Positions 1 through 64,000 of a stretch of 64,000 bases of DNA are shown here, in pieces (positions within the stretch are counted from its first letter, which is position 1; each line of letters begins with the position of its first letter). This stretch comes from Actinomycetota bacterium (GTDB taxonomy: Bacteria > Actinomycetota > Acidimicrobiia > Spongiisociales > UBA4744): the NCBI GenBank assembly GCA_013152275.1, contig JAADGS010000028.1:1-64000 (forward strand), read 5' to 3'. The notes under the pieces are model-generated. The model searched no databases. It worked only from the letters and a program-made list of their open reading frames with translations, and was not told the DNA's origin. The translations under genes and the position numbers were made by a program.

Positions 1-2
1 TC

Positions 3-104
3 CGACACGACGCCGGATGGACCTACCAGCCCCTCCCCGACGGCGACCACCACTGGACCACCAAACTCGGCCACACCTACACCACCAGCGGTGCGCCGCC
101 CTGA
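3..104 (+). CDS. C-terminal tail of a 13E12/DUF222 HNH endonuclease-type protein (5' cut by window edge)
   Basis: The third frame is open from the window edge to a TGA at 102-104 and encodes 33 residues. The tail has the pattern GWT-x5-PDG-x4-W-x5-GH-x-Y-x2-SGAPP, which closes many actinobacterial DUF222 (13E12-repeat) proteins just after their HNH nuclease domain. The HNH motif itself lies outside the window. These genes are multicopy and often behave as mobile or repetitive elements, so they can mark the edge of a variable region. The call rests on tail similarity alone. Confidence 0.55.
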   Translation, partial: RHDAGWTYQPLPDGDHHWTTKLGHTYTTSGAPP

Positions 105-167
105 CCGCCGTCACCCGCCCCAGGATCCCGATACTGTTCGAGGTAGGCTCCTCCTAAAAGGGACACG

Positions 168-998
168 ATGCACGATGTAGCCGGGAAAGTGGCGGTGATC
201 ACGGGTGCGGCTGGGGGCATCGGACTGGGCATGGCACGCGCTTTCGCCGACTCCGACATGCGGCTCGTGCTTGCCGACATCGACGTGAATCGGCTCATGG
301 ATGCCGTCGACGGACTCGAGAGCGCAGGGGCTGCCGTGCTTGGCGTACCGACCGATGTCACGGACCGGCCGTCGGTAGATGCCCTGGCGACCACTGCCAT
401 GGAACGATATGGAGCGGTCCACCTGCTGTGCAACAACGCAGGCGGGCCACTTCCGAAGTCTGTGATGGACGTGACGGCCGACGACTGGGAGCGCGTGCTG
501 AGCGTCAATCTGTTCGGTGTGATCAACGGGATCCATGCGTTCTTGCCGATCATGGAAGCTCAGGGCGAAGGACACATCAATGCCACGTCCTCGCTGAGCG
601 GCCTCGTCGCGTTTCCCCCGGTAGTGACGTACAACGTTGCCAAGTCGGGCGTCATCGCCGTGATGGAGACCCTCGCACGCGAGCTACGTGAGGCCGGTTC
701 GCCGATCGGAGTGTCGGTATCGTGTCCCGCTTCGGTGGCGACACACATCGTGGAGAACATGATGAGCAACGCCCGCAGGACCGGGTACGAACCATCGCTC
801 GACGAACTGACGGCAGCCGAACAGGCACAGGCCGGGCTGCTCGGAGGAGGCATGGATCCCGACGAGGTCGGTCGCATCGTGCTGGACGGCGTACGGCAGG
901 GGCGCTTCTGGATCTTCAGTCACCCCGAACTCATCGACGGCCCTATTCGCAAGAGGTTCGAGGCGATGGTCGCCGACGGGAGTCTTCCGGACTTCTAG
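168..998 (+). CDS. short-chain dehydrogenase/reductase (SDR)
   Basis: A 276-residue classical SDR. The nucleotide-binding TGAAGGIG motif is near residues 13-20, NNAG near 90, a catalytic Ser in the N-A-T-S-S segment near 143, and the YxxxK pair near 157-161. The acidic residues after beta-2 (LADID) suggest a preference for NAD over NADP. Substrate is not evident. It precedes the polyol-PTS operon on the same strand but is separated from it by 430 bp containing that operon's own promoter, so it is probably transcribed separately. It is the only SDR close to the PTS genes, so a polyol-phosphate dehydrogenase (SrlD-like) role is possible but unsupported. A purine-rich stretch (AAAAGGGA) precedes the ATG. 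Confidence 0.85.
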   Translation: MHDVAGKVAVITGAAGGIGLGMARAFADSDMRLVLADIDVNRLMDAVDGLESAGAAVLGVPTDVTDRPSVDALATTAMERYGAVHLLCNNAGGPLPKSVMDVTADDWERVLSVNLFGVINGIHAFLPIMEAQGEGHINATSSLSGLVAFPPVVTYNVAKSGVIAVMETLARELREAGSPIGVSVSCPASVATHIVENMMSNARRTGYEPSLDELTAAEQAQAGLLGGGMDPDEVGRIVLDGVRQGRFWIFSHPELIDGPIRKRFEAMVADGSLPDF

Positions 999-1309
999 GC
1001 TCCTCCCTCGATCACGCTGCCGGGCGAACGCGATCTTCTTGGCGGCGTACCGATCCCCACCCTTGCCCGAGCGATATGCAGACCCATGGCCATGTTCTCG
1101 TTGTCCATCGCCGCATCGATGGGAATCTCCGGCGACGACCCGATACCACCGACCCACCGTGACGATGGCCGGTCACCGCTCCTTGTCGACCGGCAGGTGT
1201 TCCGTCCGACATCTCCACCACGCCAATCACTCGTAACACACCACTATCTTGCCTTGTTGAGCTTGGGCCCGGTCACCGAGGTCGAAACTGTCCAGCTGAC
1301 TGCGACACG

Positions 1310-1381
1310 GCACATAGGTGCATAATCAATGCACATATGTGCATGCACCCGTTGACGCGCCCGTGAGTACAGGCATACAGT
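1310..1381 (+). promoter_or_regulatory. tandem operators and sigma70-type promoter of the sorC-gut operon
   Basis: The 430-bp gap 999-1431 holds no gene I can recognise, but its end is clearly regulatory. A perfect 16-bp palindrome, ATGCACATATGTGCAT, spans 1329-1344. A second site with the same GCAC-N4-GTGC core lies at 1310-1321. The two centres are 21 bp apart, which is two helical turns. Immediately downstream is TTGACG (1352-1357), 18 bp, TACAGT (1376-1381). Both operators sit upstream of the -35 element, at about -50 and -70, a position more typical of activation than repression. The next gene is a SorC-family regulator, the likely ligand of these sites. Confidence 0.65.
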
Positions 1382-1431
1382 CTCTGCAAGTGATCTACTC
1401 ACGCTGACTGCGGGTATCTGGGAGGGTATTC

Positions 1432-2409
1432 ATGCCTGCGAGCGAGGAACGGCTCGAGTTGTTGGGCCAGATTGTCGTCTGGTATTACGAAGAGAATCTC
1501 GACCAGCGCGAGATCGCTCTTCGCATCGGAAAGTCGCGGTCGATGGTCTCCCGTCTGTTGCATGAGGCCCGGGATGCCGGATTGGTTCAAATCCGGGTCA
1601 AGTTCCCGTTGCGCTCATGTCCAGATCTGGAAGAGCGACTCGTGGAACGTTTCGGGTTGATGGAAGCTCGAGTACTCGATAACCGTGGTCTTGTGTACGA
1701 AACACTTCTCGCTCGCGTAGGCCGTCTGGCCGCACGGTCTCTGCAAGGTCATCTCCACTCCGACATGCGTATTTCCGTCGGTTGGGGAGCCTCCCTTTTC
1801 CATGTCGTGAGAGCGATGCCGGAGATACAACTTCGGGGAGTCTCGGCCGTGCAGATGATGGGCTCTATCGGCCAAGGCGACCCGGCCATCGACGGTTCCG
1901 GCATCGTCAGGCTGCTTGCCGAGAAGCTGAATGGTGACTATCACTTCCTGGCGACTCCTCTTCTCGTGGACCAGGAGGAAACCGCCCAATCACTCCTCTC
2001 TCAGCGGGCGATCAGCCACACATTGGACCTTGCCCGAAGAAGTGACGTGGCCATCACGGGTATCGGATCAGTCGGTCAGATTCCGGGTATTGTCCGTGCC
2101 GGATACTTCGACCAGGCGACGATCACCGAGCTGCAAGAACGCGGCATCGTGGGAGATCTGTTGGGGTTCTTGTTCGATGATCAGGGACGCCCTGCCGATC
2201 TGCCTCAGAACCGGCGAGTCGTGGCCATGCCGCTGGAAGACCTCACGTCCATACCGTTTGTCATGGGGGTCGCTGCCGGGAAAGGGAAGGCGACTGCGAT
2301 CCTCGCGGTACTCAGAGGGGGGTATCTCAACGGCCTCGTTACCGATTCCACCGCTGCCGAGGCGATCCTCCATATCGACGCAAACAAGAGTGTCAGCGAG
2401 GTGGCTTGA
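1432..2409 (+). CDS. SorC/DeoR-type sugar-responsive transcription regulator
   Basis: A 325-residue SorC-family protein. The N-terminus (about residues 12-50) is a helix-turn-helix with the family pattern YYEENLDQREIA-x2-IGKSRSMVSRLL. The rest is the sugar-phosphate-binding domain, with VGWGASL near 115 and GIGSVG near 205 as effector-site loops. Members such as SorC and EryD bind a phosphorylated pathway intermediate. It is the first gene of the PTS operon, preceded by tandem palindromes that are its probable binding sites, and its TGA overlaps the next start (TGATG), so it should control its own operon. Its effector is probably the product or a derivative of the sugar imported by the downstream PTS. 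Family assignment is secure; the ligand is unknown. Confidence 0.9.
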   Translation: MPASEERLELLGQIVVWYYEENLDQREIALRIGKSRSMVSRLLHEARDAGLVQIRVKFPLRSCPDLEERLVERFGLMEARVLDNRGLVYETLLARVGRLAARSLQGHLHSDMRISVGWGASLFHVVRAMPEIQLRGVSAVQMMGSIGQGDPAIDGSGIVRLLAEKLNGDYHFLATPLLVDQEETAQSLLSQRAISHTLDLARRSDVAITGIGSVGQIPGIVRAGYFDQATITELQERGIVGDLLGFLFDDQGRPADLPQNRRVVAMPLEDLTSIPFVMGVAAGKGKATAILAVLRGGYLNGLVTDSTAAEAILHIDANKSVSEVA

Positions 2410-2846
2410 TGTTCGAATCCAAGACGATCGCCCTACTCGTCGTTCTCGTGGTTGCCTGGCTCATCCAGCTCGGTCTCTCCACTTGGCAAATGCATCGATT
2501 CCATTCACGTGCACTGTCTCTACGCCGCCTCGGAAGCGCCATGTCCATCGGCATGGCAGGCTCGAATTGGAAACGCAAGACCTATGTCGTCGTGGTCATC
2601 GATCAGTCCGACGTAGTCATTGCTTCAGAACGCCTCGCCGGTTTCACCATCTTCGCCGGTTTGAAGCCCGTTTCAAACGTCATCGGCCTCCGGCTCGATG
2701 ATCTTGGCATCGGAACTCCCCCTGCCGGAGTGAGCGAAAAGACCTGGAGAGCATTCGAACAGGCGGCCGGCTTTCTGCAGAGGGCAAGAGACAAGCGCTC
2801 CAGATCGATGGAATCGAGGGTGGACGGATCCGAGGAGGATGGCTGA
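2409..2846 (+). CDS. GutM/SrlM-type glucitol operon activator-like protein
   Basis: A 145-residue protein with an N-terminal hydrophobic segment (about residues 8-24), then WQMHRF and a beta-rich part containing GSNWKRKTYVVVVID. This matches the layout of GutM, where WQ-x2-RF is followed by an R/K-rich strand entering VVV. GutM acts with the gut operon regulator in enterics, but the membrane segment leaves its mechanism uncertain. The ATG at 2409 is chosen because it forms a TGATG overlap with the regulator; a TTG one codon upstream is also open. Its place between a SorC regulator and glucitol-type PTS genes is typical of gut operons. The last 25 residues are charged and not part of the family core. 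Confidence 0.8.
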   Translation: MFESKTIALLVVLVVAWLIQLGLSTWQMHRFHSRALSLRRLGSAMSIGMAGSNWKRKTYVVVVIDQSDVVIASERLAGFTIFAGLKPVSNVIGLRLDDLGIGTPPAGVSEKTWRAFEQAAGFLQRARDKRSRSMESRVDGSEEDG

Positions 2847-2925
2847 ATGACATAGCGCGCACGTGAGACCGGTTATCGCAGCGGACCGAAAGTAAACAGA
2901 CGCTGTCAGTCTGAGAGGAGAGACA

Positions 2926-3471
2926 ATGCAATTACTAGCAAGTTGGGCTGAAGCTTTCATCGGTGTCTTCAAGCAAGGTGCCGATGTCTTCTCCGGTCTG
3001 CTGGTCGGAATCGTCCCACTGCTCATCGTGCTGCTTACCGGCGTGAACGCGTTGATTGCGCTCATCGGGCCGGAACGCGTGAACAAGTTCGGTGAATGGG
3101 CAGCTCGCGAGGGGATCATCTACTACCCGATCAGGTATGTGGTCTGGCCCGTGCTCTCGGTGTTCTTCCTTACGAACCCGATGGCATACACCAACGGCCA
3201 GTTCCTCCCGGAGAAGTACAAGCCGGCGTTCTATGACGCTGCGGTGTCGTATGTGCATCCCCCGCTGGGGATCTTCCCGCACATCAACCCGGGAGAGCTC
3301 TTCGTTTGGCTCGGCATTGCGACCGGCATCGAGGCCCTTGGGTTGAATGTCACGGACCTTGCCGTCCGCTACTTGCTCACCGGACTCCTGGTCATTCAGA
3401 TCCGGGGAATCGTAACCGAGCGGATCACTGCCTTCCTGTGGAAGCGCAGCGGCCTGATCCCAGCCGCCTGA
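2926..3471 (+). CDS. srlA: PTS glucitol/sorbitol-type transporter subunit IIC (SrlA-like)
   Basis: A 181-residue integral membrane protein with three to four hydrophobic segments. It carries the family signatures [17 protein letters not shown] (about 80-97) and [20 protein letters not shown] (about 110-130), which match E. coli SrlA almost residue for residue in LPEKYKP and [10 protein letters not shown]. It forms half of the membrane channel of the glucitol-class PTS; the other half is the next gene. The length equals that of SrlA. A GGAGAGACA ribosome site precedes the ATG. The SrlA family is used for hexitols but also for other polyols, so the substrate cannot be read from this gene. Confidence 0.93.
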
Positions 3472-3487
3472 TCGAGGAGGATTGAAT

Positions 3488-4018
3488 ATGCAAGATTTCT
3501 TGACTCGACTTGGCAAGGGAACCGGCTTGGTGGTCGGAGCCCTGTTTCAGGCAGGACGTGATGCCGTAGACATCGTGTTGAAGACCGTGATTCCGTTCAT
3601 GGCATTCATCGCCTTCGTCATCGGCATCATCCTCGCAACAGGCGTCGGAGACTGGCTGGCCAACGGCCTCAAAGGCTTGGCCAGCAACGTGATTGGACTC
3701 CTCATCCTTTCGGTGATCATCGGTTTTCCGCTGCTTTCACCGCTGCTGGGACCTGGAGCAGTCATAGCGCAGATCATCGGTACACTTATCGGTGTTGAGA
3801 TCGGCCGAGGGAACATCTCGCCAACCATGGCGCTGACGGCCTTGTGGGCCATCAATCCCCAGGTTGGGTGTGACTTCATCCCGGTGGGTCTCGCGCTCGG
3901 AGAAGCAGAACCAGAGACGGTAGAGATCGGGGTACCGGCAGTGCTGTTCTCCCGGATGATCACGGGCCCGATAGCCGTGGTGATCGGGTGGGCAGCCAGT
4001 ATCGGAATGTACGCCTGA
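3488..4018 (+). CDS. srlE: PTS glucitol-type IIC2 domain as a separate gene (C-terminal half of SrlE)
   Basis: 176 residues corresponding to the C-terminal membrane half of E. coli SrlE. It opens with [26 protein letters not shown], then [20 protein letters not shown], then the highly conserved [19 protein letters not shown] and [15 protein letters not shown]. In enterics this domain follows IIB in one polypeptide. Here it is a free-standing gene placed before IIB. The ATG at 3488 lies about 8 nt after GAGGAGG; a TTG two codons upstream is also open but less likely. It should pair with the SrlA-like subunit to form the substrate pore. Confidence 0.92.
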
Positions 4019-4041
4019 TCGAGAGAGGAGGCGTTGTCCGA

Positions 4042-4590
4042 ATGGGTTTTCTGAAACGGCTCAAGAAGTCCCCCAAAGAAGCTGCTGAAACAACGGAGGA
4101 TGCGACTCGACCCGAGGCCGAAGAGATACCGGCCGCGGACGCAGAGTCCGCTCCAGACGAGGCCGGCGAGACCGTCGAGGTCTCCGCCGAGCCTGCGCAG
4201 CCTTCGCCTCCTCCCGGAGGGTATCGGAAGGTGCACGTCGGACGCGGTATGAAAGGATGGGGCACAGGACTGGTCATCCAGCCCGAGCCGGGAAGGGATC
4301 TGATCTACTCCGTGACCGGAGGAGGAATCCACCCAGTCGCGCAGCGCATCGCAGACCTCACCGGCGGGAGACCATTCGACGGCTTCAAGTCGAAAGCGGG
4401 CTTCAACGAGATTGCAGTCGCTGTCATCGACTGCGGTGGAACGGCTCGCATCGGTGTCTACCCCATGAAAGGTGTGCTGACCGTCGACGTGCACGGGGCG
4501 AGTCCCTCGGGTCCGTTGGCGCGGTTCATCACCGAGGAGAACTTCGTCTCGGGGGTTTCTGTCGATGACATCTCCTTGATCGAGGACTGA
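4042..4590 (+). CDS. srlE: PTS glucitol-type IIB domain with long acidic/proline N-terminal extension
   Basis: 182 residues. From about residue 66 it matches the N-terminal IIB domain of SrlE: KGWGTGL, then AQRIADLTGG, the phosphorylation-site region AVIDCGG with Cys131, IGVYP and SGPLARFI-x3-FVSGV. The cysteine receives phosphate from IIA and passes it to the incoming polyol. Residues 1-65 are not part of the family. They begin with a basic amphipathic stretch (MGFLKRLKKS), which could touch the membrane, followed by a Glu/Ala/Pro linker. I place the start at 4042, behind GAGAGGAGG. An earlier ATG at 3988 would overlap the previous gene by 31 nt. Confidence 0.9.
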   Translation: MGFLKRLKKSPKEAAETTEDATRPEAEEIPAADAESAPDEAGETVEVSAEPAQPSPPPGGYRKVHVGRGMKGWGTGLVIQPEPGRDLIYSVTGGGIHPVAQRIADLTGGRPFDGFKSKAGFNEIAVAVIDCGGTARIGVYPMKGVLTVDVHGASPSGPLARFITEENFVSGVSVDDISLIED

Positions 4591-4682
4591 GGAACGTCCG
4601 ACACGATGGGATCCGGTCGACCACCGGATCCCATCCCACTCTCGATGGGCCTGGCCTACGGCCGGGTTGGGTGACTAATGCC

Positions 4683-5057
4683 ATGACCACCGTCAAATAC
4701 GAAGCCGCCGTGATCAGCGTAGGGGAAATGGCTGACGCGTTCGCCGCAGAAGGCATCCTGGTGTTCTTCGGCGAAGAGGCGCCTGAAGAACTCCACGAGT
4801 TCGCCATTCTCATCGATCACGACACGCTGCATGCCCCGGTCGAGGCCGGTGACATCCTCCAGATTGGCACAGAGCCGTACCCGGTGCTCTGTGTGGGAGA
4901 CGTCGCAAACGAGAACCTGGCCGCCCTGGGACATCTCGTCGTCAAGTTCAACGGGCGCACCGAGCCCGAACTCCCCGGAGACGTGAGCGTCCCCGAAGTT
5001 CCGGCACCGAACGTAACGCCAGGCACCGTTGTGCGAATTCTCAAAGGAGAGCATTGA
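4683..5057 (+). CDS. srlB: PTS glucitol/sorbitol-type IIA (SrlB-like)
   Basis: A cytosolic 124-residue protein aligned end to end with E. coli SrlB (123 aa). Landmarks are MTTVKYEA at the start, FAILIDHDTL with the phosphorylatable His46, YPVLCVGDVANENLAALGHLVVKFNG, ELPG and TPGTVVRI. It carries phosphate from HPr to the IIB cysteine. I use the ATG at 4683, which matches the SrlB start; a GTG four codons upstream is open. No strong ribosome site is visible, and the 92-nt gap after IIB may hold a processing or attenuation element: GGATCC-rich arms at 4610-4635 can pair. Its stop overlaps the next start as TGATG. Confidence 0.92.
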   Translation: MTTVKYEAAVISVGEMADAFAAEGILVFFGEEAPEELHEFAILIDHDTLHAPVEAGDILQIGTEPYPVLCVGDVANENLAALGHLVVKFNGRTEPELPGDVSVPEVPAPNVTPGTVVRILKGEH

Positions 5058-6346
5058 TGCTGTTACCGCTACTGAAGTCGCGCGACGAGCGCGGGGAGAT
5101 CGTGCGCATCGGTCTTGCAGGCGCCGGCCAGATGGGTGAAGGCCTGGTCAGTCAGATGGAGACCATCTACGGCATGCGTGTGGTCGTCGTGGCCGACGTC
5201 GTACCCGGCCGTGCCACGGAAGTCTTCCTTTCCGCCGGTGTGGACGGAGCAGACATCATCGAGACCGAGGATCCCGACAAGGCTGCAGATGCCGTGCGTG
5301 CCGGCAAGCGTGTTGCCACCACCAGAACCCACCTCGCCGCAACGACCGAGCCGCTGGATGTGGTCGTCGAAGCGACAGGAATCCCAGATGTCGGCGCCCG
5401 TGTCGCCTATCACGCGATTCTGGCGGGCAAGCACGTCATGCAGATGAATGTCGAGACCGATGCCACCGTCGGCTACATTCTTCGCAAGATGGCCAATGCT
5501 GCCGGCATCGTCTACACGCTGACCGGAGGTGATGAGCCGGGCGCCACGATGGAGCTCTACGACTTCGCCACCAGTCTCGGATTCAAGGTCGTCGCCGCCG
5601 GCAAAGGAAAGAACAATCCGCTCGACCGCACGGCGAACCCCGATTCCATGGCCGAGACGGCACGGGACCGCAAGATGAATCCGAAGATGCTCGCCTCCTT
5701 CGTCGACGGCACCAAGACGATGGTGGAGATGACATCGCTGGCCAACGGCATCCAATTCATACCCGACGTACGGGGAATGCACGGACCCCATGTGACACAA
5801 GACACGCTGGCCCAAACGTACGTTCCTCGAGAGGCCGGAGGCATCGAGTCACACGAAGGGGTGGTCGACTTCGGCCTGGGGATCGCCCCCGGCGTGTTCG
5901 TGACATTCACGACGGACCATCCAAAACTGATACGTGATCTTCAATACCTGTCGATGGGTCCTGGACCGTACTGGGCGCTCTATCGCCCATACCATCTGAC
6001 GAGCCTGGAGACACCCGTGTGGATCGCCCGAGCTGCAATCATGGGCGAAACGACTCTCGCTACCGATGCTCCTCCAACGGCCGAGGCCATCACGGTGGCC
6101 AAGAGGCCTCTGGAAGCCGGTGAAACCATCGATGGTCTCGGCGGCTTCACCGTCTACGGACTGATAGAACGCGCCGATACCGCACGCCGGCAGCACCTTC
6201 TCCCTCTGGGTTTGGCACCGGGATCGAAAGTTCTGCGAGATATCGAAATGGGCGAAACCCTCACCTATGACGATGTCGCGCTGGACGAGTCGCTCACCGT
6301 CGTCAACCTGAGAAGGCTCCAGGATCTCGAAACGGCCGAGCACTGA
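5057..6346 (+). CDS. DRL-type NAD(P)-dependent oxidoreductase with C-terminal SAF-like domain (COG4091)
   Basis: 429 residues. A Rossmann start (IRIGLAGAGQMGEGL, about 17-31) is followed by VVEATG and GKHVMQMNVETDAT, then a long middle part (TGGDEPG, SFVDGTKTMVEM, RGMHGP). The SAF-like tail has VAKRPLEAGETIDGLGGF-x-VYG and LLPLGLA. Homologues are often labelled homoserine dehydrogenase, but this layout is that of COG4091. That family includes the Brucella DXP-reductoisomerase-like enzyme DRL, which makes 2-C-methylerythritol 4-phosphate from 1-deoxyxylulose 5-phosphate. It is coupled (TGATG) to the IIA gene inside a PTS operon, so a catabolic role on the imported polyol phosphate is likely. 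The actual substrate and direction are unproven. The start is ATG 5057, after AAAGGAGAG. Confidence 0.78.
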   Translation: MLLPLLKSRDERGEIVRIGLAGAGQMGEGLVSQMETIYGMRVVVVADVVPGRATEVFLSAGVDGADIIETEDPDKAADAVRAGKRVATTRTHLAATTEPLDVVVEATGIPDVGARVAYHAILAGKHVMQMNVETDATVGYILRKMANAAGIVYTLTGGDEPGATMELYDFATSLGFKVVAAGKGKNNPLDRTANPDSMAETARDRKMNPKMLASFVDGTKTMVEMTSLANGIQFIPDVRGMHGPHVTQDTLAQTYVPREAGGIESHEGVVDFGLGIAPGVFVTFTTDHPKLIRDLQYLSMGPGPYWALYRPYHLTSLETPVWIARAAIMGETTLATDAPPTAEAITVAKRPLEAGETIDGLGGFTVYGLIERADTARRQHLLPLGLAPGSKVLRDIEMGETLTYDDVALDESLTVVNLRRLQDLETAEH

Positions 6347-6351
6347 AGCCC

Positions 6352-6942
6352 ATGGGAGGGCTACTCCGGCGAATCATGCGCCGCTCGGTCGATCGCGCCG
6401 TCCAGATGCAACCGCGGCGCGTCGATCGTATCCGTAACGACCTCCTCTACGCCGCCCCCTCGGAACGTGACCTGGTCGCGGAGATTCGTCGCGCCGGTGA
6501 ACGTCTCCTGGCAGCCGGATTGGCTCCCCCGACGCTGGGAGCGCTCGCCGTCCGTCGATCCGCCAAGTCGGCCACGCGAACCGCGGTTGGTACCGACCTT
6601 GGCTGCATCGACAATCGAGCACTGGACACGGTTCCGATCAATGATTCTGAGCCGCTGGTGACTGCCCTTGCATCCCACGAGGCGGCAGCATGGGGAGTGC
6701 CGCCCATGTTGCTGACCCTCGCCGAGAGTGGTCGTGTGCCGGACGCTGTCGTGGATTCCATGAGCGAAGCTGCAGGTTCCATCCGATTGGGTGTGGCGAC
6801 AGGACCCTTTCCAGAAGGTGTCACCGTGATCCGAGGGATTGGCGTAGTGGCCGCCGGGCGCGATCTGGACGATGCGGTCACACGGCTCGAAGCCGCCGAG
6901 ATTCTGGCCACGATCACCGTGCATATGACCGACAGGAGTTGA
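6352..6942 (+). CDS. divergent class II aldolase/adducin-like protein, zinc site not conserved
   Basis: 196 residues, starting 5 nt after the DRL-like gene. LVAEIRRAGERLLAAGLAPPTLG-x-LAVR (about 43-70) resembles the entry helix and GN-x-SVR loop of class II aldolases. VIRGIGVVAAGRDLDDAVTRLEAAE (about 160-184) resembles their HHG-x-V-x2-G-x2-LE-x-A-x3-E end. The central HNH/HxH zinc-binding segment is missing or reduced to one SHEA, and the terminal His of HHG is replaced. It is therefore either a scaffold or regulator, or an enzyme using another mechanism. Cotranscription with PTS and DRL genes ties it to the same pathway. This is a weak-similarity call. Confidence 0.5.
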   Translation: MGGLLRRIMRRSVDRAVQMQPRRVDRIRNDLLYAAPSERDLVAEIRRAGERLLAAGLAPPTLGALAVRRSAKSATRTAVGTDLGCIDNRALDTVPINDSEPLVTALASHEAAAWGVPPMLLTLAESGRVPDAVVDSMSEAAGSIRLGVATGPFPEGVTVIRGIGVVAAGRDLDDAVTRLEAAEILATITVHMTDRS

Positions 6943-6946
6943 ACAG

Positions 6947-7219
6947 ATGGTTGAGACGACGGTCACCGTGAGACATGAAGTCGGACTGCACGCACGTCCG
7001 GCTGCGATATTTGTCAAGACCGCCCAAGGATTCGACAGCTCCATCACGCTCACGAATCTCACTCGTGGGAGTGACCCGGTTGATGCAAAGAGCATCATCG
7101 CCGTGTTCAAGATCGCGATAGCGAAGGACCATGAGGTTCGCATCCAGGCGGACGGACCCGACGAAGAGGCGGCTCTGCAATCACTCAAAGGACTCATCGA
7201 AAGTAACTTCGGAGAATGA
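6947..7219 (+). CDS. ptsH: PTS phosphocarrier protein HPr
   Basis: 90 residues with the canonical GLHARPA site, in which His15 accepts phosphate from Enzyme I. DAKSIIAVFKI carries Ser49, at the position of the regulatory Ser46 of Gram-positive HPr. No HPr kinase is in the window, so regulatory use of the serine is uncertain. The start is 4 nt after the previous gene, and the stop overlaps the Enzyme I start (ATGA). Having HPr and EI at the end of a sugar-specific operon suggests that this may be the cell's only PTS, or a dedicated phosphorelay. Confidence 0.96.
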   Translation: MVETTVTVRHEVGLHARPAAIFVKTAQGFDSSITLTNLTRGSDPVDAKSIIAVFKIAIAKDHEVRIQADGPDEEAALQSLKGLIESNFGE

Positions 7220-8913
7220 ACCGCATCATGCACGGTGTCCCGGCGGCCGGTGGTATCGCCATCGGACCGGCGTTCGTATATCGACCGGAGATGCCCGAGA
7301 TTCCAGAAGGCCCCGTCGACGACATCCCCGCAGAGCAGGCGCGTCTGCTCGCCGCAATCGCAGCCGTCGATCGGCGCCTCGGTGAGCTCGAGGCAATCAC
7401 CGCCGGCCAGGCCGGAGACACTGCCGCCGAGATATTCGAGGTGCATCGAATGTTCTTGGCAGACCCGGCGATCTCTGCCAAGGCGGCCGACATGATCGCC
7501 ACCGAGGCGGCCACCGCCGAGGCTGCAGTGGTCGCGGTCACGGGAGCACTTGCCGACGAGTTCGCCTCCATCGGTGACGACTACTTTGCCCAGCGGGCGA
7601 TCGACGTGCGAGACATCGGACAGCAACTCGTGCGCGAGCTGATGGGGCTGGGCGCCGGAGGATTGTCGGAAGTCACCGTGCCGTCGGTTGTCATCGCCGA
7701 CGATCTGACACCGTCGGACACCATGTCACTTCCGGAGGGAACGGCGTTGGCTTTCTGCACCAAGGAAGGGAGCGCCACCTCCCATGCGGCGATTCTGGCC
7801 CGGTCGATGGGGATCCCGGCGATCGTCGGGCTCACGAACCTCGACGTTTCCACCGGTACGACGGTCGGGGTGGATGGTGATGCCGGTCTTCTCTACATCG
7901 ACCCCGACCCGGAACAACTCGCCGCTCTGCGCAAGAAGCGTGGACAACAAGTCCGACTCCTCACGGTCGCTGCCGAACGCGCCTCAGAACCGGCGGTCAC
8001 CACGGATGGGCATCGCCAGGAGGTCGTGGCCAATATCGGTAGCGTCACAGACGCCGAACGCGCCGAGCGGTCGGGAGCCGAGGGTGTGGGGCTGCTTCGA
8101 ACAGAGTTCCTGTTCCTCGATCGGGGAACCCTCCCCACCGAAGATGAGCAATACGAGGCCTATCGGTCGATTCTCGAGATCTTTGGCGACCGTCCCGTCG
8201 TGGTGAGGACTCTCGACGTGGGCGGCGACAAGCAGGTGCCCGGCATCGATCTCGAGAACGAGCTGAACCCGTTTCTCGGCAGACGCGGGATCCGCCTGAC
8301 CCTGGCAGAGCCCGACCTCTTCCAGACACAACTTCGAGCCCTCCTGCGCGCCGGAGTCCACGGCAATCTCAAGATCATGTTCCCGATGGTGGCCACCCTG
8401 GCCGAAGTCGAAGCGGCACGAGCAGCAGTCGACACGGCAGCGGCCACGCTCGACGGCCGCGGTGCGGAGCGGACGGCCTCCTTCGAAGTCGGAATCATGA
8501 TCGAAGTACCTTCGGCGGCACTCATCGCCGGTGCACTTGCACCACGGCTGGATTTCTTCTCGATCGGAACGAATGATCTGACCCAATACACATTGGCGGT
8601 CGATCGGACGAACCCAACGGTCGCGACCATCGGCGACCCGCTCCATCCCGCAGTTCTGCGCCTGATCCAGATGGTCGTCGAAGCCGCCCACACGCACGGA
8701 AAGTGGGTTGGAATGTGTGGAGAGATGGCAGGAGATCCCCTGGCGGTCCCGGTACTGCTGGGTCTCGGCATCGACGAGTGGTCCATGAACCCACCATCGA
8801 TCAGCATCGTGAAGGATCGCATCAGGTCATGGTCCACGGACGCTGCCAGAAAGGTCGCCGACCGCTGCCTTCGGGCATCCTCGACCGCAGAGGTGAGAGA
8901 CATCTTGACCTGA
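7216..8913 (+). CDS. ptsI: PTS Enzyme I (phosphoenolpyruvate-protein phosphotransferase)
   Basis: 565 residues, full family length. The N-terminal helical/HPr-binding part contains ATSHAAILARSMGIPAIVG, whose His190 is autophosphorylated from PEP. The C-terminal PEP-binding barrel has GVGLLRTEFLFLDR, VRTLDVGGDKQVPG, SIGTNDLTQYTLAVDR and GMCGEMAGDP. It starts the phosphate chain EI > HPr > IIA > IIB > polyol. The start at 7216 overlaps the HPr stop by 4 nt; an internal ATG at 7228 is an alternative. It is the last gene of the operon and ends 8 bp before the convergent E2 gene. No clear intrinsic terminator is visible between them. Confidence 0.97.
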   Translation: MNRIMHGVPAAGGIAIGPAFVYRPEMPEIPEGPVDDIPAEQARLLAAIAAVDRRLGELEAITAGQAGDTAAEIFEVHRMFLADPAISAKAADMIATEAATAEAAVVAVTGALADEFASIGDDYFAQRAIDVRDIGQQLVRELMGLGAGGLSEVTVPSVVIADDLTPSDTMSLPEGTALAFCTKEGSATSHAAILARSMGIPAIVGLTNLDVSTGTTVGVDGDAGLLYIDPDPEQLAALRKKRGQQVRLLTVAAERASEPAVTTDGHRQEVVANIGSVTDAERAERSGAEGVGLLRTEFLFLDRGTLPTEDEQYEAYRSILEIFGDRPVVVRTLDVGGDKQVPGIDLENELNPFLGRRGIRLTLAEPDLFQTQLRALLRAGVHGNLKIMFPMVATLAEVEAARAAVDTAAATLDGRGAERTASFEVGIMIEVPSAALIAGALAPRLDFFSIGTNDLTQYTLAVDRTNPTVATIGDPLHPAVLRLIQMVVEAAHTHGKWVGMCGEMAGDPLAVPVLLGLGIDEWSMNPPSISIVKDRIRSWSTDAARKVADRCLRASSTAEVRDILT

Positions 8914-8921
8914 CTGAAGGA

Positions 8922-10094
8922 TCAGCCTTCGAGATGTCGAGCGAACGTCTCGAGGAACCTCGCCCCGTCGGCTCCGTCGGCCACCCTATGGTCCACCGTG
9001 AGTCCGACCTCACAGGTGAGCGCCGCCTTCACTCCACCATCCGCCGTTGCCACCGGCCGCATCCGAATGCTCCCCACCGACAGGATCGCAGCCTGCGGTG
9101 GGAAGACCAGAGCGGCGAATACATCGACCCCGAGACCGCCGAGGTTCGAGAGGGTGATCGAAGGCTGCGCCATGTCTTCCTGGCTGGGCGAACCGATCCG
9201 GGCCCGCTCGAGAGTCGAGCGCACGATACGATCTGCCTCGTCCGGATCGACGAGGTCGGGATCCGATACCGCTGCGACGATCAGTCCCACGTTCGGTCGG
9301 TCGATCGCCACTCCGATCCGAACCGTGTCGAACGGCACGGGTTCTCGCTGCCGGTCGTCCCACCGGCTGTTCACCTCGGGATGCTCTCGCAGCGCGCCGG
9401 CGAGCGCCCTCACGAGTTCGGTCGTCCAACTGCGACCGCCTTTGTGCGCTGCGGCGCGATCGAGAACGATCGTTCGGTACAGCGTGAACTGAGGGATCGC
9501 CGCGGACCTGCCCATGATCTCGGCGGTGGCTCGACGCACCGAGAGCTTCCTCGCGGTATCGACCGGCATCGCCGAACTCTGGGACGGAGCAGGAGTCTGC
9601 TCAGGGACACGATCGGCATGCTCTCCAGGGCGAGCCTCGCGTCGCCGAACGAACGCCTCCACGTCGGCCGAAGTCACTTGACCACGTGCCCCCGTGGGCT
9701 CGACCTCGGCCAGATCGACACCCAGCCGGCGGGCGAGTAGTCGCGCCGGTGGCGCTGCCGGCACGATGCCGTGTGAAGCCTCTGCGGACGCAGGTGGTGA
9801 CGGCTCGCGCTCGGTCAGCTCCAATCCGGCGAGCAGGTCGCCGGTCTCGGACGCAATCGTGGCGATGGTGGCGCCCAGCGGAACCACCGTGCCGGGCTCG
9901 ACCAGCAACTCGACCACCGTGCCTTCGTACGGGGACACCAGCTCCATGTCGACCTTGTCCGTCGCCACGTCGGCGATCGGCCGACCTTCCGACACGTGAT
10001 CACCGGGTGCGACGAACCACTCGAGGATGGTCGCCTGTTCCATCGTCGCGGTCATGGCAGGCAGGCGAATCTCGAGGATGTTCTCGCCGGTCAT
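8922..10094 (-). CDS. dihydrolipoamide acyltransferase E2 of a 2-oxo acid/acetoin dehydrogenase complex
   Basis: 390 residues in the usual three blocks. The lipoyl domain is at about 1-80, with the lipoylated Lys47 in DVATDKVDM. The peripheral-subunit binding domain is at about 120-155 (ARLLARRLGVDLAEVEPTG). The catalytic acyltransferase domain ends in DHRVADGADGARFL, containing the active-site His and Asp. It passes the acyl group from E1-bound ThDP to CoA. The start overlaps the E1beta stop by 4 nt. No E3 (dihydrolipoamide dehydrogenase) gene is present, so E3 must come from elsewhere. The acyl substrate cannot be read from E2 alone; context points to an acetoin-like or deoxyketose substrate. 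Confidence 0.92.
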   Translation of the reverse strand: MTGENILEIRLPAMTATMEQATILEWFVAPGDHVSEGRPIADVATDKVDMELVSPYEGTVVELLVEPGTVVPLGATIATIASETGDLLAGLELTEREPSPPASAEASHGIVPAAPPARLLARRLGVDLAEVEPTGARGQVTSADVEAFVRRREARPGEHADRVPEQTPAPSQSSAMPVDTARKLSVRRATAEIMGRSAAIPQFTLYRTIVLDRAAAHKGGRSWTTELVRALAGALREHPEVNSRWDDRQREPVPFDTVRIGVAIDRPNVGLIVAAVSDPDLVDPDEADRIVRSTLERARIGSPSQEDMAQPSITLSNLGGLGVDVFAALVFPPQAAILSVGSIRMRPVATADGGVKAALTCEVGLTVDHRVADGADGARFLETFARHLEG

Positions 10095-11083
10095 GCGTTC
10101 ATCAGCTCCTTGGCAGACCGCTCGATATCATCTACCTGAGGAATCGTTGCCCGTTCCAGCTCCTTGGCATACGGCATCGGATTGTCTCTTCCGCACACAC
10201 GCCGTACCGGAGCGAGGAGGTAGTCGAGCGCGTCGGATTCGACCACTCCTGCAACGACTTCGGCACCGACGCCCACTGCGGTCGGCGCCTCGTGGCCGAC
10301 GAGGAGTCTCCCCGTCTTCCTCACCGACCCACGGACGGTTTCGATGTCGAGTGGCCGCACCGTCCGCAGATCGACGACTTCCGCGTCGATGCCCGCATCG
10401 GCAAGTCTCTTCGCCGCCTCCAGCGCCTTGACCGTCATGATCGAATACGCGGCGATCGTCAGATCGGTGCCATGACGAACGACCTTGGCTTCGCCGATTC
10501 GCGCGGGCGTGTCGGCAATACGGGCTCTCGATTCGAAAGGACCTTCGGTCTTGTACAGGAGCTTGTGCTCGACGAACACCACCGGATTCGGATCCAACAC
10601 CGATGCCAGCAACAGGTCGTGTGCGTCTTGCGGAGTGGCGGGCAGCACGACCTTCAGCCCCGGCACATGCGCGAACCAGGCCTCGAGACTCTGGCTGTGT
10701 TGAGCGGCTCCGGTCCCGCCACCCCCGGCCGCTCGCACGACCATCGGGACATCGACGTGTCCTCCGTACATGAAGTGCAGCTTCGCCGCCTGATTCACGA
10801 GGGGATCCATTGCGTTCACGATGAAATCGAAGAACTGCACTTCCACCACGGGTCTCAGCCCGGTGATGGCGGCGCCGACCCCCAGTCCGACGATGACCTC
10901 CTCGGAGATCGGTGTATCCCGAACTCGGTCCTCCCCGAACTCCTGGACGAGTCCGTCGGTGATGCCGAATGCCCCGCCGTAGATGCCGATGTCTTCACCG
11001 GCGAGGAATACTCGGGGGTCCTCCGTCAGCAGCAGCCGGAGCGCTGCTCCGACGGCCTTCGCGTACGAACTCGTCTCAGGCAT
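10091..11083 (-). CDS. E1 beta subunit of pyruvate/acetoin-type dehydrogenase
   Basis: 330 residues, the standard length. The N-terminal ThDP (pyrimidine) domain has EDIGIYGGAFGITDGL and ISEEVIVGLGVGAAITGLRPVVEVQFFDF. GGGGTGAAQHSQSLEAWFAH is the conserved active-site loop containing the phosphorylation-loop His. The C-terminal domain has VVDLRTVRPLD and VGHEAPTAVG. Together with E1alpha it decarboxylates a 2-oxo acid or cleaves an acyloin on ThDP. It overlaps E1alpha by 8 nt and E2 by 4 nt, so the three subunits are translationally coupled. Confidence 0.94.
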   Translation of the reverse strand: MPETSSYAKAVGAALRLLLTEDPRVFLAGEDIGIYGGAFGITDGLVQEFGEDRVRDTPISEEVIVGLGVGAAITGLRPVVEVQFFDFIVNAMDPLVNQAAKLHFMYGGHVDVPMVVRAAGGGGTGAAQHSQSLEAWFAHVPGLKVVLPATPQDAHDLLLASVLDPNPVVFVEHKLLYKTEGPFESRARIADTPARIGEAKVVRHGTDLTIAAYSIMTVKALEAAKRLADAGIDAEVVDLRTVRPLDIETVRGSVRKTGRLLVGHEAPTAVGVGAEVVAGVVESDALDYLLAPVRRVCGRDNPMPYAKELERATIPQVDDIERSAKELMNA

Positions 11084-12056
11084 ACGTGGCTCCCTCCAAG
11101 TCGTCTACGAGCGCGGGTGGTGCCTTGTAGGCAGCCGCCACCGCCGCTCGTATTCGCTCACGAGCCGCCGCCTGTACGGCGGCGATGTCCCCGTCTCCGA
11201 GCCAGGCGAGTGAGCGAAGACGCTGCTCATAGAGCATGAGCGGATCTTTCGTGGTGCGCCATTCGTCGATCTCCTGCTGTGTCCTGTAGAGATTGCGATC
11301 CGACTTCGAGTGGCCCCTGTAGCGGTAGGTGACGAATTCCAACAGACTCGGCCCTTCGCCCGATCGGGCACGCTCCACGGCCTCTTTCGAGTGTTCGAAC
11401 ACCGCGACCACGTCGTTGCCGTCCACCTGGACGCCAGGCATGCCGTAGGCGGATGCGCGGTTCGCCACCGACCCTCCGGCCGTCGACTTCTCCTGGGCCA
11501 TGGACATCCCGTACTGATTGTTCTCGCAGGCGAACACGACGGGAAGTGACCAGATCGATGCAAGATTGAGCGCCTCGTGGAACGCACCTTCGTTCGCGGC
11601 ACCGTCTCCGAAGAAACAGGCGACGACCTTTCCGGTCTCCTGCAATCGCTGCGAGAGAGCTGCACCCGTGGCGATGGTCATCGATCCGGCGACGATTCCG
11701 TTGGCGCCGAGGTTTCCGCTGTCCACATCCGCGATGTGCATCGATCCGCCTCGGCCCCGGCAGTATCCCGTATCTTTCATCAGGAGTTCGGCCAGCATCC
11801 GCTCGGGGTCTGCCCCGTGGGCGAGGGCGTGGCCATGACCTCGGTGTGTCGAGGTGATGAAGTCACCCTCGTCGAGAGCGTCACAGACCCCCACCGCCAC
11901 GGCCTCCTGGCCGATCGTGAGATGCATCGTGCCGTGCAAGAGCCCTCTCGAGAAGAGCTCTTCGACCGCTTCTTCGAAGATGCGTATCGACCACATTCCC
12001 TTGAGTACATCGGCCGCCTGGGCGGCATCGGTTGGATCCATTCTTGCCATACTCAT
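11076..12056 (-). CDS. E1 alpha subunit of pyruvate/acetoin-type dehydrogenase (AcoA-like)
   Basis: 326 residues. The ThDP/Mg site is GDGAANEGAFHEALNLAS...ENNQYGMS (about 155-190). GRGGSMHIAD and RYRGHSKSD are family landmarks. The compact length and the MHLTIGQEAVAVG start resemble acetoin dehydrogenase AcoA and the pyruvate E1alpha of Gram-positives; telling the two apart needs a phylogeny. The start shares ATGA with the stop of the SorC regulator upstream. If the complex is acetoin-type, it cleaves an acyloin CH3-CO-CHOH-R into acetyl-CoA and an aldehyde. 1-Deoxyxylulose 5-phosphate also has that structure. Confidence 0.92.
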   Translation of the reverse strand: MSMARMDPTDAAQAADVLKGMWSIRIFEEAVEELFSRGLLHGTMHLTIGQEAVAVGVCDALDEGDFITSTHRGHGHALAHGADPERMLAELLMKDTGYCRGRGGSMHIADVDSGNLGANGIVAGSMTIATGAALSQRLQETGKVVACFFGDGAANEGAFHEALNLASIWSLPVVFACENNQYGMSMAQEKSTAGGSVANRASAYGMPGVQVDGNDVVAVFEHSKEAVERARSGEGPSLLEFVTYRYRGHSKSDRNLYRTQQEIDEWRTTKDPLMLYEQRLRSLAWLGDGDIAAVQAAARERIRAAVAAAYKAPPALVDDLEGATYA

Positions 12057-12997
12057 TCCCTCACATACCTGCGGGCCGCCTCACCGTGGAGTGCCGCTGC
12101 CGCAGCCGATTGATCACATACGAGGACATCGAGAAGCCCACCGGTCAAGGACGCGGCGATCGCCTGGCCCTTTGCCACTCCGGCGGCGACACCGACGACA
12201 CAGGGAATCGCCCGCAGCTGATCGAGACTCAACGCGACGACCCGACGGCTGAGCGGTCCCTGGAGCTCCTCTCCACCCTGATCGATGAGCCGGGCGCAGA
12301 TCACCGCCTCCGGTTTCATCGACCCCTGATAGCCGGCCGCGATGGCTCGTTCCGCGAAACCTTCTCCAGGTATGCCGATACCGACCAGCGCGATACTTGC
12401 GGAGCGGGCGAACTCGAGCTCGGTTCGTATCCTGGGGTCGGAAAGGAGCTCCTCGGCGACCGCCTCGTCCTCGACGAGGGCGGGTGCGTGCAAGAAGCGA
12501 TGGCGGCCACCCAACGCCTCGGCCAGCATCCGAACGAGTTCGTGGCCCGACGCGGCCGGTGCCATGGTCAGATCCCCACCGACTTGCACAACCTCGATGT
12601 CCCGAGGCTCCTCCACCGCAACGTTGCGGACGGTCGCCTCGACGCTGCGCCCCCAACCGATGGCGACCCGATCGCCATCGCCGACGTGTCCCACGAGCCA
12701 CTCGGCGGCAAGATGCCCCACCGAAGCGAGCGTGTCGCCACCAGCAACCAGCACTATCGCCTCACGTATCCCGAAGCGTTCAACGAGCTCCTGCTCCAAG
12801 GCTCCGTGACGTCGCAGTGGATGATCTATCACGAACCGGATCACACCTTCGCGACGCGCGGCATCGAGCAACCGGGACACGTTGGATCGACTCGTGCCCA
12901 GATGGTGGGCGATTCGGTCCTGCGACCAGCCCTCTATGTAGTAGCGCTCCGCGGCCTCGGCGAGACGACCGCGACGACTTATCGACTCAGAAATCAC
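12053..12997 (-). CDS. second SorC-family transcription regulator
   Basis: 314 residues and a homologue of the regulator at 1432-2409. The HTH has ERYYIEGWSQDRIAHHLGTSRSNVSRLL (about 17-44), and the effector domain has IGWGRSVE and GVAAGVAKGQAI. It starts with GTG at 12997, inside a cluster of TCACA/TGTGA half-sites, which suggests that it represses or tunes its own transcription. It is followed with a 4-nt overlap by E1alpha-E1beta-E2, so the regulator and the dehydrogenase complex form one operon. Two SorC regulators on facing operons imply that two ligands or two stages of the same pathway are sensed. Confidence 0.88.
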   Translation of the reverse strand: MISESISRRGRLAEAAERYYIEGWSQDRIAHHLGTSRSNVSRLLDAARREGVIRFVIDHPLRRHGALEQELVERFGIREAIVLVAGGDTLASVGHLAAEWLVGHVGDGDRVAIGWGRSVEATVRNVAVEEPRDIEVVQVGGDLTMAPAASGHELVRMLAEALGGRHRFLHAPALVEDEAVAEELLSDPRIRTELEFARSASIALVGIGIPGEGFAERAIAAGYQGSMKPEAVICARLIDQGGEELQGPLSRRVVALSLDQLRAIPCVVGVAAGVAKGQAIAASLTGGLLDVLVCDQSAAAAALHGEAARRYVRE

Positions 12998-13017
12998 AAC
13001 TGTGACATGGTATCACA
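12994..13017 (-). promoter_or_regulatory. TCACA/TGTGA repeat cluster, probable operator of the second SorC regulator
   Basis: Three pentamers lie in 24 bp: TCACA (12994-12998), TGTGA (13001-13005) and TCACA (13013-13017). TCACAACTGTGA and TGTGA-N7-TCACA are therefore overlapping inverted repeats sharing the middle arm. The block spans the GTG start of the regulator and the 25-nt gap after the ispD-like stop. Binding there would block translation-proximal transcription and read-through from ispD. The sequence differs from the GCAC-N4-GTGC sites of the first regulator, so the two proteins probably bind different operators. Confidence 0.45.
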
Positions 13018-13022
13018 ATTGC

Positions 13023-13745
13023 TCAGCCGTCGGTATTCCAGCTTCCGCCGTGCCAGTCGTAGGCAAGGTCCTCGGCGACGAAGATATCCTCGACGAACGT
13101 GACCTTGATGTTCCGGGGATCGCCCGGAACGTAGCGAATGGGAAGATCGCTGAAACGCTCGACGGTCTCCGCGGTGTCGACACCCTCGAATCCGGCCCTC
13201 TCTGCCCGCCGATAGGCGTGAAGGAGCGGCAGCGCGTGGAAACCCTGGGGTGTTTGCACCTTCCGAAGATCTCCCTCGGCGAGGGACACGATAATCCCGT
13301 CCTTCGTCTGATAGAGGGGCTCTTCGGGGACGTAGCCCGGAATCGCCCCGCCGTCGCGACGTGCACGTGCGATGACGAGTTCGAGGAGCTTGGTGGACAT
13401 GAACGGCCTCGCCCCGTCATGGATGACGACACAATCGATCTCGCCCGATTCGATCCGATCCGCCAGAGCCGCAAGACCCTCGTATTCACTCGCCTGGCGA
13501 GTTGGGCCTCCCTCCACGATCATCGTCGGTGTTCCCGCCTCGTTCTGTTGCACGAGTAGTTCCGCCTGTTCACGATCCACCTCGCGAATCACGAGGACGA
13601 TGACATCCACCGCGTCGGAGCGGCCCATCGTGTCGAGCGAATAGGCCAGCATCGGACGACCCCGAATGGGCAGATACACCTTGTTGATGTCGATCCTTGC
13701 CCTGGAACCCGACCCTCCGGCAAGGAGAATGGCGGCAGTCGTCAT
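13023..13745 (-). CDS. ispD: IspD-family cytidylyltransferase (2-C-methylerythritol 4-phosphate cytidylyltransferase-like)
   Basis: 240 residues with the IspD signatures in order. They are the nucleotide loop AAILLAGGSGSRA (about 4-16), NKVYLPIRGRPMLAYSL in place of the usual PKQYLPL, GGPTRQAS, VIHDGARPFM (about 105-114), KVQTPQGFHALPLL, DTAETVE and GDPRNIKVTFVEDIFVAE. IspD joins CMP to 2-C-methylerythritol 4-phosphate in isoprenoid synthesis. The TarI/ribitol-phosphate branch shares these motifs, so substrate is not certain. IspF, the usual neighbour, is absent. The gene is instead 25 nt upstream of a SorC regulator and a dehydrogenase complex, and head-to-head with a second IspD-like gene. 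Confidence 0.78.
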   Translation of the reverse strand: MTTAAILLAGGSGSRARIDINKVYLPIRGRPMLAYSLDTMGRSDAVDVIVLVIREVDREQAELLVQQNEAGTPTMIVEGGPTRQASEYEGLAALADRIESGEIDCVVIHDGARPFMSTKLLELVIARARRDGGAIPGYVPEEPLYQTKDGIIVSLAEGDLRKVQTPQGFHALPLLHAYRRAERAGFEGVDTAETVERFSDLPIRYVPGDPRNIKVTFVEDIFVAEDLAYDWHGGSWNTDG

Positions 13746-13808
13746 GTGCGTGCATCCGGCACTAGCAGAGAGGTATCCGACGAAACACGCTCTACACTAG
13801 TTGGCTCC

Positions 13809-14342
13809 ATGCGATTTCCACCTGTCACAAGCCCACACATGCTCCGCCCCTTCGGCTCCCGCCAACTCGGATTGTGGGGCGATCGGGAGCACGTCGTCGT
13901 CTTTGCCGTCATGGGCGGCCGCTTCGCCGGACCTACGCTCCAAGTGCACGCACCCACACTCCTGCAACGCCTGGAGCAGCTGTCGCCCGATATCGACACC
14001 CTCGTGTTCGTGGACGAACCGTTCCCGGACAGTGCGATGGTCGAGAGAATCGACGACATGCTCGAACAGTTTGCATCTCAGCAGGTCGACGCACTCGCGG
14101 CCTACGTGGCTGCCACCGAAGCCATAAAGCGGGTGCATGGGGATCAGGTCCTCCACGGCGTCGACCGTTCCACACTGATCGCGGTGAAGGGGCCCGAGAT
14201 CATCTCCCGAGAGGCGCTGGTTCGTGCAGTGGACATCATGGACTCCCGACCGTGGACCTGCCCGTTGCTTCTCGTGGCGCGCTCCGGGGGGCGCGTGGCG
14301 CGATATCAGGGTCCGATCATGAAGGACGAGAACGCGCGTTGA
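13809..14342 (+). CDS. shortened, degenerate IspD-like protein
   Basis: About 177 residues. The order of elements recalls IspD: DIDTLVFVDEPFPD occupies the HDGARP position, ATEAIKRV recalls the DTIK segment, then VDRSTLIAVKGPEIISREALVRAVD stands where IspD has DRS-x-L-x3-QTPQ-x-F. The glycine-rich CTP loop is not recognisable (FAVMGGRF at most), and HDGARP and QTPQ are both altered, so catalysis is doubtful. A TACACT -10-like box ends 10 nt before the ATG at 13809; an internal ATG at 13839 is also possible. The stop overlaps the next start (TTGA), which couples it to the metallophosphoesterase. The relation to IspD is inferred from motif order, not from strong identity. Confidence 0.5.
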   Translation: MRFPPVTSPHMLRPFGSRQLGLWGDREHVVVFAVMGGRFAGPTLQVHAPTLLQRLEQLSPDIDTLVFVDEPFPDSAMVERIDDMLEQFASQQVDALAAYVAATEAIKRVHGDQVLHGVDRSTLIAVKGPEIISREALVRAVDIMDSRPWTCPLLLVARSGGRVARYQGPIMKDENAR

Positions 14343-16063
14343 GCGCTCCCCCGTCGACGTTCCGATTCGCCGTCATCGCCGACTCGCACATCCGTCGACA
14401 CGACGGCGGCGGGTACCCCTCCGACGGCGCCATGCTGGAGCGCAACCGATTCGTTGTCGATCTGATCAATCGACTCGGGCCTTCGTTCGTCATCCACCTC
14501 GGAGATATCGTCCATCCTCTTCCGGTCGAAGCCGGGCACGAAGCCGCGGTGCGCCTCGCCGCCGATCTCTACCAGGGCATCGAGGTTCCCCTGCATCACC
14601 TGCCCGGCAACCACGATGTCGGGGACAAGCCGAATCCGCAGGTCGCGGTGCCGCCGGTAGACGACGCCGCCTACGACGTTTTCGAACGGCACTGGGGGCC
14701 TGCCTACAGGTCGTTCGACCACGACGGCTGCCACTTCGTGCTCATCGACACTCCCATCCTCAACTCGGGGCTCGAGAGAGAGCGTCGGCAGCGCCGCTGG
14801 ATAGAGAACGACCTTGCCGCAGCGGCGGGACGGCGTATCTTCCTGTTCAGTCACTATCCGCCGTTCATCCGCGACCGAAACGAGGCCGAGAACTACGACA
14901 ATCTTGCAGAGCCGGCAAGATCCTGGCTCATCGACCTTGTCGAACGGCACTCCGTCGAAGCATGGTTCTCCGGGCATGTCCACAACTTCCTGTACAACCG
15001 TCACCGCTGCGACTTCTACGCTCTCCCGTCTACGGGCTTCGTGCGACCGGACTACTCGGAACTGGCGGCGATCCCACCCGAGGCAGAAGCAGGACGCGAC
15101 GATCGCGCGAAGCTGGGATTCTTCATCGTCGACGTCACCTCGGACGGACACGTCGTCCGGCCGGTTCGCACCTACGGATGCACAACGACCGATCGCCTTC
15201 CGGTACCGGCCGAAACGTCGGCGGCGTCGGACTGGACCTGTCCGGTCGGGGTCACGCTCCGCCACGACTGGATGGCCACGGTCGGTTTGCCGACCGATGG
15301 GCTCGACCCGTTCGTGCGAAAGATGGTCCGCAACGACTACCCCCTGCTCGCCCTCCAGGAGTCGAGGATCACCGATGTTCGTGTTCCGGCGGAGGACATC
15401 ATGTCCGCCGATCGGCGTCGACGCCTCACCGATCTCGGCCGGCTGGGGTTGCGTTTCACCGTCTTCTCGGTGGGACCACCCGACGCTGCGATCGTGAGCG
15501 CCATCGACGAGAGCACACCTGCCGTCGTCCGCTGGGAGATCATCATCCAACCGGACCGGATCGAACCCGTGCTCTCGAACCTCGGCCGATCTCCGGTTCC
15601 CAGGGCCCTCGCCCCCATCGTCCCCATCGGATCAGGCGGTATCCAACACTTCGTCACACACGGGTTCGATCCGCGGGCCGACGATCTCCTTTCCCGTTCC
15701 GTGGACGCAGGGGCCGCAGAGTTGTTCGAGGAGTTCGTCTACCGGGTCGCGCCCGGTCACCCCGTCGAGAAAGCCGCCTCCCTGGCGATCCGGTCCGCTC
15801 GAGCGATCGGCATCGGAGCATCGATGATCATCGAGATGCCTCGCGGCGGCGAGGCCGATGTGTTCGACGACGATGAGCAGATCGCGCATCGGGCCATTGA
15901 AGCGTCGGCCGCACGTCTACGGCATCCCGACATCCCGATGTTCCTCGACGGCTTCATGGATCACGACCGTGGCTACTACCGCCGTCACGGTCTCATCGAC
16001 CGCCGATGCAACCCCCGACCGGCGCTGCACGCGCTGATCAACTTCGCGAGATCTCCCCGCTGA
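14339..16063 (+). CDS. calcineurin-like metallophosphoesterase fused to a large C-terminal domain
   Basis: 574 residues from a TTG start overlapping the previous stop. Residues 1-240 carry the full two-metal set: DSHIRRH, GDIVHP, GNHDVG, FSHYPP and GHVH. The nearest type by motif spacing is the cyclic-nucleotide/CDP- or ADP-sugar phosphodiesterase class. Residues 270-574 are a second domain I do not recognise, with alternating beta/alpha character and GSGGIQHFVTHGFDP and FLDGFMDHDRGYYRRHG. The end could be TIM-barrel-like. Coupling to an IspD-like gene makes cleavage of a nucleotide-alcohol or polyol-phosphate bond an attractive but untested role. The 3' end overlaps the convergent kinase gene by 26 nt. 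Confidence 0.75.
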   Translation: MSAPPSTFRFAVIADSHIRRHDGGGYPSDGAMLERNRFVVDLINRLGPSFVIHLGDIVHPLPVEAGHEAAVRLAADLYQGIEVPLHHLPGNHDVGDKPNPQVAVPPVDDAAYDVFERHWGPAYRSFDHDGCHFVLIDTPILNSGLERERRQRRWIENDLAAAAGRRIFLFSHYPPFIRDRNEAENYDNLAEPARSWLIDLVERHSVEAWFSGHVHNFLYNRHRCDFYALPSTGFVRPDYSELAAIPPEAEAGRDDRAKLGFFIVDVTSDGHVVRPVRTYGCTTTDRLPVPAETSAASDWTCPVGVTLRHDWMATVGLPTDGLDPFVRKMVRNDYPLLALQESRITDVRVPAEDIMSADRRRRLTDLGRLGLRFTVFSVGPPDAAIVSAIDESTPAVVRWEIIIQPDRIEPVLSNLGRSPVPRALAPIVPIGSGGIQHFVTHGFDPRADDLLSRSVDAGAAELFEEFVYRVAPGHPVEKAASLAIRSARAIGIGASMIIEMPRGGEADVFDDDEQIAHRAIEASAARLRHPDIPMFLDGFMDHDRGYYRRHGLIDRRCNPRPALHALINFARSPR

Positions 16064-17099
16064 CAATCGCCTGCTGCGCGACGTCACCGAGCATGCGCGC
16101 CCCCGCCCCGAACGAGGCGAACCGCTCGTCGTGCGTGAACCCTTGGTGGTACCGGTAGTAGATCTGCTGGGCGATCACCGCCAGCTTGAACAGCCCGAAC
16201 ACGTAGTAGAACACCAGGTCGTCGATATCGATACCCGTGAGCCCGGCGTAGCGTTGCGCGATCTCGACACGAGTGCGGCTCCCCGGCGCCGCCGTCGGCC
16301 CTCCCGCGATGTCCATCAGCGCGCGAGGATCGCCCGGCTCGGCCCAATACGCGAGACTGGAACCCAGATCCATGAGTGGATCGCCGAGCGTTGCCATCTC
16401 CCAATCGAGCACCGCGCGCACCCGGCCCAGATCGTCAGGATCGAGAACCAGGTTGTCGAGTTTGAAATCGTTGTGAATGAGCGCGGTACCCGTCTCGACC
16501 GGCCGGTTCTTCGCGAGCCACGAGATCGTCCGGTCGATCGACGCCACAGGTTCGATCATCGCATCATGCCAGCGGCGAGACCAGCCATCGACCTGACGTT
16601 CGACGTAACCGTCGGGATGACCAAGTGTCTCGAGCCCCGCTCCGACGACATCGATGCCGTGGATCTGTACGAACGTCTCCACAAACGCATCGCAGACACG
16701 GCCCATCGTCGAAGCGTCCGGGGGCGGAGTCCCACCACGAAGGATGACGCCGTCCACCCGCTCCATCAGATAGAAGGGCACTCCGAGGATCGAAGGGTCC
16801 TCGCAGAAGGCGATCGGCTCCGGCACTTTCGGCCAGACCGGTTGCAGATGGGTGAGGATTCGGTACTCACGGCTCATGTCATGACCGGACTTGACGTGCG
16901 CTCCCAGCGGAGGACGACGCAGGACCAGTTCGCGATCCCCGATGCCGAGCAGGTACGTCAGGTTCGAGTGACCCGACGGGAACTGGGACACCTCGATCGG
17001 TCCGCCCAGTTCGGGGAGCCGAGAAGCCAGCCAGTGCTGCAACGAATCGACGTCGATCTCTTCTCCGGCACGTACGGGACGCGCCTCCTGCGCCTTCAT
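16038..17099 (-). CDS. APH/ACAD10-11-type phosphotransferase (probable hydroxyacyl-CoA kinase)
   Basis: 353 residues with an aminoglycoside-phosphotransferase fold: FPSGHSNLTYLL (ATP loop), the paired LVLRRPP, YLMERVDG, the Brenner catalytic loop ALIHNDFKLDNLVLD (about 205-220) and the metal Asp in VLDWEMATLGDP. The closest known group is the kinase half of vertebrate ACAD10/ACAD11, which phosphorylates 4-hydroxyacyl-CoA so that the dehydrogenase half can remove phosphate and form an enoyl-CoA. It is the second gene of a two-gene operon and overlaps the acyl-CoA dehydrogenase by 4 nt, a split version of that fusion. Antibiotic resistance is unlikely. Confidence 0.85.
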   Translation of the reverse strand: MKAQEARPVRAGEEIDVDSLQHWLASRLPELGGPIEVSQFPSGHSNLTYLLGIGDRELVLRRPPLGAHVKSGHDMSREYRILTHLQPVWPKVPEPIAFCEDPSILGVPFYLMERVDGVILRGGTPPPDASTMGRVCDAFVETFVQIHGIDVVGAGLETLGHPDGYVERQVDGWSRRWHDAMIEPVASIDRTISWLAKNRPVETGTALIHNDFKLDNLVLDPDDLGRVRAVLDWEMATLGDPLMDLGSSLAYWAEPGDPRALMDIAGGPTAAPGSRTRVEIAQRYAGLTGIDIDDLVFYYVFGLFKLAVIAQQIYYRYHQGFTHDERFASFGAGARMLGDVAQQAIVSGEISRS

Positions 17100-18295
17100 C
17101 GATCCCGATACCCGTACTTCGCCAGTTCCGTGCGGGCAACGACGTTGCGGTGCACCTCGTCGACACCGTCGTAGATGCGAGCGGCCCGCTCATGTCGATA
17201 CCAGTAGGCGATCGGCGTGTAGTCGGTCATACCCATCCCGCCGAGCATCTGCAGGGCCTTGTCGAGAACCCTGCCGAGCGTGTTGGCGACGTAGAACTTG
17301 ATCGCCGAAACCTCGGTGCGAGCTCCACGGATCCCCTCCCGTTCGATCTTCGCCGCCGCATCGAGCACCAGCAGTCGGGATGCGTTCACCTCCACCCTGC
17401 TGTCCGCGATCCAGTGCTGGACGACCTGGCGTGACGCGAGCGGCCTGCCCGGGGCAAGTTCCCGATCGACCGCGTGCCGGCACATGATCTCGATGGCCCG
17501 CTCGCAGACACCGATCCATCGCATGCAATGGTGGATGCGCCCGGGCCCGAGGCGCTCCTGTGCCAAAATGAATCCCGAGCCTTCGGGGCCGATCCGATTC
17601 TCCACGGGCACCCTGCAATCGGTGAACGCCACCTCAGCGTGACTCGCCCATCCCGATCCGGTCTCCCCCATCACCGATGTCTTGCGCACCAGTTCGAACC
17701 CGGGAGTATCGGTGGGCACGATGATCATGCTCGCCCTCCGATGGCGTTCAGACGCCTGCGGGTTCGTCACGGCCATCACGATCGTGAACGCGGCCCCCTC
17801 GGCCGAAGACGTGAACCACTTGTCACCATTGATCACGTAGTCGTCCCCGTCTCTCGTCGCTGTCGTCGCCAGCCACGTGGGATTCGATCCCGCACGGCCC
17901 GGTTCCGTCATCGAGAAGCACGACCGGATCTCTCCGTCGATCAACGGGTACAGCCATTGCTGCTTCTGTGCCGCGCTTCCATGCCCCAGCAGCAGCTCCA
18001 TGTTTCCGACATCGGGAGCCTGGGCGTTGAATACGAAATGCCCGAGTGGCGTCCGGCCGAGTTGCTCGCTCACCTGTGCGAACTCGACGAGCGACAGGCC
18101 CGGACCGCCGACCTGCTCCGGCAGATGAGGAACCCACAGACCCATCTCCTTCACTTGGCGACGGAGTTCCCGCAGTTTCGGAGAGACGCCGGCAAAGCCT
18201 CCTGCAAGGAACTCGGATTCGATCGGAACGACCTCCCGATCGATGAAGCTGCGCACGACGTCGAGTACTGCACCGAGTTCGGTCGAAGTTGTCAT
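17096..18295 (-). CDS. acyl-CoA dehydrogenase, ACAD10/11-like
   Basis: 399 residues of ACAD fold. FSMTEPGRAGSNPTWLAT is the FAD/substrate segment, DYVINGDKWFTSSAEGA follows, and ARIYDGVDEVHRN near the C-terminus replaces the common YEGT-x-E-x-Q. The DG-x-DEVH form is characteristic of ACAD10/11-like enzymes. Together with the overlapping kinase gene this supports oxidation or dephosphorylation of hydroxyacyl-CoA rather than simple straight-chain beta-oxidation. I start at the ATG at 18295; the frame is open for 12 more codons. An 110-bp divergent gap separates it from the beta-propeller lipoprotein gene. Confidence 0.88.
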   Translation of the reverse strand: MTTSTELGAVLDVVRSFIDREVVPIESEFLAGGFAGVSPKLRELRRQVKEMGLWVPHLPEQVGGPGLSLVEFAQVSEQLGRTPLGHFVFNAQAPDVGNMELLLGHGSAAQKQQWLYPLIDGEIRSCFSMTEPGRAGSNPTWLATTATRDGDDYVINGDKWFTSSAEGAAFTIVMAVTNPQASERHRRASMIIVPTDTPGFELVRKTSVMGETGSGWASHAEVAFTDCRVPVENRIGPEGSGFILAQERLGPGRIHHCMRWIGVCERAIEIMCRHAVDRELAPGRPLASRQVVQHWIADSRVEVNASRLLVLDAAAKIEREGIRGARTEVSAIKFYVANTLGRVLDKALQMLGGMGMTDYTPIAYWYRHERAARIYDGVDEVHRNVVARTELAKYGYRDR

Positions 18296-18405
18296 GGCCG
18301 TCAGTCTCACACAGGCATCGGAGCGACGCAATCACCGTGGACCGCAGGTTCCGGGAACCCGGCAGCCGCCTCGGGTCGTCCAAGCCACGAACGAACGGAG
18401 GGACC

Positions 18406-20373
18406 ATGCGCCGACTCACCATCCTGCTCACTGCACTTGCAGTCTTGACGTCCGCCTGTGCCGAGGTCGGCACCGTGGGAGGCACGACGACAGCTCCAAC
18501 CACTCCCGGTGTGTTCGGTGCCGCACTGCACAGCTTCGATCAGTGTGAAGATCTGCTCGATTACTACATCGAAGAGGCGATGCCGCTCGTCGGACCGTAC
18601 GGTCTGCCGGGGTATGGGTCATATGGTCCCGCCTTCCTCGAAGAAGACGTAGTCCGCGCTGCTCCGGGCCGGCGCGCAACGCCTTCGACGACCCAGGCGT
18701 CCGCTGCAAAGGACTACTCGGGAACGAATGTCCAGGTGGCAGGTGTCGACGAGGCGGACATCGTCAAGACCGACGGCAATCGTATCTTCGCTCTGGTGAA
18801 CGGCTCCCTGCAGATCGCGATTCCACGGAACGACGGGGTCGAGATCGCCGGAAGCCTCGAGCTTCGTGACTGGTGGCCGGACCAGATGCTGCTCTTCGGC
18901 GACACCGTGCTCCTGATCGGCCAGGACCGGCAGGGTGGAGCGCGACCCCTCGCGCCCGAGATGGGCATCGCGGCGCCACCATCGGCCGTGACCCGTCTGG
19001 CCCAGGTGGACGTGTCCGATCCGTACCGTCCCAAGCTCGTCCAGACCCTCTGGCTGGACGGCGGATACGTCTCGTCCCGCCTCGTGGGCTCCCGGGCAAC
19101 CGTCGCGATCACCTCATCGCCGGTCGGCTTCGACTGGGCGTATCCGGAAGGATCCGGGCTTCGATCCGAACGGCTCGCGACTACCAAGAACCGCCAGATC
19201 GTCCGAGATTCGAAACTCGACAACTGGCTCCCCTACTACGTCCTCGAGAGCGGCGGCCGCACCACGGAAGGCAGGCTGCTCGACTGCTCGTCGGTGATGG
19301 TGCCCAACGAGTTCTCCGGTCTGAACACGCTGTCGATACTGACGTTCGATCTCGAGAACGGAATCGGCTCCTGGGATGACGCCGGTGTCGTCGCGTCGGG
19401 AAGCACGCTGTATGCGACGGCCGAGCGCGTCTACGTGGCAACGCAGCCATGGATGAACTGGGGGCTGCTCGCGCAAGATGAGATCCGCAACGAAGCGAAG
19501 CGGTATCACAGCCGGATCCACGTGTTCGACACATCGGGAAGTCCGCGCTACGTCGCCAGCGGTGAAGTGACCGGGTTTCTCTTGAACCAGTTCTCGATGG
19601 ACGAGTACGACGGATCGCTGCGGGTGGCGAGTACGACCGCCCCGCAAGGCTGGTGGTGGTCCGACGAGTCCGAAAGCCTCGTGACGATCCTGCAACTGGA
19701 GGGCAACCGGCTCGCCGAAGTGGGCAGAATCGACGGTCTTGGACGCGGTGAGCGCATCTTCGGAGTCCGTTTCATCGACGACACCGGATATGTCGTGACG
19801 TTCCGTCAGACCGACCCCCTCTACACGATCGACCTGTCGAATCCGAGACGACCGAAGGTCGCCGGTGAGCTCGAGCTCCTCGGGTACTCCGCGTACCTGC
19901 ACCCCGCCGGTGACGGTCTGCTGCTCGGACTCGGCCAGGACGCCGACAAGACCGGAAGGACGAAGGGCACCAAACTCTCGATGTTCGACGTCTCGGATCC
20001 TGCACATCCTGTCAAGATCGACCAGGTGACGATGGACGGCGGCTACTCGCAGGCCGAGAACGACCATCACGCGTTCACGTTCTGGAACGGACTCGTGCTC
20101 ATGCCGTACGAAGGTTGGGGACGTGACGGCTCCTCGTACGACAGCGGCATTCTCGCCGTGCGTGTGAACGGCCGGAAGCTCACCTTCGAGAAGATCTTGC
20201 GTGCCTTCGAGGACGGGCCCGTCACCGGAAACGACATGGACCGGCTCGAGCCGTGGCGCTGGGCGCCCATTCGGACGATGGTGATCGGACCGAACATCTA
20301 CACGATCACCCAGGGTGGGATCGCCGTGCACGACTTCGACACGCTCGACCGAGTCACGTTCGAGCGGTTCTGA
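18406..20373 (+). CDS. secreted beta-propeller domain lipoprotein (PF09826-type)
   Basis: 655 residues. The signal peptide is at 1-17 with lipobox LTSAC, so the mature protein is a surface lipoprotein anchored at Cys18. A Thr/Gly-rich spacer follows. The family signature TNVQVAGVDEADIVKTDGNRIFAL is near 104-127, then repeated blade motifs (VDVSDPYRPKLVQTL, IDLSNPRRPKVAGEL, FDVSDPAHPVKIDQV) of a seven- or eight-bladed propeller. The role in the family is unknown; the repeated [VF]D[VL]S[DN]P units suggest binding rather than catalysis. An ACGGAGGG ribosome site precedes the ATG at 18406. Its TGA directly abuts the stop of the convergent MFS gene. Confidence 0.87.
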   Translation: MRRLTILLTALAVLTSACAEVGTVGGTTTAPTTPGVFGAALHSFDQCEDLLDYYIEEAMPLVGPYGLPGYGSYGPAFLEEDVVRAAPGRRATPSTTQASAAKDYSGTNVQVAGVDEADIVKTDGNRIFALVNGSLQIAIPRNDGVEIAGSLELRDWWPDQMLLFGDTVLLIGQDRQGGARPLAPEMGIAAPPSAVTRLAQVDVSDPYRPKLVQTLWLDGGYVSSRLVGSRATVAITSSPVGFDWAYPEGSGLRSERLATTKNRQIVRDSKLDNWLPYYVLESGGRTTEGRLLDCSSVMVPNEFSGLNTLSILTFDLENGIGSWDDAGVVASGSTLYATAERVYVATQPWMNWGLLAQDEIRNEAKRYHSRIHVFDTSGSPRYVASGEVTGFLLNQFSMDEYDGSLRVASTTAPQGWWWSDESESLVTILQLEGNRLAEVGRIDGLGRGERIFGVRFIDDTGYVVTFRQTDPLYTIDLSNPRRPKVAGELELLGYSAYLHPAGDGLLLGLGQDADKTGRTKGTKLSMFDVSDPAHPVKIDQVTMDGGYSQAENDHHAFTFWNGLVLMPYEGWGRDGSSYDSGILAVRVNGRKLTFEKILRAFEDGPVTGNDMDRLEPWRWAPIRTMVIGPNIYTITQGGIAVHDFDTLDRVTFERF

Positions 20374-21543
20374 TCAGGCCGGTCGGTGCTCCGACGGCCG
20401 GACCAGGAACCAGAGGGTGACGAGCGCAAGAAGCTCGGCTGCCAGGACAAAGGCCATGACGGCGACCGTGGAGATCTCGTACAGGCGGCCCATCAGCACG
20501 GCCCCGACGAGCAGCGCGATGCCGTACACGGCGGTGAACGCACCGTATGCGGTGGCACGGCGTTCCGGTCGGGAGAGATTCGCCACCGCAGCGCGCATGC
20601 TCGACTCCGCCACGCCCATCGCTGCACCCCACGCCAGACCACCGACCCAGATGAGCGACAGATCGACACCGAAGACCATGGCGGCGACTCCGAATCCGAC
20701 CGGCGCCCCGACGAGTGCGACGAGCCCCCAACGGTCGTACGATCTGCCCGCGATGAGCGCCGCACCTGCATCCACCGCCATCGCGGCGGAGAACAGCAGC
20801 GGCACCTGCACATCGGACAGGACTCCGCTGGTCGTCAGATGAAAGGCGATGAGCGGAAACGGTGCGAGTCCGAGGCCGGTGAATGCTGCGAATGCGAGGT
20901 ATCGACGCAACGGCCTGTCGATATGATCGGGCGTCAGAGACGTTTCCGCCGCCGGTGGTTCTCCCACACGCCGGCGCACCCACAGCAGCACGACGCCCAC
21001 GAAGACCGCCGGAACCGCGAGGATCGAGAATGCGAATCGGTAGTCGCCACCCTTCACGCTCAGCGCGGCGGCGAGGAGCAGTGGACCCAGAACGGCGCCG
21101 GTCTGATCGAGCGCCTCGTGCAGACCGAACCCCCAACCGTGACCGAGCGGCTCGGTGGCCACCGACAGCAGCGTATCGCGTGCAGGGGTGCGCACCGCCT
21201 TCCCCAGTCGTTCTGCGACAACCAACGCCAGGGCGAGATCCACACGGCCCACCCAACCCAGAAGCGGTACCGCGACCATCGTGAGGCCGTACCCGCCGAT
21301 CGTCAGCGCCCATCGCCGACCCGTACGATCCGCGACGACGCCGGCAACCGCCCGCAGGCCGTACCCCACGAACTCCCCGAGGCCGGATATCAGCGCAACG
21401 GTGGCGGCGGTGGCTCCCAGCGTCGCCAGAAAAGGCCCGAGGACACTTCGCGCACCCTCGTAGACGACGTCGGCAAGCAGAGAGACCACTCCGAATGCGA
21501 GGACGATTCGGAGCGCACGCGACCGAACTTGAGCATCGTCCAT
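20374..21543 (-). CDS. MFS transporter
   Basis: 389 residues with about twelve hydrophobic segments. It has the loop 2-3 signature GVVADRTGRRWAL (about 69-82) and RLGKAVRTPARDTLLSVA, a pattern seen in MFS exporters of the drug or iron/multidrug type. GLHEALDQTGAVLGPLL is a motif-C-like stretch in TM5, usual for exporters. Substrate is not predictable. A TAAGGT box lies 8 nt before the ATG, fitting a leaderless transcript. The gene stands alone, stop to stop with the preceding lipoprotein gene. Confidence 0.85.
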   Translation of the reverse strand: MDDAQVRSRALRIVLAFGVVSLLADVVYEGARSVLGPFLATLGATAATVALISGLGEFVGYGLRAVAGVVADRTGRRWALTIGGYGLTMVAVPLLGWVGRVDLALALVVAERLGKAVRTPARDTLLSVATEPLGHGWGFGLHEALDQTGAVLGPLLLAAALSVKGGDYRFAFSILAVPAVFVGVVLLWVRRRVGEPPAAETSLTPDHIDRPLRRYLAFAAFTGLGLAPFPLIAFHLTTSGVLSDVQVPLLFSAAMAVDAGAALIAGRSYDRWGLVALVGAPVGFGVAAMVFGVDLSLIWVGGLAWGAAMGVAESSMRAAVANLSRPERRATAYGAFTAVYGIALLVGAVLMGRLYEISTVAVMAFVLAAELLALVTLWFLVRPSEHRPA

Positions 21544-21573
21544 TCCAGGCGACCTTACTCCGGGTGCCGCCCC

Positions 21574-22911
21574 CTATGGCAACGTGAACCAGAAGATACT
21601 TCCGCCACCCGGCGCGGGATCCAGCCCGATCTCCCCTCCGTGCGCTTCGACGATGCGCCGGCTGATCGCCATTCCGAGTCCGGTGCTCGCCTCTCCCCCG
21701 GTGGGCCGGTTGGACAGCTTTCCGAAGTAACTGAACAGTCGTTCCCGGTCGGCGCCCGTGATACCCGGACCCTCGTCCTGGACGTCGACCCTGCACCCGG
21801 AAGGCACCTTGTGCACGGAGACGCGAACGGTGGTGCCGGGAGGCGAGTACTTGACCGCGTTCGAGAGCAGGTTGTCCACCACTTGGCGAAGGCGGGCCGG
21901 ATCGGCCTGCACGAGCCCGCCCTCCGTCGGAATGAACTCGATCGTCATGCCCTTGTTCTTTGCGAGCTTCCGATGCCGTTCCACCTCGAGACCGAGGAAC
22001 GCACAGAGGTCCACCTCCTGGCGATGCAGCTCGAGAACCCCGGACTCGATCTGGGAAACGTCGAGCAGATCGTTGATGAGCTCGAGCATGTACCGGGCCT
22101 GCTGAACGATATCTTCGACGAAGACGCGCTGCTCCTCCTCGAGGGCGCATGCCGCCAGATACTCGGCGGCCATGAGCACTGCGGAGACCGGGTTACGAAG
22201 GTCGTGGGCGGCCATGCCGAGGAAGCGATCCTTGGTCTCGTTCAGCCGAGCCAGTTCCCTGTTCTTTTCTTCGATCGCGGCCCCGCGCGACGCTATCTCC
22301 GACATCATGTGCCCTCGCTCGACGATGGTCGAGAGTTGCGAGGCGATGCGCAGGAAGGTTGCGACATGGTCGGGAGTGTACGCGTTGCGAGCCACACTCG
22401 AGAAGAACATGAACCCGACCGCCGAACCATTGTTCGTCAAGGGGCAGGTGAGCGACGATCGGATACCTTCTTCCAGGATGAGGCCGGTCGATTCGGAGTC
22501 CGGCTTGAATCGGAAGTACGCACCCAGGTCGTTGATGATTCGGGGTTTCCCGGTTTCGATGATCTGTTGGAGACTGCTTCCCTCCAGGGCCGCCGAGTAG
22601 CCGGTGGCGAGCTTCACCGTCGGAAGGTCGGACTTCACCCACTTTGCGGAGACGCGATCACCCTCGATCAGTGAGAAGCTGATCCTGTTGTACGGGATGA
22701 CTCCACGAAAGCTCTCGTAGACCTTGTCGAGAATGTCCTCGAGGAGAAGACCATCGTTGATCAACGTCGTGATTCGATCGAGCGTCTCCATCTCACGGAT
22801 TCGAAGTTCCAGCTGGTCGGCAACAGACTGCAGGGTCGCCGCGATTCTCCCCACTTCGTCGGGAAAGGTGGAGGCGGCGGCGATCGGATCGGCCAGTTGC
22901 ATAGGCTTCAC
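21574..22911 (-). CDS. GAF-domain sensor histidine kinase, orphan
   Basis: 445 residues without transmembrane segments. A helical lead (1-45) is followed by a GAF domain (about 46-190: RITTLINDGLLLEDILDKVYESFRGVIPYNRISFSLI), a coiled linker (AAIEEKNRELARLNETKDRFLGM), then the HisKA H-box AAHDLRNPVSAVL, the N-box VVDNLLSNAVKYSPPG, and the DEGPGI, STGLGMAIS and GGSIFWFTLP boxes of the ATPase domain. It is a soluble redox, light or small-ligand sensor kinase. No response regulator is nearby, so the partner is elsewhere. Start is GTG 22911 or ATG 22902. Confidence 0.92.
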   Translation of the reverse strand: MKPMQLADPIAAASTFPDEVGRIAATLQSVADQLELRIREMETLDRITTLINDGLLLEDILDKVYESFRGVIPYNRISFSLIEGDRVSAKWVKSDLPTVKLATGYSAALEGSSLQQIIETGKPRIINDLGAYFRFKPDSESTGLILEEGIRSSLTCPLTNNGSAVGFMFFSSVARNAYTPDHVATFLRIASQLSTIVERGHMMSEIASRGAAIEEKNRELARLNETKDRFLGMAAHDLRNPVSAVLMAAEYLAACALEEEQRVFVEDIVQQARYMLELINDLLDVSQIESGVLELHRQEVDLCAFLGLEVERHRKLAKNKGMTIEFIPTEGGLVQADPARLRQVVDNLLSNAVKYSPPGTTVRVSVHKVPSGCRVDVQDEGPGITGADRERLFSYFGKLSNRPTGGEASTGLGMAISRRIVEAHGGEIGLDPAPGGGSIFWFTLP

Positions 22912-22966
22912 GTCATTTCCTCACTGCCGGCTACCACATACTCATCGGCAACCACGCCGGTGTCCC

Positions 22967-23725
22967 TTAGCGCCTCGCCACCCAACGCTCCAACACGGAA
23001 GCATGCTCGAGCAGATCGAGATCGAGCCCCATCTCCGGATGAGGAACGTCGAGGATCCGAAGGTCCAGTTCGAGAGCCTTCGAGATTCCCCGCTCCGCCT
23101 GCGTGAGGCTGAGACGCCGAACCAGATACCGAAACAGAAGGCCCCATCCGATCAGCCGTGCAGTCTGCAGCGTGTTCTTGCGCGCTCCGGCAAGCGGTTC
23201 GAGCCGAGCCTTCAGACCAGACGCCATCGCCGGACGGAAGAGGATGAAGTCGGCCGCGGTGAATTCACCGTCGGTGAGTCGCCAGTACTCGTTCGGATAG
23301 TCCGGGTAGCCCGCCTGAACGACGTCGCGGCGGATCACGCCGGCCACGGCGTCGTGCGCATGGGCCGCCGAGGTGAACCAGTCGACCATGGCCCCGGTCA
23401 ACAACGGAATATCGGACGAACAGCCCGCGGCGATCGGCATTGCAGGGTCACGGGCAAGCAGCACGTCGACGCCCGCCATGAAGTTGTCGACGAGGCCACC
23501 ACGATTCGGGACGGTCTCCACGATCTTCGGAGACACGAACACCCCGGGCTCGGTCCCCACGATCACGATGCAATCGATCGTCTCCGCGTCCGTCAGCGCG
23601 TCGACGACCCGCTGGCCGACCGTCATGCCCGCGACCTCGACCTGCGCTTTCGGAAGACCCCGGGTCAACGAGTAGAGGCTGTCACCCGGCATCGGCACGC
23701 CGCCCGCGAGTACGACACAATCCAT
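22967..23725 (-). CDS. MobA-like nucleotidyltransferase family protein
   Basis: 252 residues. It starts with VVLAGGVPMPGDSL-x5-GLPKAQVEVAGMTVGQRVVDAL, a variant of the LAGG-x-S-x-RMG-x-DK nucleotide loop of MobA/IspD-like transferases. CSSDIPLLTGAMVDWF near 103 carries the metal-binding Asp. The first loop is altered (GGVPMPGD instead of GGRSRRMG), so activity or nucleotide choice may differ. Its ATG overlaps the stop of the GPH transporter (TGATG), which suggests that it modifies a sugar or cofactor related to that transporter's cargo. Specific function is not recognised. Confidence 0.65.
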   Translation of the reverse strand: MDCVVLAGGVPMPGDSLYSLTRGLPKAQVEVAGMTVGQRVVDALTDAETIDCIVIVGTEPGVFVSPKIVETVPNRGGLVDNFMAGVDVLLARDPAMPIAAGCSSDIPLLTGAMVDWFTSAAHAHDAVAGVIRRDVVQAGYPDYPNEYWRLTDGEFTAADFILFRPAMASGLKARLEPLAGARKNTLQTARLIGWGLLFRYLVRRLSLTQAERGISKALELDLRILDVPHPEMGLDLDLLEHASVLERWVARR

Positions 23726-25059
23726 CAGGGCGTCGCCGCCTTCACCGCCGCCAGGCGTTCCCCGTACAGCGAGTATCGGCGTGCGGCGTAGGCCGCCACC
23801 ACGACGCCGAGCAGCGGCGCGCCGGAGATGAGGATCCGGAGGCCCACTGCGACATTGTGCGGCTGCACGACGAGCGAGGGGTCGTAGCCCGTGATCGCCA
23901 GCATCCCACCGATCAGCGTGCCCTGGAAGGCAAATGCCGCCCGGATGACGAACCCGTGCATTCCGAAGAACATCCCCTCGCGACGCACCCCGTGACGAGC
24001 GGCATCTTCGTCGATCACGTCGGCCAGCATGACCTCACGCAACATGAGCAGTCCGGCCAGGCCGACGCCCAGGCCCCCCGCCGCGACGAGTGCCTGGTCA
24101 TACGAGCGGACGACTCCGAGCGGAATCAACAGAAGACCGAAGAGGCCGAGCGCGACGATGATGGCCGAGCGGCTCTCCCACCGTTTCGCCGCCCACGTCC
24201 ACAGGGCGAACGAAGGTATGGCGACGACGAACGCGACACCGCTGATCAGGCCCTGCCGAAGACCGTCGTTCTCCCCCAGCACGTATTTCGCGAACAGCGG
24301 CACGACGGCGGGAAGAACGATGAGCATGAACTCGATGGCGGTCGACATGACGAGAAACCATCGGAACGAACCGCTGCGAAGCGTCATCCGGACGGCCGTC
24401 TTGAACGGAACCTCCGATGCGACGGACGTGCGAGCAGGCTCGAAACTCCCACCGAGGGAGATGAAGAACGCGAGGCTCGCCAAGGCTCCGAACAGGACTC
24501 CCATCGCGGCCCACCCGATGGCGTCCGCGAGGCTCTTGGCGAACGTCACGCCGACGATCACACCCAGAATCGCGAACCCTTGCCGCCACCCTGCCACGGC
24601 GGCCCGAGGGCCCTGCTCCGGGTACATCGCGGGAAACAGCGCAACGTAGTTGATGGTGATCGCGGAGAACATCGCATCGAAAACGCATATGGCGATCAGG
24701 AAATACCACCAGAGGCCCCCACCGAGCCCGAGTCCCAATCCGGCGGGCGGCATCCAGATCAGCGCGAAGCTGATACCCAGCGGTATCGCGAGCGCCACGA
24801 TCCACGGGATCCGCCGACCCCAGCGGGTGCTCGTGCGATCGGAGAGTTGACCGGCGATCGGATCGTTGACCATGTTCCACAAGGTGTACAGCACCCAGGC
24901 CCACGTCATCGCAAGAGGGGCGAGGCGAAGCACGTCCAGATAGAAGAACTGCACCCAGCCGATGAACGCCTCGTAGGAGAGCGAGACACCGAACGTCCCG
25001 AAGGCCCACAGCACCTTGTGCCGCGTCGAGAGTCGCTGCCGGTGAACCCATGTGCTCAT
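23725..25059 (-). CDS. GPH-family (MelB-like) sugar:cation symporter
   Basis: 444 residues and about twelve transmembrane segments. Typical GPH features are the N-terminal KVLWAFGTFGVSLSYEAF-x3-QFFYLDVL, NMVNDPIAGQLSDRT-x3-WGRRIPWI (the MelB/XylP loop 2-3 signature), and MLADVIDEDAARHGVRREGMFFG between helices 10 and 11. Known members import glycosides, pentosides or hexuronides with H+ or Na+. I choose the ATG at 25059, preceded at 8 nt by TAGCCT, over an upstream extension that would run into the divergent sirtuin gene. Confidence 0.85.
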   Translation of the reverse strand: MSTWVHRQRLSTRHKVLWAFGTFGVSLSYEAFIGWVQFFYLDVLRLAPLAMTWAWVLYTLWNMVNDPIAGQLSDRTSTRWGRRIPWIVALAIPLGISFALIWMPPAGLGLGLGGGLWWYFLIAICVFDAMFSAITINYVALFPAMYPEQGPRAAVAGWRQGFAILGVIVGVTFAKSLADAIGWAAMGVLFGALASLAFFISLGGSFEPARTSVASEVPFKTAVRMTLRSGSFRWFLVMSTAIEFMLIVLPAVVPLFAKYVLGENDGLRQGLISGVAFVVAIPSFALWTWAAKRWESRSAIIVALGLFGLLLIPLGVVRSYDQALVAAGGLGVGLAGLLMLREVMLADVIDEDAARHGVRREGMFFGMHGFVIRAAFAFQGTLIGGMLAITGYDPSLVVQPHNVAVGLRILISGAPLLGVVVAAYAARRYSLYGERLAAVKAATP

Positions 25060-25140
25060 GGACGCAGAGGCTACCGGCCAGATAGCCTCCGCACCGGTCC
25101 ATCGGGCCGAAATCTCCGGCGGTGCACTATCTTGCGGGGC

Positions 25141-25920
25141 ATGCAGACGCCCGTCCAGCGAGCCGTCGACATCCTCGGCCGAGCCGCCCACATCCTCGTG
25201 TTCACCGGCGCCGGGATCTCCGTCGAGTCCGGGATCCCCGATTTTCGCGGTCCGGACGGCCTCTGGTCTCGAGTCGACCCGTCGCTGTTCGAGATCGGCC
25301 GCTACCTGTCGGACGCCGCGGCCCGCCGTGAAGTCTGGCGAATCCACCTCGCCGGAGAGCTCGACATCGGCGATCTACAACCGAATCCGGCCCATCGCGC
25401 GGTCGTGGATCTGTGGAAGAGCGGTCGGATGGCCGGCTGCATCACCCAGAACATCGACGGGCTCCACCAGAAGGCAGGTCTGCCCGAGACCGAAGTCGCC
25501 GAACTCCACGGCAACTTGAGGCGCGTTCGTTGCGTCTCCTGTGCCAGGGTCTGGCCCGCAAAGGAGATCCTCGACCGAATCGACGCAGGCGAAGCCGACC
25601 CCCGCTGCCCCGATTGCCACGGCATCCTCAAGTCGACCACCGTGTTGTTCGGCGAGTTGCTGCCGGGTGCGGCCATCGCCCGGGCCCAACAGATGTCCGA
25701 CGAGGCAGATGCCGTCTTGTCGATCGGAAGCACGCTTTCGGTGTACCCGGCGGTCGATTTCGTCCTCGACGCCGTGTCTCGCGGCGCTCCGCTCGTGATC
25801 GCCAACCTCGGACCGACCGATCGAGATGACCTCGCGGCCGTTCGGGTAGACGGGCGGGCCGCTTCAACGGTCCCCGCCATCGTCGGAAAGCTCCTTGGTG
25901 CACCACCCGAAGGACCGTGA
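25141..25920 (+). CDS. cobB: Sir2-family NAD-dependent protein deacylase (sirtuin)
   Basis: 259 residues with all sirtuin landmarks: GAGISVESGIPDFRG (about 23-37), TQNIDGLHQKAG (about 102-113), the catalytic His in ELHGNL, four zinc cysteines (CVSC and CPDC), and GSTLSVYPA and NLGPT near the C-terminus. It removes acyl groups from lysines using NAD, typically controlling acetyl-CoA synthetase and other enzymes. The usual class III Tyr/Arg pair is not evident, so deacetylation is likelier than desuccinylation. TATCTT ends 7 nt upstream of the ATG, a leaderless-type promoter; no ribosome site is present. Confidence 0.93.
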   Translation: MQTPVQRAVDILGRAAHILVFTGAGISVESGIPDFRGPDGLWSRVDPSLFEIGRYLSDAAARREVWRIHLAGELDIGDLQPNPAHRAVVDLWKSGRMAGCITQNIDGLHQKAGLPETEVAELHGNLRRVRCVSCARVWPAKEILDRIDAGEADPRCPDCHGILKSTTVLFGELLPGAAIARAQQMSDEADAVLSIGSTLSVYPAVDFVLDAVSRGAPLVIANLGPTDRDDLAAVRVDGRAASTVPAIVGKLLGAPPEGP

Positions 25921-25938
25921 GAGCCGCCGGCGGCAACG

Positions 25939-27396
25939 TCAGCCCACCCGTTCTCGCCACACTCCGAGGCCGACGGCGGCGAGAAACCCTGCGATCGCGA
26001 GCAGCTGCACCCAGTCTCCCACCCGGTTGTACAACGTTGGTCCCAACGTCCGGAATCCGACCTCGCCACGAAGAATGGCGGGCTCCATGATCGGCGTGCG
26101 ATCGGTGATCGTCCCGTCGGCGGTGATGAGAGCACTCGAACCGGTGATCGAGGCGTGCACCATGTCGATACCGTTCTCGGCCGCCCGCATGCGAGTCATC
26201 TCACTGAACTGCAGCGTCGCCGCCGAGCGCCCATAGCCGGACTCGTTGGTCGTCACCACCACGAATCTCGCACCGGCGCGCACCGCTTCGCGTACGTGAC
26301 GGGGGAACGCGGCCTCGAAGCAGATCACCGAGGCGAAGGGGCCCTGTGGAAGATCCCACACGACAGGGTGCGTCCCGGGAACCATGTCCCGAGACACACG
26401 ATCGATCTCCTTCACCCAGCCCAGGTACCGCCGAAACGGCACGTACTCGCCGAACGGCACCCCCTGACGCTTCCTGTACTCACCGACGACGACACCATCC
26501 GGACCGTAGAGAACGTTGGCGTTGACGAACCCGGTGTCTCCCACGGCGCGGGTCGACCCTACGAGAATCGAGGCGTCCAATCGCACCGCCTCCGCGGCCA
26601 CAGCCTCCCCGTTCTGCGGATTGGTCAGCGTCTCGGCCCCATACTGAGCCGAGCTTTCGGGCCAGATGACGAGATCCACGCTTCCCGCTTCCAGGGTGCG
26701 TGTCAACGCAAGATGCGAATCGAAGATCTCCTGGTTCTCACCTGGGCAGTAGCGTCCGGGGCACGGACTCGACCCCTGGATCACGGCGACACGCAGCACG
26801 TTTCCGTCGGTCTGCGGCGGCCAGAGAGATCCGGCGAGCAGGAGCACGAGCGCGGTTCCGACGGCACCGGCCAGCCAACGGGCACTCTTGCGTTCCAGGA
26901 CGAGGACGAGACCTGCGGCGATCCCCACCGCCAGCACCGAAAGGCCGGTCTCCCCTACCCACTGCGCCGTGGCCCGCAAGGCCGGAACGTCACCAACCGC
27001 GGTACCGAGCGAACCCCACGGGAAACCCCCGAACGGCCAGTGGCCACGTACCCACTCCGTCGCCGCCCAACCGCCCACGACCACCATCCACCACAGACCC
27101 GGCGCCCATGCGCGGGTCCGCCAGACGATCCAACCGAGTGGCACGAGATACAGCCCCATGACCGGAAACAGCACCGCCGCGCCGACGCGCGTGCTGATCG
27201 CCACCCACCACAGCAACGAAGTGAAGAAGACGATCCCGAACAGATACGTGGCTCCGGCCGCCGACCAGCGACCCTTCGCTCGCCGCAAACCCCACAGCAA
27301 CGGAACAGGAGCGATGAAGACGATCGCTCCCCAACCCACGGGAGGAAACGCCAGCCACAACAGGCCTGCAGACACGAGTGCACCGAACCAAACCAC
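25939..27396 (-). CDS. lnt: apolipoprotein N-acyltransferase
   Basis: 485 residues. The N-terminal part has about six membrane helices, followed by an extracytoplasmic nitrilase domain and a last helix near the C-terminus. The catalytic set is visible: Glu in VIWPESSAQYG, Lys in YRKRQGVPFGEYVPFR and Cys in SVICFEAAFP. It N-acylates the diacylglyceryl-cysteine of lipoproteins, of which this window encodes at least five candidates. The GTG start is preceded at 6 nt by TAGCGT, with no Shine-Dalgarno. Lnt occurs in high-GC actinobacteria as well as Gram-negatives. Confidence 0.92.
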   Translation of the reverse strand: MVWFGALVSAGLLWLAFPPVGWGAIVFIAPVPLLWGLRRAKGRWSAAGATYLFGIVFFTSLLWWVAISTRVGAAVLFPVMGLYLVPLGWIVWRTRAWAPGLWWMVVVGGWAATEWVRGHWPFGGFPWGSLGTAVGDVPALRATAQWVGETGLSVLAVGIAAGLVLVLERKSARWLAGAVGTALVLLLAGSLWPPQTDGNVLRVAVIQGSSPCPGRYCPGENQEIFDSHLALTRTLEAGSVDLVIWPESSAQYGAETLTNPQNGEAVAAEAVRLDASILVGSTRAVGDTGFVNANVLYGPDGVVVGEYRKRQGVPFGEYVPFRRYLGWVKEIDRVSRDMVPGTHPVVWDLPQGPFASVICFEAAFPRHVREAVRAGARFVVVTTNESGYGRSAATLQFSEMTRMRAAENGIDMVHASITGSSALITADGTITDRTPIMEPAILRGEVGFRTLGPTLYNRVGDWVQLLAIAGFLAAVGLGVWRERVG

Positions 27397-27415
27397 GGCC
27401 GCACGCTAGTCGATG

Positions 27416-27450
27416 CCGGGGGCTTCACCCGACGGGGGTGAAGCCCCCGG
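27416..27450. terminator. perfect 15-bp hairpin between the DUF4349 gene and lnt
   Basis: CCGGGGGCTTCACCC (27416-27430) and its exact complement (27436-27450) enclose a 5-nt loop. The hairpin lies 7 bp past the stop of the DUF4349 lipoprotein gene and 20 bp before the lnt start. There is no T-tract on either strand, so it is either a non-canonical terminator or an mRNA-stabilising element. The lnt -10 box (27403-27408) lies just beyond it. Confidence 0.6.
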
Positions 27451-27456
27451 TAGCTC

Positions 27457-28356
27457 TCAGGCCTCGTCACCGTCGTCCGTGTCCGCCCGTCTGCGCCGCC
27501 GGACGATCCACATCACCAGCCAGACGACCAAGGCGATCGGCACGAGAATGACGATGAGGACGGGAAGGAAGAAGGCCACCAGCCAGATCGCCGCGGATGC
27601 GATCCATTGCAGCGCGACGATGAGCCCCCGAACGGCCTGACGGAGGATCGAACCGGCGCTCCATCCCTCCCTCGCCAGTGGCGCGACGGCCTCAGAGGGG
27701 GTCAGGGTCACATCGACGGTGGCCAATGCAACCTGGGAGTCGAAGAGCCGCTGTCTGCCCTCGAGTTGCTCGATCTCACCACGTACCTGGCGAATGCTCT
27801 CGAATACGGTGAGAAGATCGTCCGCCTTTGCTTCCGGCCGATCCCGAACTTCGGCGAGCAGCAGGCGTAGCTCCTCCTCGTACGCGCGCAGATTGCGCAG
27901 CTGCGCCTCGATGTCGGAGTATTGCTCAGAGATGTCCTGCGAGGACATGTCCAAGGATCGCACGTCGATGGCCCCCGCCTTCAGCGCATCCAGGAACTGT
28001 GCCAGCCGGTCGGCGGGAACACGCACCTGAAGTCGTGCGAACGTGGTCTCGTCCACACCGCCACCGTTGCGGTACAGACTCTCGTTCGAGACAAAGCCGC
28101 CGAACTGATCGGCCAGCCGCTCCACGGAGCGCGCCCCCTGTTCAGGATCCGCCACCTCGAGGTCGATAGAGACGTTCTTGATGATCTTGCGGTCGGTCAC
28201 GGCCTGGTCGGTCACGGCCTGGTCGGTCCCCGGCTCCGCAGCACCGGTTGCTGCAAACCCTCGCGCGGGTGCGGCCTTGTCCAGAACGGTGCTCTCACCC
28301 GACCCGCACCCCGCCAGCAGAAGCACCAGGCCTGCAATCGCAATTCCACGTTTCAT
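27457..28356 (-). CDS. DUF4349 lipoprotein
   Basis: 299 residues. The lipoprotein signal has lipobox LLAGC (Cys17). A short spacer contains a tandem repeat (DQAVT twice). The DUF4349 domain (about 58-225) has KNVSIDLEVADPEQGARSVERLADQFGGFVSNES and RVPADRLAQFLDAL. It ends in a long coiled coil (about 140-200), a membrane helix (about 250-280) and a basic RRRRR tail. The protein is thus held in the membrane at both ends. DUF4349 has no defined biochemical role; a structural or envelope-stress role is plausible. Confidence 0.85.
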   Translation of the reverse strand: MKRGIAIAGLVLLLAGCGSGESTVLDKAAPARGFAATGAAEPGTDQAVTDQAVTDRKIIKNVSIDLEVADPEQGARSVERLADQFGGFVSNESLYRNGGGVDETTFARLQVRVPADRLAQFLDALKAGAIDVRSLDMSSQDISEQYSDIEAQLRNLRAYEEELRLLLAEVRDRPEAKADDLLTVFESIRQVRGEIEQLEGRQRLFDSQVALATVDVTLTPSEAVAPLAREGWSAGSILRQAVRGLIVALQWIASAAIWLVAFFLPVLIVILVPIALVVWLVMWIVRRRRRADTDDGDEA

Positions 28357-28475
28357 GTCCCACTCCTCGTCGTCATCCGGGAACCGCCCGGTGTCAAGGG
28401 TAAGACGTCACATGCGGAAGGCAAGGTTCCTCGAACGCCGGCACATACCGGAACCTGAAGTACGCTGAAGGTCGT

Positions 28476-29333
28476 ATGGCATTGTATGAACCCATCGACG
28501 ACATCCCCGACCTGGTCGCTCCCGCGCTCATCGCCGCCTTCGACGGTTGGGTGAACGCAGGCTCGGTCGGCACCCGGGCGGCGGCGTCCCTCACACGCGA
28601 CGGCAGGCAAGTCGTGACCTTCGACGGCGACGCACTGTTCGACTACCGGGCATCGCGTCCCGATGTCGAGTTCGTCGAAGGAGTGATGCAGGTTGTTCGC
28701 TGGCCCGAGATCACACTCACGCACGTCCGACATGAACGCGACCTGCTCGTGCTGACGGGCAACGAGCCGGACTTTCGGTGGAAAGCGTTGAGCGTATCGA
28801 TTGCCGAGATCGCAGAATCATTCGGCGTTGTCGAAATGGTTTCTCTCGGAGGCGTGCCGGCGGCGGTCCCCCACACCCGACCCGTGCGAATCCTCACGAC
28901 GGCCTCTCGAAAGAATCTCATCCCCGATGACGAGCAACTGCCCCAAGGCGTCCTCAAGGTCCCTGGCGCCGCCGTCAACATCGTGGAGCAGGCCATCACC
29001 GGCAGAGGTATTCCGGCAGTCGGGTTCTGGGCGCAGATTCCGCACTACGTGGCGGGACCGTACCATGCCGGAGCAATCGCTCTCATCGAGCGTGCCGCCC
29101 GCCACCTCGGCATCGACCTGCCGTTGGGCGGTCTCGTCGACGAAGCGGCGGAACAGCGCAGGGAACTCGACGCAACCGTTGCCGACAAGCCGGAGGCGGT
29201 TGCCTACCTGCAGCGCCTCGAAGAGTTGGTGGCACGGCAGCAGACGATTCCGAGTGGCGAGGAGATCGCTTCGGAAGTGGAACGGTTCCTGCGAGAGAAT
29301 ACGGAGAACCCTTTCGGAGATCAGGAGGGCTAG
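28476..29333 (+). CDS. PAC2-family protein (proteasome-assembly-chaperone-like)
   Basis: 285 residues. The PAC2 domain spans about 15-215, with LIAAFDGWVNAGSVGTRAA near the start and HYVAGPYHAGAIALIERAARHLG near its end. A helical tail (LDATVADKPEAVAYLQRLEELVARQQ) follows. Many actinobacteria with a 20S proteasome or Pup system carry one or more such proteins, but their direct role there is not established. A TACGCT box lies 9 nt before the ATG. Confidence 0.85.
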   Translation: MALYEPIDDIPDLVAPALIAAFDGWVNAGSVGTRAAASLTRDGRQVVTFDGDALFDYRASRPDVEFVEGVMQVVRWPEITLTHVRHERDLLVLTGNEPDFRWKALSVSIAEIAESFGVVEMVSLGGVPAAVPHTRPVRILTTASRKNLIPDDEQLPQGVLKVPGAAVNIVEQAITGRGIPAVGFWAQIPHYVAGPYHAGAIALIERAARHLGIDLPLGGLVDEAAEQRRELDATVADKPEAVAYLQRLEELVARQQTIPSGEEIASEVERFLRENTENPFGDQEG

Positions 29334-29381
29334 GAGCCTCCCGGGCCGGCTCCGAACGGGGCGATCTGCCAGAATTGAGAT

Positions 29382-29912
29382 ATGGCGGTGTTGGCAGACA
29401 TGCTGACCGGATTGCGAGCACTCATCGCCTTGCTCCTGGTGGCGATGGTTGGCCAAGGTCGGCTCGAGACCGCCGCCGCACTTCTCGCAACGGCCTGGCT
29501 GACCGACTACTTCGACGGCAAGAGCGCCCGTGCCGCCTCGCGGCCGACACATCTCGGTCGATGGGATCTTCAAGCCGACACGTTCGTCGGTGCCGGCCTG
29601 ATGGTCGGGCTGGCTCTCGGAGGGTATGTGAGCTGGGCCGTCGGGTTGCTCGTCGTCGTGGTGTTCGGTGGGGGCTGGATCGCACTGGGGAACGATTCGC
29701 TCTCGTCTGTGCTTCAGGCAATCTCCTATGGCCTGTTCATGTGGCTGGCATACTCACGATCGGTCGGCGGTTGGTGGCTTCCGCCGGTCGTCATCCTGAT
29801 CATCGCCATCCTGAACTGGGAGCGGTTCATCCACGATTCGATTCCTGGCTTCCTCGAGGGCATCGCCGAGCTGCTCTCTGCCACCCGGCGCCTCGTCAAA
29901 CGCACCTCCTGA
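29382..29912 (+). CDS. CDP-alcohol phosphatidyltransferase family protein
   Basis: 176 residues with about five membrane helices. The family signature D-x2-DG-x2-AR is present as TDYFDGKSAR (about 46-55), followed by HLGRWDLQAD. The expected G-x3-D-x3-D spacing is shortened by one residue (G-x2-D-x3-D), so metal coordination is slightly atypical. The reaction would transfer a phosphatidyl group from CDP-diacylglycerol to an alcohol such as glycerol phosphate or inositol. The short length and lone position do not reveal the acceptor. Confidence 0.7.
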   Translation: MAVLADMLTGLRALIALLLVAMVGQGRLETAAALLATAWLTDYFDGKSARAASRPTHLGRWDLQADTFVGAGLMVGLALGGYVSWAVGLLVVVVFGGGWIALGNDSLSSVLQAISYGLFMWLAYSRSVGGWWLPPVVILIIAILNWERFIHDSIPGFLEGIAELLSATRRLVKRTS

Positions 29913-29964
29913 GCAGGCCCGAACGTGGGAACGATCGGTTCGAGTCGGCACCCACGGCCGCGCG

Positions 29965-30669
29965 TCACACCATCCGGGTGGTTTGGGGTCGCGACGAGTA
30001 CAGGTAGCCGATGAACATCAGGATCGCGCCCAGGAACTCACCGACATACAAGGCCACCGGTATGCCGAAGCGCTGTGCCGAACCACCGAATGCCGGCATC
30101 ATGGCCCCGATCGCGATGAGGATGTTCCCGATCATCAGGTTCACCGCAGCTCTCGTTCTCCAGAAGTGGTACGCCGAGTAGATCGCTCCCCCGACAAGCA
30201 TGACCACACCGTAGAGATTGAAGAACGGTGTCAGTATCCGAACGCCGGAGCTGACGATGGCGGGTCCGCTCAGTTCCCCTTCGAGCATCTTGCTCGGGTC
30301 GAGTTGCGCCCCGGCGACCTTGACCAGCGCGTACAACGAGCCGAGCGCCAGGATCACCATGAGAATGTTGGCCAGTTTCACTCTCCCAAAGCGCCGATGC
30401 ACCAGCAGGTAGACGGTGCCCTGGCCGAGCCATGCGGCGACGAGGATCGCGCCAAAGAGGTACCAGAGTCGAAACACGAGCGGACTCCAGCCGGCGAAGC
30501 CATAGATCGCCTCCATCGCTCCACCGATGCCGTACATGACGAATCCGGTACCCCACAGCAACATGTAGGGATGCCTTCGATCGAGCCACCTGCGAAGCAC
30601 CATCCAGGCGAAAACGAACGAGATGGCCGATGATGCAGCCGGCAGATACGCGCTCAACAGTTCCTGCAT
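29965..30669 (-). CDS. seven-helix membrane protein of unknown function
   Basis: 234 residues with seven hydrophobic segments at about 10-28, 36-58, 65-92, 97-120, 140-165, 172-190 and 200-222. There are no catalytic motifs. The arrangement (ML-x-WG-x-GF-x-MYG-x3-EAIYG, then pairs of small-residue helices) resembles uncharacterised actinobacterial membrane proteins. It is preceded by an AGGAG site and, 11 nt upstream, by a 36-codon gene encoding a single-helix peptide, so the two probably act together. Function not recognised. Confidence 0.75.
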   Translation of the reverse strand: MQELLSAYLPAASSAISFVFAWMVLRRWLDRRHPYMLLWGTGFVMYGIGGAMEAIYGFAGWSPLVFRLWYLFGAILVAAWLGQGTVYLLVHRRFGRVKLANILMVILALGSLYALVKVAGAQLDPSKMLEGELSGPAIVSSGVRILTPFFNLYGVVMLVGGAIYSAYHFWRTRAAVNLMIGNILIAIGAMMPAFGGSAQRFGIPVALYVGEFLGAILMFIGYLYSSRPQTTRMV

Positions 30670-30680
30670 GACGGGGACTC

Positions 30681-30791
30681 CTACGACGTGAGAATCAGGT
30701 ACAGCGTGATCCCGACAAGGGAGGCCGCCGCGAACGTAAGGACGATGAGGATGATCGGAACGACGCGACTCTGTGGCTCTTGTGGATCCAT
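30681..30791 (-). CDS. 36-residue single-helix membrane peptide
   Basis: An ATG at 30791, preceded by GAGGTGTG, opens 36 codons closing at TAG 30681-30683. The peptide starts MDPQEPQSR and then runs as one hydrophobic helix (about residues 10-34) ending in LTS. It lies 11 nt upstream of the seven-helix protein on the same strand, each gene having its own ribosome site. Such micropeptides commonly are small subunits or regulators of the adjacent membrane protein. The coding claim rests on the ribosome site, the clean hydrophobic profile and the spacing. Confidence 0.6.
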   Translation of the reverse strand: MDPQEPQSRVVPIILIVLTFAAASLVGITLYLILTS

Positions 30792-30858
30792 CACACCTCT
30801 TCTGACCTGGACACGCTACGGGCAGGAAACGCCGACGTAAAGTCGGATCCGAGGTTCC

Positions 30859-31455
30859 TCAAATCTGGTCGAGGAGCTTGCTCCGCTTCTCGGCGAATTC
30901 CTCGTCGCTGAGGACTCCGTCCTTGTGCAGCCTGGCCAGCCCCTCGAGCTGCTCGACAGGTCCGGTCCCACCCTGAAGTGCGAGCATCCGGTCCTCCCGC
31001 AACCGGTAGATCTCGGACTGGATCCCTTCCGGGTCCGGAATGTCGCTGAAATGACTCTGGCCTTGCTCTCCCGCCGATTCGATGATCAGGTCCCCCGATC
31101 GCAACAGCCGTTCCCAGAACGTCTGGGTGAAGGTCGCGTCGTTCATCACCTCGAGTGGTATCTCCTTGCCGTGCCGGGAAAACATGCCTCGGCGGACGAT
31201 GAGTCGTTCATTCGTGATGATGTAGTGGGTGAAGAACCACTGGGTGAACCGCGGCGCGAACAGCACGAGCCAGATCGCAACCACGACGGCGAGACCGACC
31301 CACATCCACGCGCCCTCGGCACGTACGGCGATGACGATGACGCCGACGAGGGCGATCACCGACACGAAGACCGGCCAGATGAGCTGTTTCCAATGGGGAC
31401 GGAACGCAAGATCGACACGCTCGCCGCTGCTGAGAAGACGTTCGGGATACTTCAT
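30859..31455 (-). CDS. membrane PH (bPH2) domain protein with C-terminal SHOCT motif
   Basis: 198 residues. Two membrane helices (about 28-45 and 50-67) are followed by a bacterial PH domain starting at TQWFFTHYIITNERLIVRRGMFSRHGKEIPLEVMND. It ends with a SHOCT-like short helix pair, LEGLARLHKDGVLSDEEFAEKRSKLL. This combination occurs in many actinobacteria; SHOCT motifs are thought to assist oligomerisation. TAGGCT is 7 nt upstream of the start, next to the divergent promoter of the YbaK gene. Confidence 0.85.
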   Translation of the reverse strand: MKYPERLLSSGERVDLAFRPHWKQLIWPVFVSVIALVGVIVIAVRAEGAWMWVGLAVVVAIWLVLFAPRFTQWFFTHYIITNERLIVRRGMFSRHGKEIPLEVMNDATFTQTFWERLLRSGDLIIESAGEQGQSHFSDIPDPEGIQSEIYRLREDRMLALQGGTGPVEQLEGLARLHKDGVLSDEEFAEKRSKLLDQI

Positions 31456-31507
31456 GCATGTCAGCCTATCGGAATGCCACCGACGGTGTTCCTCCTAGGA
31501 TGCCGGC

Positions 31508-31999
31508 ATGAAGCCCGCCACACCGGATCGTCTCTTTCACTTCCTCGACGGCCTCGGCATCGCGACCGAAACCGTCCATCACGCGGCGGTGTTCACCGTC
31601 GAGGAGGCCCGCTCCGAACGCGGTGAGCTGCCGGGAGGTCATTCGAAGAGCCTGTTCCTGCGCAACAAGAAAGGCAAGATGTGGCTCGTCGTCGCCAAGG
31701 AGGACCGTCCGATCGACCTGAAGGATCTCGCCGGACGGCTGGACGCAGGACGTTTCTCGTTCGGAAGTCCCGACCGACTCATGCGAACCCTCGGGGTCAT
31801 ACCGGGTGCAGTCACGCCGTTTGCGGTCCTCAACGATGCCGAGGGCGCCGTGCAGGTGGTCCTCGACCGTGGCCTCATGGCGCTGGATCCGCTCAACTTC
31901 CACCCGTTGGACAACACGATGACCACGAGCATCGCCTCCGCGGACCTCCTGAAGTTCCTCGAGGCGACCGGACACCAGCCGCTGATCGTCGACCTTTGA
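31508..31999 (+). CDS. YbaK/ProX-type aminoacyl-tRNA deacylase
   Basis: 163 residues of YbaK fold. HHAAVFTVEEARSERGELPGGHSKSLFLRNKKGKMWLVVA is the conserved first half. GVIPGAVTPFAVLND and the late HPLDNTMTTSIASADLLKFL match the ProX (PrdX) subgroup, which hydrolyses Ala-tRNA(Pro) in trans. It is a proofreading enzyme of translation. The -10-like TAGGAT lies 6 nt before the ATG. The stop is contiguous with the stop of the convergent gene (TGATCA). Confidence 0.9.
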   Translation: MKPATPDRLFHFLDGLGIATETVHHAAVFTVEEARSERGELPGGHSKSLFLRNKKGKMWLVVAKEDRPIDLKDLAGRLDAGRFSFGSPDRLMRTLGVIPGAVTPFAVLNDAEGAVQVVLDRGLMALDPLNFHPLDNTMTTSIASADLLKFLEATGHQPLIVDL

Positions 32000-32605
32000 T
32001 CAGAAGTCGCGTACGTACCGGCCGGCCTCCGGGCGAAACCCCATACGTTGGAGATACCGGTTGTGGGACACACTGCCTCCGTCGCTCACCAGCGTCGTGT
32101 ATCCACGGTCTCGAAAGAGATCGGGATTCCGATCGAAGAGGAATCGTCCCGCTTTCAGATCCCGGTGCGCCGGCGTCACGTAGTCGAGCAGGACCCGCAT
32201 GACACCCGGAGAGTCGGGTTCTCCGATGAAGATGCCGGCGGGAACCATGTCTCGCAGAATCAGCACGGCGAACTGGTCGGAGCTCGGCGCAAGCCGATAG
32301 GACGGCTGGAATCGTGCAATGTCCTCCTCGTAGAAGCGGACCAGACCGGCGACGTACAGCGAGTCCGGTCGGACCTCCAAGATCGTGAAGTACTCCTCGT
32401 CGGTGAAGACCTTCCAGAGGAAGTAGACGTTGATGACGATGATGGCCGCATTCACCAGGACGATGGGGACGGCGCCGATCAGAGCGGCGTAGATGCCGAA
32501 CAGCACCGCGCCGATCAGGCTGATGACACGAAGTCGCACGACGGACGTCATCGCCAATGAAAGCACGACGAGGCCCGAAGCCACATAGCCGAGAATCTCT
32601 ACCAT
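32000..32605 (-). CDS. YgjV-like membrane domain fused to a GNAT-like domain
   Basis: 201 residues. The first 80 form three membrane helices, with EILGYVASGLVVLSLAMTSVVRLRVISLIGAVLFGIYA matching the YgjV/Imp family. Residues 90-200 look like an N-acetyltransferase-type domain: LYVAGLVRFYEEDIARFQP, DQFAVLILRDMVPAGIFIGE, and a terminal LFRDRGYTTLVSDGGSVSHNRYLQRMGF, which recalls the closing N-x2-Y-x3-GF of GNAT proteins. Fusion of these parts is not something I recognise as standard, so either a membrane-tethered acetyltransferase or a structural relic is possible. Confidence 0.65.
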   Translation of the reverse strand: MVEILGYVASGLVVLSLAMTSVVRLRVISLIGAVLFGIYAALIGAVPIVLVNAAIIVINVYFLWKVFTDEEYFTILEVRPDSLYVAGLVRFYEEDIARFQPSYRLAPSSDQFAVLILRDMVPAGIFIGEPDSPGVMRVLLDYVTPAHRDLKAGRFLFDRNPDLFRDRGYTTLVSDGGSVSHNRYLQRMGFRPEAGRYVRDF

Positions 32606-32647
32606 CGGCCGCAGCGTACCGCTTCGAACCCCCGGGCCCGACCGAAT

Positions 32648-33727
32648 CTACAACACGACGGGATGTCGTATCGGTCCCCAGGATCCCGGCCGGTCCTCGA
32701 ACACTCCGGAGACCACCGTGCCACAGGATCCACAGCACCCTCGATCGATGTTCCACGCCGTGATCGAGTAGCCGGATCGGCCGATCAGCTTCGCGCCGCA
32801 CGTGGGGCACCACGTGCTCTGGGTCACCTCATCGGGGATGTTTCCCGTGTAGACGTACCACAGCCCGTTCCCCATGGCGATCTCTCTGGCACGTTCGAGC
32901 GTCGAGAACCGGGTTTGCGGCACATCCAGCATCTTGAACGCCGGATGGAACGCGGTGAAATGATGGGGAACGTCCGGACCGAGCGTGTCGGCGATCCAGC
33001 GTGTCATCTCGTCGATCTCCTCTTCGGAGTCGTTCAGGCCCGGTATCAACAACGTGGTGATCTCCAACCACACGTCGGTCTCGTGACGAATGTACGCCAG
33101 CGTGTCCAGAACCGGCTGCAGTCTGCCTGCGCAGTACCGGTGGTAGAACTCATCCGTGAATGCCTTCAGGTCCACGTTGGCGGCGTCCATCGCCTCGAAG
33201 AACTCTGCACGCGCCTGCGGATTGACGTACCCGGCGGTCACGGCGACCGCTTTGAGACCTGCACGATGGGCCGCGTCTGCCGTGTCGACCGCGTACTCAT
33301 GAAAGATGACCGGATCGTTGTACGTGAAGGCGACGCCGGCACAATCGAGGCGTTTCGCAGTGTCGGCGATCCCTTGCGGCGACAAGCGCTGCGCCAAGAT
33401 GTCATCGCCGCGCGCCTTGGAGATATCCCAGTTCTGACAGTACCGGCATGCCAGGTTGCAGCCGGCCGTCCCAAACGACAGCACCGAGGTCCCTGGCAGA
33501 AAATGATTCAGGGGCTTCTTCTCGATCGGATCCACCCAGAAACCGGTCGATCGCCCGTAGGACGTGAGCACGATCTCGTCCTCGCGTCTCGCACGCGTGA
33601 AACACAGGCCGCGCTGCCCCTCCCGCAGCTTGCACTCCCGAGGGCACAGATCACACTGAATCCGGCCGTCGTCGAGCGCGTGCCAGAACTTCGTCGGGAC
33701 GATCGACCATGCGGGCTCGGGATCCAT
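32648..33727 (-). CDS. amrS: AmmeMemoRadiSam system radical SAM enzyme
   Basis: 359 residues. An N-terminal cysteine motif CDLCPRECKLREGQRGLC (about 25-42) is followed by the radical SAM cluster site CNLACRYCQNW (about 90-100) and the barrel elements TYNDPVIFHEYAVD and TLLIPGLNDSEEEI. A C-terminal zinc-ribbon-like CPTCG...GCCGSCG ends the protein. This is the AmrS type, usually found beside AMMECR1 and MEMO1 genes; neither partner is in the window. The reaction remains uncertain, though pyruvate-formate-lyase-activating-like chemistry is expected. TAGTCT lies 6 nt upstream of the ATG. Confidence 0.9.
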   Translation of the reverse strand: MDPEPAWSIVPTKFWHALDDGRIQCDLCPRECKLREGQRGLCFTRARREDEIVLTSYGRSTGFWVDPIEKKPLNHFLPGTSVLSFGTAGCNLACRYCQNWDISKARGDDILAQRLSPQGIADTAKRLDCAGVAFTYNDPVIFHEYAVDTADAAHRAGLKAVAVTAGYVNPQARAEFFEAMDAANVDLKAFTDEFYHRYCAGRLQPVLDTLAYIRHETDVWLEITTLLIPGLNDSEEEIDEMTRWIADTLGPDVPHHFTAFHPAFKMLDVPQTRFSTLERAREIAMGNGLWYVYTGNIPDEVTQSTWCPTCGAKLIGRSGYSITAWNIDRGCCGSCGTVVSGVFEDRPGSWGPIRHPVVL

Positions 33728-33756
33728 ACCCCAAGACTACGCCCGATCCGGTGCCG

Positions 33757-34719
33757 TCAGGGAATCAGCAGCACTTTTCCCGTCGTCCGTCGACCCTCCA
33801 GCGCGAGGTGCGCCGCCGCCGCATCGGACATCGCAAACCGTTGGCCGATGGCGACGTTCAGCCATCCGTCCAGAATCCCGCGAAAGACCTCGCCCGCCCT
33901 GTGCTCCAGCTCGTCGGGCGATGCAATGTGGTGGAACAAGCTCGGCCGTGTCACGTACAGGGACCCGTTGCGGCTCAGCTCCTGCAGATCGAACGGTTCG
34001 ACCGGACCCGAAGACTGCCCGAAGAGAACGACCATGCCCCGAATACGCATCAGGGCGAGGCCGTCGAGGAACGTGGTCCTGCCGACACCGTCGTAGATGA
34101 CGTGGAGCGGCCTCCGGCCGGCCGTCTCCTCGACGACCTGGACGAACTCCGAGTAGTCGCAGGCGACCTCGGCGCCGAGGGACTCGGCGATTCGACGCTT
34201 TTCCGAGGTTCCGGCCGTGGCGAACACTCGTGCCCCTGCCTGCACGGCCATCTGGATGAGCAGCCTCCCCACGCCGCCCGCCCCGGCGTGAACGAGACAC
34301 AGCTCTCCTTGCCGAAGAGGGTACGTGTCATGAACGAGGTAGTGCGCCGTCATCCCCTGGAGCATGGTCGCCGCGGCGATCTCGAGGTCGACGCCCTCGG
34401 GCACGGCGACGGCCTGATCGGCTGCAACGAGCGTCTGCTCAGCATAGGACCCCCGAGCCGAAGTCCAGGCAACACGATCACCGACCTTCCAGCGCCGGAC
34501 GCCGCCGCCGACGGCATCGACCACACCGGCTCCCTCGAGGCCGAGAACCAGCGGCAGATCCACCGGATAGAGGCCGCGCCGGTGATAGGTGTCGATGTAA
34601 TTCACGCCCGCAGCAGCAACCTGAACTCGGATCTGGCCCTCACCGGGGTGAAGGTCGGGAACCTCGTCCCAGGACAAGACTTCGGGACCTCCGTGGGTCG
34701 CAAGACGAATGGCATGCAT
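33757..34719 (-). CDS. NADPH:quinone oxidoreductase-type MDR enzyme
   Basis: 320 residues. The zinc-free quinone-reductase branch of the medium-chain family is shown by GVNYIDTYHRRGLYPVDLPLVLGLEGAGVV, VHAGAGGVGRLLIQMA (NADPH site, about 143-158) and the FDLQELSRNGSLYVTRP segment typical of QOR. It reduces quinones or enones with NADPH. The ATG at 34719 follows AGGAGGAAG and is preferred over a longer open frame. Confidence 0.92.
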   Translation of the reverse strand: MHAIRLATHGGPEVLSWDEVPDLHPGEGQIRVQVAAAGVNYIDTYHRRGLYPVDLPLVLGLEGAGVVDAVGGGVRRWKVGDRVAWTSARGSYAEQTLVAADQAVAVPEGVDLEIAAATMLQGMTAHYLVHDTYPLRQGELCLVHAGAGGVGRLLIQMAVQAGARVFATAGTSEKRRIAESLGAEVACDYSEFVQVVEETAGRRPLHVIYDGVGRTTFLDGLALMRIRGMVVLFGQSSGPVEPFDLQELSRNGSLYVTRPSLFHHIASPDELEHRAGEVFRGILDGWLNVAIGQRFAMSDAAAAHLALEGRRTTGKVLLIP

Positions 34720-34785
34720 GGGCTTCCTCCTCTTCGCCGGCATCACCGTAGCCAGGGGCCGCAGTGCCCCGAGCAACTCGGCCGA

Positions 34786-35262
34786 TCACGATCGGACGGC
34801 GTGAGATTCCGACTCGGCGTTGGCGATCACGAGTCCCCCACCGACCGTCAGCGCATCGATGTGCAGGATCGGCGCGCCATCGGGCAGTGTCTCCGGATCC
34901 GGGATCTCGATCTGGGCCGCACCGCCGATCACACGATGGTCGACTTCGACCCGCCAACTCCTGCAGACCAGGACACGTGCTCCGCCGGCGAGAACCCGCA
35001 GGTCGAGCCTTGCCCCTTCCGGATCGAGAAGGGCCTGACGAAGGTCGATATCGACACCTCCCATGGCGACGATCACCCGTCCGGAACGGAGGCGCGTGGA
35101 GACACTCTCGTAGCTACGGCCATCCATGAGTGCCACGAGTTTGAAGTCGTCTGCATCCTCGTCGGCGTTCTCGCCGATGATTCTCGTGAGTGCGAGCGCC
35201 GTCGCTTTCATGACGACTTCCGCTGCGATCATCCAAAGAAGGATCTTGAACAGCTTCTTCAT
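34786..35262 (-). CDS. LiaF-like/DUF2154-type membrane-associated protein
   Basis: 158 residues with an N-terminal hydrophobic helix (about 5-25). A beta-rich domain has VIVAMGGVDIDLRQALLDPEGARLDLRVLAGGARVLV, the GG-x-DIDLR repeat of the C-terminal domain in LiaF and related cell-wall stress proteins. Only this domain and one helix are present. No LiaRS pair is nearby. The usual role is envelope-stress sensing, or an adhesin-like surface domain; here it is an inference from one motif. Confidence 0.6.
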   Translation of the reverse strand: MKKLFKILLWMIAAEVVMKATALALTRIIGENADEDADDFKLVALMDGRSYESVSTRLRSGRVIVAMGGVDIDLRQALLDPEGARLDLRVLAGGARVLVCRSWRVEVDHRVIGGAAQIEIPDPETLPDGAPILHIDALTVGGGLVIANAESESHAVRS

Positions 35263-35312
35263 CGGTACCTCCGTCTACAAGCCTAGAGGTGTGTGCATCG
35301 AAGGGCCGACGC

Positions 35313-35921
35313 TCACGAGGCGAAGAAGAACGCCTTCACGCCGTCGAAGAGATACTGGGCCCCGATCGCCACGAGGATCAGGCCCATGAATCGGATGATG
35401 AGGACACCGCCACGGCCGCGAATGAATCGTCCCGCCGACGCCGAGAGAGCGAGTACCAGAAACAGAATCAACGCGATGATCGCGACGGCGACCAGCACCA
35501 CGAGATCACCTTCCAGGCTTCCCGATTTGGCCGTCAACGTGATGACCGTGGTGATCGCCCCGGGACCGGCCACCATCGGCATCGCAAAGGGCACCAGGAT
35601 CGAGTCCTCCTCGCTGATGGGACGATCCGAATGCTGCACGCGTGTCGGACTCCCCTGCAACATCTCCAGGCCCATGAGCACGATGACGACACCGCCCGCC
35701 GCCTGGAACGCCGGCATCGAGATCCCGAACGCCTCGAGTATCCACCTGCCCCCGATCGCCGAAAGGGCCAGGATCGCGAACACCACGGCGGAAGCGAGGC
35801 CCGCGTATCGCCGGCGCGTCTGACGATCGGAATCCTCGGTGATACTCAGGAATATCGGCAGAGCACCCACCGGATTGGTGATCGCGAGCAACGCGGCAAT
35901 TGCCTGGGCAAGTTCGCTCAT
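35313..35921 (-). CDS. MarC-family (UPF0056) integral membrane protein
   Basis: 202 residues with six membrane helices. The family pattern is clear: LLAITNPVGALPIFLSIT (about 12-29), FGISMPAFQAAGGVVIVLMGLEML (about 68-91) and LVPFAMPMVAGPGAITTVITL (about 110-130). The family has no proven substrate; the early link to multiple antibiotic resistance was not upheld. Confidence 0.92.
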   Translation of the reverse strand: MSELAQAIAALLAITNPVGALPIFLSITEDSDRQTRRRYAGLASAVVFAILALSAIGGRWILEAFGISMPAFQAAGGVVIVLMGLEMLQGSPTRVQHSDRPISEEDSILVPFAMPMVAGPGAITTVITLTAKSGSLEGDLVVLVAVAIIALILFLVLALSASAGRFIRGRGGVLIIRFMGLILVAIGAQYLFDGVKAFFFAS

Positions 35922-35967
35922 CGCCGAGAGTCTACCGACGAAGCCACGAGTCTCGCATCACCGGCGC

Positions 35968-36402
35968 TCAGAGGTCTCTGCCACGTCGGCGCAACTCGGA
36001 CACCAACGCCTCGTCCTCGTACCGCATCAGGTCGGGCGACCACTGGAGGAGCGCGACCGGCTTTCCTTCGGCCTCTTCGAGCAACCCGATGACGACATCT
36101 CGCAGCGTCCGAGCCCAAGCCCGTCCTTTCGCATCGGCCTGTTGCGACAACGTTCCGTCGGCGTTGACCGTGAACACCCCCACCTCCACTCGCGGGTTTG
36201 CCCTGGACCCACGCTCTCCGTACACGAGGATCACGGAACCCACAGGGACGTCTTGTACTCCCCCCGTTGCGATGAACTCGCCTTCAAACGCCCAGCCGGA
36301 ACTCTTGGCCTCGTCCACCCTCTCGACCACCTTCGCCCAGTTCTTGTGACGCTCGTCACCGAAGAGCGGAACGGAGATCGCGACGAGGGGCCGGTCGTTC
36401 AT
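35968..36402 (-). CDS. hypothetical protein, 144 residues
   Basis: A soluble protein of mixed charge starting MNDRPLVAISVPLFGDERHKNWAKVVERV. The middle (GEFIATGGVQDVPVGSVILVYGERGSRANP) looks like a small beta-barrel or strand pair, followed by helices (RAWARTLRDVVIGLLEEAEG). I do not recognise a family. A TACAGT box (36409-36414) ends 6 nt before the ATG at 36402. It stands back to back with the oxidoreductase promoter within a 31-bp divergent gap. A longer open frame upstream overlaps that oxidoreductase and is rejected. Confidence 0.65.
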   Translation of the reverse strand: MNDRPLVAISVPLFGDERHKNWAKVVERVDEAKSSGWAFEGEFIATGGVQDVPVGSVILVYGERGSRANPRVEVGVFTVNADGTLSQQADAKGRAWARTLRDVVIGLLEEAEGKPVALLQWSPDLMRYEDEALVSELRRRGRDL

Positions 36403-36433
36403 AGGTCCACTGTACCGAGGTAATGTCGGTGCC

Positions 36434-37414
36434 ATGAAGAACGTGCGATGGGGCATCATGGGAACAGGCCGGATCGCGTCCGCACTCGTCGAGGCCGTGC
36501 GCCAGGTGCCGGGCGGAGAGATCGTTGCCATCGGTTCCTCGTCGAGAGAGCGAGCGGAAGCCTTTGCCGATCTCCACGACATCCCCGGCCGGTACGCCAC
36601 ACACGAGGACGTCGCCAACGACCCGGATGTGGATGTCGTCTACGTCGCCACGACCAACGACCTGCATCACGCCAACACGCTTGCGGCCCTCGAACACGCA
36701 AAACCGGTCCTTTGTGAGAAGCCCTTCGCTCTCAACCTTCGGCAGGCCGAGGAAATGGTCGCCGCCGCTCGAAATCGAGATGTGTTTCTGATGGAGGCGA
36801 TGTGGATGCGCTTTCAGCCGGCGATCAGTCGCCTCGAGGCCATCATACGTTCAGGACGCCTCGGCAAGGTCCGCTCGGTCCAGGCCAACTTCGGATTCCT
36901 CGCAGGACCCCACCCCAGCGGCCGTCTGTTCGACCCCTCACTCGGCGGCGGAACGGTCATGGACCTCGGCGTCTACGTGGTGACCTTCGCCACGATGCTC
37001 CTCGGCACCCCCGATCGCATCGCCGTGACAGCCGAAATGTCCGATGCAGGGATCGACGAGCAGGCCGGAATCGTCCTCCACCATCGCAACGGAGGCGTGT
37101 CCACGCTGAGCACGTCATTCGTGGCAGATTCGAATATGGAAGCATTCGTCTCCGGATCCGACGGATACGTCCGAGTCCATCCTCCGTTCCACCACTCCCC
37201 CATGCTCTCGATCGAGCGACGGGGAAGCGTCGTCGAGACGATCGATACGAGCTACGAGGGATCGGCGTACCGGTTCGAAGTCGAAGAGGTACACCGGTGC
37301 CTTCTGGAAGGGGCGACGGAGAGCCCCCGCATGGGCCTCGACGACACGCTGGTGGTGATGCGCACCCTCGATCGGATCCGAGAGCAGATCGGGCTGACGT
37401 TTCCGGGGGAGTAG
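36434..37414 (+). CDS. Gfo/Idh/MocA-family oxidoreductase
   Basis: 326 residues. The Rossmann domain has WGIMGTGRIASALVEAV (about 4-20), then VYVATTNDLHHANTLAAL and the family lysine in KPVLCEKPFALNL (about 92-104). The C-terminal sheet domain has LGGGTVMDLGVYVV with the catalytic-region Asp/His positions. It uses NAD(P) on a sugar, inositol or trans-dihydrodiol substrate. There are no sugar genes adjacent, so substrate is open. The leaderless-type TAATGT box is 7 nt before the ATG. Confidence 0.9.
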   Translation: MKNVRWGIMGTGRIASALVEAVRQVPGGEIVAIGSSSRERAEAFADLHDIPGRYATHEDVANDPDVDVVYVATTNDLHHANTLAALEHAKPVLCEKPFALNLRQAEEMVAAARNRDVFLMEAMWMRFQPAISRLEAIIRSGRLGKVRSVQANFGFLAGPHPSGRLFDPSLGGGTVMDLGVYVVTFATMLLGTPDRIAVTAEMSDAGIDEQAGIVLHHRNGGVSTLSTSFVADSNMEAFVSGSDGYVRVHPPFHHSPMLSIERRGSVVETIDTSYEGSAYRFEVEEVHRCLLEGATESPRMGLDDTLVVMRTLDRIREQIGLTFPGE

Positions 37415-37420
37415 GACCGT

Positions 37421-37990
37421 TCAGTCCCGCCACCGATTGGCGAGTTTGTCCGCGTACTCGTTCCACCGGTAGCCGGCATGCCCCTTGATCCACTCCAACG
37501 TCAGTTCGGGCCGCCAGCCGTAGTACGCCTTCTTCACCAGATCCACGTTCTCGACCGGCCCCGTCCTGCGCTTCCATCCACGCTTCTCCCACCCTGCCGC
37601 CCACTCGTTGATGGTGCGTACCACCAGATTCGAATCCGAATAGATGGTCATGGGGGTGCCCTCGGGAACGAGGTCGAGTGCCGCAATCACCGCGGTGAGC
37701 TCCATACGGTTGTTCGTGGTGTGCTCCGCGTGTCCAAATGCCTCGGCGACGATCTCGTCGTCGACGACGTAGACCGCGCCCCAACCGCCGGGGCCGGGAT
37801 TCGGTGAGGCGCTCCCATCGGTGAACACCCCGGTCGTCGGCCCGTCGTCGACCGCCGCTGCCGGACGGTCCTGCCTCACGGCATCCCGACAGGTGCGACA
37901 CACCGACGGTTCCCATCCCGGGAAGCGGTCGAGGACATGCCGGGGCAGCGAGAAAACGGCTCCACAGGTTCGACAGGTGAATCGAGGCAT
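37421..37990 (-). CDS. rnhA: ribonuclease HI with N-terminal zinc-ribbon-like motif
   Basis: 189 residues. Residues 50-189 are a full RNase HI with the catalytic acids in VFTDGSASPNPGPGGWG, NNRMELTAVIAAL and IYSDSNLVVRTIN, and a final GHAGYRWNEYADKLAN containing the His and Asp. It removes RNA from RNA:DNA hybrids. Residues 1-40 carry CRTCGAVF...VCRTC, a four-cysteine zinc ribbon not found in E. coli RNase HI. TATCCT ends 7 nt upstream of the ATG at 37990. The gene ends 6 bp after the convergent oxidoreductase. Confidence 0.92.
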   Translation of the reverse strand: MPRFTCRTCGAVFSLPRHVLDRFPGWEPSVCRTCRDAVRQDRPAAAVDDGPTTGVFTDGSASPNPGPGGWGAVYVVDDEIVAEAFGHAEHTTNNRMELTAVIAALDLVPEGTPMTIYSDSNLVVRTINEWAAGWEKRGWKRRTGPVENVDLVKKAYYGWRPELTLEWIKGHAGYRWNEYADKLANRWRD

Positions 37991-38254
37991 GGCCGTAAGG
38001 ATACGCCGACGCGGTGTGCCCTCGGAACTCCTTCGGAACGGTTCATGCGGCAGCCGTCCGGGGCTGGGAGGCTCACCGTACCCCCCGCTGGGGCAACGGG
38101 TATAGCGGGCACGGATGGAGGGTAGCCAACCGGACGGCCGGCCGCATGCATCACGGTACCCGCTTCTCGCGAGCTTGTGCAACCACTCCCATGGATCCGC
38201 GCCCATACGGCACATGACTCCGCTACACCTCCGGCATGCTCGAACGGATACCCG
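37991..38254. other. 264-bp gap between a CapA-like gene and rnhA, no gene or known RNA recognised
   Basis: Apart from the rnhA -10 box at 37998-38003 I see no coding region. The stretch is GC-rich with several short inverted repeats, including GCGGCCGGCCG-type arms near 38140 and TACCCC...GGGGTA-like arms near 38080-38105. It does not show the conserved cores of RNase P RNA, tmRNA, SRP RNA or the common riboswitches. A structured leader for rnhA is possible but unsupported. Confidence 0.3.
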
Positions 38255-39619
38255 TCAGGGCACCAGAATGGGGTCGGTCCGGCCGTCGCCATCGACGTCC
38301 GCGCACTCGGGCGCGACATCGCGATCCAGGATCGGAGCGACGAGGGCACTGAACCTGCGCCATCGCCACGCTCCGGACATCGCGACACCGTCCGTCTCAT
38401 CCGAGCCGTATCCGGAGACAAGGCTTGCGCCGCAGGCCGTGAGGCGCCGCGACCACTCCGAATCCCCTCGCTCGCCGGGCTCGCCGGACTCGAAATCGCG
38501 ACCGAGGCTCCACCATCCGGTGCCGAGCATCACCGCGTCACCGTCCGGATCGTCCCATCGCACGAAATGCACCCGTCGGTCGCGATGCTGCACCGCCGCC
38601 ACCCGGTATGCGGCGACACCGTCGGCGTCGGCAAGGACCTCGAGGATCGCCCCTTCCTTCGTTTCAGGATCACCCTGATCGAAGAGGAAGTTGCCGAGGC
38701 TCGTCGCCACCACGGTCGGTCGTGCACCATCGATCACGAAGACGGGCTGGACGACATGTGGCCCGCTCCCCCACACGACGTCCACGCCCCAGCCGTGGAG
38801 CTCCCCGGCAAGCTCCGCCATGTACGGGTCGGTCCGTGTGCGGTATTCGACCCCGCCGTGTACGGCCACCACGAGCAGATCCACCAAGGGGCGCAACCCG
38901 GTCACCGCGGTACGGACCGTCTCGTCGTTCCACGGTGCGATGCCCGCCCGATCATCACCTGCCGGGGTACCCGCTCTCGTCGCGTCGAAAGCGAGAAACC
39001 CCACGCGAAGGCCCCGCACCTCCACGATGACGGGCCGCACGGCTTCGCTCAGGTTCGCCCCGCCGCCGACCGCCAGCATCCCGGCATCATCGATCGCCTC
39101 GACACTGTCGATCACCGATGCCCGCCCGGCGTCACCCGCATGGTTGTTCGCCACCGACAGGACATCCGCCGCGGCGAGCAGCCGCGCCGTCTCCGGCCTC
39201 GCCTCGAGCGCGTACGGATTGAGCGCGATGTGTCGCCGATTCGTCAACGGCGACTCCATGTTCGCGCCGGCGATATCCACCTCCGAGAGGACGGATCGCA
39301 CGTCCTCGAAGATGCTCTGCGGGTCGCTGCGAACGATCCGCGACAGACCACGGCCGAGCATGACGTCACCCACCATCGCGATGCGGACGGTGGGGCGCCG
39401 TGTCGTCTCCAGCGTGGCGAACGTCGTCGTGGTGGTCGACGTCGTCGTGGTGGTCGACGTCGCCGTGACGGCCGGAGGGACGGACGTCGCCGTGGTCGAA
39501 GTCGTCGGAGCCGGAACATCGGACGGAGACCGGGCAGGTCCGGATGCCCGCGGCACGCATCCGCCGACGAGCAAGGCCACCGCAGCGATGCCCACATGGA
39601 ATACGACCCGGGTCGTCAT
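38255..39619 (-). CDS. CapA/PgsA-type metallophosphatase-fold lipoprotein
   Basis: 454 residues. The lipoprotein signal has lipobox VGGC (Cys21), followed by a Thr/Ser/Pro low-complexity linker (about 35-70) likely to span the cell wall. The CapA domain starts at IAMVGDVMLGRGLSRIV (about 80) with NMESPLTN, SVANNHAGDAG, VAVHGGVEY and GSGPHVVQP as the usual motifs of PGA_cap proteins. The last residues DVDGDGRTDP form a calcium-binding dockerin-like loop. It may process surface polymers; no capsule synthesis genes are nearby. Start is ATG 39619. Confidence 0.85.
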   Translation of the reverse strand: MTTRVVFHVGIAAVALLVGGCVPRASGPARSPSDVPAPTTSTTATSVPPAVTATSTTTTTSTTTTTFATLETTRRPTVRIAMVGDVMLGRGLSRIVRSDPQSIFEDVRSVLSEVDIAGANMESPLTNRRHIALNPYALEARPETARLLAAADVLSVANNHAGDAGRASVIDSVEAIDDAGMLAVGGGANLSEAVRPVIVEVRGLRVGFLAFDATRAGTPAGDDRAGIAPWNDETVRTAVTGLRPLVDLLVVAVHGGVEYRTRTDPYMAELAGELHGWGVDVVWGSGPHVVQPVFVIDGARPTVVATSLGNFLFDQGDPETKEGAILEVLADADGVAAYRVAAVQHRDRRVHFVRWDDPDGDAVMLGTGWWSLGRDFESGEPGERGDSEWSRRLTACGASLVSGYGSDETDGVAMSGAWRWRRFSALVAPILDRDVAPECADVDGDGRTDPILVP

Positions 39620-39624
39620 TCTCG

Positions 39625-40518
39625 TCAACGGTCGATCTTGCCCGGCAACAGAAACGGGTACGGGCGCCGGCGAACCTTGTGATGCCACCACCGGTCGATT
39701 CGGCGAAGACGCTGCAGAAGCTCCCACATTCGAGCGTCACTCGCGTAGTAGCGCCTGACTTCATCCGTGCCGATGGGATCCGACAACCTGCGATTCGCGT
39801 GCTCGAGCGCCAAGGGAATGAGTGAGATGAGCCGTTCCTTGTGGAACTGCGCAACCAGATTGAGGATGGTGGTGCGGACGTCGAAGTAATCGTCGATGAT
39901 CCCTTGAACGAGAAAGCGCTTCACGATCCCCCGCAGAGCCCAGGGCAGTGATGCGAGGAAGATGTCCACGTCGATGCGATCGACCCCTTGGTCGTCTTTC
40001 AGGAGAGGCGTCGTAACGTCGAAATAGACGAGATCATCCCCGTCGACCGCCCAGTTCGAGATCTGTGCATCGATCCCGATCTGGGCGCCTATGGCCGCCT
40101 CGGTCTTTGCGAAGACCTGGTCGAAGAGACGGATGGCCTGTTCTTCCGTTGCCTCCCTGAGATAGGCGTGCCCGACGCACTCGGCGGGAAGCAACGGCTG
40201 GAGGATGTACACGGCGACATCTCGACCGTCGAGCCCCAGTATCTGATGCGATGTCGGCACGACCGCGACATCGACGGCCCGCAACCCTGTCACATAATCC
40301 TCGAGAAGGGCGAGATACGCCTCGACTCCGTCACCGCGTCGAAAGGTCGGAAGCCGCTTCGCCACGGCCATGCCGTCGATACCGGCCCAGGACACGACCG
40401 TCGTGATCTCGCCGTACCCGACGACATCGAGTCCTTCGGCGCGACCCGTGGCGAACGCCTTCTGAAATCGTTCTTCCAACGCCTCCAGGTCGTCGACCCG
40501 AACAGGTTCGAGGTTCAT
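39625..40518 (-). CDS. kinase-fold-like protein paired with an aminotransferase
   Basis: 297 residues. IGIDAQISNWAVDGDDLVYFDVTTPLL (about 160-185) has the D-x4-N then D-x-T arrangement of a protein-kinase-like catalytic loop and metal site. VVSWAGIDGMAVAKRLP (about 42-58) could supply the ATP-binding Lys. The C-terminal 80 residues are helical and basic. It overlaps the class III aminotransferase by 4 nt (ATGA), implying a shared pathway. I do not recognise a named family with certainty; a small-molecule kinase acting before or after transamination is a reasonable guess. Confidence 0.55.
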   Translation of the reverse strand: MNLEPVRVDDLEALEERFQKAFATGRAEGLDVVGYGEITTVVSWAGIDGMAVAKRLPTFRRGDGVEAYLALLEDYVTGLRAVDVAVVPTSHQILGLDGRDVAVYILQPLLPAECVGHAYLREATEEQAIRLFDQVFAKTEAAIGAQIGIDAQISNWAVDGDDLVYFDVTTPLLKDDQGVDRIDVDIFLASLPWALRGIVKRFLVQGIIDDYFDVRTTILNLVAQFHKERLISLIPLALEHANRRLSDPIGTDEVRRYYASDARMWELLQRLRRIDRWWHHKVRRRPYPFLLPGKIDR

Positions 40519-41726
40519 GTGAAGATGCTCCGGACGCGGGCGATGATGTCTTCGACTTGCTCATCGTCGAGGATCAGGGGCGGAAGGAACTGCAGCACCG
40601 AGCGATCGTTCTCGGCCCACACGGCGAAGATACCGGCGTCCAAGAACATCTTGGCGGCCATCACGGCCGCGTCGGGGGCCGGGAAGGCCAGCCCCATCAT
40701 CATCCCTCGCCGGCGAAGGTTGAACGGCAGGTCGGAGAGCCCGCTCCGGAAGCGTTCGCCAAGCTCGCGGACACGGGTGAGAAAGCCGGGTGTCTCGACG
40801 ATGTCCAAGACCGCGAGAGCGGCTGCACATCCCGGTTCTGCGCCGCCGAACGTGGAAAGGTGCACGAACGGCAGCTCGTCGAAGAAAGAGAACACCGCGG
40901 GACTCATCAACGTGGCGCTGATCGGATAGATCCCTCCACTCAACCCTTTTCCCGTGACGAGGATGTCCGGAACGGCGTCGAGTTGTTGATAACACCACAT
41001 GGTTCCCGTCCGACCGAGCCCGGTCTGCACTTCGTCGAGCACGAGGAGAGCGCCTCTGGATCTCGCGAGCTCCGCAACCGATGCAAAGTAGCCGTCGGCT
41101 GCGATCGGCATGCCGAGAGTCGCCGGCACCGGCTCGAGGAGTACGGCGGCAGTGTCGGAATCGATCTCGCCGGCGAGCGCATCGATGTCGTCGAACGGGA
41201 CCTGCACGAAGCCGGGAAGGTTCGGACCGAACGGTGTGCGGTATTCGGGATCACCGGCTGCCACCGAGAGCCCCGTGTGCCCGTGGTAGCCGCCTTTCGC
41301 GGAGACGATCTTCTGTCGACCGGTCACCCCTCGAGCCGCCTTGAGGGCGAGATCGATCACTTCTCCCCCTCCCACACCGAAGATCACGCCCGACAGTGCC
41401 CCGCCGGTCGTTGCGACGAGCCGCTCCGCGAGCCTCGCCCGCATCCCGGAGACGAGATGATGATTCCCGATATCGAACGAGTCCAGCGCAGTTCGGACGG
41501 CACCGAGGACACGCGGATTCCTGTGACCGAGGTTGAAGACACCACCATTGCAGTGGCAGTTGTAGAAGCGGGTTCCGTCGTAGGCGTCCGTGAAGATGGC
41601 ACCATCCCTGGATCCCATCACGAGACCGAGCTCCAACCGGCGATACAAGGCCACTTTGCCGGGAGAGATGTACGTGCCGTAGGCGTCGTAGGTCGCATCG
41701 CTCGTCGGATACTGTCGAAAACTCAT
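40515..41726 (-). CDS. class III PLP-dependent aminotransferase
   Basis: 403 residues. Fold type I, class III, is shown by GVGGGEVIDLALKAAR (cofactor phosphate site), GGYHGHTGLSVAA, LLVLDEVQTGLGRTG (Asp binding the pyridine N) and the Schiff-base Lys in ILVTGKGLSGGIYP (about 257). Class III members transfer amino groups from omega-positions of ornithine, GABA, diaminobutyrate or glutamate-1-semialdehyde. HCNGGVFNLGH near residue 55 is an unusual N-terminal variant. Paired with a kinase-like gene downstream, it is not an evident arginine or heme enzyme. Confidence 0.9.
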   Translation of the reverse strand: MSFRQYPTSDATYDAYGTYISPGKVALYRRLELGLVMGSRDGAIFTDAYDGTRFYNCHCNGGVFNLGHRNPRVLGAVRTALDSFDIGNHHLVSGMRARLAERLVATTGGALSGVIFGVGGGEVIDLALKAARGVTGRQKIVSAKGGYHGHTGLSVAAGDPEYRTPFGPNLPGFVQVPFDDIDALAGEIDSDTAAVLLEPVPATLGMPIAADGYFASVAELARSRGALLVLDEVQTGLGRTGTMWCYQQLDAVPDILVTGKGLSGGIYPISATLMSPAVFSFFDELPFVHLSTFGGAEPGCAAALAVLDIVETPGFLTRVRELGERFRSGLSDLPFNLRRRGMMMGLAFPAPDAAVMAAKMFLDAGIFAVWAENDRSVLQFLPPLILDDEQVEDIIARVRSIFT

Positions 41727-41779
41727 CGCACCTCCTTCGCCAGTCCAGACTACGTCGCAGCCTCCTAGAGTGGAGGGAA

Positions 41780-42556
41780 ATGAGGCGGGCCATCAGAGAC
41801 AGCGTCGTGGTGCTCACCGGCGCTTCTTCAGGGATCGGCAGGGCGACGGCACTCGCCCTCGGCACCAACGGCGCAAACGTGGCCGTCGCCGCCCGCAGAG
41901 AAACACTCCTCTCAGACCTTGCGGCAGAGATCACAGCGAGGGGTGGCCAGGCGCTCGCCGTACCCGTCGACGTCACCGAGCGTGACCAGATCAGGGACCT
42001 GATCGAGCGTACCGTGCAACGATGGGGGCGGATCGACGTCGTCGTGGCGAACGCCGGAATCTGGCAGAGTGCCGCCGTCGAGGCAACGGCGCCCACGGAC
42101 TGGCAGACCGTCATGGCGGTGAACTACTTCGGGGCCCTCAACACCGCCCTGGAGGCGCTCCCCTTCCTGGAGCGGGGAGCCCAGTTGGTGTTCATGAACT
42201 CTCTCGATGGCAAGAAGGGGGTTCCCTCGGAAGCGGCTTATGCGGCGGCAAAACATGCACTTTCGGGGTTCGCCGGCGTCGCCCGCCAGGAACTCGCCAG
42301 TCGGGGAATCGCCGTGACGAGCATCTTTCCGGGAAGAGTGGACACCGCGCTCATCGATGGACTCCGGGTCCCGGCGATCCAGAGGAAGATGCCGCCCGAG
42401 AGAGTCGCAGAGGCGATCCTCTCGGCGATCCGGCGGCCTCGCCCGGAGATCTATCTCCCCGCATTCGGTGGACGCGTCTATGCGTGGCTGGGAGCATTGG
42501 CTCCAAACCTGTCGGACAGGCTCACGGCGCTCCTCGGCCTGCAGGGCAGGATGTAG
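41780..42556 (+). CDS. short-chain dehydrogenase/reductase (SDR)
   Basis: 258 residues of classical SDR. The NAD(P) site is TGASSGIGRATALA, with VAARRE after beta-2 favouring NADP. ANAGIW, NSLDGKKG in place of the usual S-x12-Y serine, and AYAAAKHAL containing the YxxxK pair follow. The C-terminal membrane-like stretch (VYAWLGALAPNLSDRLTALLGL) resembles the DltE/YqjQ-like subgroup. Substrate unknown. Both a GGAGGG site and a TAGAGT box 8 nt from the ATG are present. Confidence 0.85.
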   Translation: MRRAIRDSVVVLTGASSGIGRATALALGTNGANVAVAARRETLLSDLAAEITARGGQALAVPVDVTERDQIRDLIERTVQRWGRIDVVVANAGIWQSAAVEATAPTDWQTVMAVNYFGALNTALEALPFLERGAQLVFMNSLDGKKGVPSEAAYAAAKHALSGFAGVARQELASRGIAVTSIFPGRVDTALIDGLRVPAIQRKMPPERVAEAILSAIRRPRPEIYLPAFGGRVYAWLGALAPNLSDRLTALLGLQGRM

Positions 42557-42959
42557 GACGATTCGGAGCCGGGCACGGAGACGTCCGAGTTCGTCGACGA
42601 CGGCGGTTACGCGCCTGGCGCGCCTGTACGGACACACCGCAACCGAAAAGGGTCTTTCGCCTCTGGTCGGCTTCCGATGACAGACAGATGATGGGGACAG
42701 TTCAGGGGACCGGAGCCGGTAACGTCTACGTGCCAGGCGCCGGTACCCGAGAGAGCCGGGAGCAACTCGACCCCAATCGATCCCACACCCCTCCCGGCTC
42801 TCTCCTCGCGTCCAACATCCGAGAAGGACAGCTCGTCTCGAGGCTCCCACCGGGAGACACTCCCGGCTCTCTCCTCGCGTCCAACATCCGAGAAGGGCCG
42901 TTCGACCCTGGTCGTACCCCCATGAGCCTGCAAGAATCCTGCGCACCGAAAGGCGGTCC
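42557..42959. repeat. intergenic gap carrying a 37-bp direct repeat and nested hairpins
   Basis: No credible gene. Two identical 37-bp copies beginning CTCCCGGCTCTCTCCTCGCG lie at 42791-42827 and 42860-42896 (period 69 bp). The left part of the repeat pairs with an inverted arm GAGAGAGCCGGGAG near 42751-42764. CCGGGAG-ACA-CTCCCGG (42850-42866) forms a tight hairpin at the second copy. Upstream, CGTGCCAGGCGCCGG near 42729 is a further palindromic block. The overall look is that of a REP/MITE-like intergenic element. Translations of the repeat in either strand are short and repetitive and I do not treat them as protein. Confidence 0.7.
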
Positions 42960-43421
42960 ATGTTCGTCTCCTACTTCTCACAAGTCCCTGTGCCCTTCGA
43001 CATAGCCGTCGAACGACTCGAGCCGGTGCTCGGTGAACTCGGCGGATGGGCCCACGAGGCATACCGGAATGGCGAGAAGCTGCGAGCGAGAATCGGAATG
43101 GGAAAGGTCGCACCCATGATCGCGAAGACCGTCGTACTGGAGACGGCCACCCCTGAGCGGGGACTGGACAGCTTGATCATCCCCGTCTCCTGGAGGGCGA
43201 CGGGGGCGCCGATGTTCTTCCCCATGATGCGGGCAGATCTGCACCTGCTACGGGTCTCGAAGGACACGACCCAGATCAGACTCAGTGGCTCGTACACGGT
43301 CCCTCTGGGCTCGATAGGACAGATCTTCGACGATGCGCTCCTCCATCGCATCGCAGAGGGCACGATCGAGAACTTCGTCAATCGTATCGCAGAGGCGCTG
43401 ACGACGACACGACGGGAATAG
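42960..43421 (+). CDS. hypothetical protein, SRPBCC-like
   Basis: 153 residues. The run of strands and the closing amphipathic helix (FDDALLHRIAEGTIENFVNRIAEALT) suggest a START/SRPBCC hydrophobic-ligand fold. PVSWRATGAPMFFPMMRADLHLLRV and QIRLSGSYTVPLG are central strands. The first residues FVSYFSQVPVPFDIAVERL are also typical for that fold. No catalytic residues or family name recognised. It starts 64 bp after the direct repeats. Confidence 0.6.
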   Translation: MFVSYFSQVPVPFDIAVERLEPVLGELGGWAHEAYRNGEKLRARIGMGKVAPMIAKTVVLETATPERGLDSLIIPVSWRATGAPMFFPMMRADLHLLRVSKDTTQIRLSGSYTVPLGSIGQIFDDALLHRIAEGTIENFVNRIAEALTTTRRE

Positions 43422-43435
43422 GCCGCCGGGCGGAA

Positions 43436-44113
43436 TCAGAAACGTTGTGTGGTGCGAAAACGACGAGCGGCCGTTCTCGCCCGGCGCAAGGGTTCCGGAG
43501 TACGAAACCGGCCCGTCGCAAGCTTCACGATCTCCACGGCAAGCTCCGGGTCCGTTCGCCATCCGGCGTGCACGCACAGGGGACGCACCCCGGCCCTTGT
43601 CCGCAGCCAGTACCCGACGACCTCTCCTCCCAACGTCAGTGGGGACCGGGACCAGCGCTGCTCCCGGGGCCACACGCCGGAGGCCAGGAGCGGACGGTGC
43701 GTTACACCGACCGTGGGAATGGCGAGGACGGCTCCGAGATGCACGGCGAGCCCGCAACGACGGGGGCTGTCTCGCCCGGTCGCATTCACGATGAGCACGT
43801 CGGGCTCCCCTTCGAGAGCATCCACGGCTGCTGCGAGAAGCGGCCCTTCACGAAGCGCGAGGAGCCCCGGCCGGTAGGCGGCACCGGCAGGGCCCCTCAC
43901 CACTGCAACCTGGGCATGCCGTCCACGCTGCATCATCACGGCCGCGGCCCATCCCGGGTCACCGGCGTCGCCTGCTCCCGTCCCACCTCTCGGAAAGCAG
44001 ACGAAAACGCCACCGACGGACGGGGTCCCCGACACGGCGAAGACACTCGGCTGCATCGAACCGAGGCAAGCCTGCACATCGCGGAGATCCTCGGCGGTGC
44101 GTGGCCAGTCCAT
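43436..44113 (-). CDS. endonuclease V-like protein lacking most catalytic residues
   Basis: 225 residues aligning with endonuclease V through YRPGLLALREGPLLAAA, EPDVLIVNATGRDSPRRCGLAVHLGAVLAIPTVGVTHRPLL, and PLCVHAGWRTDPELAVEIVKLATGRFRTPEP. Nuclease-site residues differ from E. coli EndoV: the first Asp (ADV) is Ser (AVS), the DG-x-G Asp is Asn, and the late His (SPGHR) is Trp (HAGWR). Only the Glu of LRE is kept. It may therefore bind deaminated nucleic acid without cutting it. TACCCT lies 6 nt before the ATG. The longer open frame to 44203 is rejected. Confidence 0.75.
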   Translation of the reverse strand: MDWPRTAEDLRDVQACLGSMQPSVFAVSGTPSVGGVFVCFPRGGTGAGDAGDPGWAAAVMMQRGRHAQVAVVRGPAGAAYRPGLLALREGPLLAAAVDALEGEPDVLIVNATGRDSPRRCGLAVHLGAVLAIPTVGVTHRPLLASGVWPREQRWSRSPLTLGGEVVGYWLRTRAGVRPLCVHAGWRTDPELAVEIVKLATGRFRTPEPLRRARTAARRFRTTQRF

Positions 44114-44147
44114 ATGCCAAGGGTATCGAGACCCCGGGGAGTGTCGA

Positions 44148-44759
44148 CTACTTCTTCTCGGATTCGTAGAAGGGACTGGTGCCGGCCTGATGGTCGGTGA
44201 CATCGATGATCTGTCCGAGATCCGGAATCATGCGACGAAGGATCTGCTCGATTCCCTGCCGCAACGTGACCGAGGCGAGTCCACATCCTTGGCAGCCGCC
44301 GAGTAGCCGCACGTACACGTCCCGGCCCTCGACGCCCACGAGCTCCGCCGATCCGCCGTGCGAGACGATCGCCGGATTCACCTGTTGCGAAAGGACCTGA
44401 GCGACCTGCTCGGCCAACGATCCCGTCGGCGTCCCGACCGAATCCAGATCGAAGGTCGGGCTCGCGGGCCGGTTCGGGTTCTCCATGGCCAACCCACCGG
44501 CCTTCACGTCCAGGAGAGCACCGTCGAGCTTCTCGATGTCTTCATTTCGCAGAGCGAGCGCAAGTTCACCATGGCGCTCGATGCGGTGTGTCCGCTCCAC
44601 GTCCGAGAGCGGCACGAAGCTCAGCTCGTACGCGAAATCGTTGCCGTGCATTCCGGTGACTTCCAGCAAGAGCGCTGCTTCGAGATCACCGGCCTCCTGG
44701 TCCCGGATCTCGATGATCTTGGTGCGGGCGAGGTCGGTGATCGTGAGTGTTCGTGCCAT
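44148..44759 (-). CDS. nfuA: NfuA-like iron-sulfur carrier (degenerate A-type domain plus NifU C-terminal domain)
   Basis: 203 residues. The first 95 resemble an A-type (HesB/IscA) scaffold without its three cysteines, as in NfuA. Residues 115-190 are the NifU C-terminal domain, with QQVNPAIVSHGGSAELVGVEG and the cluster-binding CxxC in LLGGCQGCGLASVTL. Two protomers would share one [4Fe-4S] cluster through these cysteines and deliver it to client enzymes such as the radical SAM protein or hydrogenase in this window. The ATG is preceded by TACGAT at 10 nt. Confidence 0.88.
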   Translation of the reverse strand: MARTLTITDLARTKIIEIRDQEAGDLEAALLLEVTGMHGNDFAYELSFVPLSDVERTHRIERHGELALALRNEDIEKLDGALLDVKAGGLAMENPNRPASPTFDLDSVGTPTGSLAEQVAQVLSQQVNPAIVSHGGSAELVGVEGRDVYVRLLGGCQGCGLASVTLRQGIEQILRRMIPDLGQIIDVTDHQAGTSPFYESEKK

Positions 44760-44878
44760 TGCGGGTCACATCGTACCGGGGGCCCGACGCAACATCCGGT
44801 CCCTGTTTCGGCTTCGCCGGCTCACGGTCCCAGGCAGGCTGCAAGCCCCTACCGACGAGAAACGACGATCATGGGTCC

Positions 44879-46096
44879 GTGAGCACCGCAGTCATCATCC
44901 TCCCCACCGGAACCTACCGTGCAGGCGACTTCATCGAGGCAGCCAGATCGCTGGGAGTGGGTCTGATCATCGCCTCCGAGGAACGCCACACCCTGCTGGG
45001 CGACGAGGGATTCATCCCCATCGACTGTGCGGATCCACGCCGTTCCGCGGAGGCCATCGTCGAAGCCGGCGACCACCACCCGATCGACGCCGTGATCCCG
45101 GTGGACGATGCCGGCGTCATGATCGCGGCGATAGCCTCCGAGGGGCTCGGACTGGCTCACAATCCCCCCGCAGCGGTCGCCGCCACCCGCAACAAGGCGA
45201 TCCTGCGCAGGGCGCTCGAGGAACGCGAAGTTCCACAGCCCGCCTTCGAACTCGCCGCACCCTCGAGCGATACCGTCGCACTTGCGGAATTCGTCGGAGT
45301 CCCGGTGGTGATCAAGCCCCTTTCGCTCTCTGCAAGCAGAGGTGTCATCAGGGTCGACCACCCGCTTCAGGTCCCGCCCGTGGTTGAGCGAATCCGTCGT
45401 ATCCTCGCCGTCGCCGGCCGGAATCCGAACGAACCGATCCTCATCGAGCGTTACATCCCGGGGAAGGAGATCATCCTGGAGGGGCTCCTCGTCAAGGGGG
45501 TGCTGAGCGTCCTGGCCTTCTTCGACAAACCGGAGCCGATGAGGGGCCCCTACTTCGCAGAGACCATGCTCGTGACACCATCGAGGCTCCATCCCGAGAT
45601 CCTCGAGGAGGTCGAGACGGTGACCGCTCGAGCCGTCCAGGCGTTGGGTCTGCGGGAAGGCCCCATCCACGCCGAGCTTCGCATCGACGGGAGTCGGGTG
45701 GCGATCATCGAGGTGGCAGCTCGCTCGATCGGAGGGCTGTGCGGCCGGTCCTTGCACTTCGGGCTCCTCGGAACGACCTTGGAGAATCTGTTGCTCAGGC
45801 ATGCCCTCGGGTTGCGCCTGAACACCCGACGCGAAGATATCGCATCGGGCGTTCTGATGATCCCTGTACCGAGTGCGGGAACGTTGCAGACGGTCGACGG
45901 ACTCGACGCCGCCAGGGACGTGACCGGCATCACCGAGGTCGTCATCACGATCCCCCCGGGCACGTACGTCATTCCGGTCCCTGACGGAGCACGCTACCTC
46001 GGCTTCCTCTTCGCGAGAGCAGACACTCCTCTCGAGGTCGAGACGTCTCTGGCAGCGGCCCGAAGCGAACTCGAAATCGTGATCACCCCGGACTGA
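44879..46096 (+). CDS. ATP-grasp domain enzyme
   Basis: 405 residues. A Rossmann-like N-terminus (VIILPTGTYRAGDFIEAARSLGVGLIIAS) is followed by an ATP-grasp core: NKAILRRALEEREVPQPAF, VIKPLSLSASRGVIRVD, ILIERYIPGKEIILEGLL and HAELRIDGSRVAIIEVAARSIGG (metal site). The family joins a carboxylate to an amine, thiol or similar group, like biotin-dependent carboxylases or amino-acid ligases. No substrate clue comes from MalQ downstream. GTG 44879 is chosen because the translated homology starts there. Confidence 0.88.
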   Translation: MSTAVIILPTGTYRAGDFIEAARSLGVGLIIASEERHTLLGDEGFIPIDCADPRRSAEAIVEAGDHHPIDAVIPVDDAGVMIAAIASEGLGLAHNPPAAVAATRNKAILRRALEEREVPQPAFELAAPSSDTVALAEFVGVPVVIKPLSLSASRGVIRVDHPLQVPPVVERIRRILAVAGRNPNEPILIERYIPGKEIILEGLLVKGVLSVLAFFDKPEPMRGPYFAETMLVTPSRLHPEILEEVETVTARAVQALGLREGPIHAELRIDGSRVAIIEVAARSIGGLCGRSLHFGLLGTTLENLLLRHALGLRLNTRREDIASGVLMIPVPSAGTLQTVDGLDAARDVTGITEVVITIPPGTYVIPVPDGARYLGFLFARADTPLEVETSLAAARSELEIVITPD

Positions 46097-46145
46097 TCAC
46101 CGATCATTGCCGGGTTCCCGGCTCCAATCGCGCAATAATGCTCCA

Positions 46146-47648
46146 ATGCACTTCACCCGATCATCAGGCGTGCTCGTCCACCCGACGAGTCTTCCCGGCC
46201 CACCCGGCATCGGCGACATCGGGCCTTCTGCGCATGCGTGGCTCGACGAGCTCGCACAGATGGGGTGCGCGCTGTGGCAGGTTCTCCCACTCGGTCCGAC
46301 CGGCTACGCCGACTCCCCGTATCAAAGCTTCTCGAGCTTCGCCGGGAATCCCAACCTGATCAGCCCCGAGAGTCTCGTCACCGAAGGCCTGCTCGACGAG
46401 GCGGAGATCCGCAGCGCCCCTGCGTTTCCAGACGATCGCGTCGACTACGGAACCGTCATCGGGTGGAAACGCGATCTGGTGGATCACGCCTTCGCCAACA
46501 TCGGTGGGCTGCAAGACGATTTCGAACGCTTCCGGTACGCGAATCGGAATTGGCTCGGCGATTACGCCCTGTTCATGACGCTGAAGGATCTCTACGGCGG
46601 CAGATCCTGGACGTTGTGGCCTTCCTTGCTGAGGGATCGCGACCCGGCACAGATGGAGAAGGCATCCTCGGCCTACGCGACAGAGATTCGCCGTCATGAG
46701 TTCGCTCAGTTCCTCTTCTCTCGGCAGTGGAATGCGCTACATCGCCACGCGCGTTCGCTCGGCATCAGCATCATCGGAGACATCCCGATCTTCGCCGCCG
46801 GAGATTCCGCCGACGTATGGGCGAACCGCCGACTCTTCCAACTGACCGAAGCCGGAGAACCTGCCTTCCAGGCAGGGGTGCCACCCGACTACTTCTCCGA
46901 GACCGGCCAACTGTGGGGCAATCCTCTCTATCGCTGGGATGAACACCGACAAACCGGATTCGCGTGGTGGACCGAGCGTTTTCGGGCCGTGCTTCGGCTC
47001 GTCGATATCGTCCGGATCGACCATTTTCGCGGATTCGTCAACTACTGGGAAGTGCCTGGAGGAGCACTCGACGCGGTCGAGGGAAGATGGGTCGACGGGC
47101 CCGGAGAGATCTTTTTCAAGACCATCCAGCGAGAACTCGGGACGCTCCCGATCATCGCCGAGGACCTCGGCGAACTGGACCCCCGAGTGCCCGCCCTGCG
47201 CGACCTCCTGGGGTTCCCGGGAATGAAGGTCTTTCAGTTCGGATTCGACACGGACCGGACCAGCGAGTTCCTCCCACACAACTACCCACGCAACAGCGTC
47301 GCCTACACGGGAACACATGACAACGATACGACCAGAGGCTGGTTCGAGAGCCTCGACGACGCCCGACGCTCATTCGTGTTGGAGTATCTGGGAACCGACG
47401 ACAGCGAAATCGCATGGGACATCATGTGGGCCGTCTGGAAGTCGAGATCGGTCTTCGCTCTCGCCCCGCTTCAGGATCTGCTCGATCTCCCGACAGAAGC
47501 CAGGATGAACCGCCCCGGCACCACGTCCGGCAACTGGCAGTGGCGCGCGACCGCCGGTGCGGTCGACACCGAGGTACGACAACGCATGCAGGCGTTGAAT
47601 CGAGCCACCCGACGCAAGCCGGGAAAGCGGAGGAAAAGCGGCGAATAG
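46146..47648 (+). CDS. malQ: 4-alpha-glucanotransferase (amylomaltase, GH77)
   Basis: 500 residues, full GH77 length. SGVLVHPTSLPGPPGIGDIG opens it, and LPLGPTGYADSPYQSFSSFAGNPNLISPE is the acarbose-site region. The catalytic set is the nucleophile Asp in IVRIDHFRG, the acid Glu in IIAEDLG and the Asp in GTHDNDT. It disproportionates maltodextrins, most likely in glycogen or trehalose metabolism; the GH13 gene 5 kb away could share that pathway. An AATAAT box lies 6 nt before the ATG, with no Shine-Dalgarno. Confidence 0.95.
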   Translation: MHFTRSSGVLVHPTSLPGPPGIGDIGPSAHAWLDELAQMGCALWQVLPLGPTGYADSPYQSFSSFAGNPNLISPESLVTEGLLDEAEIRSAPAFPDDRVDYGTVIGWKRDLVDHAFANIGGLQDDFERFRYANRNWLGDYALFMTLKDLYGGRSWTLWPSLLRDRDPAQMEKASSAYATEIRRHEFAQFLFSRQWNALHRHARSLGISIIGDIPIFAAGDSADVWANRRLFQLTEAGEPAFQAGVPPDYFSETGQLWGNPLYRWDEHRQTGFAWWTERFRAVLRLVDIVRIDHFRGFVNYWEVPGGALDAVEGRWVDGPGEIFFKTIQRELGTLPIIAEDLGELDPRVPALRDLLGFPGMKVFQFGFDTDRTSEFLPHNYPRNSVAYTGTHDNDTTRGWFESLDDARRSFVLEYLGTDDSEIAWDIMWAVWKSRSVFALAPLQDLLDLPTEARMNRPGTTSGNWQWRATAGAVDTEVRQRMQALNRATRRKPGKRRKSGE

Positions 47649-47693
47649 CCCCGGCCGGGTCGATACGGCCAGGTGGGCCACTAGATTGCCGGC

Positions 47694-49652
47694 ATGACAC
47701 GCCCCATCACCGCGGAGGACCTCTGGATGCTTCCCCGTGTCGGCGACCCGGTCGCAGGCGGCGGAATCGTCGTGGTTCCCGTCACACGGTTCGATCTCGA
47801 TGACAACAAGGCGACGACCGGCCTGTACCTGCTCACTCCGGACGAGCCGAGGCTCCTCACCAATCCGAAACAGGATGCAAGATCGCCCGCCATCGCGCCG
47901 GACGGCACCCGCATCGCCTTCGTTCGCTCGGAGAACGCCGACGAACCGGCGCAACTCCATGTGTTGCCACTCGATGGAGGCGAGGCCGAGCGCCTCACCG
48001 ACATGCCGCTCGGTGTGGTCGGGCCCAAGTGGATGCCCGACGGAGAAGGGCTGCTCTTCCTCTCCCCGTTGTTCACCGAGGCTCCGACCGTGGAAGGCAC
48101 CCGGAAACTGCGAGACCGGCGCGAGGATGCCGCCGTCAAGGCCCGCGTGACCGAAGATCGCCTCTACCGCCATTGGGATCGCTGGCTGACCGACGGGAAG
48201 GTTCCACACATCTTCTTGTTCGACTTCGCCTCACGAGAGATCCGAGACCTCATCCCCGACTCGCAACGGTGGTGGAGTTGGGACGAAGAGGCCGACTCCT
48301 ACGATGTTTCGCCGGATGGGAAGGAGATCGCCTTCTCCGCCGACACGAGCGAACCACCGCATGACCGTCCTCGCACCGCCATCTTCACGACCCCGGTCGC
48401 CGGCGGAACGACCCGCTGCCTCACTCCCGACGGCACCGGGCATGAGCTTCGGCCCCGTTATAGCCCGGATGGAAACCTCATCGTCTACGGGATGCAGCGC
48501 GAAATCGATTACTACGCGGATCGCGTTCGGCTGGTGAGCTACGAGCGGCAATCGGACGAACACCATGTCCTCACGGAAGCTTGGGACCGTTCCGCATCCT
48601 CATGGGAGTTCACCGCGGAGGGAGACCTCGTACTTACCGCGCAAGACCATGCACGGGTGAATCTGTACCGGATGCCGCCGAAAGACGTGGAGCCACGGCA
48701 GATCGCCGGAGGGGGGACCTTCGGCCATCCGGCACCCGGCAAGGACACCTTGTTCGCCACCTTCCAGGACCTCAGCCATCCGCCGGAGGTCGTGGGTGTC
48801 GACACATCCGGAAGCCGACGCCTGACTCGCTTCACCGAAGATCTGATGGGCGAGCTGCGACTGGGCGATGTCGAGGAGATCATCTTCGACGGAGGCGGCG
48901 GCGACCCGGTACAGGCGTTCGTCGTCTACCCGCCCGACTTTGATCCCGACCACCGCAGGCCGCTCGTGCACATGATCCACGGGGGCCCCCATGGCATGTT
49001 CGGGGACACATTTCACTTCCGATGGAACGCGCACACGTTTGCGGCCCCCGGCTACGTCGTAGCCTTGGTGAACTTCCACGGTTCGACTTCCTGGGGTCAG
49101 GACTTCGCGACATCGATTCACGGCGCCTGGGGCGATCTGCCGACACAGGACATCCTGTCGGCGACCGACCATCTCCTCGAGCGAGGGTTTGTCGACGAGG
49201 ACCGCATGGCCATCACCGGAGGCTCGTACGGCGGCTATCTGACGACATGGCTGACAACGCAGACGGATCGATTTGCCTGTGCAGTCGCCCACGCGGCGGT
49301 CACCGACCTGCCCGGGATGTATGCGTCGGACGTGACGATGGGCAGGATCCGTGCCTACGGCGCCGAGTATTGGGAAGACCCCGACACCGTGGACCGCTGG
49401 AACCCTGCACGTCACACGGCGGGCTGTCGGACGCCCACGCTCGTCATCGCCGGAGAGCGCGACGCACGCGTTCCGCCGACACAGGGTCTGGAACTCTACG
49501 GGATCCTCAAGGCCAAGGGGGTAGAGGCCCGCCTCGTCTACTACCCCGACGAGAACCACTGGATCCTCAAGCCGCAGAACTCGTTGCACTGGTATCGAGA
49601 GGTCCACGGATGGCTTGCTCGCTACCTCGGCGAGGCCTCGACCACCGGTTGA
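47694..49652 (+). CDS. S9-family prolyl-oligopeptidase/acylaminoacyl-peptidase
   Basis: 652 residues. A beta-propeller half (about 1-390, with repeated SPDG-type blades such as IAPDGTRIAFVRS and SPDGNLIVYGM) caps a C-terminal alpha/beta hydrolase. The triad is Ser in GGSYGGYL, Asp in AGERDARVPPTQ and His in DENHWIL. HGGPHGMFGD is the oxyanion segment. No signal peptide, so it acts on cytosolic peptides. TAGATT is 6 nt before the ATG. A strong hairpin follows the stop. Confidence 0.95.
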   Translation: MTRPITAEDLWMLPRVGDPVAGGGIVVVPVTRFDLDDNKATTGLYLLTPDEPRLLTNPKQDARSPAIAPDGTRIAFVRSENADEPAQLHVLPLDGGEAERLTDMPLGVVGPKWMPDGEGLLFLSPLFTEAPTVEGTRKLRDRREDAAVKARVTEDRLYRHWDRWLTDGKVPHIFLFDFASREIRDLIPDSQRWWSWDEEADSYDVSPDGKEIAFSADTSEPPHDRPRTAIFTTPVAGGTTRCLTPDGTGHELRPRYSPDGNLIVYGMQREIDYYADRVRLVSYERQSDEHHVLTEAWDRSASSWEFTAEGDLVLTAQDHARVNLYRMPPKDVEPRQIAGGGTFGHPAPGKDTLFATFQDLSHPPEVVGVDTSGSRRLTRFTEDLMGELRLGDVEEIIFDGGGGDPVQAFVVYPPDFDPDHRRPLVHMIHGGPHGMFGDTFHFRWNAHTFAAPGYVVALVNFHGSTSWGQDFATSIHGAWGDLPTQDILSATDHLLERGFVDEDRMAITGGSYGGYLTTWLTTQTDRFACAVAHAAVTDLPGMYASDVTMGRIRAYGAEYWEDPDTVDRWNPARHTAGCRTPTLVIAGERDARVPPTQGLELYGILKAKGVEARLVYYPDENHWILKPQNSLHWYREVHGWLARYLGEASTTG

Positions 49653-49704
49653 ACCTCTGCCGGACTCCCCCCGAGGCGCCACCAAACCCCCAGGTCAGCA
49701 GGTT

Positions 49705-49727
49705 CTTACGCGCAGAATGCGCGTAAG
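49705..49727 (+). terminator. probable intrinsic terminator after the S9 peptidase gene
   Basis: CTTACGCGCA (49705-49714), loop GAA, and TGCGCGTAAG (49718-49727) form a perfect 10-bp stem followed by ATGATTTTGTCATT, a T-rich tract. It lies 53 bp beyond the peptidase stop and 50 bp before the -10 box of the thiamine pyrophosphokinase gene. Confidence 0.7.
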
Positions 49728-49789
49728 ATGATTTTGTCATTCGCCTCAACCATAGGTTTACCGTGAGGCCCCTCCTCTATCCTGGACAC

Positions 49790-50422
49790 ATGACCGACAC
49801 GGCAATCATCATCTCCGGGGGTGACAAGGTCCCACCGGCGGTCGCAGACGGACTTCCTGCGGACACGTACGTGATCGCTGCGGATTCCGGGCTGGACCTC
49901 GCGGCAACGCTCGGCATTCGGGTCGACATCGTGATCGGAGACCTCGATTCCGCGTCGGCGGCGGCGCTCGAAGGGGCGCAACGGCGGGGCACTCGGATTC
50001 AGCGCCACCCGGTGGACAAGGACGCCTCGGATCTCGAGCTCGCATTGGCGCACGCGCGCGAGAAGGGGGTCTCTTCGCTCATCGTGATCGGTGGGCACGG
50101 CGGCCGCATGGATCACTTCCTGGCAAATGCGTCCCTCCTGGCCGCGCAGACGGGTCTCGACATCGAGTGGCGGACCGGAACGGGCTGGGCGCATCGAGTC
50201 AACGGAACGTTGCTCCTGCGGGGCTCGCCGGGAGAAACGATCAGCCTGCTCGCATTCGGCGGACCGGCGAAGCGTGTTCGGACATCCGGTCTTCAATGGC
50301 CGCTGCACGGGGAGGACCTCGACCCGGGCGGCACTCGAGGACTGTCGAACCGGTTCATCGGGGAACAGGCGAGAATCGCCGTTGCCGACGGCAACCTGCT
50401 CGTGATCCTCCCCGAGAGATGA
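49790..50422 (+). CDS. thiN: thiamine pyrophosphokinase
   Basis: 210 residues. The kinase motifs are in order: AIIISGGD, IAADSGLDLAATLGI, VIGDLDSAS (metal-binding), DKDASDLELALAHA, VIGGHGGRMDHFLAN and a C-terminal GLSNRFIG that binds thiamine. It makes ThDP from thiamine and ATP, the cofactor needed by the E1 complex at 10-12 kb. A TATCCT box ends 6 nt before the ATG at 49790, fitting a leaderless start. No thiamine riboswitch is present upstream. Confidence 0.92.
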   Translation: MTDTAIIISGGDKVPPAVADGLPADTYVIAADSGLDLAATLGIRVDIVIGDLDSASAAALEGAQRRGTRIQRHPVDKDASDLELALAHAREKGVSSLIVIGGHGGRMDHFLANASLLAAQTGLDIEWRTGTGWAHRVNGTLLLRGSPGETISLLAFGGPAKRVRTSGLQWPLHGEDLDPGGTRGLSNRFIGEQARIAVADGNLLVILPER

Positions 50423-50441
50423 GCCGAAACCGCTTTTGCCG

Positions 50442-50469
50442 TTGATAGTTCGCCTCAATCTGATATGTT
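50442..50469 (+). promoter_or_regulatory. sigma70-type promoter for the following two-gene unit
   Basis: TTGATA (50442-50447), 16 bp and TATGTT (50464-50469) lie 25 bp upstream of the TTG start at 50494, with a GGAGGG ribosome site between. It shows that not all genes here are leaderless. Confidence 0.55.
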
Positions 50470-50493
50470 CAGGAGATCGAGTGGAGGGTCGGA

Positions 50494-51054
50494 TTGAGAA
50501 ATCTGTGGAGGCTGCTCTTCGCAGGGCTGCTGATCGTATCCGTGCTGCTGTTCCCGGCAGCCGCAAACGCCGCCATCGAGGGTGGCTGCACGGGGTCCGC
50601 CGTGATCGACGGGATCACCTACGGGCCCGACAACGACACACCGAGTAACCCCATCGTCATTCCTATCGAAAAGGACGGCGTTGTCGCCACATGGCAGGGA
50701 TCGGTCAACTTCCTGAATACGAACCACCACGGGAGTCTCGGCATGGTGGTCGGTCCGTGGACCATCAAGATCGCCGACTGGGGGGATCCCAACAGCGGTG
50801 ATGCACGATCGGCGAGCGGCACCTACGACCTGGATCAGTTCAAGGCGCAATTCCCGGTGCCGGTATCACTGATTCCGCGTGGAATCTATGAGCTCTCGGG
50901 CTTCCACCAGGCGGCCGGAGGACGCTGTGACGGACACGTGATGGTCAAGATCGATGGATCTCCGCTCTCGAGTCCGCTCGGCATCGTTTCGGTGGCGGGC
51001 ACCTTCGTGACCGGGCTCGCACTGTTTGGAGCGGCGTTCGGGAGGAAAACCTGA
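50494..51054 (+). CDS. exported protein with C-terminal membrane anchor
   Basis: 186 residues. The signal peptide LLFAGLLIVSVLLFPAAANA (cleavage after residue 26) is followed by a secreted domain with two cysteines (CTGSA and RCDGH) that could form a disulfide. SSPLGIVSVAGTFVTGLALFGAAFG (about 156-180) is a membrane helix ending in a basic tail. A TTG start follows a strong ribosome site. The family is not recognised. It is coupled (TGATG) to a 60-residue membrane protein. Confidence 0.75.
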   Translation: MRNLWRLLFAGLLIVSVLLFPAAANAAIEGGCTGSAVIDGITYGPDNDTPSNPIVIPIEKDGVVATWQGSVNFLNTNHHGSLGMVVGPWTIKIADWGDPNSGDARSASGTYDLDQFKAQFPVPVSLIPRGIYELSGFHQAAGGRCDGHVMVKIDGSPLSSPLGIVSVAGTFVTGLALFGAAFGRKT

Positions 51055-51236
51055 TGAGAGGCAAGCCAGTTCTCGGGACGATCTCCGGTCTCTTCTTCGG
51101 ATTCTTCGTCGCCTTGCTGCTTCAGCAGTTCGCCATCGCGCCCCTCACGACGACGACCTTGATCGGGCTGCCGATCGCAGGCATCGTGCTCGGCATTCTC
51201 CTTGCCGCGTGGGCACCGTTCGGGCGGCGACGCTGA
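51054..51236 (+). CDS. small two-helix membrane protein, 60 residues
   Basis: The start overlaps the preceding stop as TGATG. Two hydrophobic helices (about 6-25 and 34-54) are joined by a short Thr-rich turn, with a basic GRRR end. It probably forms a complex with the anchored secreted protein encoded just upstream. Function unknown. Confidence 0.7.
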   Translation: MRGKPVLGTISGLFFGFFVALLLQQFAIAPLTTTTLIGLPIAGIVLGILLAAWAPFGRRR

Positions 51237-51261
51237 GCCAGGAGAACACGGGCGTCCGGGG

Positions 51262-52107
51262 TCATCGGATCGAAGCGTTGGTGAGCACCGTCTCACCCGT
51301 CTCTTTCACGGATGCCCGCAGGATGACACGATCCTCGTGTCGCCACAGGGATGTCAAGATGGTCTGACCGGGGATCACCGGTTTGGAGAAACGGGCGCGA
51401 TAGGTGCGGACCTTCGAGACATCGCCATCGAACATGCCATCGACCGCCGCCTTGCACACGATCCCATAGGTGCACAGCCCGTGCAGGATCGGTCGGGAGA
51501 ATCCCGCCATGGCGGCAACGGCCGGGTCCGCATGCAGCGGGTTCTTGTCTCCATTCAGCCTATAGAGCAGCGCCTGCTGTTCCAGCGTCGGCGACTCCAC
51601 CACCAGATCTGGGTCCCGGTCCGGAGCGATGTCACCGGGGCGAGGACCCGGCGCACCGCCGAAGCCCCCTTCGCCACGAAAGTACAGCCCCCCTCTCGCG
51701 GTGTAGAGCGGTTCTCCGCTCGCGTCCCTCCCCACGACTTCGATGACCACCAGCGCGCCTTTGCCTCTGTCCCAGATTTCGGCGATCCGCCCCGACTGCG
51801 TGACGGTCGCCGATGTGGGCAACGCTCGGTGTACGACCACTTCCTGATCACCGTGGACGAGCAGAATCGGGTTGAACGTCAGCCCCTCCACCGCGCCGAT
51901 GCCAAGCATCGAGGACATGACGGGGATCGTGGCGAACGAGGGCAGCACCTTCAGATCGGCCTCGTAGACATATCGAAGCTCGTTCGGGTCGGTTGCCGGA
52001 ACGCCGGCCCCGACGCCGATCTGATACAGGATCACCCTGTCCTCATCCCAGGACTCGGTCGTCTCGGGAAGCGGAGCGCCGAGGGCCCGATCAAGGTCAA
52101 TCGGCAT
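51262..52107 (-). CDS. MaoC-like 2-enoyl-CoA hydratase 2
   Basis: 281 residues made of a double hot-dog. The C-terminal half has the hydratase-2 motif LYRLNGDKNPLHADPAVAAMAGFSRPILHGLCTYGI (about 180-215), where Asp and His are catalytic. The N-terminal half starts with WDEDRVILYQIGVGAG. It hydrates trans-2-enoyl-CoA to the (3R)-hydroxyacyl-CoA. The start overlaps the end of the SDR gene by 11 nt. Together they reproduce the hydratase and dehydrogenase parts of eukaryotic MFE-2 as separate proteins. Confidence 0.9.
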   Translation of the reverse strand: MPIDLDRALGAPLPETTESWDEDRVILYQIGVGAGVPATDPNELRYVYEADLKVLPSFATIPVMSSMLGIGAVEGLTFNPILLVHGDQEVVVHRALPTSATVTQSGRIAEIWDRGKGALVVIEVVGRDASGEPLYTARGGLYFRGEGGFGGAPGPRPGDIAPDRDPDLVVESPTLEQQALLYRLNGDKNPLHADPAVAAMAGFSRPILHGLCTYGIVCKAAVDGMFDGDVSKVRTYRARFSKPVIPGQTILTSLWRHEDRVILRASVKETGETVLTNASIR

Positions 52108-53017
52108 CGTCTTCCCCCTGCAGCGACCGCAGCAGCAACGCGATCTCGTCCGAGATCTGCCCGAGAATCTCGAATCCGTCGGTGTCACGAATCTCGTCGA
52201 GGTGGGCGGCGATCTCCTCGACACTCGGGACGACACCCGCACCCGCAAACCACCCCTTCGTCGCTCCGATGAAGAACCGCGCGTAACGGCCCCCGCCGGC
52301 CGAGAAGATCTCGTGGGTGAACGCACACTCCTCCGATGCCAGATAGACCACCATCGCCGCGACCTGTTCCGGGTCTATGAACTTGGCGAGCTCCCCGAGC
52401 AGGTCTTCGGTCATCCGTGTTCTCGCCAGCGGGGCGATCACATTCGACTTGATGTTGTACTTGGCTCCCTCGATCGCCAGGACGTTCGAAAGTCCGACGA
52501 GGCCCATCTTGGCGGAGCCGTAGTTCGACTGGCCGAAGTTTCCGAGAATACCGGCGTTCGACGAGGTGAAGACGAGCCGTCCATAGCCGTGCTCTCTCAT
52601 CACCCTGAATGCAGGCTGGGTGACGTAGAAGGCCCCTTCGAGGTGCACGGCCAGGACCGCCTTCAGGTCGGGCGTTTCCAGCTTTGCGAAGCTCTTGTCC
52701 CTGAGAATGCCCGCATTGTTGATGACGATGTCGACGGTTCCGTACTCGTCGAGAGCCGTCTGGACGATTGCGGCTCCTCCGTCGGGGGTTGCCACAGAGT
52801 CGTAGTTCGCGACAGCCTCGCCGCCGGCCGCCTCGATCTCTTTGACGACACCGTCGGCCGGCGCAGCCGCGCCTCCGACGCCGTCCACGGCTCCGCCGAG
52901 GTCGTTGACGACCACGCGGGCACCACGACGGGCAAGTTCGAGAGCGTAGGTTCTGCCAAGCCCCCCTCCGGCACCGGTGACGATGGCCACCCGCCGATCG
53001 AAGACGATATCCGACAT
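52097..53017 (-). CDS. (3R)-hydroxyacyl-CoA dehydrogenase, HSD17B4/MFE-2-type SDR
   Basis: 306 residues. TGAGGGLGRTYALELARRGARVVVNDLGG (about 13-41) is the signature that separates MFE-2-type SDRs from others. INNAGILRDKSF, TSSNAGILGNFGQSNYGSAKMG with catalytic Ser, Tyr and Lys, and a C-terminal extension of about 60 residues follow. It oxidises (3R)-hydroxyacyl-CoA with NAD, taking the product of the adjacent MaoC hydratase. The ATG is preceded by AGGAGGAGA. Such enzymes act on long, branched or sterol side-chain acyl-CoAs. Confidence 0.92.
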   Translation of the reverse strand: MSDIVFDRRVAIVTGAGGGLGRTYALELARRGARVVVNDLGGAVDGVGGAAAPADGVVKEIEAAGGEAVANYDSVATPDGGAAIVQTALDEYGTVDIVINNAGILRDKSFAKLETPDLKAVLAVHLEGAFYVTQPAFRVMREHGYGRLVFTSSNAGILGNFGQSNYGSAKMGLVGLSNVLAIEGAKYNIKSNVIAPLARTRMTEDLLGELAKFIDPEQVAAMVVYLASEECAFTHEIFSAGGGRYARFFIGATKGWFAGAGVVPSVEEIAAHLDEIRDTDGFEILGQISDEIALLLRSLQGEDDAD

Positions 53018-53070
53018 GGTCTCCTCCTCGTGGTCGTTCTCCTCAACAGTACGAACGGAGGTGCGAGCCG

Positions 53071-54600
53071 TCAAAGCTCGATGATCACGCCCTCGTTCGG
53101 GCGCAGTTCGTGCTGCACGTCCCGCCCGTCCCGATCGAGGCCGGTGGAGAGCAGCACCGCGCCTTCCACGTTCACCGTGCGCGGTTCGGCGTCGAAGTTC
53201 AGAGCGACGACGAACCGGTCCTGGCCCAGCGAGCGCTCGTACACGAAGCACCCAGACGGAGCGTCGAACGATCGATACGCCCCGATCTGGAGCGCCGGCG
53301 TTTGCCTGCGAAGCCCGAGCAGCTCCTGGTAGAGCCGAAGGATCGAAGTGGCATCTTGCGCCGTAACGCAGCGCAGCCGGCTTCCCTCCGCCACGGGAAG
53401 CCACGGAACGCCGTCGGTGAAGCCTGCGTGCAGACTCGTGTCCCATTCCATCGGTGTTCTGCACCCGTCCCGCCCCATCCCGGGCATACGCCTCCCCCAC
53501 GGGTCCCGCTGCAGCTCCGGAGGGATGTCGACCTGCTCCATGCCGAGCTCGTCGCCGTAGTAGAGCGTCGGCGTTCCTCGCAGTGTGAGCAACAGCATCG
53601 CGGCCACCCTGGTCCGCTCGGATCCGATCCGAGTGGCGAGACGTACCGTATCGTGATTCCCGAGGACGTAGTTGGGCCAACCTCCCCGGGGGACGGAGCC
53701 GTCGCACGCGTCGACCAGGCGGCGTATGACGCCGGCGTTCCACGGCGCGTGCAGCAGCGTGAAGTTGAACGGCATGTGCAGCTCGTCGAGATGCCGACCG
53801 TAGTACGAGGCCCAGCGCCCCCAATCCGGTTCGTGAATCTCCCCGATGGAGAATCTCGGAGGATCGTAGGAATCCAGGACGGAGCGAATCTTCTTGAACT
53901 CCGCGTGCAGGTCCTCGTGAGCCCTGCTTCGCAGCGGCTCTTCGGTCGGCGGTTCGGGATCGTCGCGAAGCTCCGGGTCCTTCATGATGAAGTCGACGAC
54001 ATCCATCCGAAAACCGTCGACACCACGATCGAGCCAGAACCGAAGCGTGTCGAGCATCGCCGCCTCGACTGCAGGGGTGCGCCAGTTGAGATCCGGTTGC
54101 TCCGCCAGAAACGAGTGCAGGTAATACTGCTGCGTGTTCTCGTCCCACTCCCACGCCGGACCGCCGAAGACGCTCTGCCAGTTGTTGGGCAGCGATCCGT
54201 CGGGTTTCGGATCGGCCCAGACATACCAGTTGCGCTTCGGGTCATCTCGCGAAGACCGTGACGCCTCGAACCAGGGATGCCGATCCGATGTGTGATTCGG
54301 CACCCAGTCGATGATCACCTTCAGTCCCCGCTCGTGCGCCTCGGCGAGAAGCCCGTCGAATTCGTCGAGCGTTCCGAAGATCGGATCGACGTCGCAGTAG
54401 TCGGAGACGTCGTACCCGAAATCGGCCATCGGTGAGGGATAGAACGGCGACAACCAGAACGCATCGACACCAAGCGTGTCACTCACGTAGTCGAGGCGCC
54501 GCCGAATGCCTTCCAGGTCGCCGATCCCGTCCCCGTCGGAGTCCTGAAAGGACCGCGGGTAGATCTGATAGATGACACCCGTCTGCCACCAGGGCCGGCT
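53071..54600 (-). CDS. GH13 alpha-glucosidase/oligo-1,6-glucosidase family
   Basis: 509 residues. WWQTGVIYQIYPRSFQDSDGDGIGDLEGI is the typical GH13 opening, with a calcium-like DSDGDG loop. The catalytic set is the nucleophile Asp in GVDGFRMDVVDF, the acid Glu in FSIGEIHEPD and the Asp in VLGNHDTVR. The IIDWVPNHTSDRHPWF region belongs to the oligo-1,6-glucosidase/trehalose-synthase-like subfamilies. There is no signal peptide, so it acts on internal maltodextrin or isomaltose. I start at the ATG at 54600; an ATG 14 codons earlier overlaps the ATPase gene by 29 nt. Confidence 0.9.
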   Translation of the reverse strand, partial: SRPWWQTGVIYQIYPRSFQDSDGDGIGDLEGIRRRLDYVSDTLGVDAFWLSPFYPSPMADFGYDVSDYCDVDPIFGTLDEFDGLLAEAHERGLKVIIDWVPNHTSDRHPWFEASRSSRDDPKRNWYVWADPKPDGSLPNNWQSVFGGPAWEWDENTQQYYLHSFLAEQPDLNWRTPAVEAAMLDTLRFWLDRGVDGFRMDVVDFIMKDPELRDDPEPPTEEPLRSRAHEDLHAEFKKIRSVLDSYDPPRFSIGEIHEPDWGRWASYYGRHLDELHMPFNFTLLHAPWNAGVIRRLVDACDGSVPRGGWPNYVLGNHDTVRLATRIGSERTRVAAMLLLTLRGTPTLYYGDELGMEQVDIPPELQRDPWGRRMPGMGRDGCRTPMEWDTSLHAGFTDGVPWLPVAEGSRLRCVTAQDATSILRLYQELLGLRRQTPALQIGAYRSFDAPSGCFVYERSLGQDRFVVALNFDAEPRTVNVEGAVLLSTGLDRDGRDVQHELRPNEGVIIEL

Positions 54601-54613
54601 CATCGTCGCCCCG

Positions 54614-57142
54614 TCATGCTGCGCGGCGGCCATCTCCGACACGGCCCTTCCGGTGGGGGCCGACGTGTGAGAACATCGAACGGTTCAGATTGTGAACGAA
54701 CCGCCTGCTGTGCCGGTCTCGTCGGTCCAGGCGGGCGTAGACCGCCATCTTCACGACATCCGTCACGAAGGCGAAGAGGATCGCGTACCCCCAGATCAGA
54801 CCGATCGCTCCCCACGAGATCGGGGTCACGAGGCCGAACCCGTAGGCGACGAGCACCGTGGCCGCCAGCTTCGTCGCGATCGCCGACCAGATGACGACCG
54901 GCGCGGGGTACGGCTTCTTCAGCCAGAAGCCCCTCGTCCGGGCCACGAAGAGCGCCAGGTGACCGGCGACTGCCATCTTGAGGAACACGAACGTCTGCAC
55001 CTGACCCGTATCCAACTTCAACCACTTGAGTGCGAGCAGCAACATCAGGAAGCTCCCCGTCATCCCGACCATGCCCATGGCACTGGCGACGGAGATGACG
55101 CGGCGCATGTCCCACCTGACAGGATCGGGGGCAACGTCGGTGTGGTCGTAGGCGATCGTCATGATGGGAACGTCGTTGAAGAACGCGAGGAGAATGATCA
55201 TGATCGCGGTGATCGGATAGAAATCGAACGCGATCATCGTCGCCACGACGAACACCATGATGCGAACCGTCTCGCTGATCCGATAGATCGCGTACGAGTT
55301 CATGCGCTCGAAGATACGCCTGGCCTCCTCGATCGCCTTGGCGATCACCGAAAGGCCCGGCGCCGTCAGAACGAGGGCGGCGGCGGCCCTTGCCGCCGCG
55401 GTGGCACCGGACACGGCGATACCCACCTCGGCTTGTTCGAGGGCCGGAGCGTCGTTCACCCCGTCGCCCGTCATGCCGACCAGATGTCCTCGTTGTTGGA
55501 GCGCCTTGACGATGCCGTACTTGTGCTCGGGGAAGACCTCTGCGAATCCATCCGCCTCCTCGATCGCCCGCGCCGTCTCCTCGCTGATGTGCTCGACACC
55601 GTCCTTGAGTAGTTCGTCCGCAACGAGGATGTTCTCTCCCAGTTGCAGCTCATGGGAGATCTCACGTGCGATGGAGAGGTTGTCACCTGTCACCATCTTC
55701 ACGGCGACGCCCTCCTGCCTCACCTTCCGGATCGTGGCGGCCGAATCTTCACGCGGGGGGTCGGAGAGCGGAAGAAGGCCGAGGAACTCCCACGCGTCGC
55801 CGTCGGTGGTCTTCGCCACCCCCAGCGTCCGATATCCCTTGCCGGCCAGCTCGTCGATCTGCTGCTGTACCGCGCTCTGCACCTTCTCGTCGAGGTGGCA
55901 GAGGCCCAGGATCACCTGGGGCGCCCCCTTGGTCACCTTGAACGTCCGGCCGGACCCGTCCTCGATCGTCGCCTCCGTACGCTTGCCGATCGGATCGAAA
56001 GGCATGAATGCCTTCTGCGTGTACCCCTTCAAGACGTCTGGATCCTTCAGCCCACCGATGACCGCCATATCGATCGGGTCCTGGTTGTCCGTTTCCGAGG
56101 CCAGAGCACCGGCAAGGGCCAGCTCGGTTTCGTCGTGACCATCCGCAACGAGGGGGTCGCCCAGCGTCAGGATGTTCTGGGTCAGCGTGCCTGTCTTGTC
56201 GGAGCACAGGATGTCGATGCCGGCCATCTCCTCGAGCGACTGCAGCCGAGTGACGATGGCCTTCATCCTGGAGAGCGCCATCGCTCCGACGGCCATCGTC
56301 ACCGACAGCACGGCGGGCATGGCGACCGGGATCGATGCCACCGTCAGGATCAACGCGAACTGGACGAGTTGGATGACATCCGATCCCCGGAACAGCTGCA
56401 CCACGAGCAGCACCGCGACGAGTGCAATGCTGACATAGATGAGGAAATCGCCGATCTGGAGCACGGCCTTCTGGAAGTGTGAGACGGCCCCGGCTTCTTC
56501 GACGAGCGCCGCGGTCTTGCCAAAGTAGGTTCCACTCCCCGTTGCGACCACCAGGGCGATCATCTCCCCTTGCTTCGCAACAGAGCCGGAGTAGGCGACG
56601 TCACCGGGTTTCTTCGTGACGGGAAGGGACTCGCCGGTCAGGGCCGACTGGTCGACGCTCAGGTACTGCCCATCGAGCAGCTTCACATCCGCGGGGATGA
56701 TGTCTCCCAGTCTGAGCCGCACGATGTCGCCTGGCACGAGCGCTTCGGCACGAACCTGACCCCATGTCCCGTCTCGTTTGACCTGTGCCTGAAGAGCGAG
56801 CTCCTGTTTCAGGGCCGCGACTGCATCTTCGGCCTTGTGCTGCTGCCAGAATCCCACGACCGCGTTGAAGAGCAGCAAGATGACGATGATCACGAAATCG
56901 GTCAGATGCCGGACGAGAGCAGACAGAACTGCGGCGATCTCGATCATCCACGGAATCGGCCCCCAGAAGTATGACAAGAACTGGAGGAGCGGACTGACCT
57001 TCTTCTCCTGTAGAGCGTTCGGTCCATATTCCTCGAGACGCCGACGGGCTTCGGATGAGGTGAGACCGTCGGGGCTGGTCGACAGGGCCTGAAACAGCGC
57101 GTCGGACTGCTCCTTCTCCGCATCGTTGATACTCAGCGCCAC
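54614..57142 (-). CDS. plasma-membrane proton-exporting P-type ATPase (type IIIA)
   Basis: About 842 residues. The actuator loop has LTGESLPVTKKPG, the phosphorylation site is the Asp in CSDKTGTLTQN, the nucleotide site KGAPQVI, and the hinge MTGDGVNDAPAL. The short length, absence of N-terminal metal-binding domains and the TM4 sequence TVASIPVAMPAVLSV (PVAMP) fit fungal/plant-like H+-ATPases of group IIIA rather than Ca2+ or Cu+ pumps. It would build a proton gradient or help survive acid. The start is the GTG at 57142, where family homology begins; upstream codons are open but not similar. Confidence 0.9.
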   Translation of the reverse strand: MALSINDAEKEQSDALFQALSTSPDGLTSSEARRRLEEYGPNALQEKKVSPLLQFLSYFWGPIPWMIEIAAVLSALVRHLTDFVIIVILLLFNAVVGFWQQHKAEDAVAALKQELALQAQVKRDGTWGQVRAEALVPGDIVRLRLGDIIPADVKLLDGQYLSVDQSALTGESLPVTKKPGDVAYSGSVAKQGEMIALVVATGSGTYFGKTAALVEEAGAVSHFQKAVLQIGDFLIYVSIALVAVLLVVQLFRGSDVIQLVQFALILTVASIPVAMPAVLSVTMAVGAMALSRMKAIVTRLQSLEEMAGIDILCSDKTGTLTQNILTLGDPLVADGHDETELALAGALASETDNQDPIDMAVIGGLKDPDVLKGYTQKAFMPFDPIGKRTEATIEDGSGRTFKVTKGAPQVILGLCHLDEKVQSAVQQQIDELAGKGYRTLGVAKTTDGDAWEFLGLLPLSDPPREDSAATIRKVRQEGVAVKMVTGDNLSIAREISHELQLGENILVADELLKDGVEHISEETARAIEEADGFAEVFPEHKYGIVKALQQRGHLVGMTGDGVNDAPALEQAEVGIAVSGATAAARAAAALVLTAPGLSVIAKAIEEARRIFERMNSYAIYRISETVRIMVFVVATMIAFDFYPITAIMIILLAFFNDVPIMTIAYDHTDVAPDPVRWDMRRVISVASAMGMVGMTGSFLMLLLALKWLKLDTGQVQTFVFLKMAVAGHLALFVARTRGFWLKKPYPAPVVIWSAIATKLAATVLVAYGFGLVTPISWGAIGLIWGYAILFAFVTDVVKMAVYARLDRRDRHSRRFVHNLNRSMFSHVGPHRKGRVGDGRRAA

Positions 57143-57182
57143 ACGGACCACCACCTTGCTGCTTGCGTCACCGCTTCTTGCG

Positions 57183-58307
57183 TCAACAGAATACGACGTG
57201 CGCTGCGCGAAGCGCAGCGATCTCCTCACTCCGAAAGCCGAACGATTCCAGGACCTCCTCCGTGTCCTGACCCGGTTTCGAGACCGGCCCGGGCGTATCG
57301 ACGGGAGTGCGACCGAACCGCGGTGCAGGAGCCGGCTGCACGATGCCCTCCACTTCCACGAACGTGCGCCTCGCACGGTTGTGCGGGTGCGCCGGCGCCT
57401 CTTCGAGTGAAAGCACCGGTGCCACACACGCGTCTGCGGTATCGAAGATGGCGGTCCATTCCGCTCGCGTTCTCGTAGCGAAGGTTCGCCGGAAGAGCTC
57501 CCTCATCCGAGGCCACTGTGACCGGTCGTACTGATTCGGAACGGCGTCGGTATCGAGACCGAGCCGGTCGAGCAGCTCGGTGAAGAACTTCGGCTCCAAC
57601 GCTCCGACAGCCATGTAGTTGCCGTCCGACGTCTCGTACACACCGTAGAACGGCGCGCCGCCGTCGAGCAGATTGTCGCCACGCCGCCGCGACCACAAAC
57701 CGGCCGACAGCATGCTGTGGACAAACGTCGTCAGGAGCGCCGAGCCGTCGACCATTGCCGCATCGACCACTTGGCCTCGACCGCTCCGGGCCGCTTCGAG
57801 AAGGCCTGCGAGCATGCCGACGGCCAGCAGCATCCCCCCGCCGCCGAAGTCCCCGAGCAGATTGAGTGGCACGACGGGAGGTCCGCCGGCAAGTCCGATC
57901 GGATACAGAGCGCCGGACAGCGCGATGTAGTCGATGTCGTGGCCGGCGACCGATGCCAACGGCCCCTCCTGGCCGAAGCCGGTCATGCGCCCGTAGACGA
58001 GCCGCGGGTTCCGGTCGAGGCAGGCATCCGGTCCGATTCCGAGACGTTCGGCGACACCCGGACGAAAGCCTTCGATCAGACCATCGGCCCGCTCGACGAG
58101 CCTGAGGACGACACCTGCGGCTTCGGGATGCTTGAGGTCGACGGCGATCGAGGCTCGCCCCCGGTGCAGAAGCTCCGGATACGGCTGAGGGTCGGGTCTC
58201 TCGACACGTACGACGTTCGCTCCCAGATCGGAGAGCATCATGCCGCAGAAAGGACCCGGTCCGATCGAGCCGATCTCGACGATCGTCACACCGTTGAGCG
58301 GGCCCAT
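57183..58307 (-). CDS. CaiB/BaiF family protein, alpha-methylacyl-CoA racemase-like
   Basis: 374 residues. It begins GVTIVEIGSIGPGPFCGMMLSDLGANVVRVERPD. The racemase pair is visible as the His/Asp of AGHDIDYIALSG and the Asp of LNLLGDFGGGGMLL (about 150), matching AMACR rather than formyl-CoA transferases. It epimerises 2-methylacyl-CoA thioesters so that branched fatty acids or sterol side chains can be oxidised. The start overlaps the HSD10-like stop (TGATG), so the genes are cotranscribed. This complements the MFE-2 pair 5 kb away. Confidence 0.9.
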   Translation of the reverse strand: MGPLNGVTIVEIGSIGPGPFCGMMLSDLGANVVRVERPDPQPYPELLHRGRASIAVDLKHPEAAGVVLRLVERADGLIEGFRPGVAERLGIGPDACLDRNPRLVYGRMTGFGQEGPLASVAGHDIDYIALSGALYPIGLAGGPPVVPLNLLGDFGGGGMLLAVGMLAGLLEAARSGRGQVVDAAMVDGSALLTTFVHSMLSAGLWSRRRGDNLLDGGAPFYGVYETSDGNYMAVGALEPKFFTELLDRLGLDTDAVPNQYDRSQWPRMRELFRRTFATRTRAEWTAIFDTADACVAPVLSLEEAPAHPHNRARRTFVEVEGIVQPAPAPRFGRTPVDTPGPVSKPGQDTEEVLESFGFRSEEIAALRAAHVVFC

Positions 58308-59077
58308 CAGCGCGGGCCGAGTCTGGCTGCCGCGTCGAGGCGGATCACTTCCCCGTTGAGCAGAGGATTCTCGGCGATGGCAACGACCAACCCACCGAGG
58401 TCCTCCGGGGTGCCCAGCCGCTTGGGAAACACGTGGAGCTTCGTGAGCGCGCTCCTGATCTGCTCGTTCATCCCACCCAGCATCGGGGTGTCCATGATGC
58501 CCGGAGCGATCGTCATGACCCTGATGCCCAGCGAGGCGAGATCACGGGCGAGTGGCAACGTGAGCGACACGATGCCACCTTTCGAAGCCGAGTATGCGGC
58601 CTGACCGACCTGGCCTTCGAATGCGGCGATCGAGGAGACGTTGACGATCAGTCCTCGTTCACCCTCCTCGTTCGGCCGATTGTGACTCATCGCCGACGCG
58701 GCTCGGCGGGTGACGTCGAAGAGCCCGATCAGGTTGACGTCGATCACCGCCCGAAACCGGTCCAGAGGGAACACGGACCCGTCGCGTGCCACGACACGGT
58801 GCCCGGCGACGATCCCGGCGGCGTTGACACAGATGTCTACGCGTTCGAACGCCTGGATGACGGCCTCGATCGCGGCCTCGACAGACTCCGTGTCGGTGAC
58901 GTCGACGGGAATGAACACCGCGTCCGATCCAAGGTCGTGCGCGACCTCGGCTCCTTTCGAAGCGGGCAGGTCCAAGATCGCGACTCGCGCCCCCCTTTCG
59001 AGCAACTTCCTCGCCGCCCCGGCGCCGAGCCCACCGGCGCCACCGGTGACCAACGCAACCGCTCCTTCGATCTGCAT
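58307..59077 (-). CDS. type-2 3-hydroxyacyl-CoA dehydrogenase (HSD10-like SDR)
   Basis: 256 residues. TGGAGGLGAGAARKL, ILDLP (Asp, NAD preference), VNAAGIVAG, VNVSSIAAFEGQVGQAAYSASKGG with catalytic Ser-Tyr-Lys, and the late FPKRLGTPEDLGGLV-x6-LLNGEVIRLD ending are those of HSD17B10/FabG-related (3S)-hydroxyacyl-CoA dehydrogenases. It oxidises the L-hydroxy intermediate in beta-oxidation of branched acyl-CoA. The start at 59077 follows the cytochrome stop by one base (TGAGATG). Confidence 0.88.
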   Translation of the reverse strand: MQIEGAVALVTGGAGGLGAGAARKLLERGARVAILDLPASKGAEVAHDLGSDAVFIPVDVTDTESVEAAIEAVIQAFERVDICVNAAGIVAGHRVVARDGSVFPLDRFRAVIDVNLIGLFDVTRRAASAMSHNRPNEEGERGLIVNVSSIAAFEGQVGQAAYSASKGGIVSLTLPLARDLASLGIRVMTIAPGIMDTPMLGGMNEQIRSALTKLHVFPKRLGTPEDLGGLVVAIAENPLLNGEVIRLDAAARLGPR

Positions 59078-59078
59078 C

Positions 59079-59399
59079 TCAACCACCTCCTGTCGCTGCT
59101 TGTACCTCACGCAAATACGCGACCACACGATCGATCTGGTCGTCGGTGAGCGACGATCCGAACGACGGCATCCGACCCAGTCCGTGCTCGATGGTGAACC
59201 GATAGAAGTCATCGGTCATGTTCGCCGCGTCCGAGCCGGGTCCGAGCGCTGGTCCGAACCGCCCACCGAGCTCGTCGCCGTGGCACGAGGCACAGAGCAT
59301 CCCATACACCTGGCGGCCGGTCGCATCCGGCGGCAGACGGCTACCGGAGCATGCGCTCACCACGGACATGAACACGATCAACGCGACAAATCTCTGCAC
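59079..59399 (-). CDS. class I cytochrome c lipoprotein
   Basis: 106 residues from the GTG at 59399. The lipobox is VVSAC, then a spacer and one heme site CASCHG with a probable axial Met in LGRMPSFGSSLTDDQIDRVVAYLRE. It is a small membrane-tethered electron carrier on the outer face of the membrane. It is the first gene of an operon with the two acyl-CoA enzymes, an unusual partner, and might accept electrons at the periplasmic side of a respiratory complex. An alternative TTG start 13 codons upstream is less likely. Confidence 0.8.
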   Translation of the reverse strand: MQRFVALIVFMSVVSACSGSRLPPDATGRQVYGMLCASCHGDELGGRFGPALGPGSDAANMTDDFYRFTIEHGLGRMPSFGSSLTDDQIDRVVAYLREVQAATGGG

Positions 59400-59467
59400 A
59401 ATGTGCGAGCCTACATTGGGAACCCGACCGAGGCGCAATATCGTCTCATCATCGAAAGGAGTGCCCC

Positions 59468-60181
59468 ATGCGCCGTATCCTCATCGGAGCAGTCGCAGCA
59501 TCGCTGCTCCTGGCCGCGTGCACGCCGGACGTCACGATCACGAATGCCTCGGCCGGTACGCCTCAGGGAATCAACGTCACCGGTCAAGGCAAAGTGAGCG
59601 GAACACCGGACACACTCACGATCGACCTGGGAGTGAGCGTGCGCGGCGACTCCGTCACCGAAGCCGTCCAGGAGGCGGCCACTCTGGCCGACCGACTCAT
59701 CGCCGCGCTCGAGAAGGGCGGCGTCGCCGAGAAGGACATCCAGACCGTCAACTACTCGATCTCCCCCGAATACGACTACCGAAACGACACCCGCAAGCTG
59801 CTCGGCTACAGGGTCACGAACACCATCTCGGCCAAGATCCGGGACATCGCGGCCGCCGGCACCGTCATCGATGCCGCCACCGCCGCGGGTGGGGACGCCG
59901 TGCAGGTCTCCGGGGTACGGTTCTCACTCGAGGACAACGGATCCCTGCTCGAAGCGGCCAGGAAGCGAGCCTGGGAAGATGCGCGAGCCAAGGCAGAGCA
60001 ACTCGCGGCGCTGTCCGGGGTGACGCTGGGATCTCCGACGTCGATCAGCGAAACGTTGACGACGCCGCCCGCCCCGGTGTTCCGGGCTTCAAGTGACCTC
60101 GAAGCAGCGTCGACACCGATCCAGCCCGGCTCGCAGACGGTCACGGTGACGTTGAGCGTCGAGTTCTCGATCTCGGGTTGA
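59468..60181 (+). CDS. SIMPL-domain (DUF541) lipoprotein
   Basis: 237 residues. The lipobox LLAAC gives Cys18. The SIMPL fold follows, with GINVTGQGKVSGTPDTLTIDLGVSVRGDSVTEA, SISPEYDYRNDTRKLLGYRVTNTI and SVEFSIS at the end. The domain forms channel- or barrel-like oligomers in BP26-type proteins; its role in envelope physiology is not settled. A GAAAGGAG ribosome site precedes the ATG, and a 68-bp gap separates it from the cytochrome operon on the other strand. Confidence 0.9.
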   Translation: MRRILIGAVAASLLLAACTPDVTITNASAGTPQGINVTGQGKVSGTPDTLTIDLGVSVRGDSVTEAVQEAATLADRLIAALEKGGVAEKDIQTVNYSISPEYDYRNDTRKLLGYRVTNTISAKIRDIAAAGTVIDAATAAGGDAVQVSGVRFSLEDNGSLLEAARKRAWEDARAKAEQLAALSGVTLGSPTSISETLTTPPAPVFRASSDLEAASTPIQPGSQTVTVTLSVEFSISG

Positions 60182-60189
60182 GTTCGACT

Positions 60190-60684
60190 TCAACCGAAGA
60201 CGGCTGTGCCGGCGACCGTGAGCAATGACACGACGACACCGGCGATCAGTACCCCGACAGCGATGAGTACGGTCGCTTTGCGACGATCCACACCGAACAC
60301 GAACGCGGCCAGCGCACCGCTCCACGCCCCCGTGATCGGCAAAGGGATGGCGACGAAGGTGATCAAGGCGAGTTCGCGCAGGCGGTCGAAGCGCGCCGTG
60401 TGACGCCGCCGCGTGTGGGCGAAGAGACGGTCGAGGATCCGGTGCAGCCAGCCCCAATGGTCCTCCGCCCATTCGGTCACAGGCCCAAGGAGGACCAGGA
60501 TGAACGGAACGGGAAGGATGTTGCCGATCACCGACCAGACAAACGCCTGAGCGACCGGCATGTCGAACGCCCGCACGGCGAACGGGATCGAGAAGCGAAG
60601 CTCGGAAACCGGCAGCGCCGCCAGGAGAAGCACCGCCAGCGGCTCGGGGAAATGACGAACGAGCGACTCGAGTGCTTGCTGCAT
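60190..60684 (-). CDS. small multidrug-export family membrane protein (PF06695)
   Basis: 164 residues with four to five membrane helices. AALPVSELRFSIPFAVRAFDMPVAQAFVWSVIGNILPVPFILVLLGPV (about 22-70) and FVAIPLPITGAWSGALAAFVFG (about 110-131) are the paired motifs of this family. The annotated drug-export activity rests on scant evidence. Its AATACT box lies 6 nt before the ATG. Confidence 0.88.
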   Translation of the reverse strand: MQQALESLVRHFPEPLAVLLLAALPVSELRFSIPFAVRAFDMPVAQAFVWSVIGNILPVPFILVLLGPVTEWAEDHWGWLHRILDRLFAHTRRRHTARFDRLRELALITFVAIPLPITGAWSGALAAFVFGVDRRKATVLIAVGVLIAGVVVSLLTVAGTAVFG

Positions 60685-60712
60685 GGATGCAGTATTGCGC
60701 CCTGTCGGCCTT

Positions 60713-60895
60713 TTGACACGTTCGCGCTGGGATTACTACGATCTGACTGTCGGGTGTCACCCGCACCCGGCACCCCAACAAGCGCATTGGGCTGCGAGCA
60801 TGGACTCCCTGGCGCCTGCTCGATACAACGGCCCATTGTGGCTCTTCGCAAGGAGAGCAACGAGGCTCCGGCTCTACCCCCTTGCCGGAGCCTCG
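60713..60895 (+). ncRNA. candidate small RNA: promoter and terminator bracketing a geneless 150-nt stretch
   Basis: On the + strand TTGACA (60713-60718), 18 bp and TACGAT (60737-60742) form a near-consensus promoter pointing into the 244-bp gap before the convergent YchF gene. A hairpin with a perfect 12-bp stem, CGAGGCTCCGGC (60861-60872) and its complement (60884-60895), closes the interval. No ribosome site or gene is found between them. The hairpin also lies just past the YchF stop and may serve as that gene's terminator instead. I find no match to SRP, 6S or tmRNA cores. Confidence 0.35.
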
Positions 60896-60928
60896 CCCTA
60901 TCCGGACCCTGTTCGGATCCAAGGCGAA

Positions 60929-62002
60929 TCAGACCGAGAAGCGGACCACGATGACGTCACCCTCGCGCATCACGTAGTCTTTTCCCTCGACGCGTATGAC
61001 ACCGGCATGCTTGGCGGCGTCCCATCCACCTGCAGCAACGACGTCGGTGATCGAAGCAATCTCCGCTCGGATGAATCCGCGCTCGAGATCAGAGTGGATC
61101 TTGCCCGCGGCTTCCGGTGCTCTTGCTCCCGCTCGCACGGTCCAGGCATGCGACTCCTTGGGCCCGACCGTGTAGAAGGTCAGCAGGCCGAGCGCGCCGT
61201 AGGCGGCGCGCACCATCTCCGCAAGGGCGCCCTCACCCATTCCGAGACCCTCGAAGATCTCCCTCCGATCCTCCGGGTCCATCCGGGCCGCCTCGGCTTC
61301 GATCCGTACGGAAAGGGCGACGACCGTGTCACCCTCTGGTACCAGCGCCGATACGCCTCGGACGAGAGCCTCGGAATCAGGTTCCTCCTCACCGACGTTC
61401 ACGACCCACACCGCCGGGCGCAGCGTCAACGGCGCAAGATCTCTGAACGCTTCGCGGTGGGCATCGGACCATTCTCCGGCGCGCAGTGGCCTCCCCTCTC
61501 CGAGGAACTCCGCCGCCTCGGCGATCGCCGCGGCGGCACGCTTCTTGGTGGCGTCTGCAGAAGCTTCCTTGGCGATACGGGGTCGGCGCCGTTCGAACAC
61601 GTCTGCGTCGGCCATCGTCAGCTCGAGCAGGAGATCCTCGGCCTGCGCAACGGCGTCGGTACCGGATTCATCGGACGGTACGCCCTCGTCGTCGAAGGCC
61701 CGCAACACCATGATGAGCCCCTCCATCTCCCGCAGCCTTCCGAGGAACTGCGATCCGAGACCGCTGCCGTGCGCTCCCATGGCCGGAAGATCGAGAAGTT
61801 CGAGCACGGCGTGCACGATCTTCTTCGAATGCTCGATCTCGGCCGCCGCCTCCAGGGCCGGGTCGGGGATCGAGGCGACCCCGATGTTTGGAGACACCGT
61901 CGAGAACGGGTGGGGCGCGGTCGGTGTATCGAGTCCCGTGAGCGCGTTGAACAGCTCCGTCTTGCCGACGTTCGGAAATCCTACGATGCCGAGGCGTGCC
62001 AT
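60929..62002 (-). CDS. ychF: YchF-like GTPase/ATPase with atypical nucleotide motifs
   Basis: 357 residues. The P-loop is GFPNVGKTELFNALTG (family form GLPNVGKSTLFNAL). ASIPDPALEA, LGSQFLGRLREMEGLIMVLRAF and NVGEEE (G4 of the NxxE type used by ATP-preferring YchF) follow. The C-terminal TGS-like part has LLTFYTVGPKESHAWTVRAGA, AAGKIHSDLERGFIRAEI and DVIVVRFSV. The Walker B position is DLPAMG rather than DIAGLV, losing the G3 glycine. Start is ATG 62002, preceded at 8 nt by TACAGT. The stop of this convergent gene is followed by the hairpin at 60861-60895. Confidence 0.87.
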   Translation of the reverse strand: MARLGIVGFPNVGKTELFNALTGLDTPTAPHPFSTVSPNIGVASIPDPALEAAAEIEHSKKIVHAVLELLDLPAMGAHGSGLGSQFLGRLREMEGLIMVLRAFDDEGVPSDESGTDAVAQAEDLLLELTMADADVFERRRPRIAKEASADATKKRAAAAIAEAAEFLGEGRPLRAGEWSDAHREAFRDLAPLTLRPAVWVVNVGEEEPDSEALVRGVSALVPEGDTVVALSVRIEAEAARMDPEDRREIFEGLGMGEGALAEMVRAAYGALGLLTFYTVGPKESHAWTVRAGARAPEAAGKIHSDLERGFIRAEIASITDVVAAGGWDAAKHAGVIRVEGKDYVMREGDVIVVRFSV

Positions 62003-62070
62003 GTCCGTGCACTGTAGCTTTGATCCCGACATGGCGAACCGCACGACTACGGTGGATCCAAGGAGGTGTG

Positions 62071-63066
62071 ATGAGAGTCTCGGTGATCGGAGCAGGCTCC
62101 TGGGGAACGACCGTCGCGGCCCTTACCGCCCGTGAACATCCGACGTACCTCTGGGCCCGGCGTCCTGAGCTTGCGGAGGCGATCGCCGCGACGGGAGAGA
62201 ACCCGGACTACTTTCCGGGATACCGGCTTCCGTACGGCCTTCACGCCACCAGCGATCTCTTCGAAGCCATCGACGGCGCCGACGTGATCGTCATGGCCGT
62301 CCCCTCACACGGATACCGATCCGTCCTCGAGACCATGGCGGCACGGATCCCTGCGGAAACGCCACTTCTCAGCCTGGCCAAAGGGATCGAGCAGGGCAGC
62401 CTGCTGCGCATGACGGAAGTGACCGACCAAGTGCTCCAAGACCACGATCCGACACACGTCGGTGTGCTCACCGGCCCGAATCTGGCCGCCGAGGTGATGG
62501 ATGGGCAGCCGGCGGCGACGGTGATCGCCATGAAGGACGAAGTGCTTGCCCGGCGGCTGCAAAGTCTGTTCATGGGTCCCACGTTTCGCGTCTACACGAA
62601 CGATGACGTGGTCGGCTGTGAGACCGCAGGTGCTCTCAAGAACGTGATGGCCATCGCTGCCGGCATGTCCGAAGGCCTCGGGTTCGGCGACAACAGCATG
62701 GCGACACTGGTGACGCGAGCCCTCGCCGAGCTGACCCGACTCGGTTCGGCCATGGGAGGACGGCCGAGGACCTTCGCAGGGTTGGCCGGCATGGGCGACC
62801 TGATTGCCACGTGTGTTTCCGCCAAGAGTCGAAATCATCGGGTCGGCGTGCTGCTCGGTCGGGGACGCAAGATCGACGACATCATCGCCGAGATGAACAT
62901 GGTCGCCGAAGGGGTCAAGACCACGAGGGCCGTGCTGGACCTTGCGAGCCGGCATGGGGTCGAGATGCCGATCGCCACCCAGGTGGGACAGGTGCTCTAC
63001 GAGGGAGAGAGCCCGCGAGAGGCGGTGCTCAACCTGATGACACGAGCGGCGAAGGCCGAAACCTGA
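62071..63066 (+). CDS. gpsA: NAD(P)-dependent glycerol-3-phosphate dehydrogenase
   Basis: 331 residues. VIGAGSWGTTVAALTA (NAD site), AVPSHGYRSVL, LSLAKGIE, LTGPNLAAEV, GCETAGALKNVMAIAAGMSEGLGFGDNSMATLVTRALAEL with the catalytic Lys, and a late GDLIATC signature define GpsA. It reduces dihydroxyacetone phosphate to glycerol 3-phosphate for phospholipids. The ATG is preceded by AAGGAGGTG. It is single and divergent from the YchF-like gene. Confidence 0.95.
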   Translation: MRVSVIGAGSWGTTVAALTAREHPTYLWARRPELAEAIAATGENPDYFPGYRLPYGLHATSDLFEAIDGADVIVMAVPSHGYRSVLETMAARIPAETPLLSLAKGIEQGSLLRMTEVTDQVLQDHDPTHVGVLTGPNLAAEVMDGQPAATVIAMKDEVLARRLQSLFMGPTFRVYTNDDVVGCETAGALKNVMAIAAGMSEGLGFGDNSMATLVTRALAELTRLGSAMGGRPRTFAGLAGMGDLIATCVSAKSRNHRVGVLLGRGRKIDDIIAEMNMVAEGVKTTRAVLDLASRHGVEMPIATQVGQVLYEGESPREAVLNLMTRAAKAET

Positions 63067-63080
63067 CTTCCTGTCCTGAC

Positions 63081-63127
63081 TTCCTGTCACTATGAGCGTC
63101 GCATACCGACGCCGGCATTGACAGGAA
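63081..63127. terminator. inverted repeat between convergent gpsA and hypA
   Basis: TTCCTGTCA (63081-63089) and its complement TGACAGGAA (63119-63127) can pair over a 29-nt interval. An extra direct copy GACTTCCTGTC precedes it at 63064-63075. It lies between the ends of gpsA (63066) and hypA (63192) and could stop transcription from either side, although no T-tract follows. Confidence 0.35.
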
Positions 63128-63191
63128 AGGGAGGGTTCTGTTTCTCGTCAATGGAAGCGTCACCTACGAGGGCACGCTGCACGCGACCGGA

Positions 63192-63461
63192 TCATCGGGC
63201 TTTTCCGACCACGATCGATACCAGGCGCACATCGAACGCATCCTCCGCCGTGTGATCGTCCGACTTCGTGACATCCAGGTGAGCGCCCTGCGCCGGAGAT
63301 CCCTGTGCGAGGATCTCGAAGTGTCCCTTCAGTGCCTCGGGCGTCACATGGCTCAACGCGCCGATCTCGATACGGATGCGCTCGACGTGTGCCGCGGCAT
63401 TCGCCAGCGCAACCTTTTCCACCTCGGACACGAGGTCGCCGACGAGTTTGGCCTCATGCAT
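63192..63461 (-). CDS. hypA: HypA-like nickel chaperone lacking the zinc-finger domain
   Basis: 89 residues against about 113 usual. [21 protein letters not shown] begins with the nickel-binding MHE-type N-terminus (His2), and RIEIGALSHVTPEALKGHFEILAQGSPAQGA matches the HypA core. The two CxxC pairs of the zinc finger are absent; the chain goes from LDVTKSDDHTAEDAFDV directly to the closing LVSIVV strand. It should deliver nickel to the hydrogenase encoded upstream. The start overlaps the maturation-protease gene by 8 nt. Confidence 0.75.
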   Translation of the reverse strand: MHEAKLVGDLVSEVEKVALANAAAHVERIRIEIGALSHVTPEALKGHFEILAQGSPAQGAHLDVTKSDDHTAEDAFDVRLVSIVVGKAR

Positions 63462-63876
63462 CTTCCAGTTCCTTCACCAGCTCCACCACTGCGGTCGCGA
63501 CGGCCGGCGACATCGCCGTCCCATGTTCGATCTGACCTGCTTCGATGCCGTAGACCACCAAGGAACGAGGTAGTCGACCCATCGTCCTCGCCAGTTCGAT
63601 GACTGCCGCCGGCCCGAACGCATGTGTCGACGAGAATGCCCCCACCGGCAGGCGATCCGCCATCGCATCGAACCTGTGCACCGTCCCCGGAGGCGCCCCC
63701 GATCGCATCGCGTCGACGATGACGACGTCGTCGTCGGCGTCCCACAGCTCGAGCATGTCGAACGACCCAGTGACGCGTCGTTCCACGGACCACGCCGCGA
63801 CCTTGGTCGCGACCTCCCACCCTGCGGCATCGTCGCCGCGGTCCGGGTTGCCGATCCCGATCAGCCTGCGCGCCAT
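63454..63876 (-). CDS. [NiFe]-hydrogenase maturation endopeptidase (HyaD/HycI family)
   Basis: 140 residues from the ATG at 63876. [18 protein letters not shown] is the family opening with the nickel-sensing acidic residue. [16 protein letters not shown] carries the second conserved Asp, and [19 protein letters not shown] the conserved His. It clips the C-terminal extension of the hydrogenase large subunit once nickel is inserted. The start lies within the last codons of that large subunit gene, so the enzyme is made with its substrate. Confidence 0.9.
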
Positions 63877-64000
63877 GTGTCGCCGACCCTTTCCACCGTG
63901 AGATCGAGGAAGTGCGTTGCGCAGGAGATGCATGGGTCGTAGTTCCTGATGGCTTGTTCCAACTGCCACTGCAGGGTGTCATCGTCCAGATGGGTCCGTC
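63861..64000 (-). CDS. [NiFe]-hydrogenase large subunit, C-terminal fragment (5' cut by window edge)
   Basis: On the minus strand one frame is open from the window edge to TGA at 63863-63861 and encodes 45 residues. It contains [18 protein letters not shown], the C-terminal CxxC nickel ligands of [NiFe]-hydrogenase large subunits followed by the protease site after His. The 16-residue tail [16 protein letters not shown] would be removed on maturation. The DPCISCATH form is typical of group 3 (F420- or NAD(P)-linked, bidirectional) enzymes. The protease gene overlaps its end by 16 nt. Catalytic subunit and group are otherwise outside the window. Confidence 0.88.

Follow-up and report, generated by a model that had tools for sequence, protein, structure and literature searches.

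Sequence comparison points to a conserved endonuclease V subfamily with replaced catalytic residues and a largely retained base pocket

The window, that is, the whole stretch of 64,000 nucleotides analysed here, encodes a protein which, judged from its sequence, is a conserved variant of the endonuclease V (EndoV) family. The alignment indicates that the subfamily to which this protein belongs still has the EndoV fold, with its wedge Tyr and the greater part of the base pocket; in the place of the catalytic Asp of the first strand an aromatic residue is always found, the second Asp is mostly Asn, and the phosphate-locking Lys/His pair appears as His or Asp in the first position and Arg in the second. 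Four residues seem to be new and invariant (D115, R140, W185 and R213), and two others new and nearly invariant (D/E52 and H182). The explanation that we favour, with somewhat less than even confidence, is a neofunctionalised EndoV that would take a deaminated base in the old pocket and grip the backbone with no Mg-dependent cut, serving as a reader or holder.

An intact gene with a predicted EndoV fold

The gene is an unbroken open reading frame, as had been claimed in the original prediction (Table 1), and its start codon is supported by the residues W3-P4, common to the N-terminus of 12 aligned members of the subfamily. The Pfam Endonuclease V model (PF04493) matched the window protein with an E-value of 3.1e-36 and 125.4 bits (curated cut-off, 23.4), and matched all of the full-length subfamily members (n = 23; E up to 1, best 8.1e-41), whereas the cut-offs of NCBI's two EndoV equivalog models were missed widely (112.7 vs 230, and 97.6 vs 300). 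The window gene was the only PF04493 match in the whole genome (3.07 Mb in 100 contigs, listed as 100% complete), and the search for an active EndoV elsewhere in this genome, which had been proposed with the original prediction, thus found none.

A structural model was obtained with AlphaFold2 using as input the window protein and four relatives (mean pLDDT 80.4, pTM 0.82; values below 50 at residues 1-7 and 115-117). The best 35 PDB chains retrieved with this model by Foldseek were all EndoV, which, together with the Pfam match, bears out the assignment as an EndoV homologue. In VIA-align comparisons, the model aligned with the Streptomyces avermitilis EndoV (3goc) over 215 residues (Z = 26.2, rmsd 2.7), and with 2qh9, described in the consulted part of PMC11585767 as AfuEndo_dU, over 146 residues (Z = 14.2). 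The model accordingly predicts for the window protein an RNase H-like fold of the EndoV type.

Catalytic and pocket positions

A MAFFT alignment was made of the 23 full-length members and 35 canonical EndoVs; identical proteins, as well as fragments and broken copies (L011, L012, L017, L018, L027, L036 and L089), were left out of the count. The canonical set was a non-random one, composed of the top scorers to the subfamily profile from two phyla, without enterobacterial, archaeal or eukaryotic EndoVs. Between residues 80 and 185 the numbering of the window protein is identical to that of TmEndoV. According to the sections of PMC4650699 consulted, the TmEndoV Mg contacts are D43, position 89 and D110, the phosphate is locked by K139 and H214 (the E. 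coli counterpart of the latter being D210), Y80 belongs to the wedge, and the pocket is formed by G83, L85, G111, G113, G121 and L142.

The window protein departs from both canonical sets, since it reads F37, E89 and N110 for the Mg-binding D43/E89/D110, and H139 and R213 for the phosphate-locking K139/H214 (Table 1). Phe37 lies inside the predicted first strand of the AlphaFold model (residues 32-39), and the register that places it in the D43 column was the same in a profile-profile alignment. The original prediction had proposed that three of four catalytic positions were lost, and the count stands (D43, D110 and H214), although for residues partly other than those named. The change of the DGxG Asp to Asn and the retention of the Glu were both correct; the first Asp was said to be Ser, but its column holds Phe37 in both alignments, and the Trp taken for the replacement of a late His (W185) aligns with TmEndoV residue 185, a non-invariant position in canonical EndoVs, the H214 column being occupied by Arg213. 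The replacement of K139 had gone unmentioned.

These losses and replacements are common to the 22 other full-length members, and for this reason chance, a sequencing artefact or a one-gene oddity was ruled out; the prospect, raised with the original prediction, that close relatives would keep the residues is contradicted by the same observation. In total, 35 alignment columns were invariant across the 23 members.

Table 1. Location of the EndoV-like gene, its diagnostic codons and neighbouring features in the window.
Feature	Coordinates	Strand	Remarks
45-nt direct repeat	42791-42904		two copies of 93% identity separated by 69 nt; 14-nt inverted arms
153-aa protein gene	42960-43421		no Pfam or NCBIfam match
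EndoV-like gene	43436-44113	minus	225 aa + stop; intact ORF
Arg213 codon	43475-43477	minus	column of phosphate-locking His214; R in 23/23 members; H26/D9 of 35 canonical
Trp185 codon	43559-43561	minus	new invariant Trp; W in 23/23 members; H23/N9/S1/W1/D1 of 35 canonical
His139 codon	43697-43699	minus	column of phosphate-locking Lys139; H15/D6/T1/R1 of 23 members; K in 35/35 canonical
Ser116 codon	43766-43768		Ser in window protein, Asn in congener; His in 21/23 members and 35/35 canonical
Asp115 codon	43769-43771	minus	new invariant Asp; D in 23/23 members; A in 35/35 canonical
Asn110 codon	43784-43786	minus	column of catalytic Asp110; N16/D7 of 23 members; D in 35/35 canonical
Glu89 codon	43847-43849	minus	kept; E20/D1/V1/A1 of 23 members; E in 35/35 canonical
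Tyr80 codon	43874-43876	minus	wedge Tyr, kept; Y in 23/23 members and 35/35 canonical
Asp52 codon	43958-43960	minus	new acidic position; D18/E4/G1 of 23 members; loop column, uncertain alignment to canonical EndoV
Phe37 codon	44003-44005	minus	column of catalytic Asp43; F19/Y2/W2 of 23 members; D in 35/35 canonical
NifU-domain (NfuA-like) gene	44148-44759	minus	PF01106 E 9.8e-21; below NfuA equivalog cut-off

Two further positions distinguish the subfamily: position 140 is R in all members vs S21/T7/N3/Q3/H1 in the canonical EndoVs, and position 182 is H21/S2 vs S in all 35; a Thr at position 138 is also new. As for the pocket, G113, G121 and L142 were each kept in the 23 members, and G83 and L85 in 21 each (A in two members and M in two, respectively), whereas the G111 column, G28/A7 in canonical EndoVs, is always Ala in the subfamily. 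The window protein itself has the wedge Tyr and the pocket residues G83, L85, G113, G121 and L142, with Ala at 111 as in 7/35 canonical EndoVs.

These data bear on the idea of an altered pocket, in which Asp115 and Ala111 would favour a different base or a small nucleotide, bound or acted on instead of inosine. The switch from invariant Ala to invariant Asp at position 115, the fixed Ala111 and the new T138 and R140 are what such a pocket might look like; however, the wedge Tyr and the five other pocket residues are kept in all or 21 of the members, which points to a nucleic-acid base that is flipped out in the EndoV manner, and the placement of D115 rests on the low-confidence stretch of the model (residues 115-117). 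We therefore regard an altered specificity as improbable.

Distribution and selection

In an unrooted tree, the 23 members constituted one side of a branch with a support of 100/100 and a long stem. Twelve confirmed holders were detected among 138 genomes of the order to which the window genome belongs, at least two of them with fragments located at contig ends or with broken copies, and, apart from the window genome, 10 further holders were found among 396 sampled Actinomycetota genomes. The gene was also present in 4/151 genomes of the phylum represented by G527 (locus title, Candidatus Dormiibacterota), and each of these four genomes had a single EndoV locus. From the named collection came the holder Haloechinothrix aidingensis, together with two other Acidimicrobiia records and one fragment whose title reads Chloroflexi. 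The subfamily was thus found in no fewer than two phyla, one of them Actinomycetota. The matches in phages (3 records) and plasmids (21 records) were all below 60% identity and below 80% of the query, the best among the matches listed having 43% identity over 62%. No description of the subfamily was found in the titles and abstract openings of the open-licence literature.

The dN/dS ratios of five pairs were about 0.23, 0.18, 0.18, 0.21 and 0.29 (dS > 1 in two pairs), showing purifying selection on the subfamily in these pairs. A decaying EndoV remnant, which we consider highly improbable, would fit the patchy spread within the order (12 confirmed holders/138 genomes) and the broken or truncated copies (L017, L027 and a second copy in G150), but it would have to accommodate the invariant columns, the low dN/dS ratios and, above all, new residues that are invariant, which decay does not produce. 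The G150 genome has two copies of the subfamily gene, one intact and the other divided between two frames (C99:38042-38701 and C33:2276-2937).

In the phylum sample, none of the holders had a canonical EndoV beside the subfamily gene (0/11), vs 95/385 of the other genomes (one-sided Fisher test, p = 0.047, uncorrected for kinship). The absence of another EndoV in these holders means that the subfamily protein could fill the same role, and the strong PF04493 match is also what would be expected of an ordinary Mg-dependent endonuclease V tolerating the changes. Against this possibility, to which we give very little credence, both Asp columns that are invariant in the 35 canonical EndoVs (D43 and D110) are changed in the window protein, and its scores are far under the equivalog cut-offs.

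Gene neighbourhood

The NfuA-like gene lies upstream on the same strand, 34 bp from the start of the EndoV-like gene; given this short gap, co-transcription of the two genes is plausible, although the NfuA-like gene is treated here as a neighbour outside the proposed function. The original prediction had assigned to the EndoV-like gene a promoter box of its own, but this was unsupported by a scan for sigma-70-like sites, the only type searched for, which yielded none in positions 43,000-45,000 (0.2 expected). Neither the tRNA scan nor the Rfam scan of the window gave a match. The 45-nt repeat is located upstream of the gene for the 153-aa protein, and its 19-nt core was found nowhere else in the genome.

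The neighbourhoods of 24 loci were compared with the window. The NfuA-like gene and the gene for the 153-aa protein recurred close to the EndoV-like gene in five genomes belonging to the same family as the window genome, and an ATP-grasp ligase and a GH77 gene recurred in four. Beyond the family, a gene group that by eye is ABC transporter ATPase-like recurred in L015, L017, L072 and L076, one gene group of L014 was common to three family genomes, and the SDR dehydrogenase group of the window was present in L079 and three family genomes; the three groups were taken as common gene families. Pfam scans of 20 neighbours (not always direct) from 12 loci revealed no repeated partner; the genes at these loci were called with a simple GC-bias caller and may be wrong. 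A conserved operon was dropped as a candidate, the neighbourhood being a trait of the family with no clearly recurring partner beyond it.

Co-occurrence with RtcB

In the distant genome G677 (L087:1453-3618), the rtcB RNA ligase gene is followed on the same strand by the subfamily gene, with 12 nt between the rtcB stop codon and the subfamily start; this is the only genome in which RtcB is the direct neighbour. Within the Actinomycetota sample, RtcB was present in all of the subfamily holders (n = 11/11), in 83/95 genomes with a canonical EndoV and in 138/287 genomes with neither; G250, G227 and G505, which had weak or partial rows, were left out of the 396 genomes for this count, and genomes for which no locus accompanied the match were classed as canonical by score alone (49-117 bits). 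Within the order, RtcB was present in 11/12 confirmed holders vs 56/126 of the remaining genomes, with G519 excluded from the holders (18.5 bits). The one-sided p-values of the link (0.0026 and 0.0016) are only indicative, because the test was post hoc after the G677 finding and relatedness was not modelled. The control gene Ku showed no enrichment (7/13 vs 91/125, or 6/12 vs 92/126 without G519). In at least eight genomes (G295, G165, G338, G188, G381, G306, G153 and G463), a canonical EndoV gene and rtcB are convergent and 143-1385 bp apart.

The co-occurrence hints weakly at an RNA-side role and is best treated as a lead, one that concerns EndoV in general as much as the subfamily. In the open-licence literature, endonuclease V and RtcB occurred together in a single paper, PMC7824862.

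A possible reader or rebuilt nuclease

The original prediction had suggested a binding protein for deaminated DNA or RNA, or another activity. Both options survive, in a sharper form: the wedge and pocket are kept, the metal ligands replaced and new invariant residues added. For the neofunctionalised EndoV that we prefer, a purine-like base, most simply a deaminated one, would still enter the old pocket, the protein would grip the backbone, and the Mg-dependent EndoV cut would have been lost. The protein might then recognise or hold lesions or edits of the inosine type, perhaps those of RNA, and might hand the site to other enzymes, the sole lead to a partner being the RtcB co-occurrence. The Asn110 need not prevent binding, since the D110N variant of T. 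maritima EndoV was crystallised with inosine DNA (title of 6ozf). The presence of RtcB in the 11 sampled holders and the gene placed directly behind rtcB in G677 also favour a reader; on the other side, the co-occurrence extends to the genomes with a canonical EndoV (83/95), and the association is post hoc and uncorrected for kinship. Moreover, D110 is kept in 7/23 members and E89 in 20/23, residues that a pure binder would not need, the acidic and His residues newly conserved in the subfamily could take part in chemistry, and the model has low confidence at residues 115-117. Endo_dU, with no conserved first Asp, still cuts, as stated in the part of PMC11585767 consulted.

A close rival, rather less probable in our judgement, is that the protein is still a nuclease, either with a rebuilt site (D115, D/E52 and E89) or with a metal-independent one (His/Asp139, His182 and Arg213), as in Endo_dU. 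The high conservation of D115 (23/23), D/E52 (22/23), H182 (21/23) and E89 (20/23) argues for it, as do the fold match to 2qh9 and what the same part of PMC11585767 relates of Endo_dU: a first Asp that is not conserved, H, R or K at the fourth position, and activity on dU-DNA even in EDTA. In contrast, three members have V, A or D at position 89, residue 139 varies, and the weak matches to the Endo_dU model PF01949 are unspecific (18/23 subfamily members vs 19/35 canonical EndoVs). A further proposal, which we hold to be less likely than not, is that Asp115, Asp/Glu52, His182, Trp185, Arg140 and Arg213 form a new site round the kept pocket, making the protein a new modified-base enzyme or reader that would work together with the RtcB ligase in an RNA-side role.

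Subfamily proteins may be filed, on account of their EndoV family match, as inosine-specific repair nucleases, a function that is unlikely here by the EndoV mechanism. A natural reader of inosine that leaves the strand uncut could be turned into a mapping tool for inosine, and its existence would suggest that deaminated or edited nucleic acid is recognised in some bacteria with no cut being made. A rebuilt nuclease would, together with Endo_dU, show more than one departure of the EndoV scaffold from its usual metal chemistry. The wider EndoV-RtcB co-occurrence observed offers a way to test whether bacterial EndoV is connected with RNA repair.

Comparison with known systems

The Dis3/RNase II pseudonucleases are, in the part of PMC8097288 consulted, a comparable case of a nuclease branch that lost catalysis and whose proteins function as RNA-binding proteins; they differ from the present one in belonging to an unrelated nuclease family, and the window genome has no active paralogue.

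Endo_dU (DUF99, PF01949; A. fulgidus 2qh9) has an EndoV-related RNase H-like fold, a first Asp that is not conserved and a positive residue at the fourth catalytic position, again from the consulted part of PMC11585767. The window protein, however, scored 14.4 bits with PF01949 (cut-off, 32.7) and by its sequence is not an Endo_dU member, and PF01949 was absent from the 59 genomes searched (its own and those of relatives). A special kinship with Endo_dU was considered on the basis of weak PF01949 matches in 9/12 and 18/23 members, and was dropped because 19/35 canonical EndoVs match the model weakly too.

Endonuclease V itself (Nfi, PF04493; T. maritima 2w35/6ozf and S. avermitilis 3goc) is alike in its full-length fold, wedge Tyr and most pocket residues, and shares with the subfamily R88, R118, G127 and R204. 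Unlike endonuclease V, the subfamily has F, Y or W in place of the strand-1 Asp, mostly Asn at D110 and replacements of K139 and H214, together with its invariant D115, R140, W185 and R213 and a longer loop between strands 1 and 2 that carries an acidic residue.
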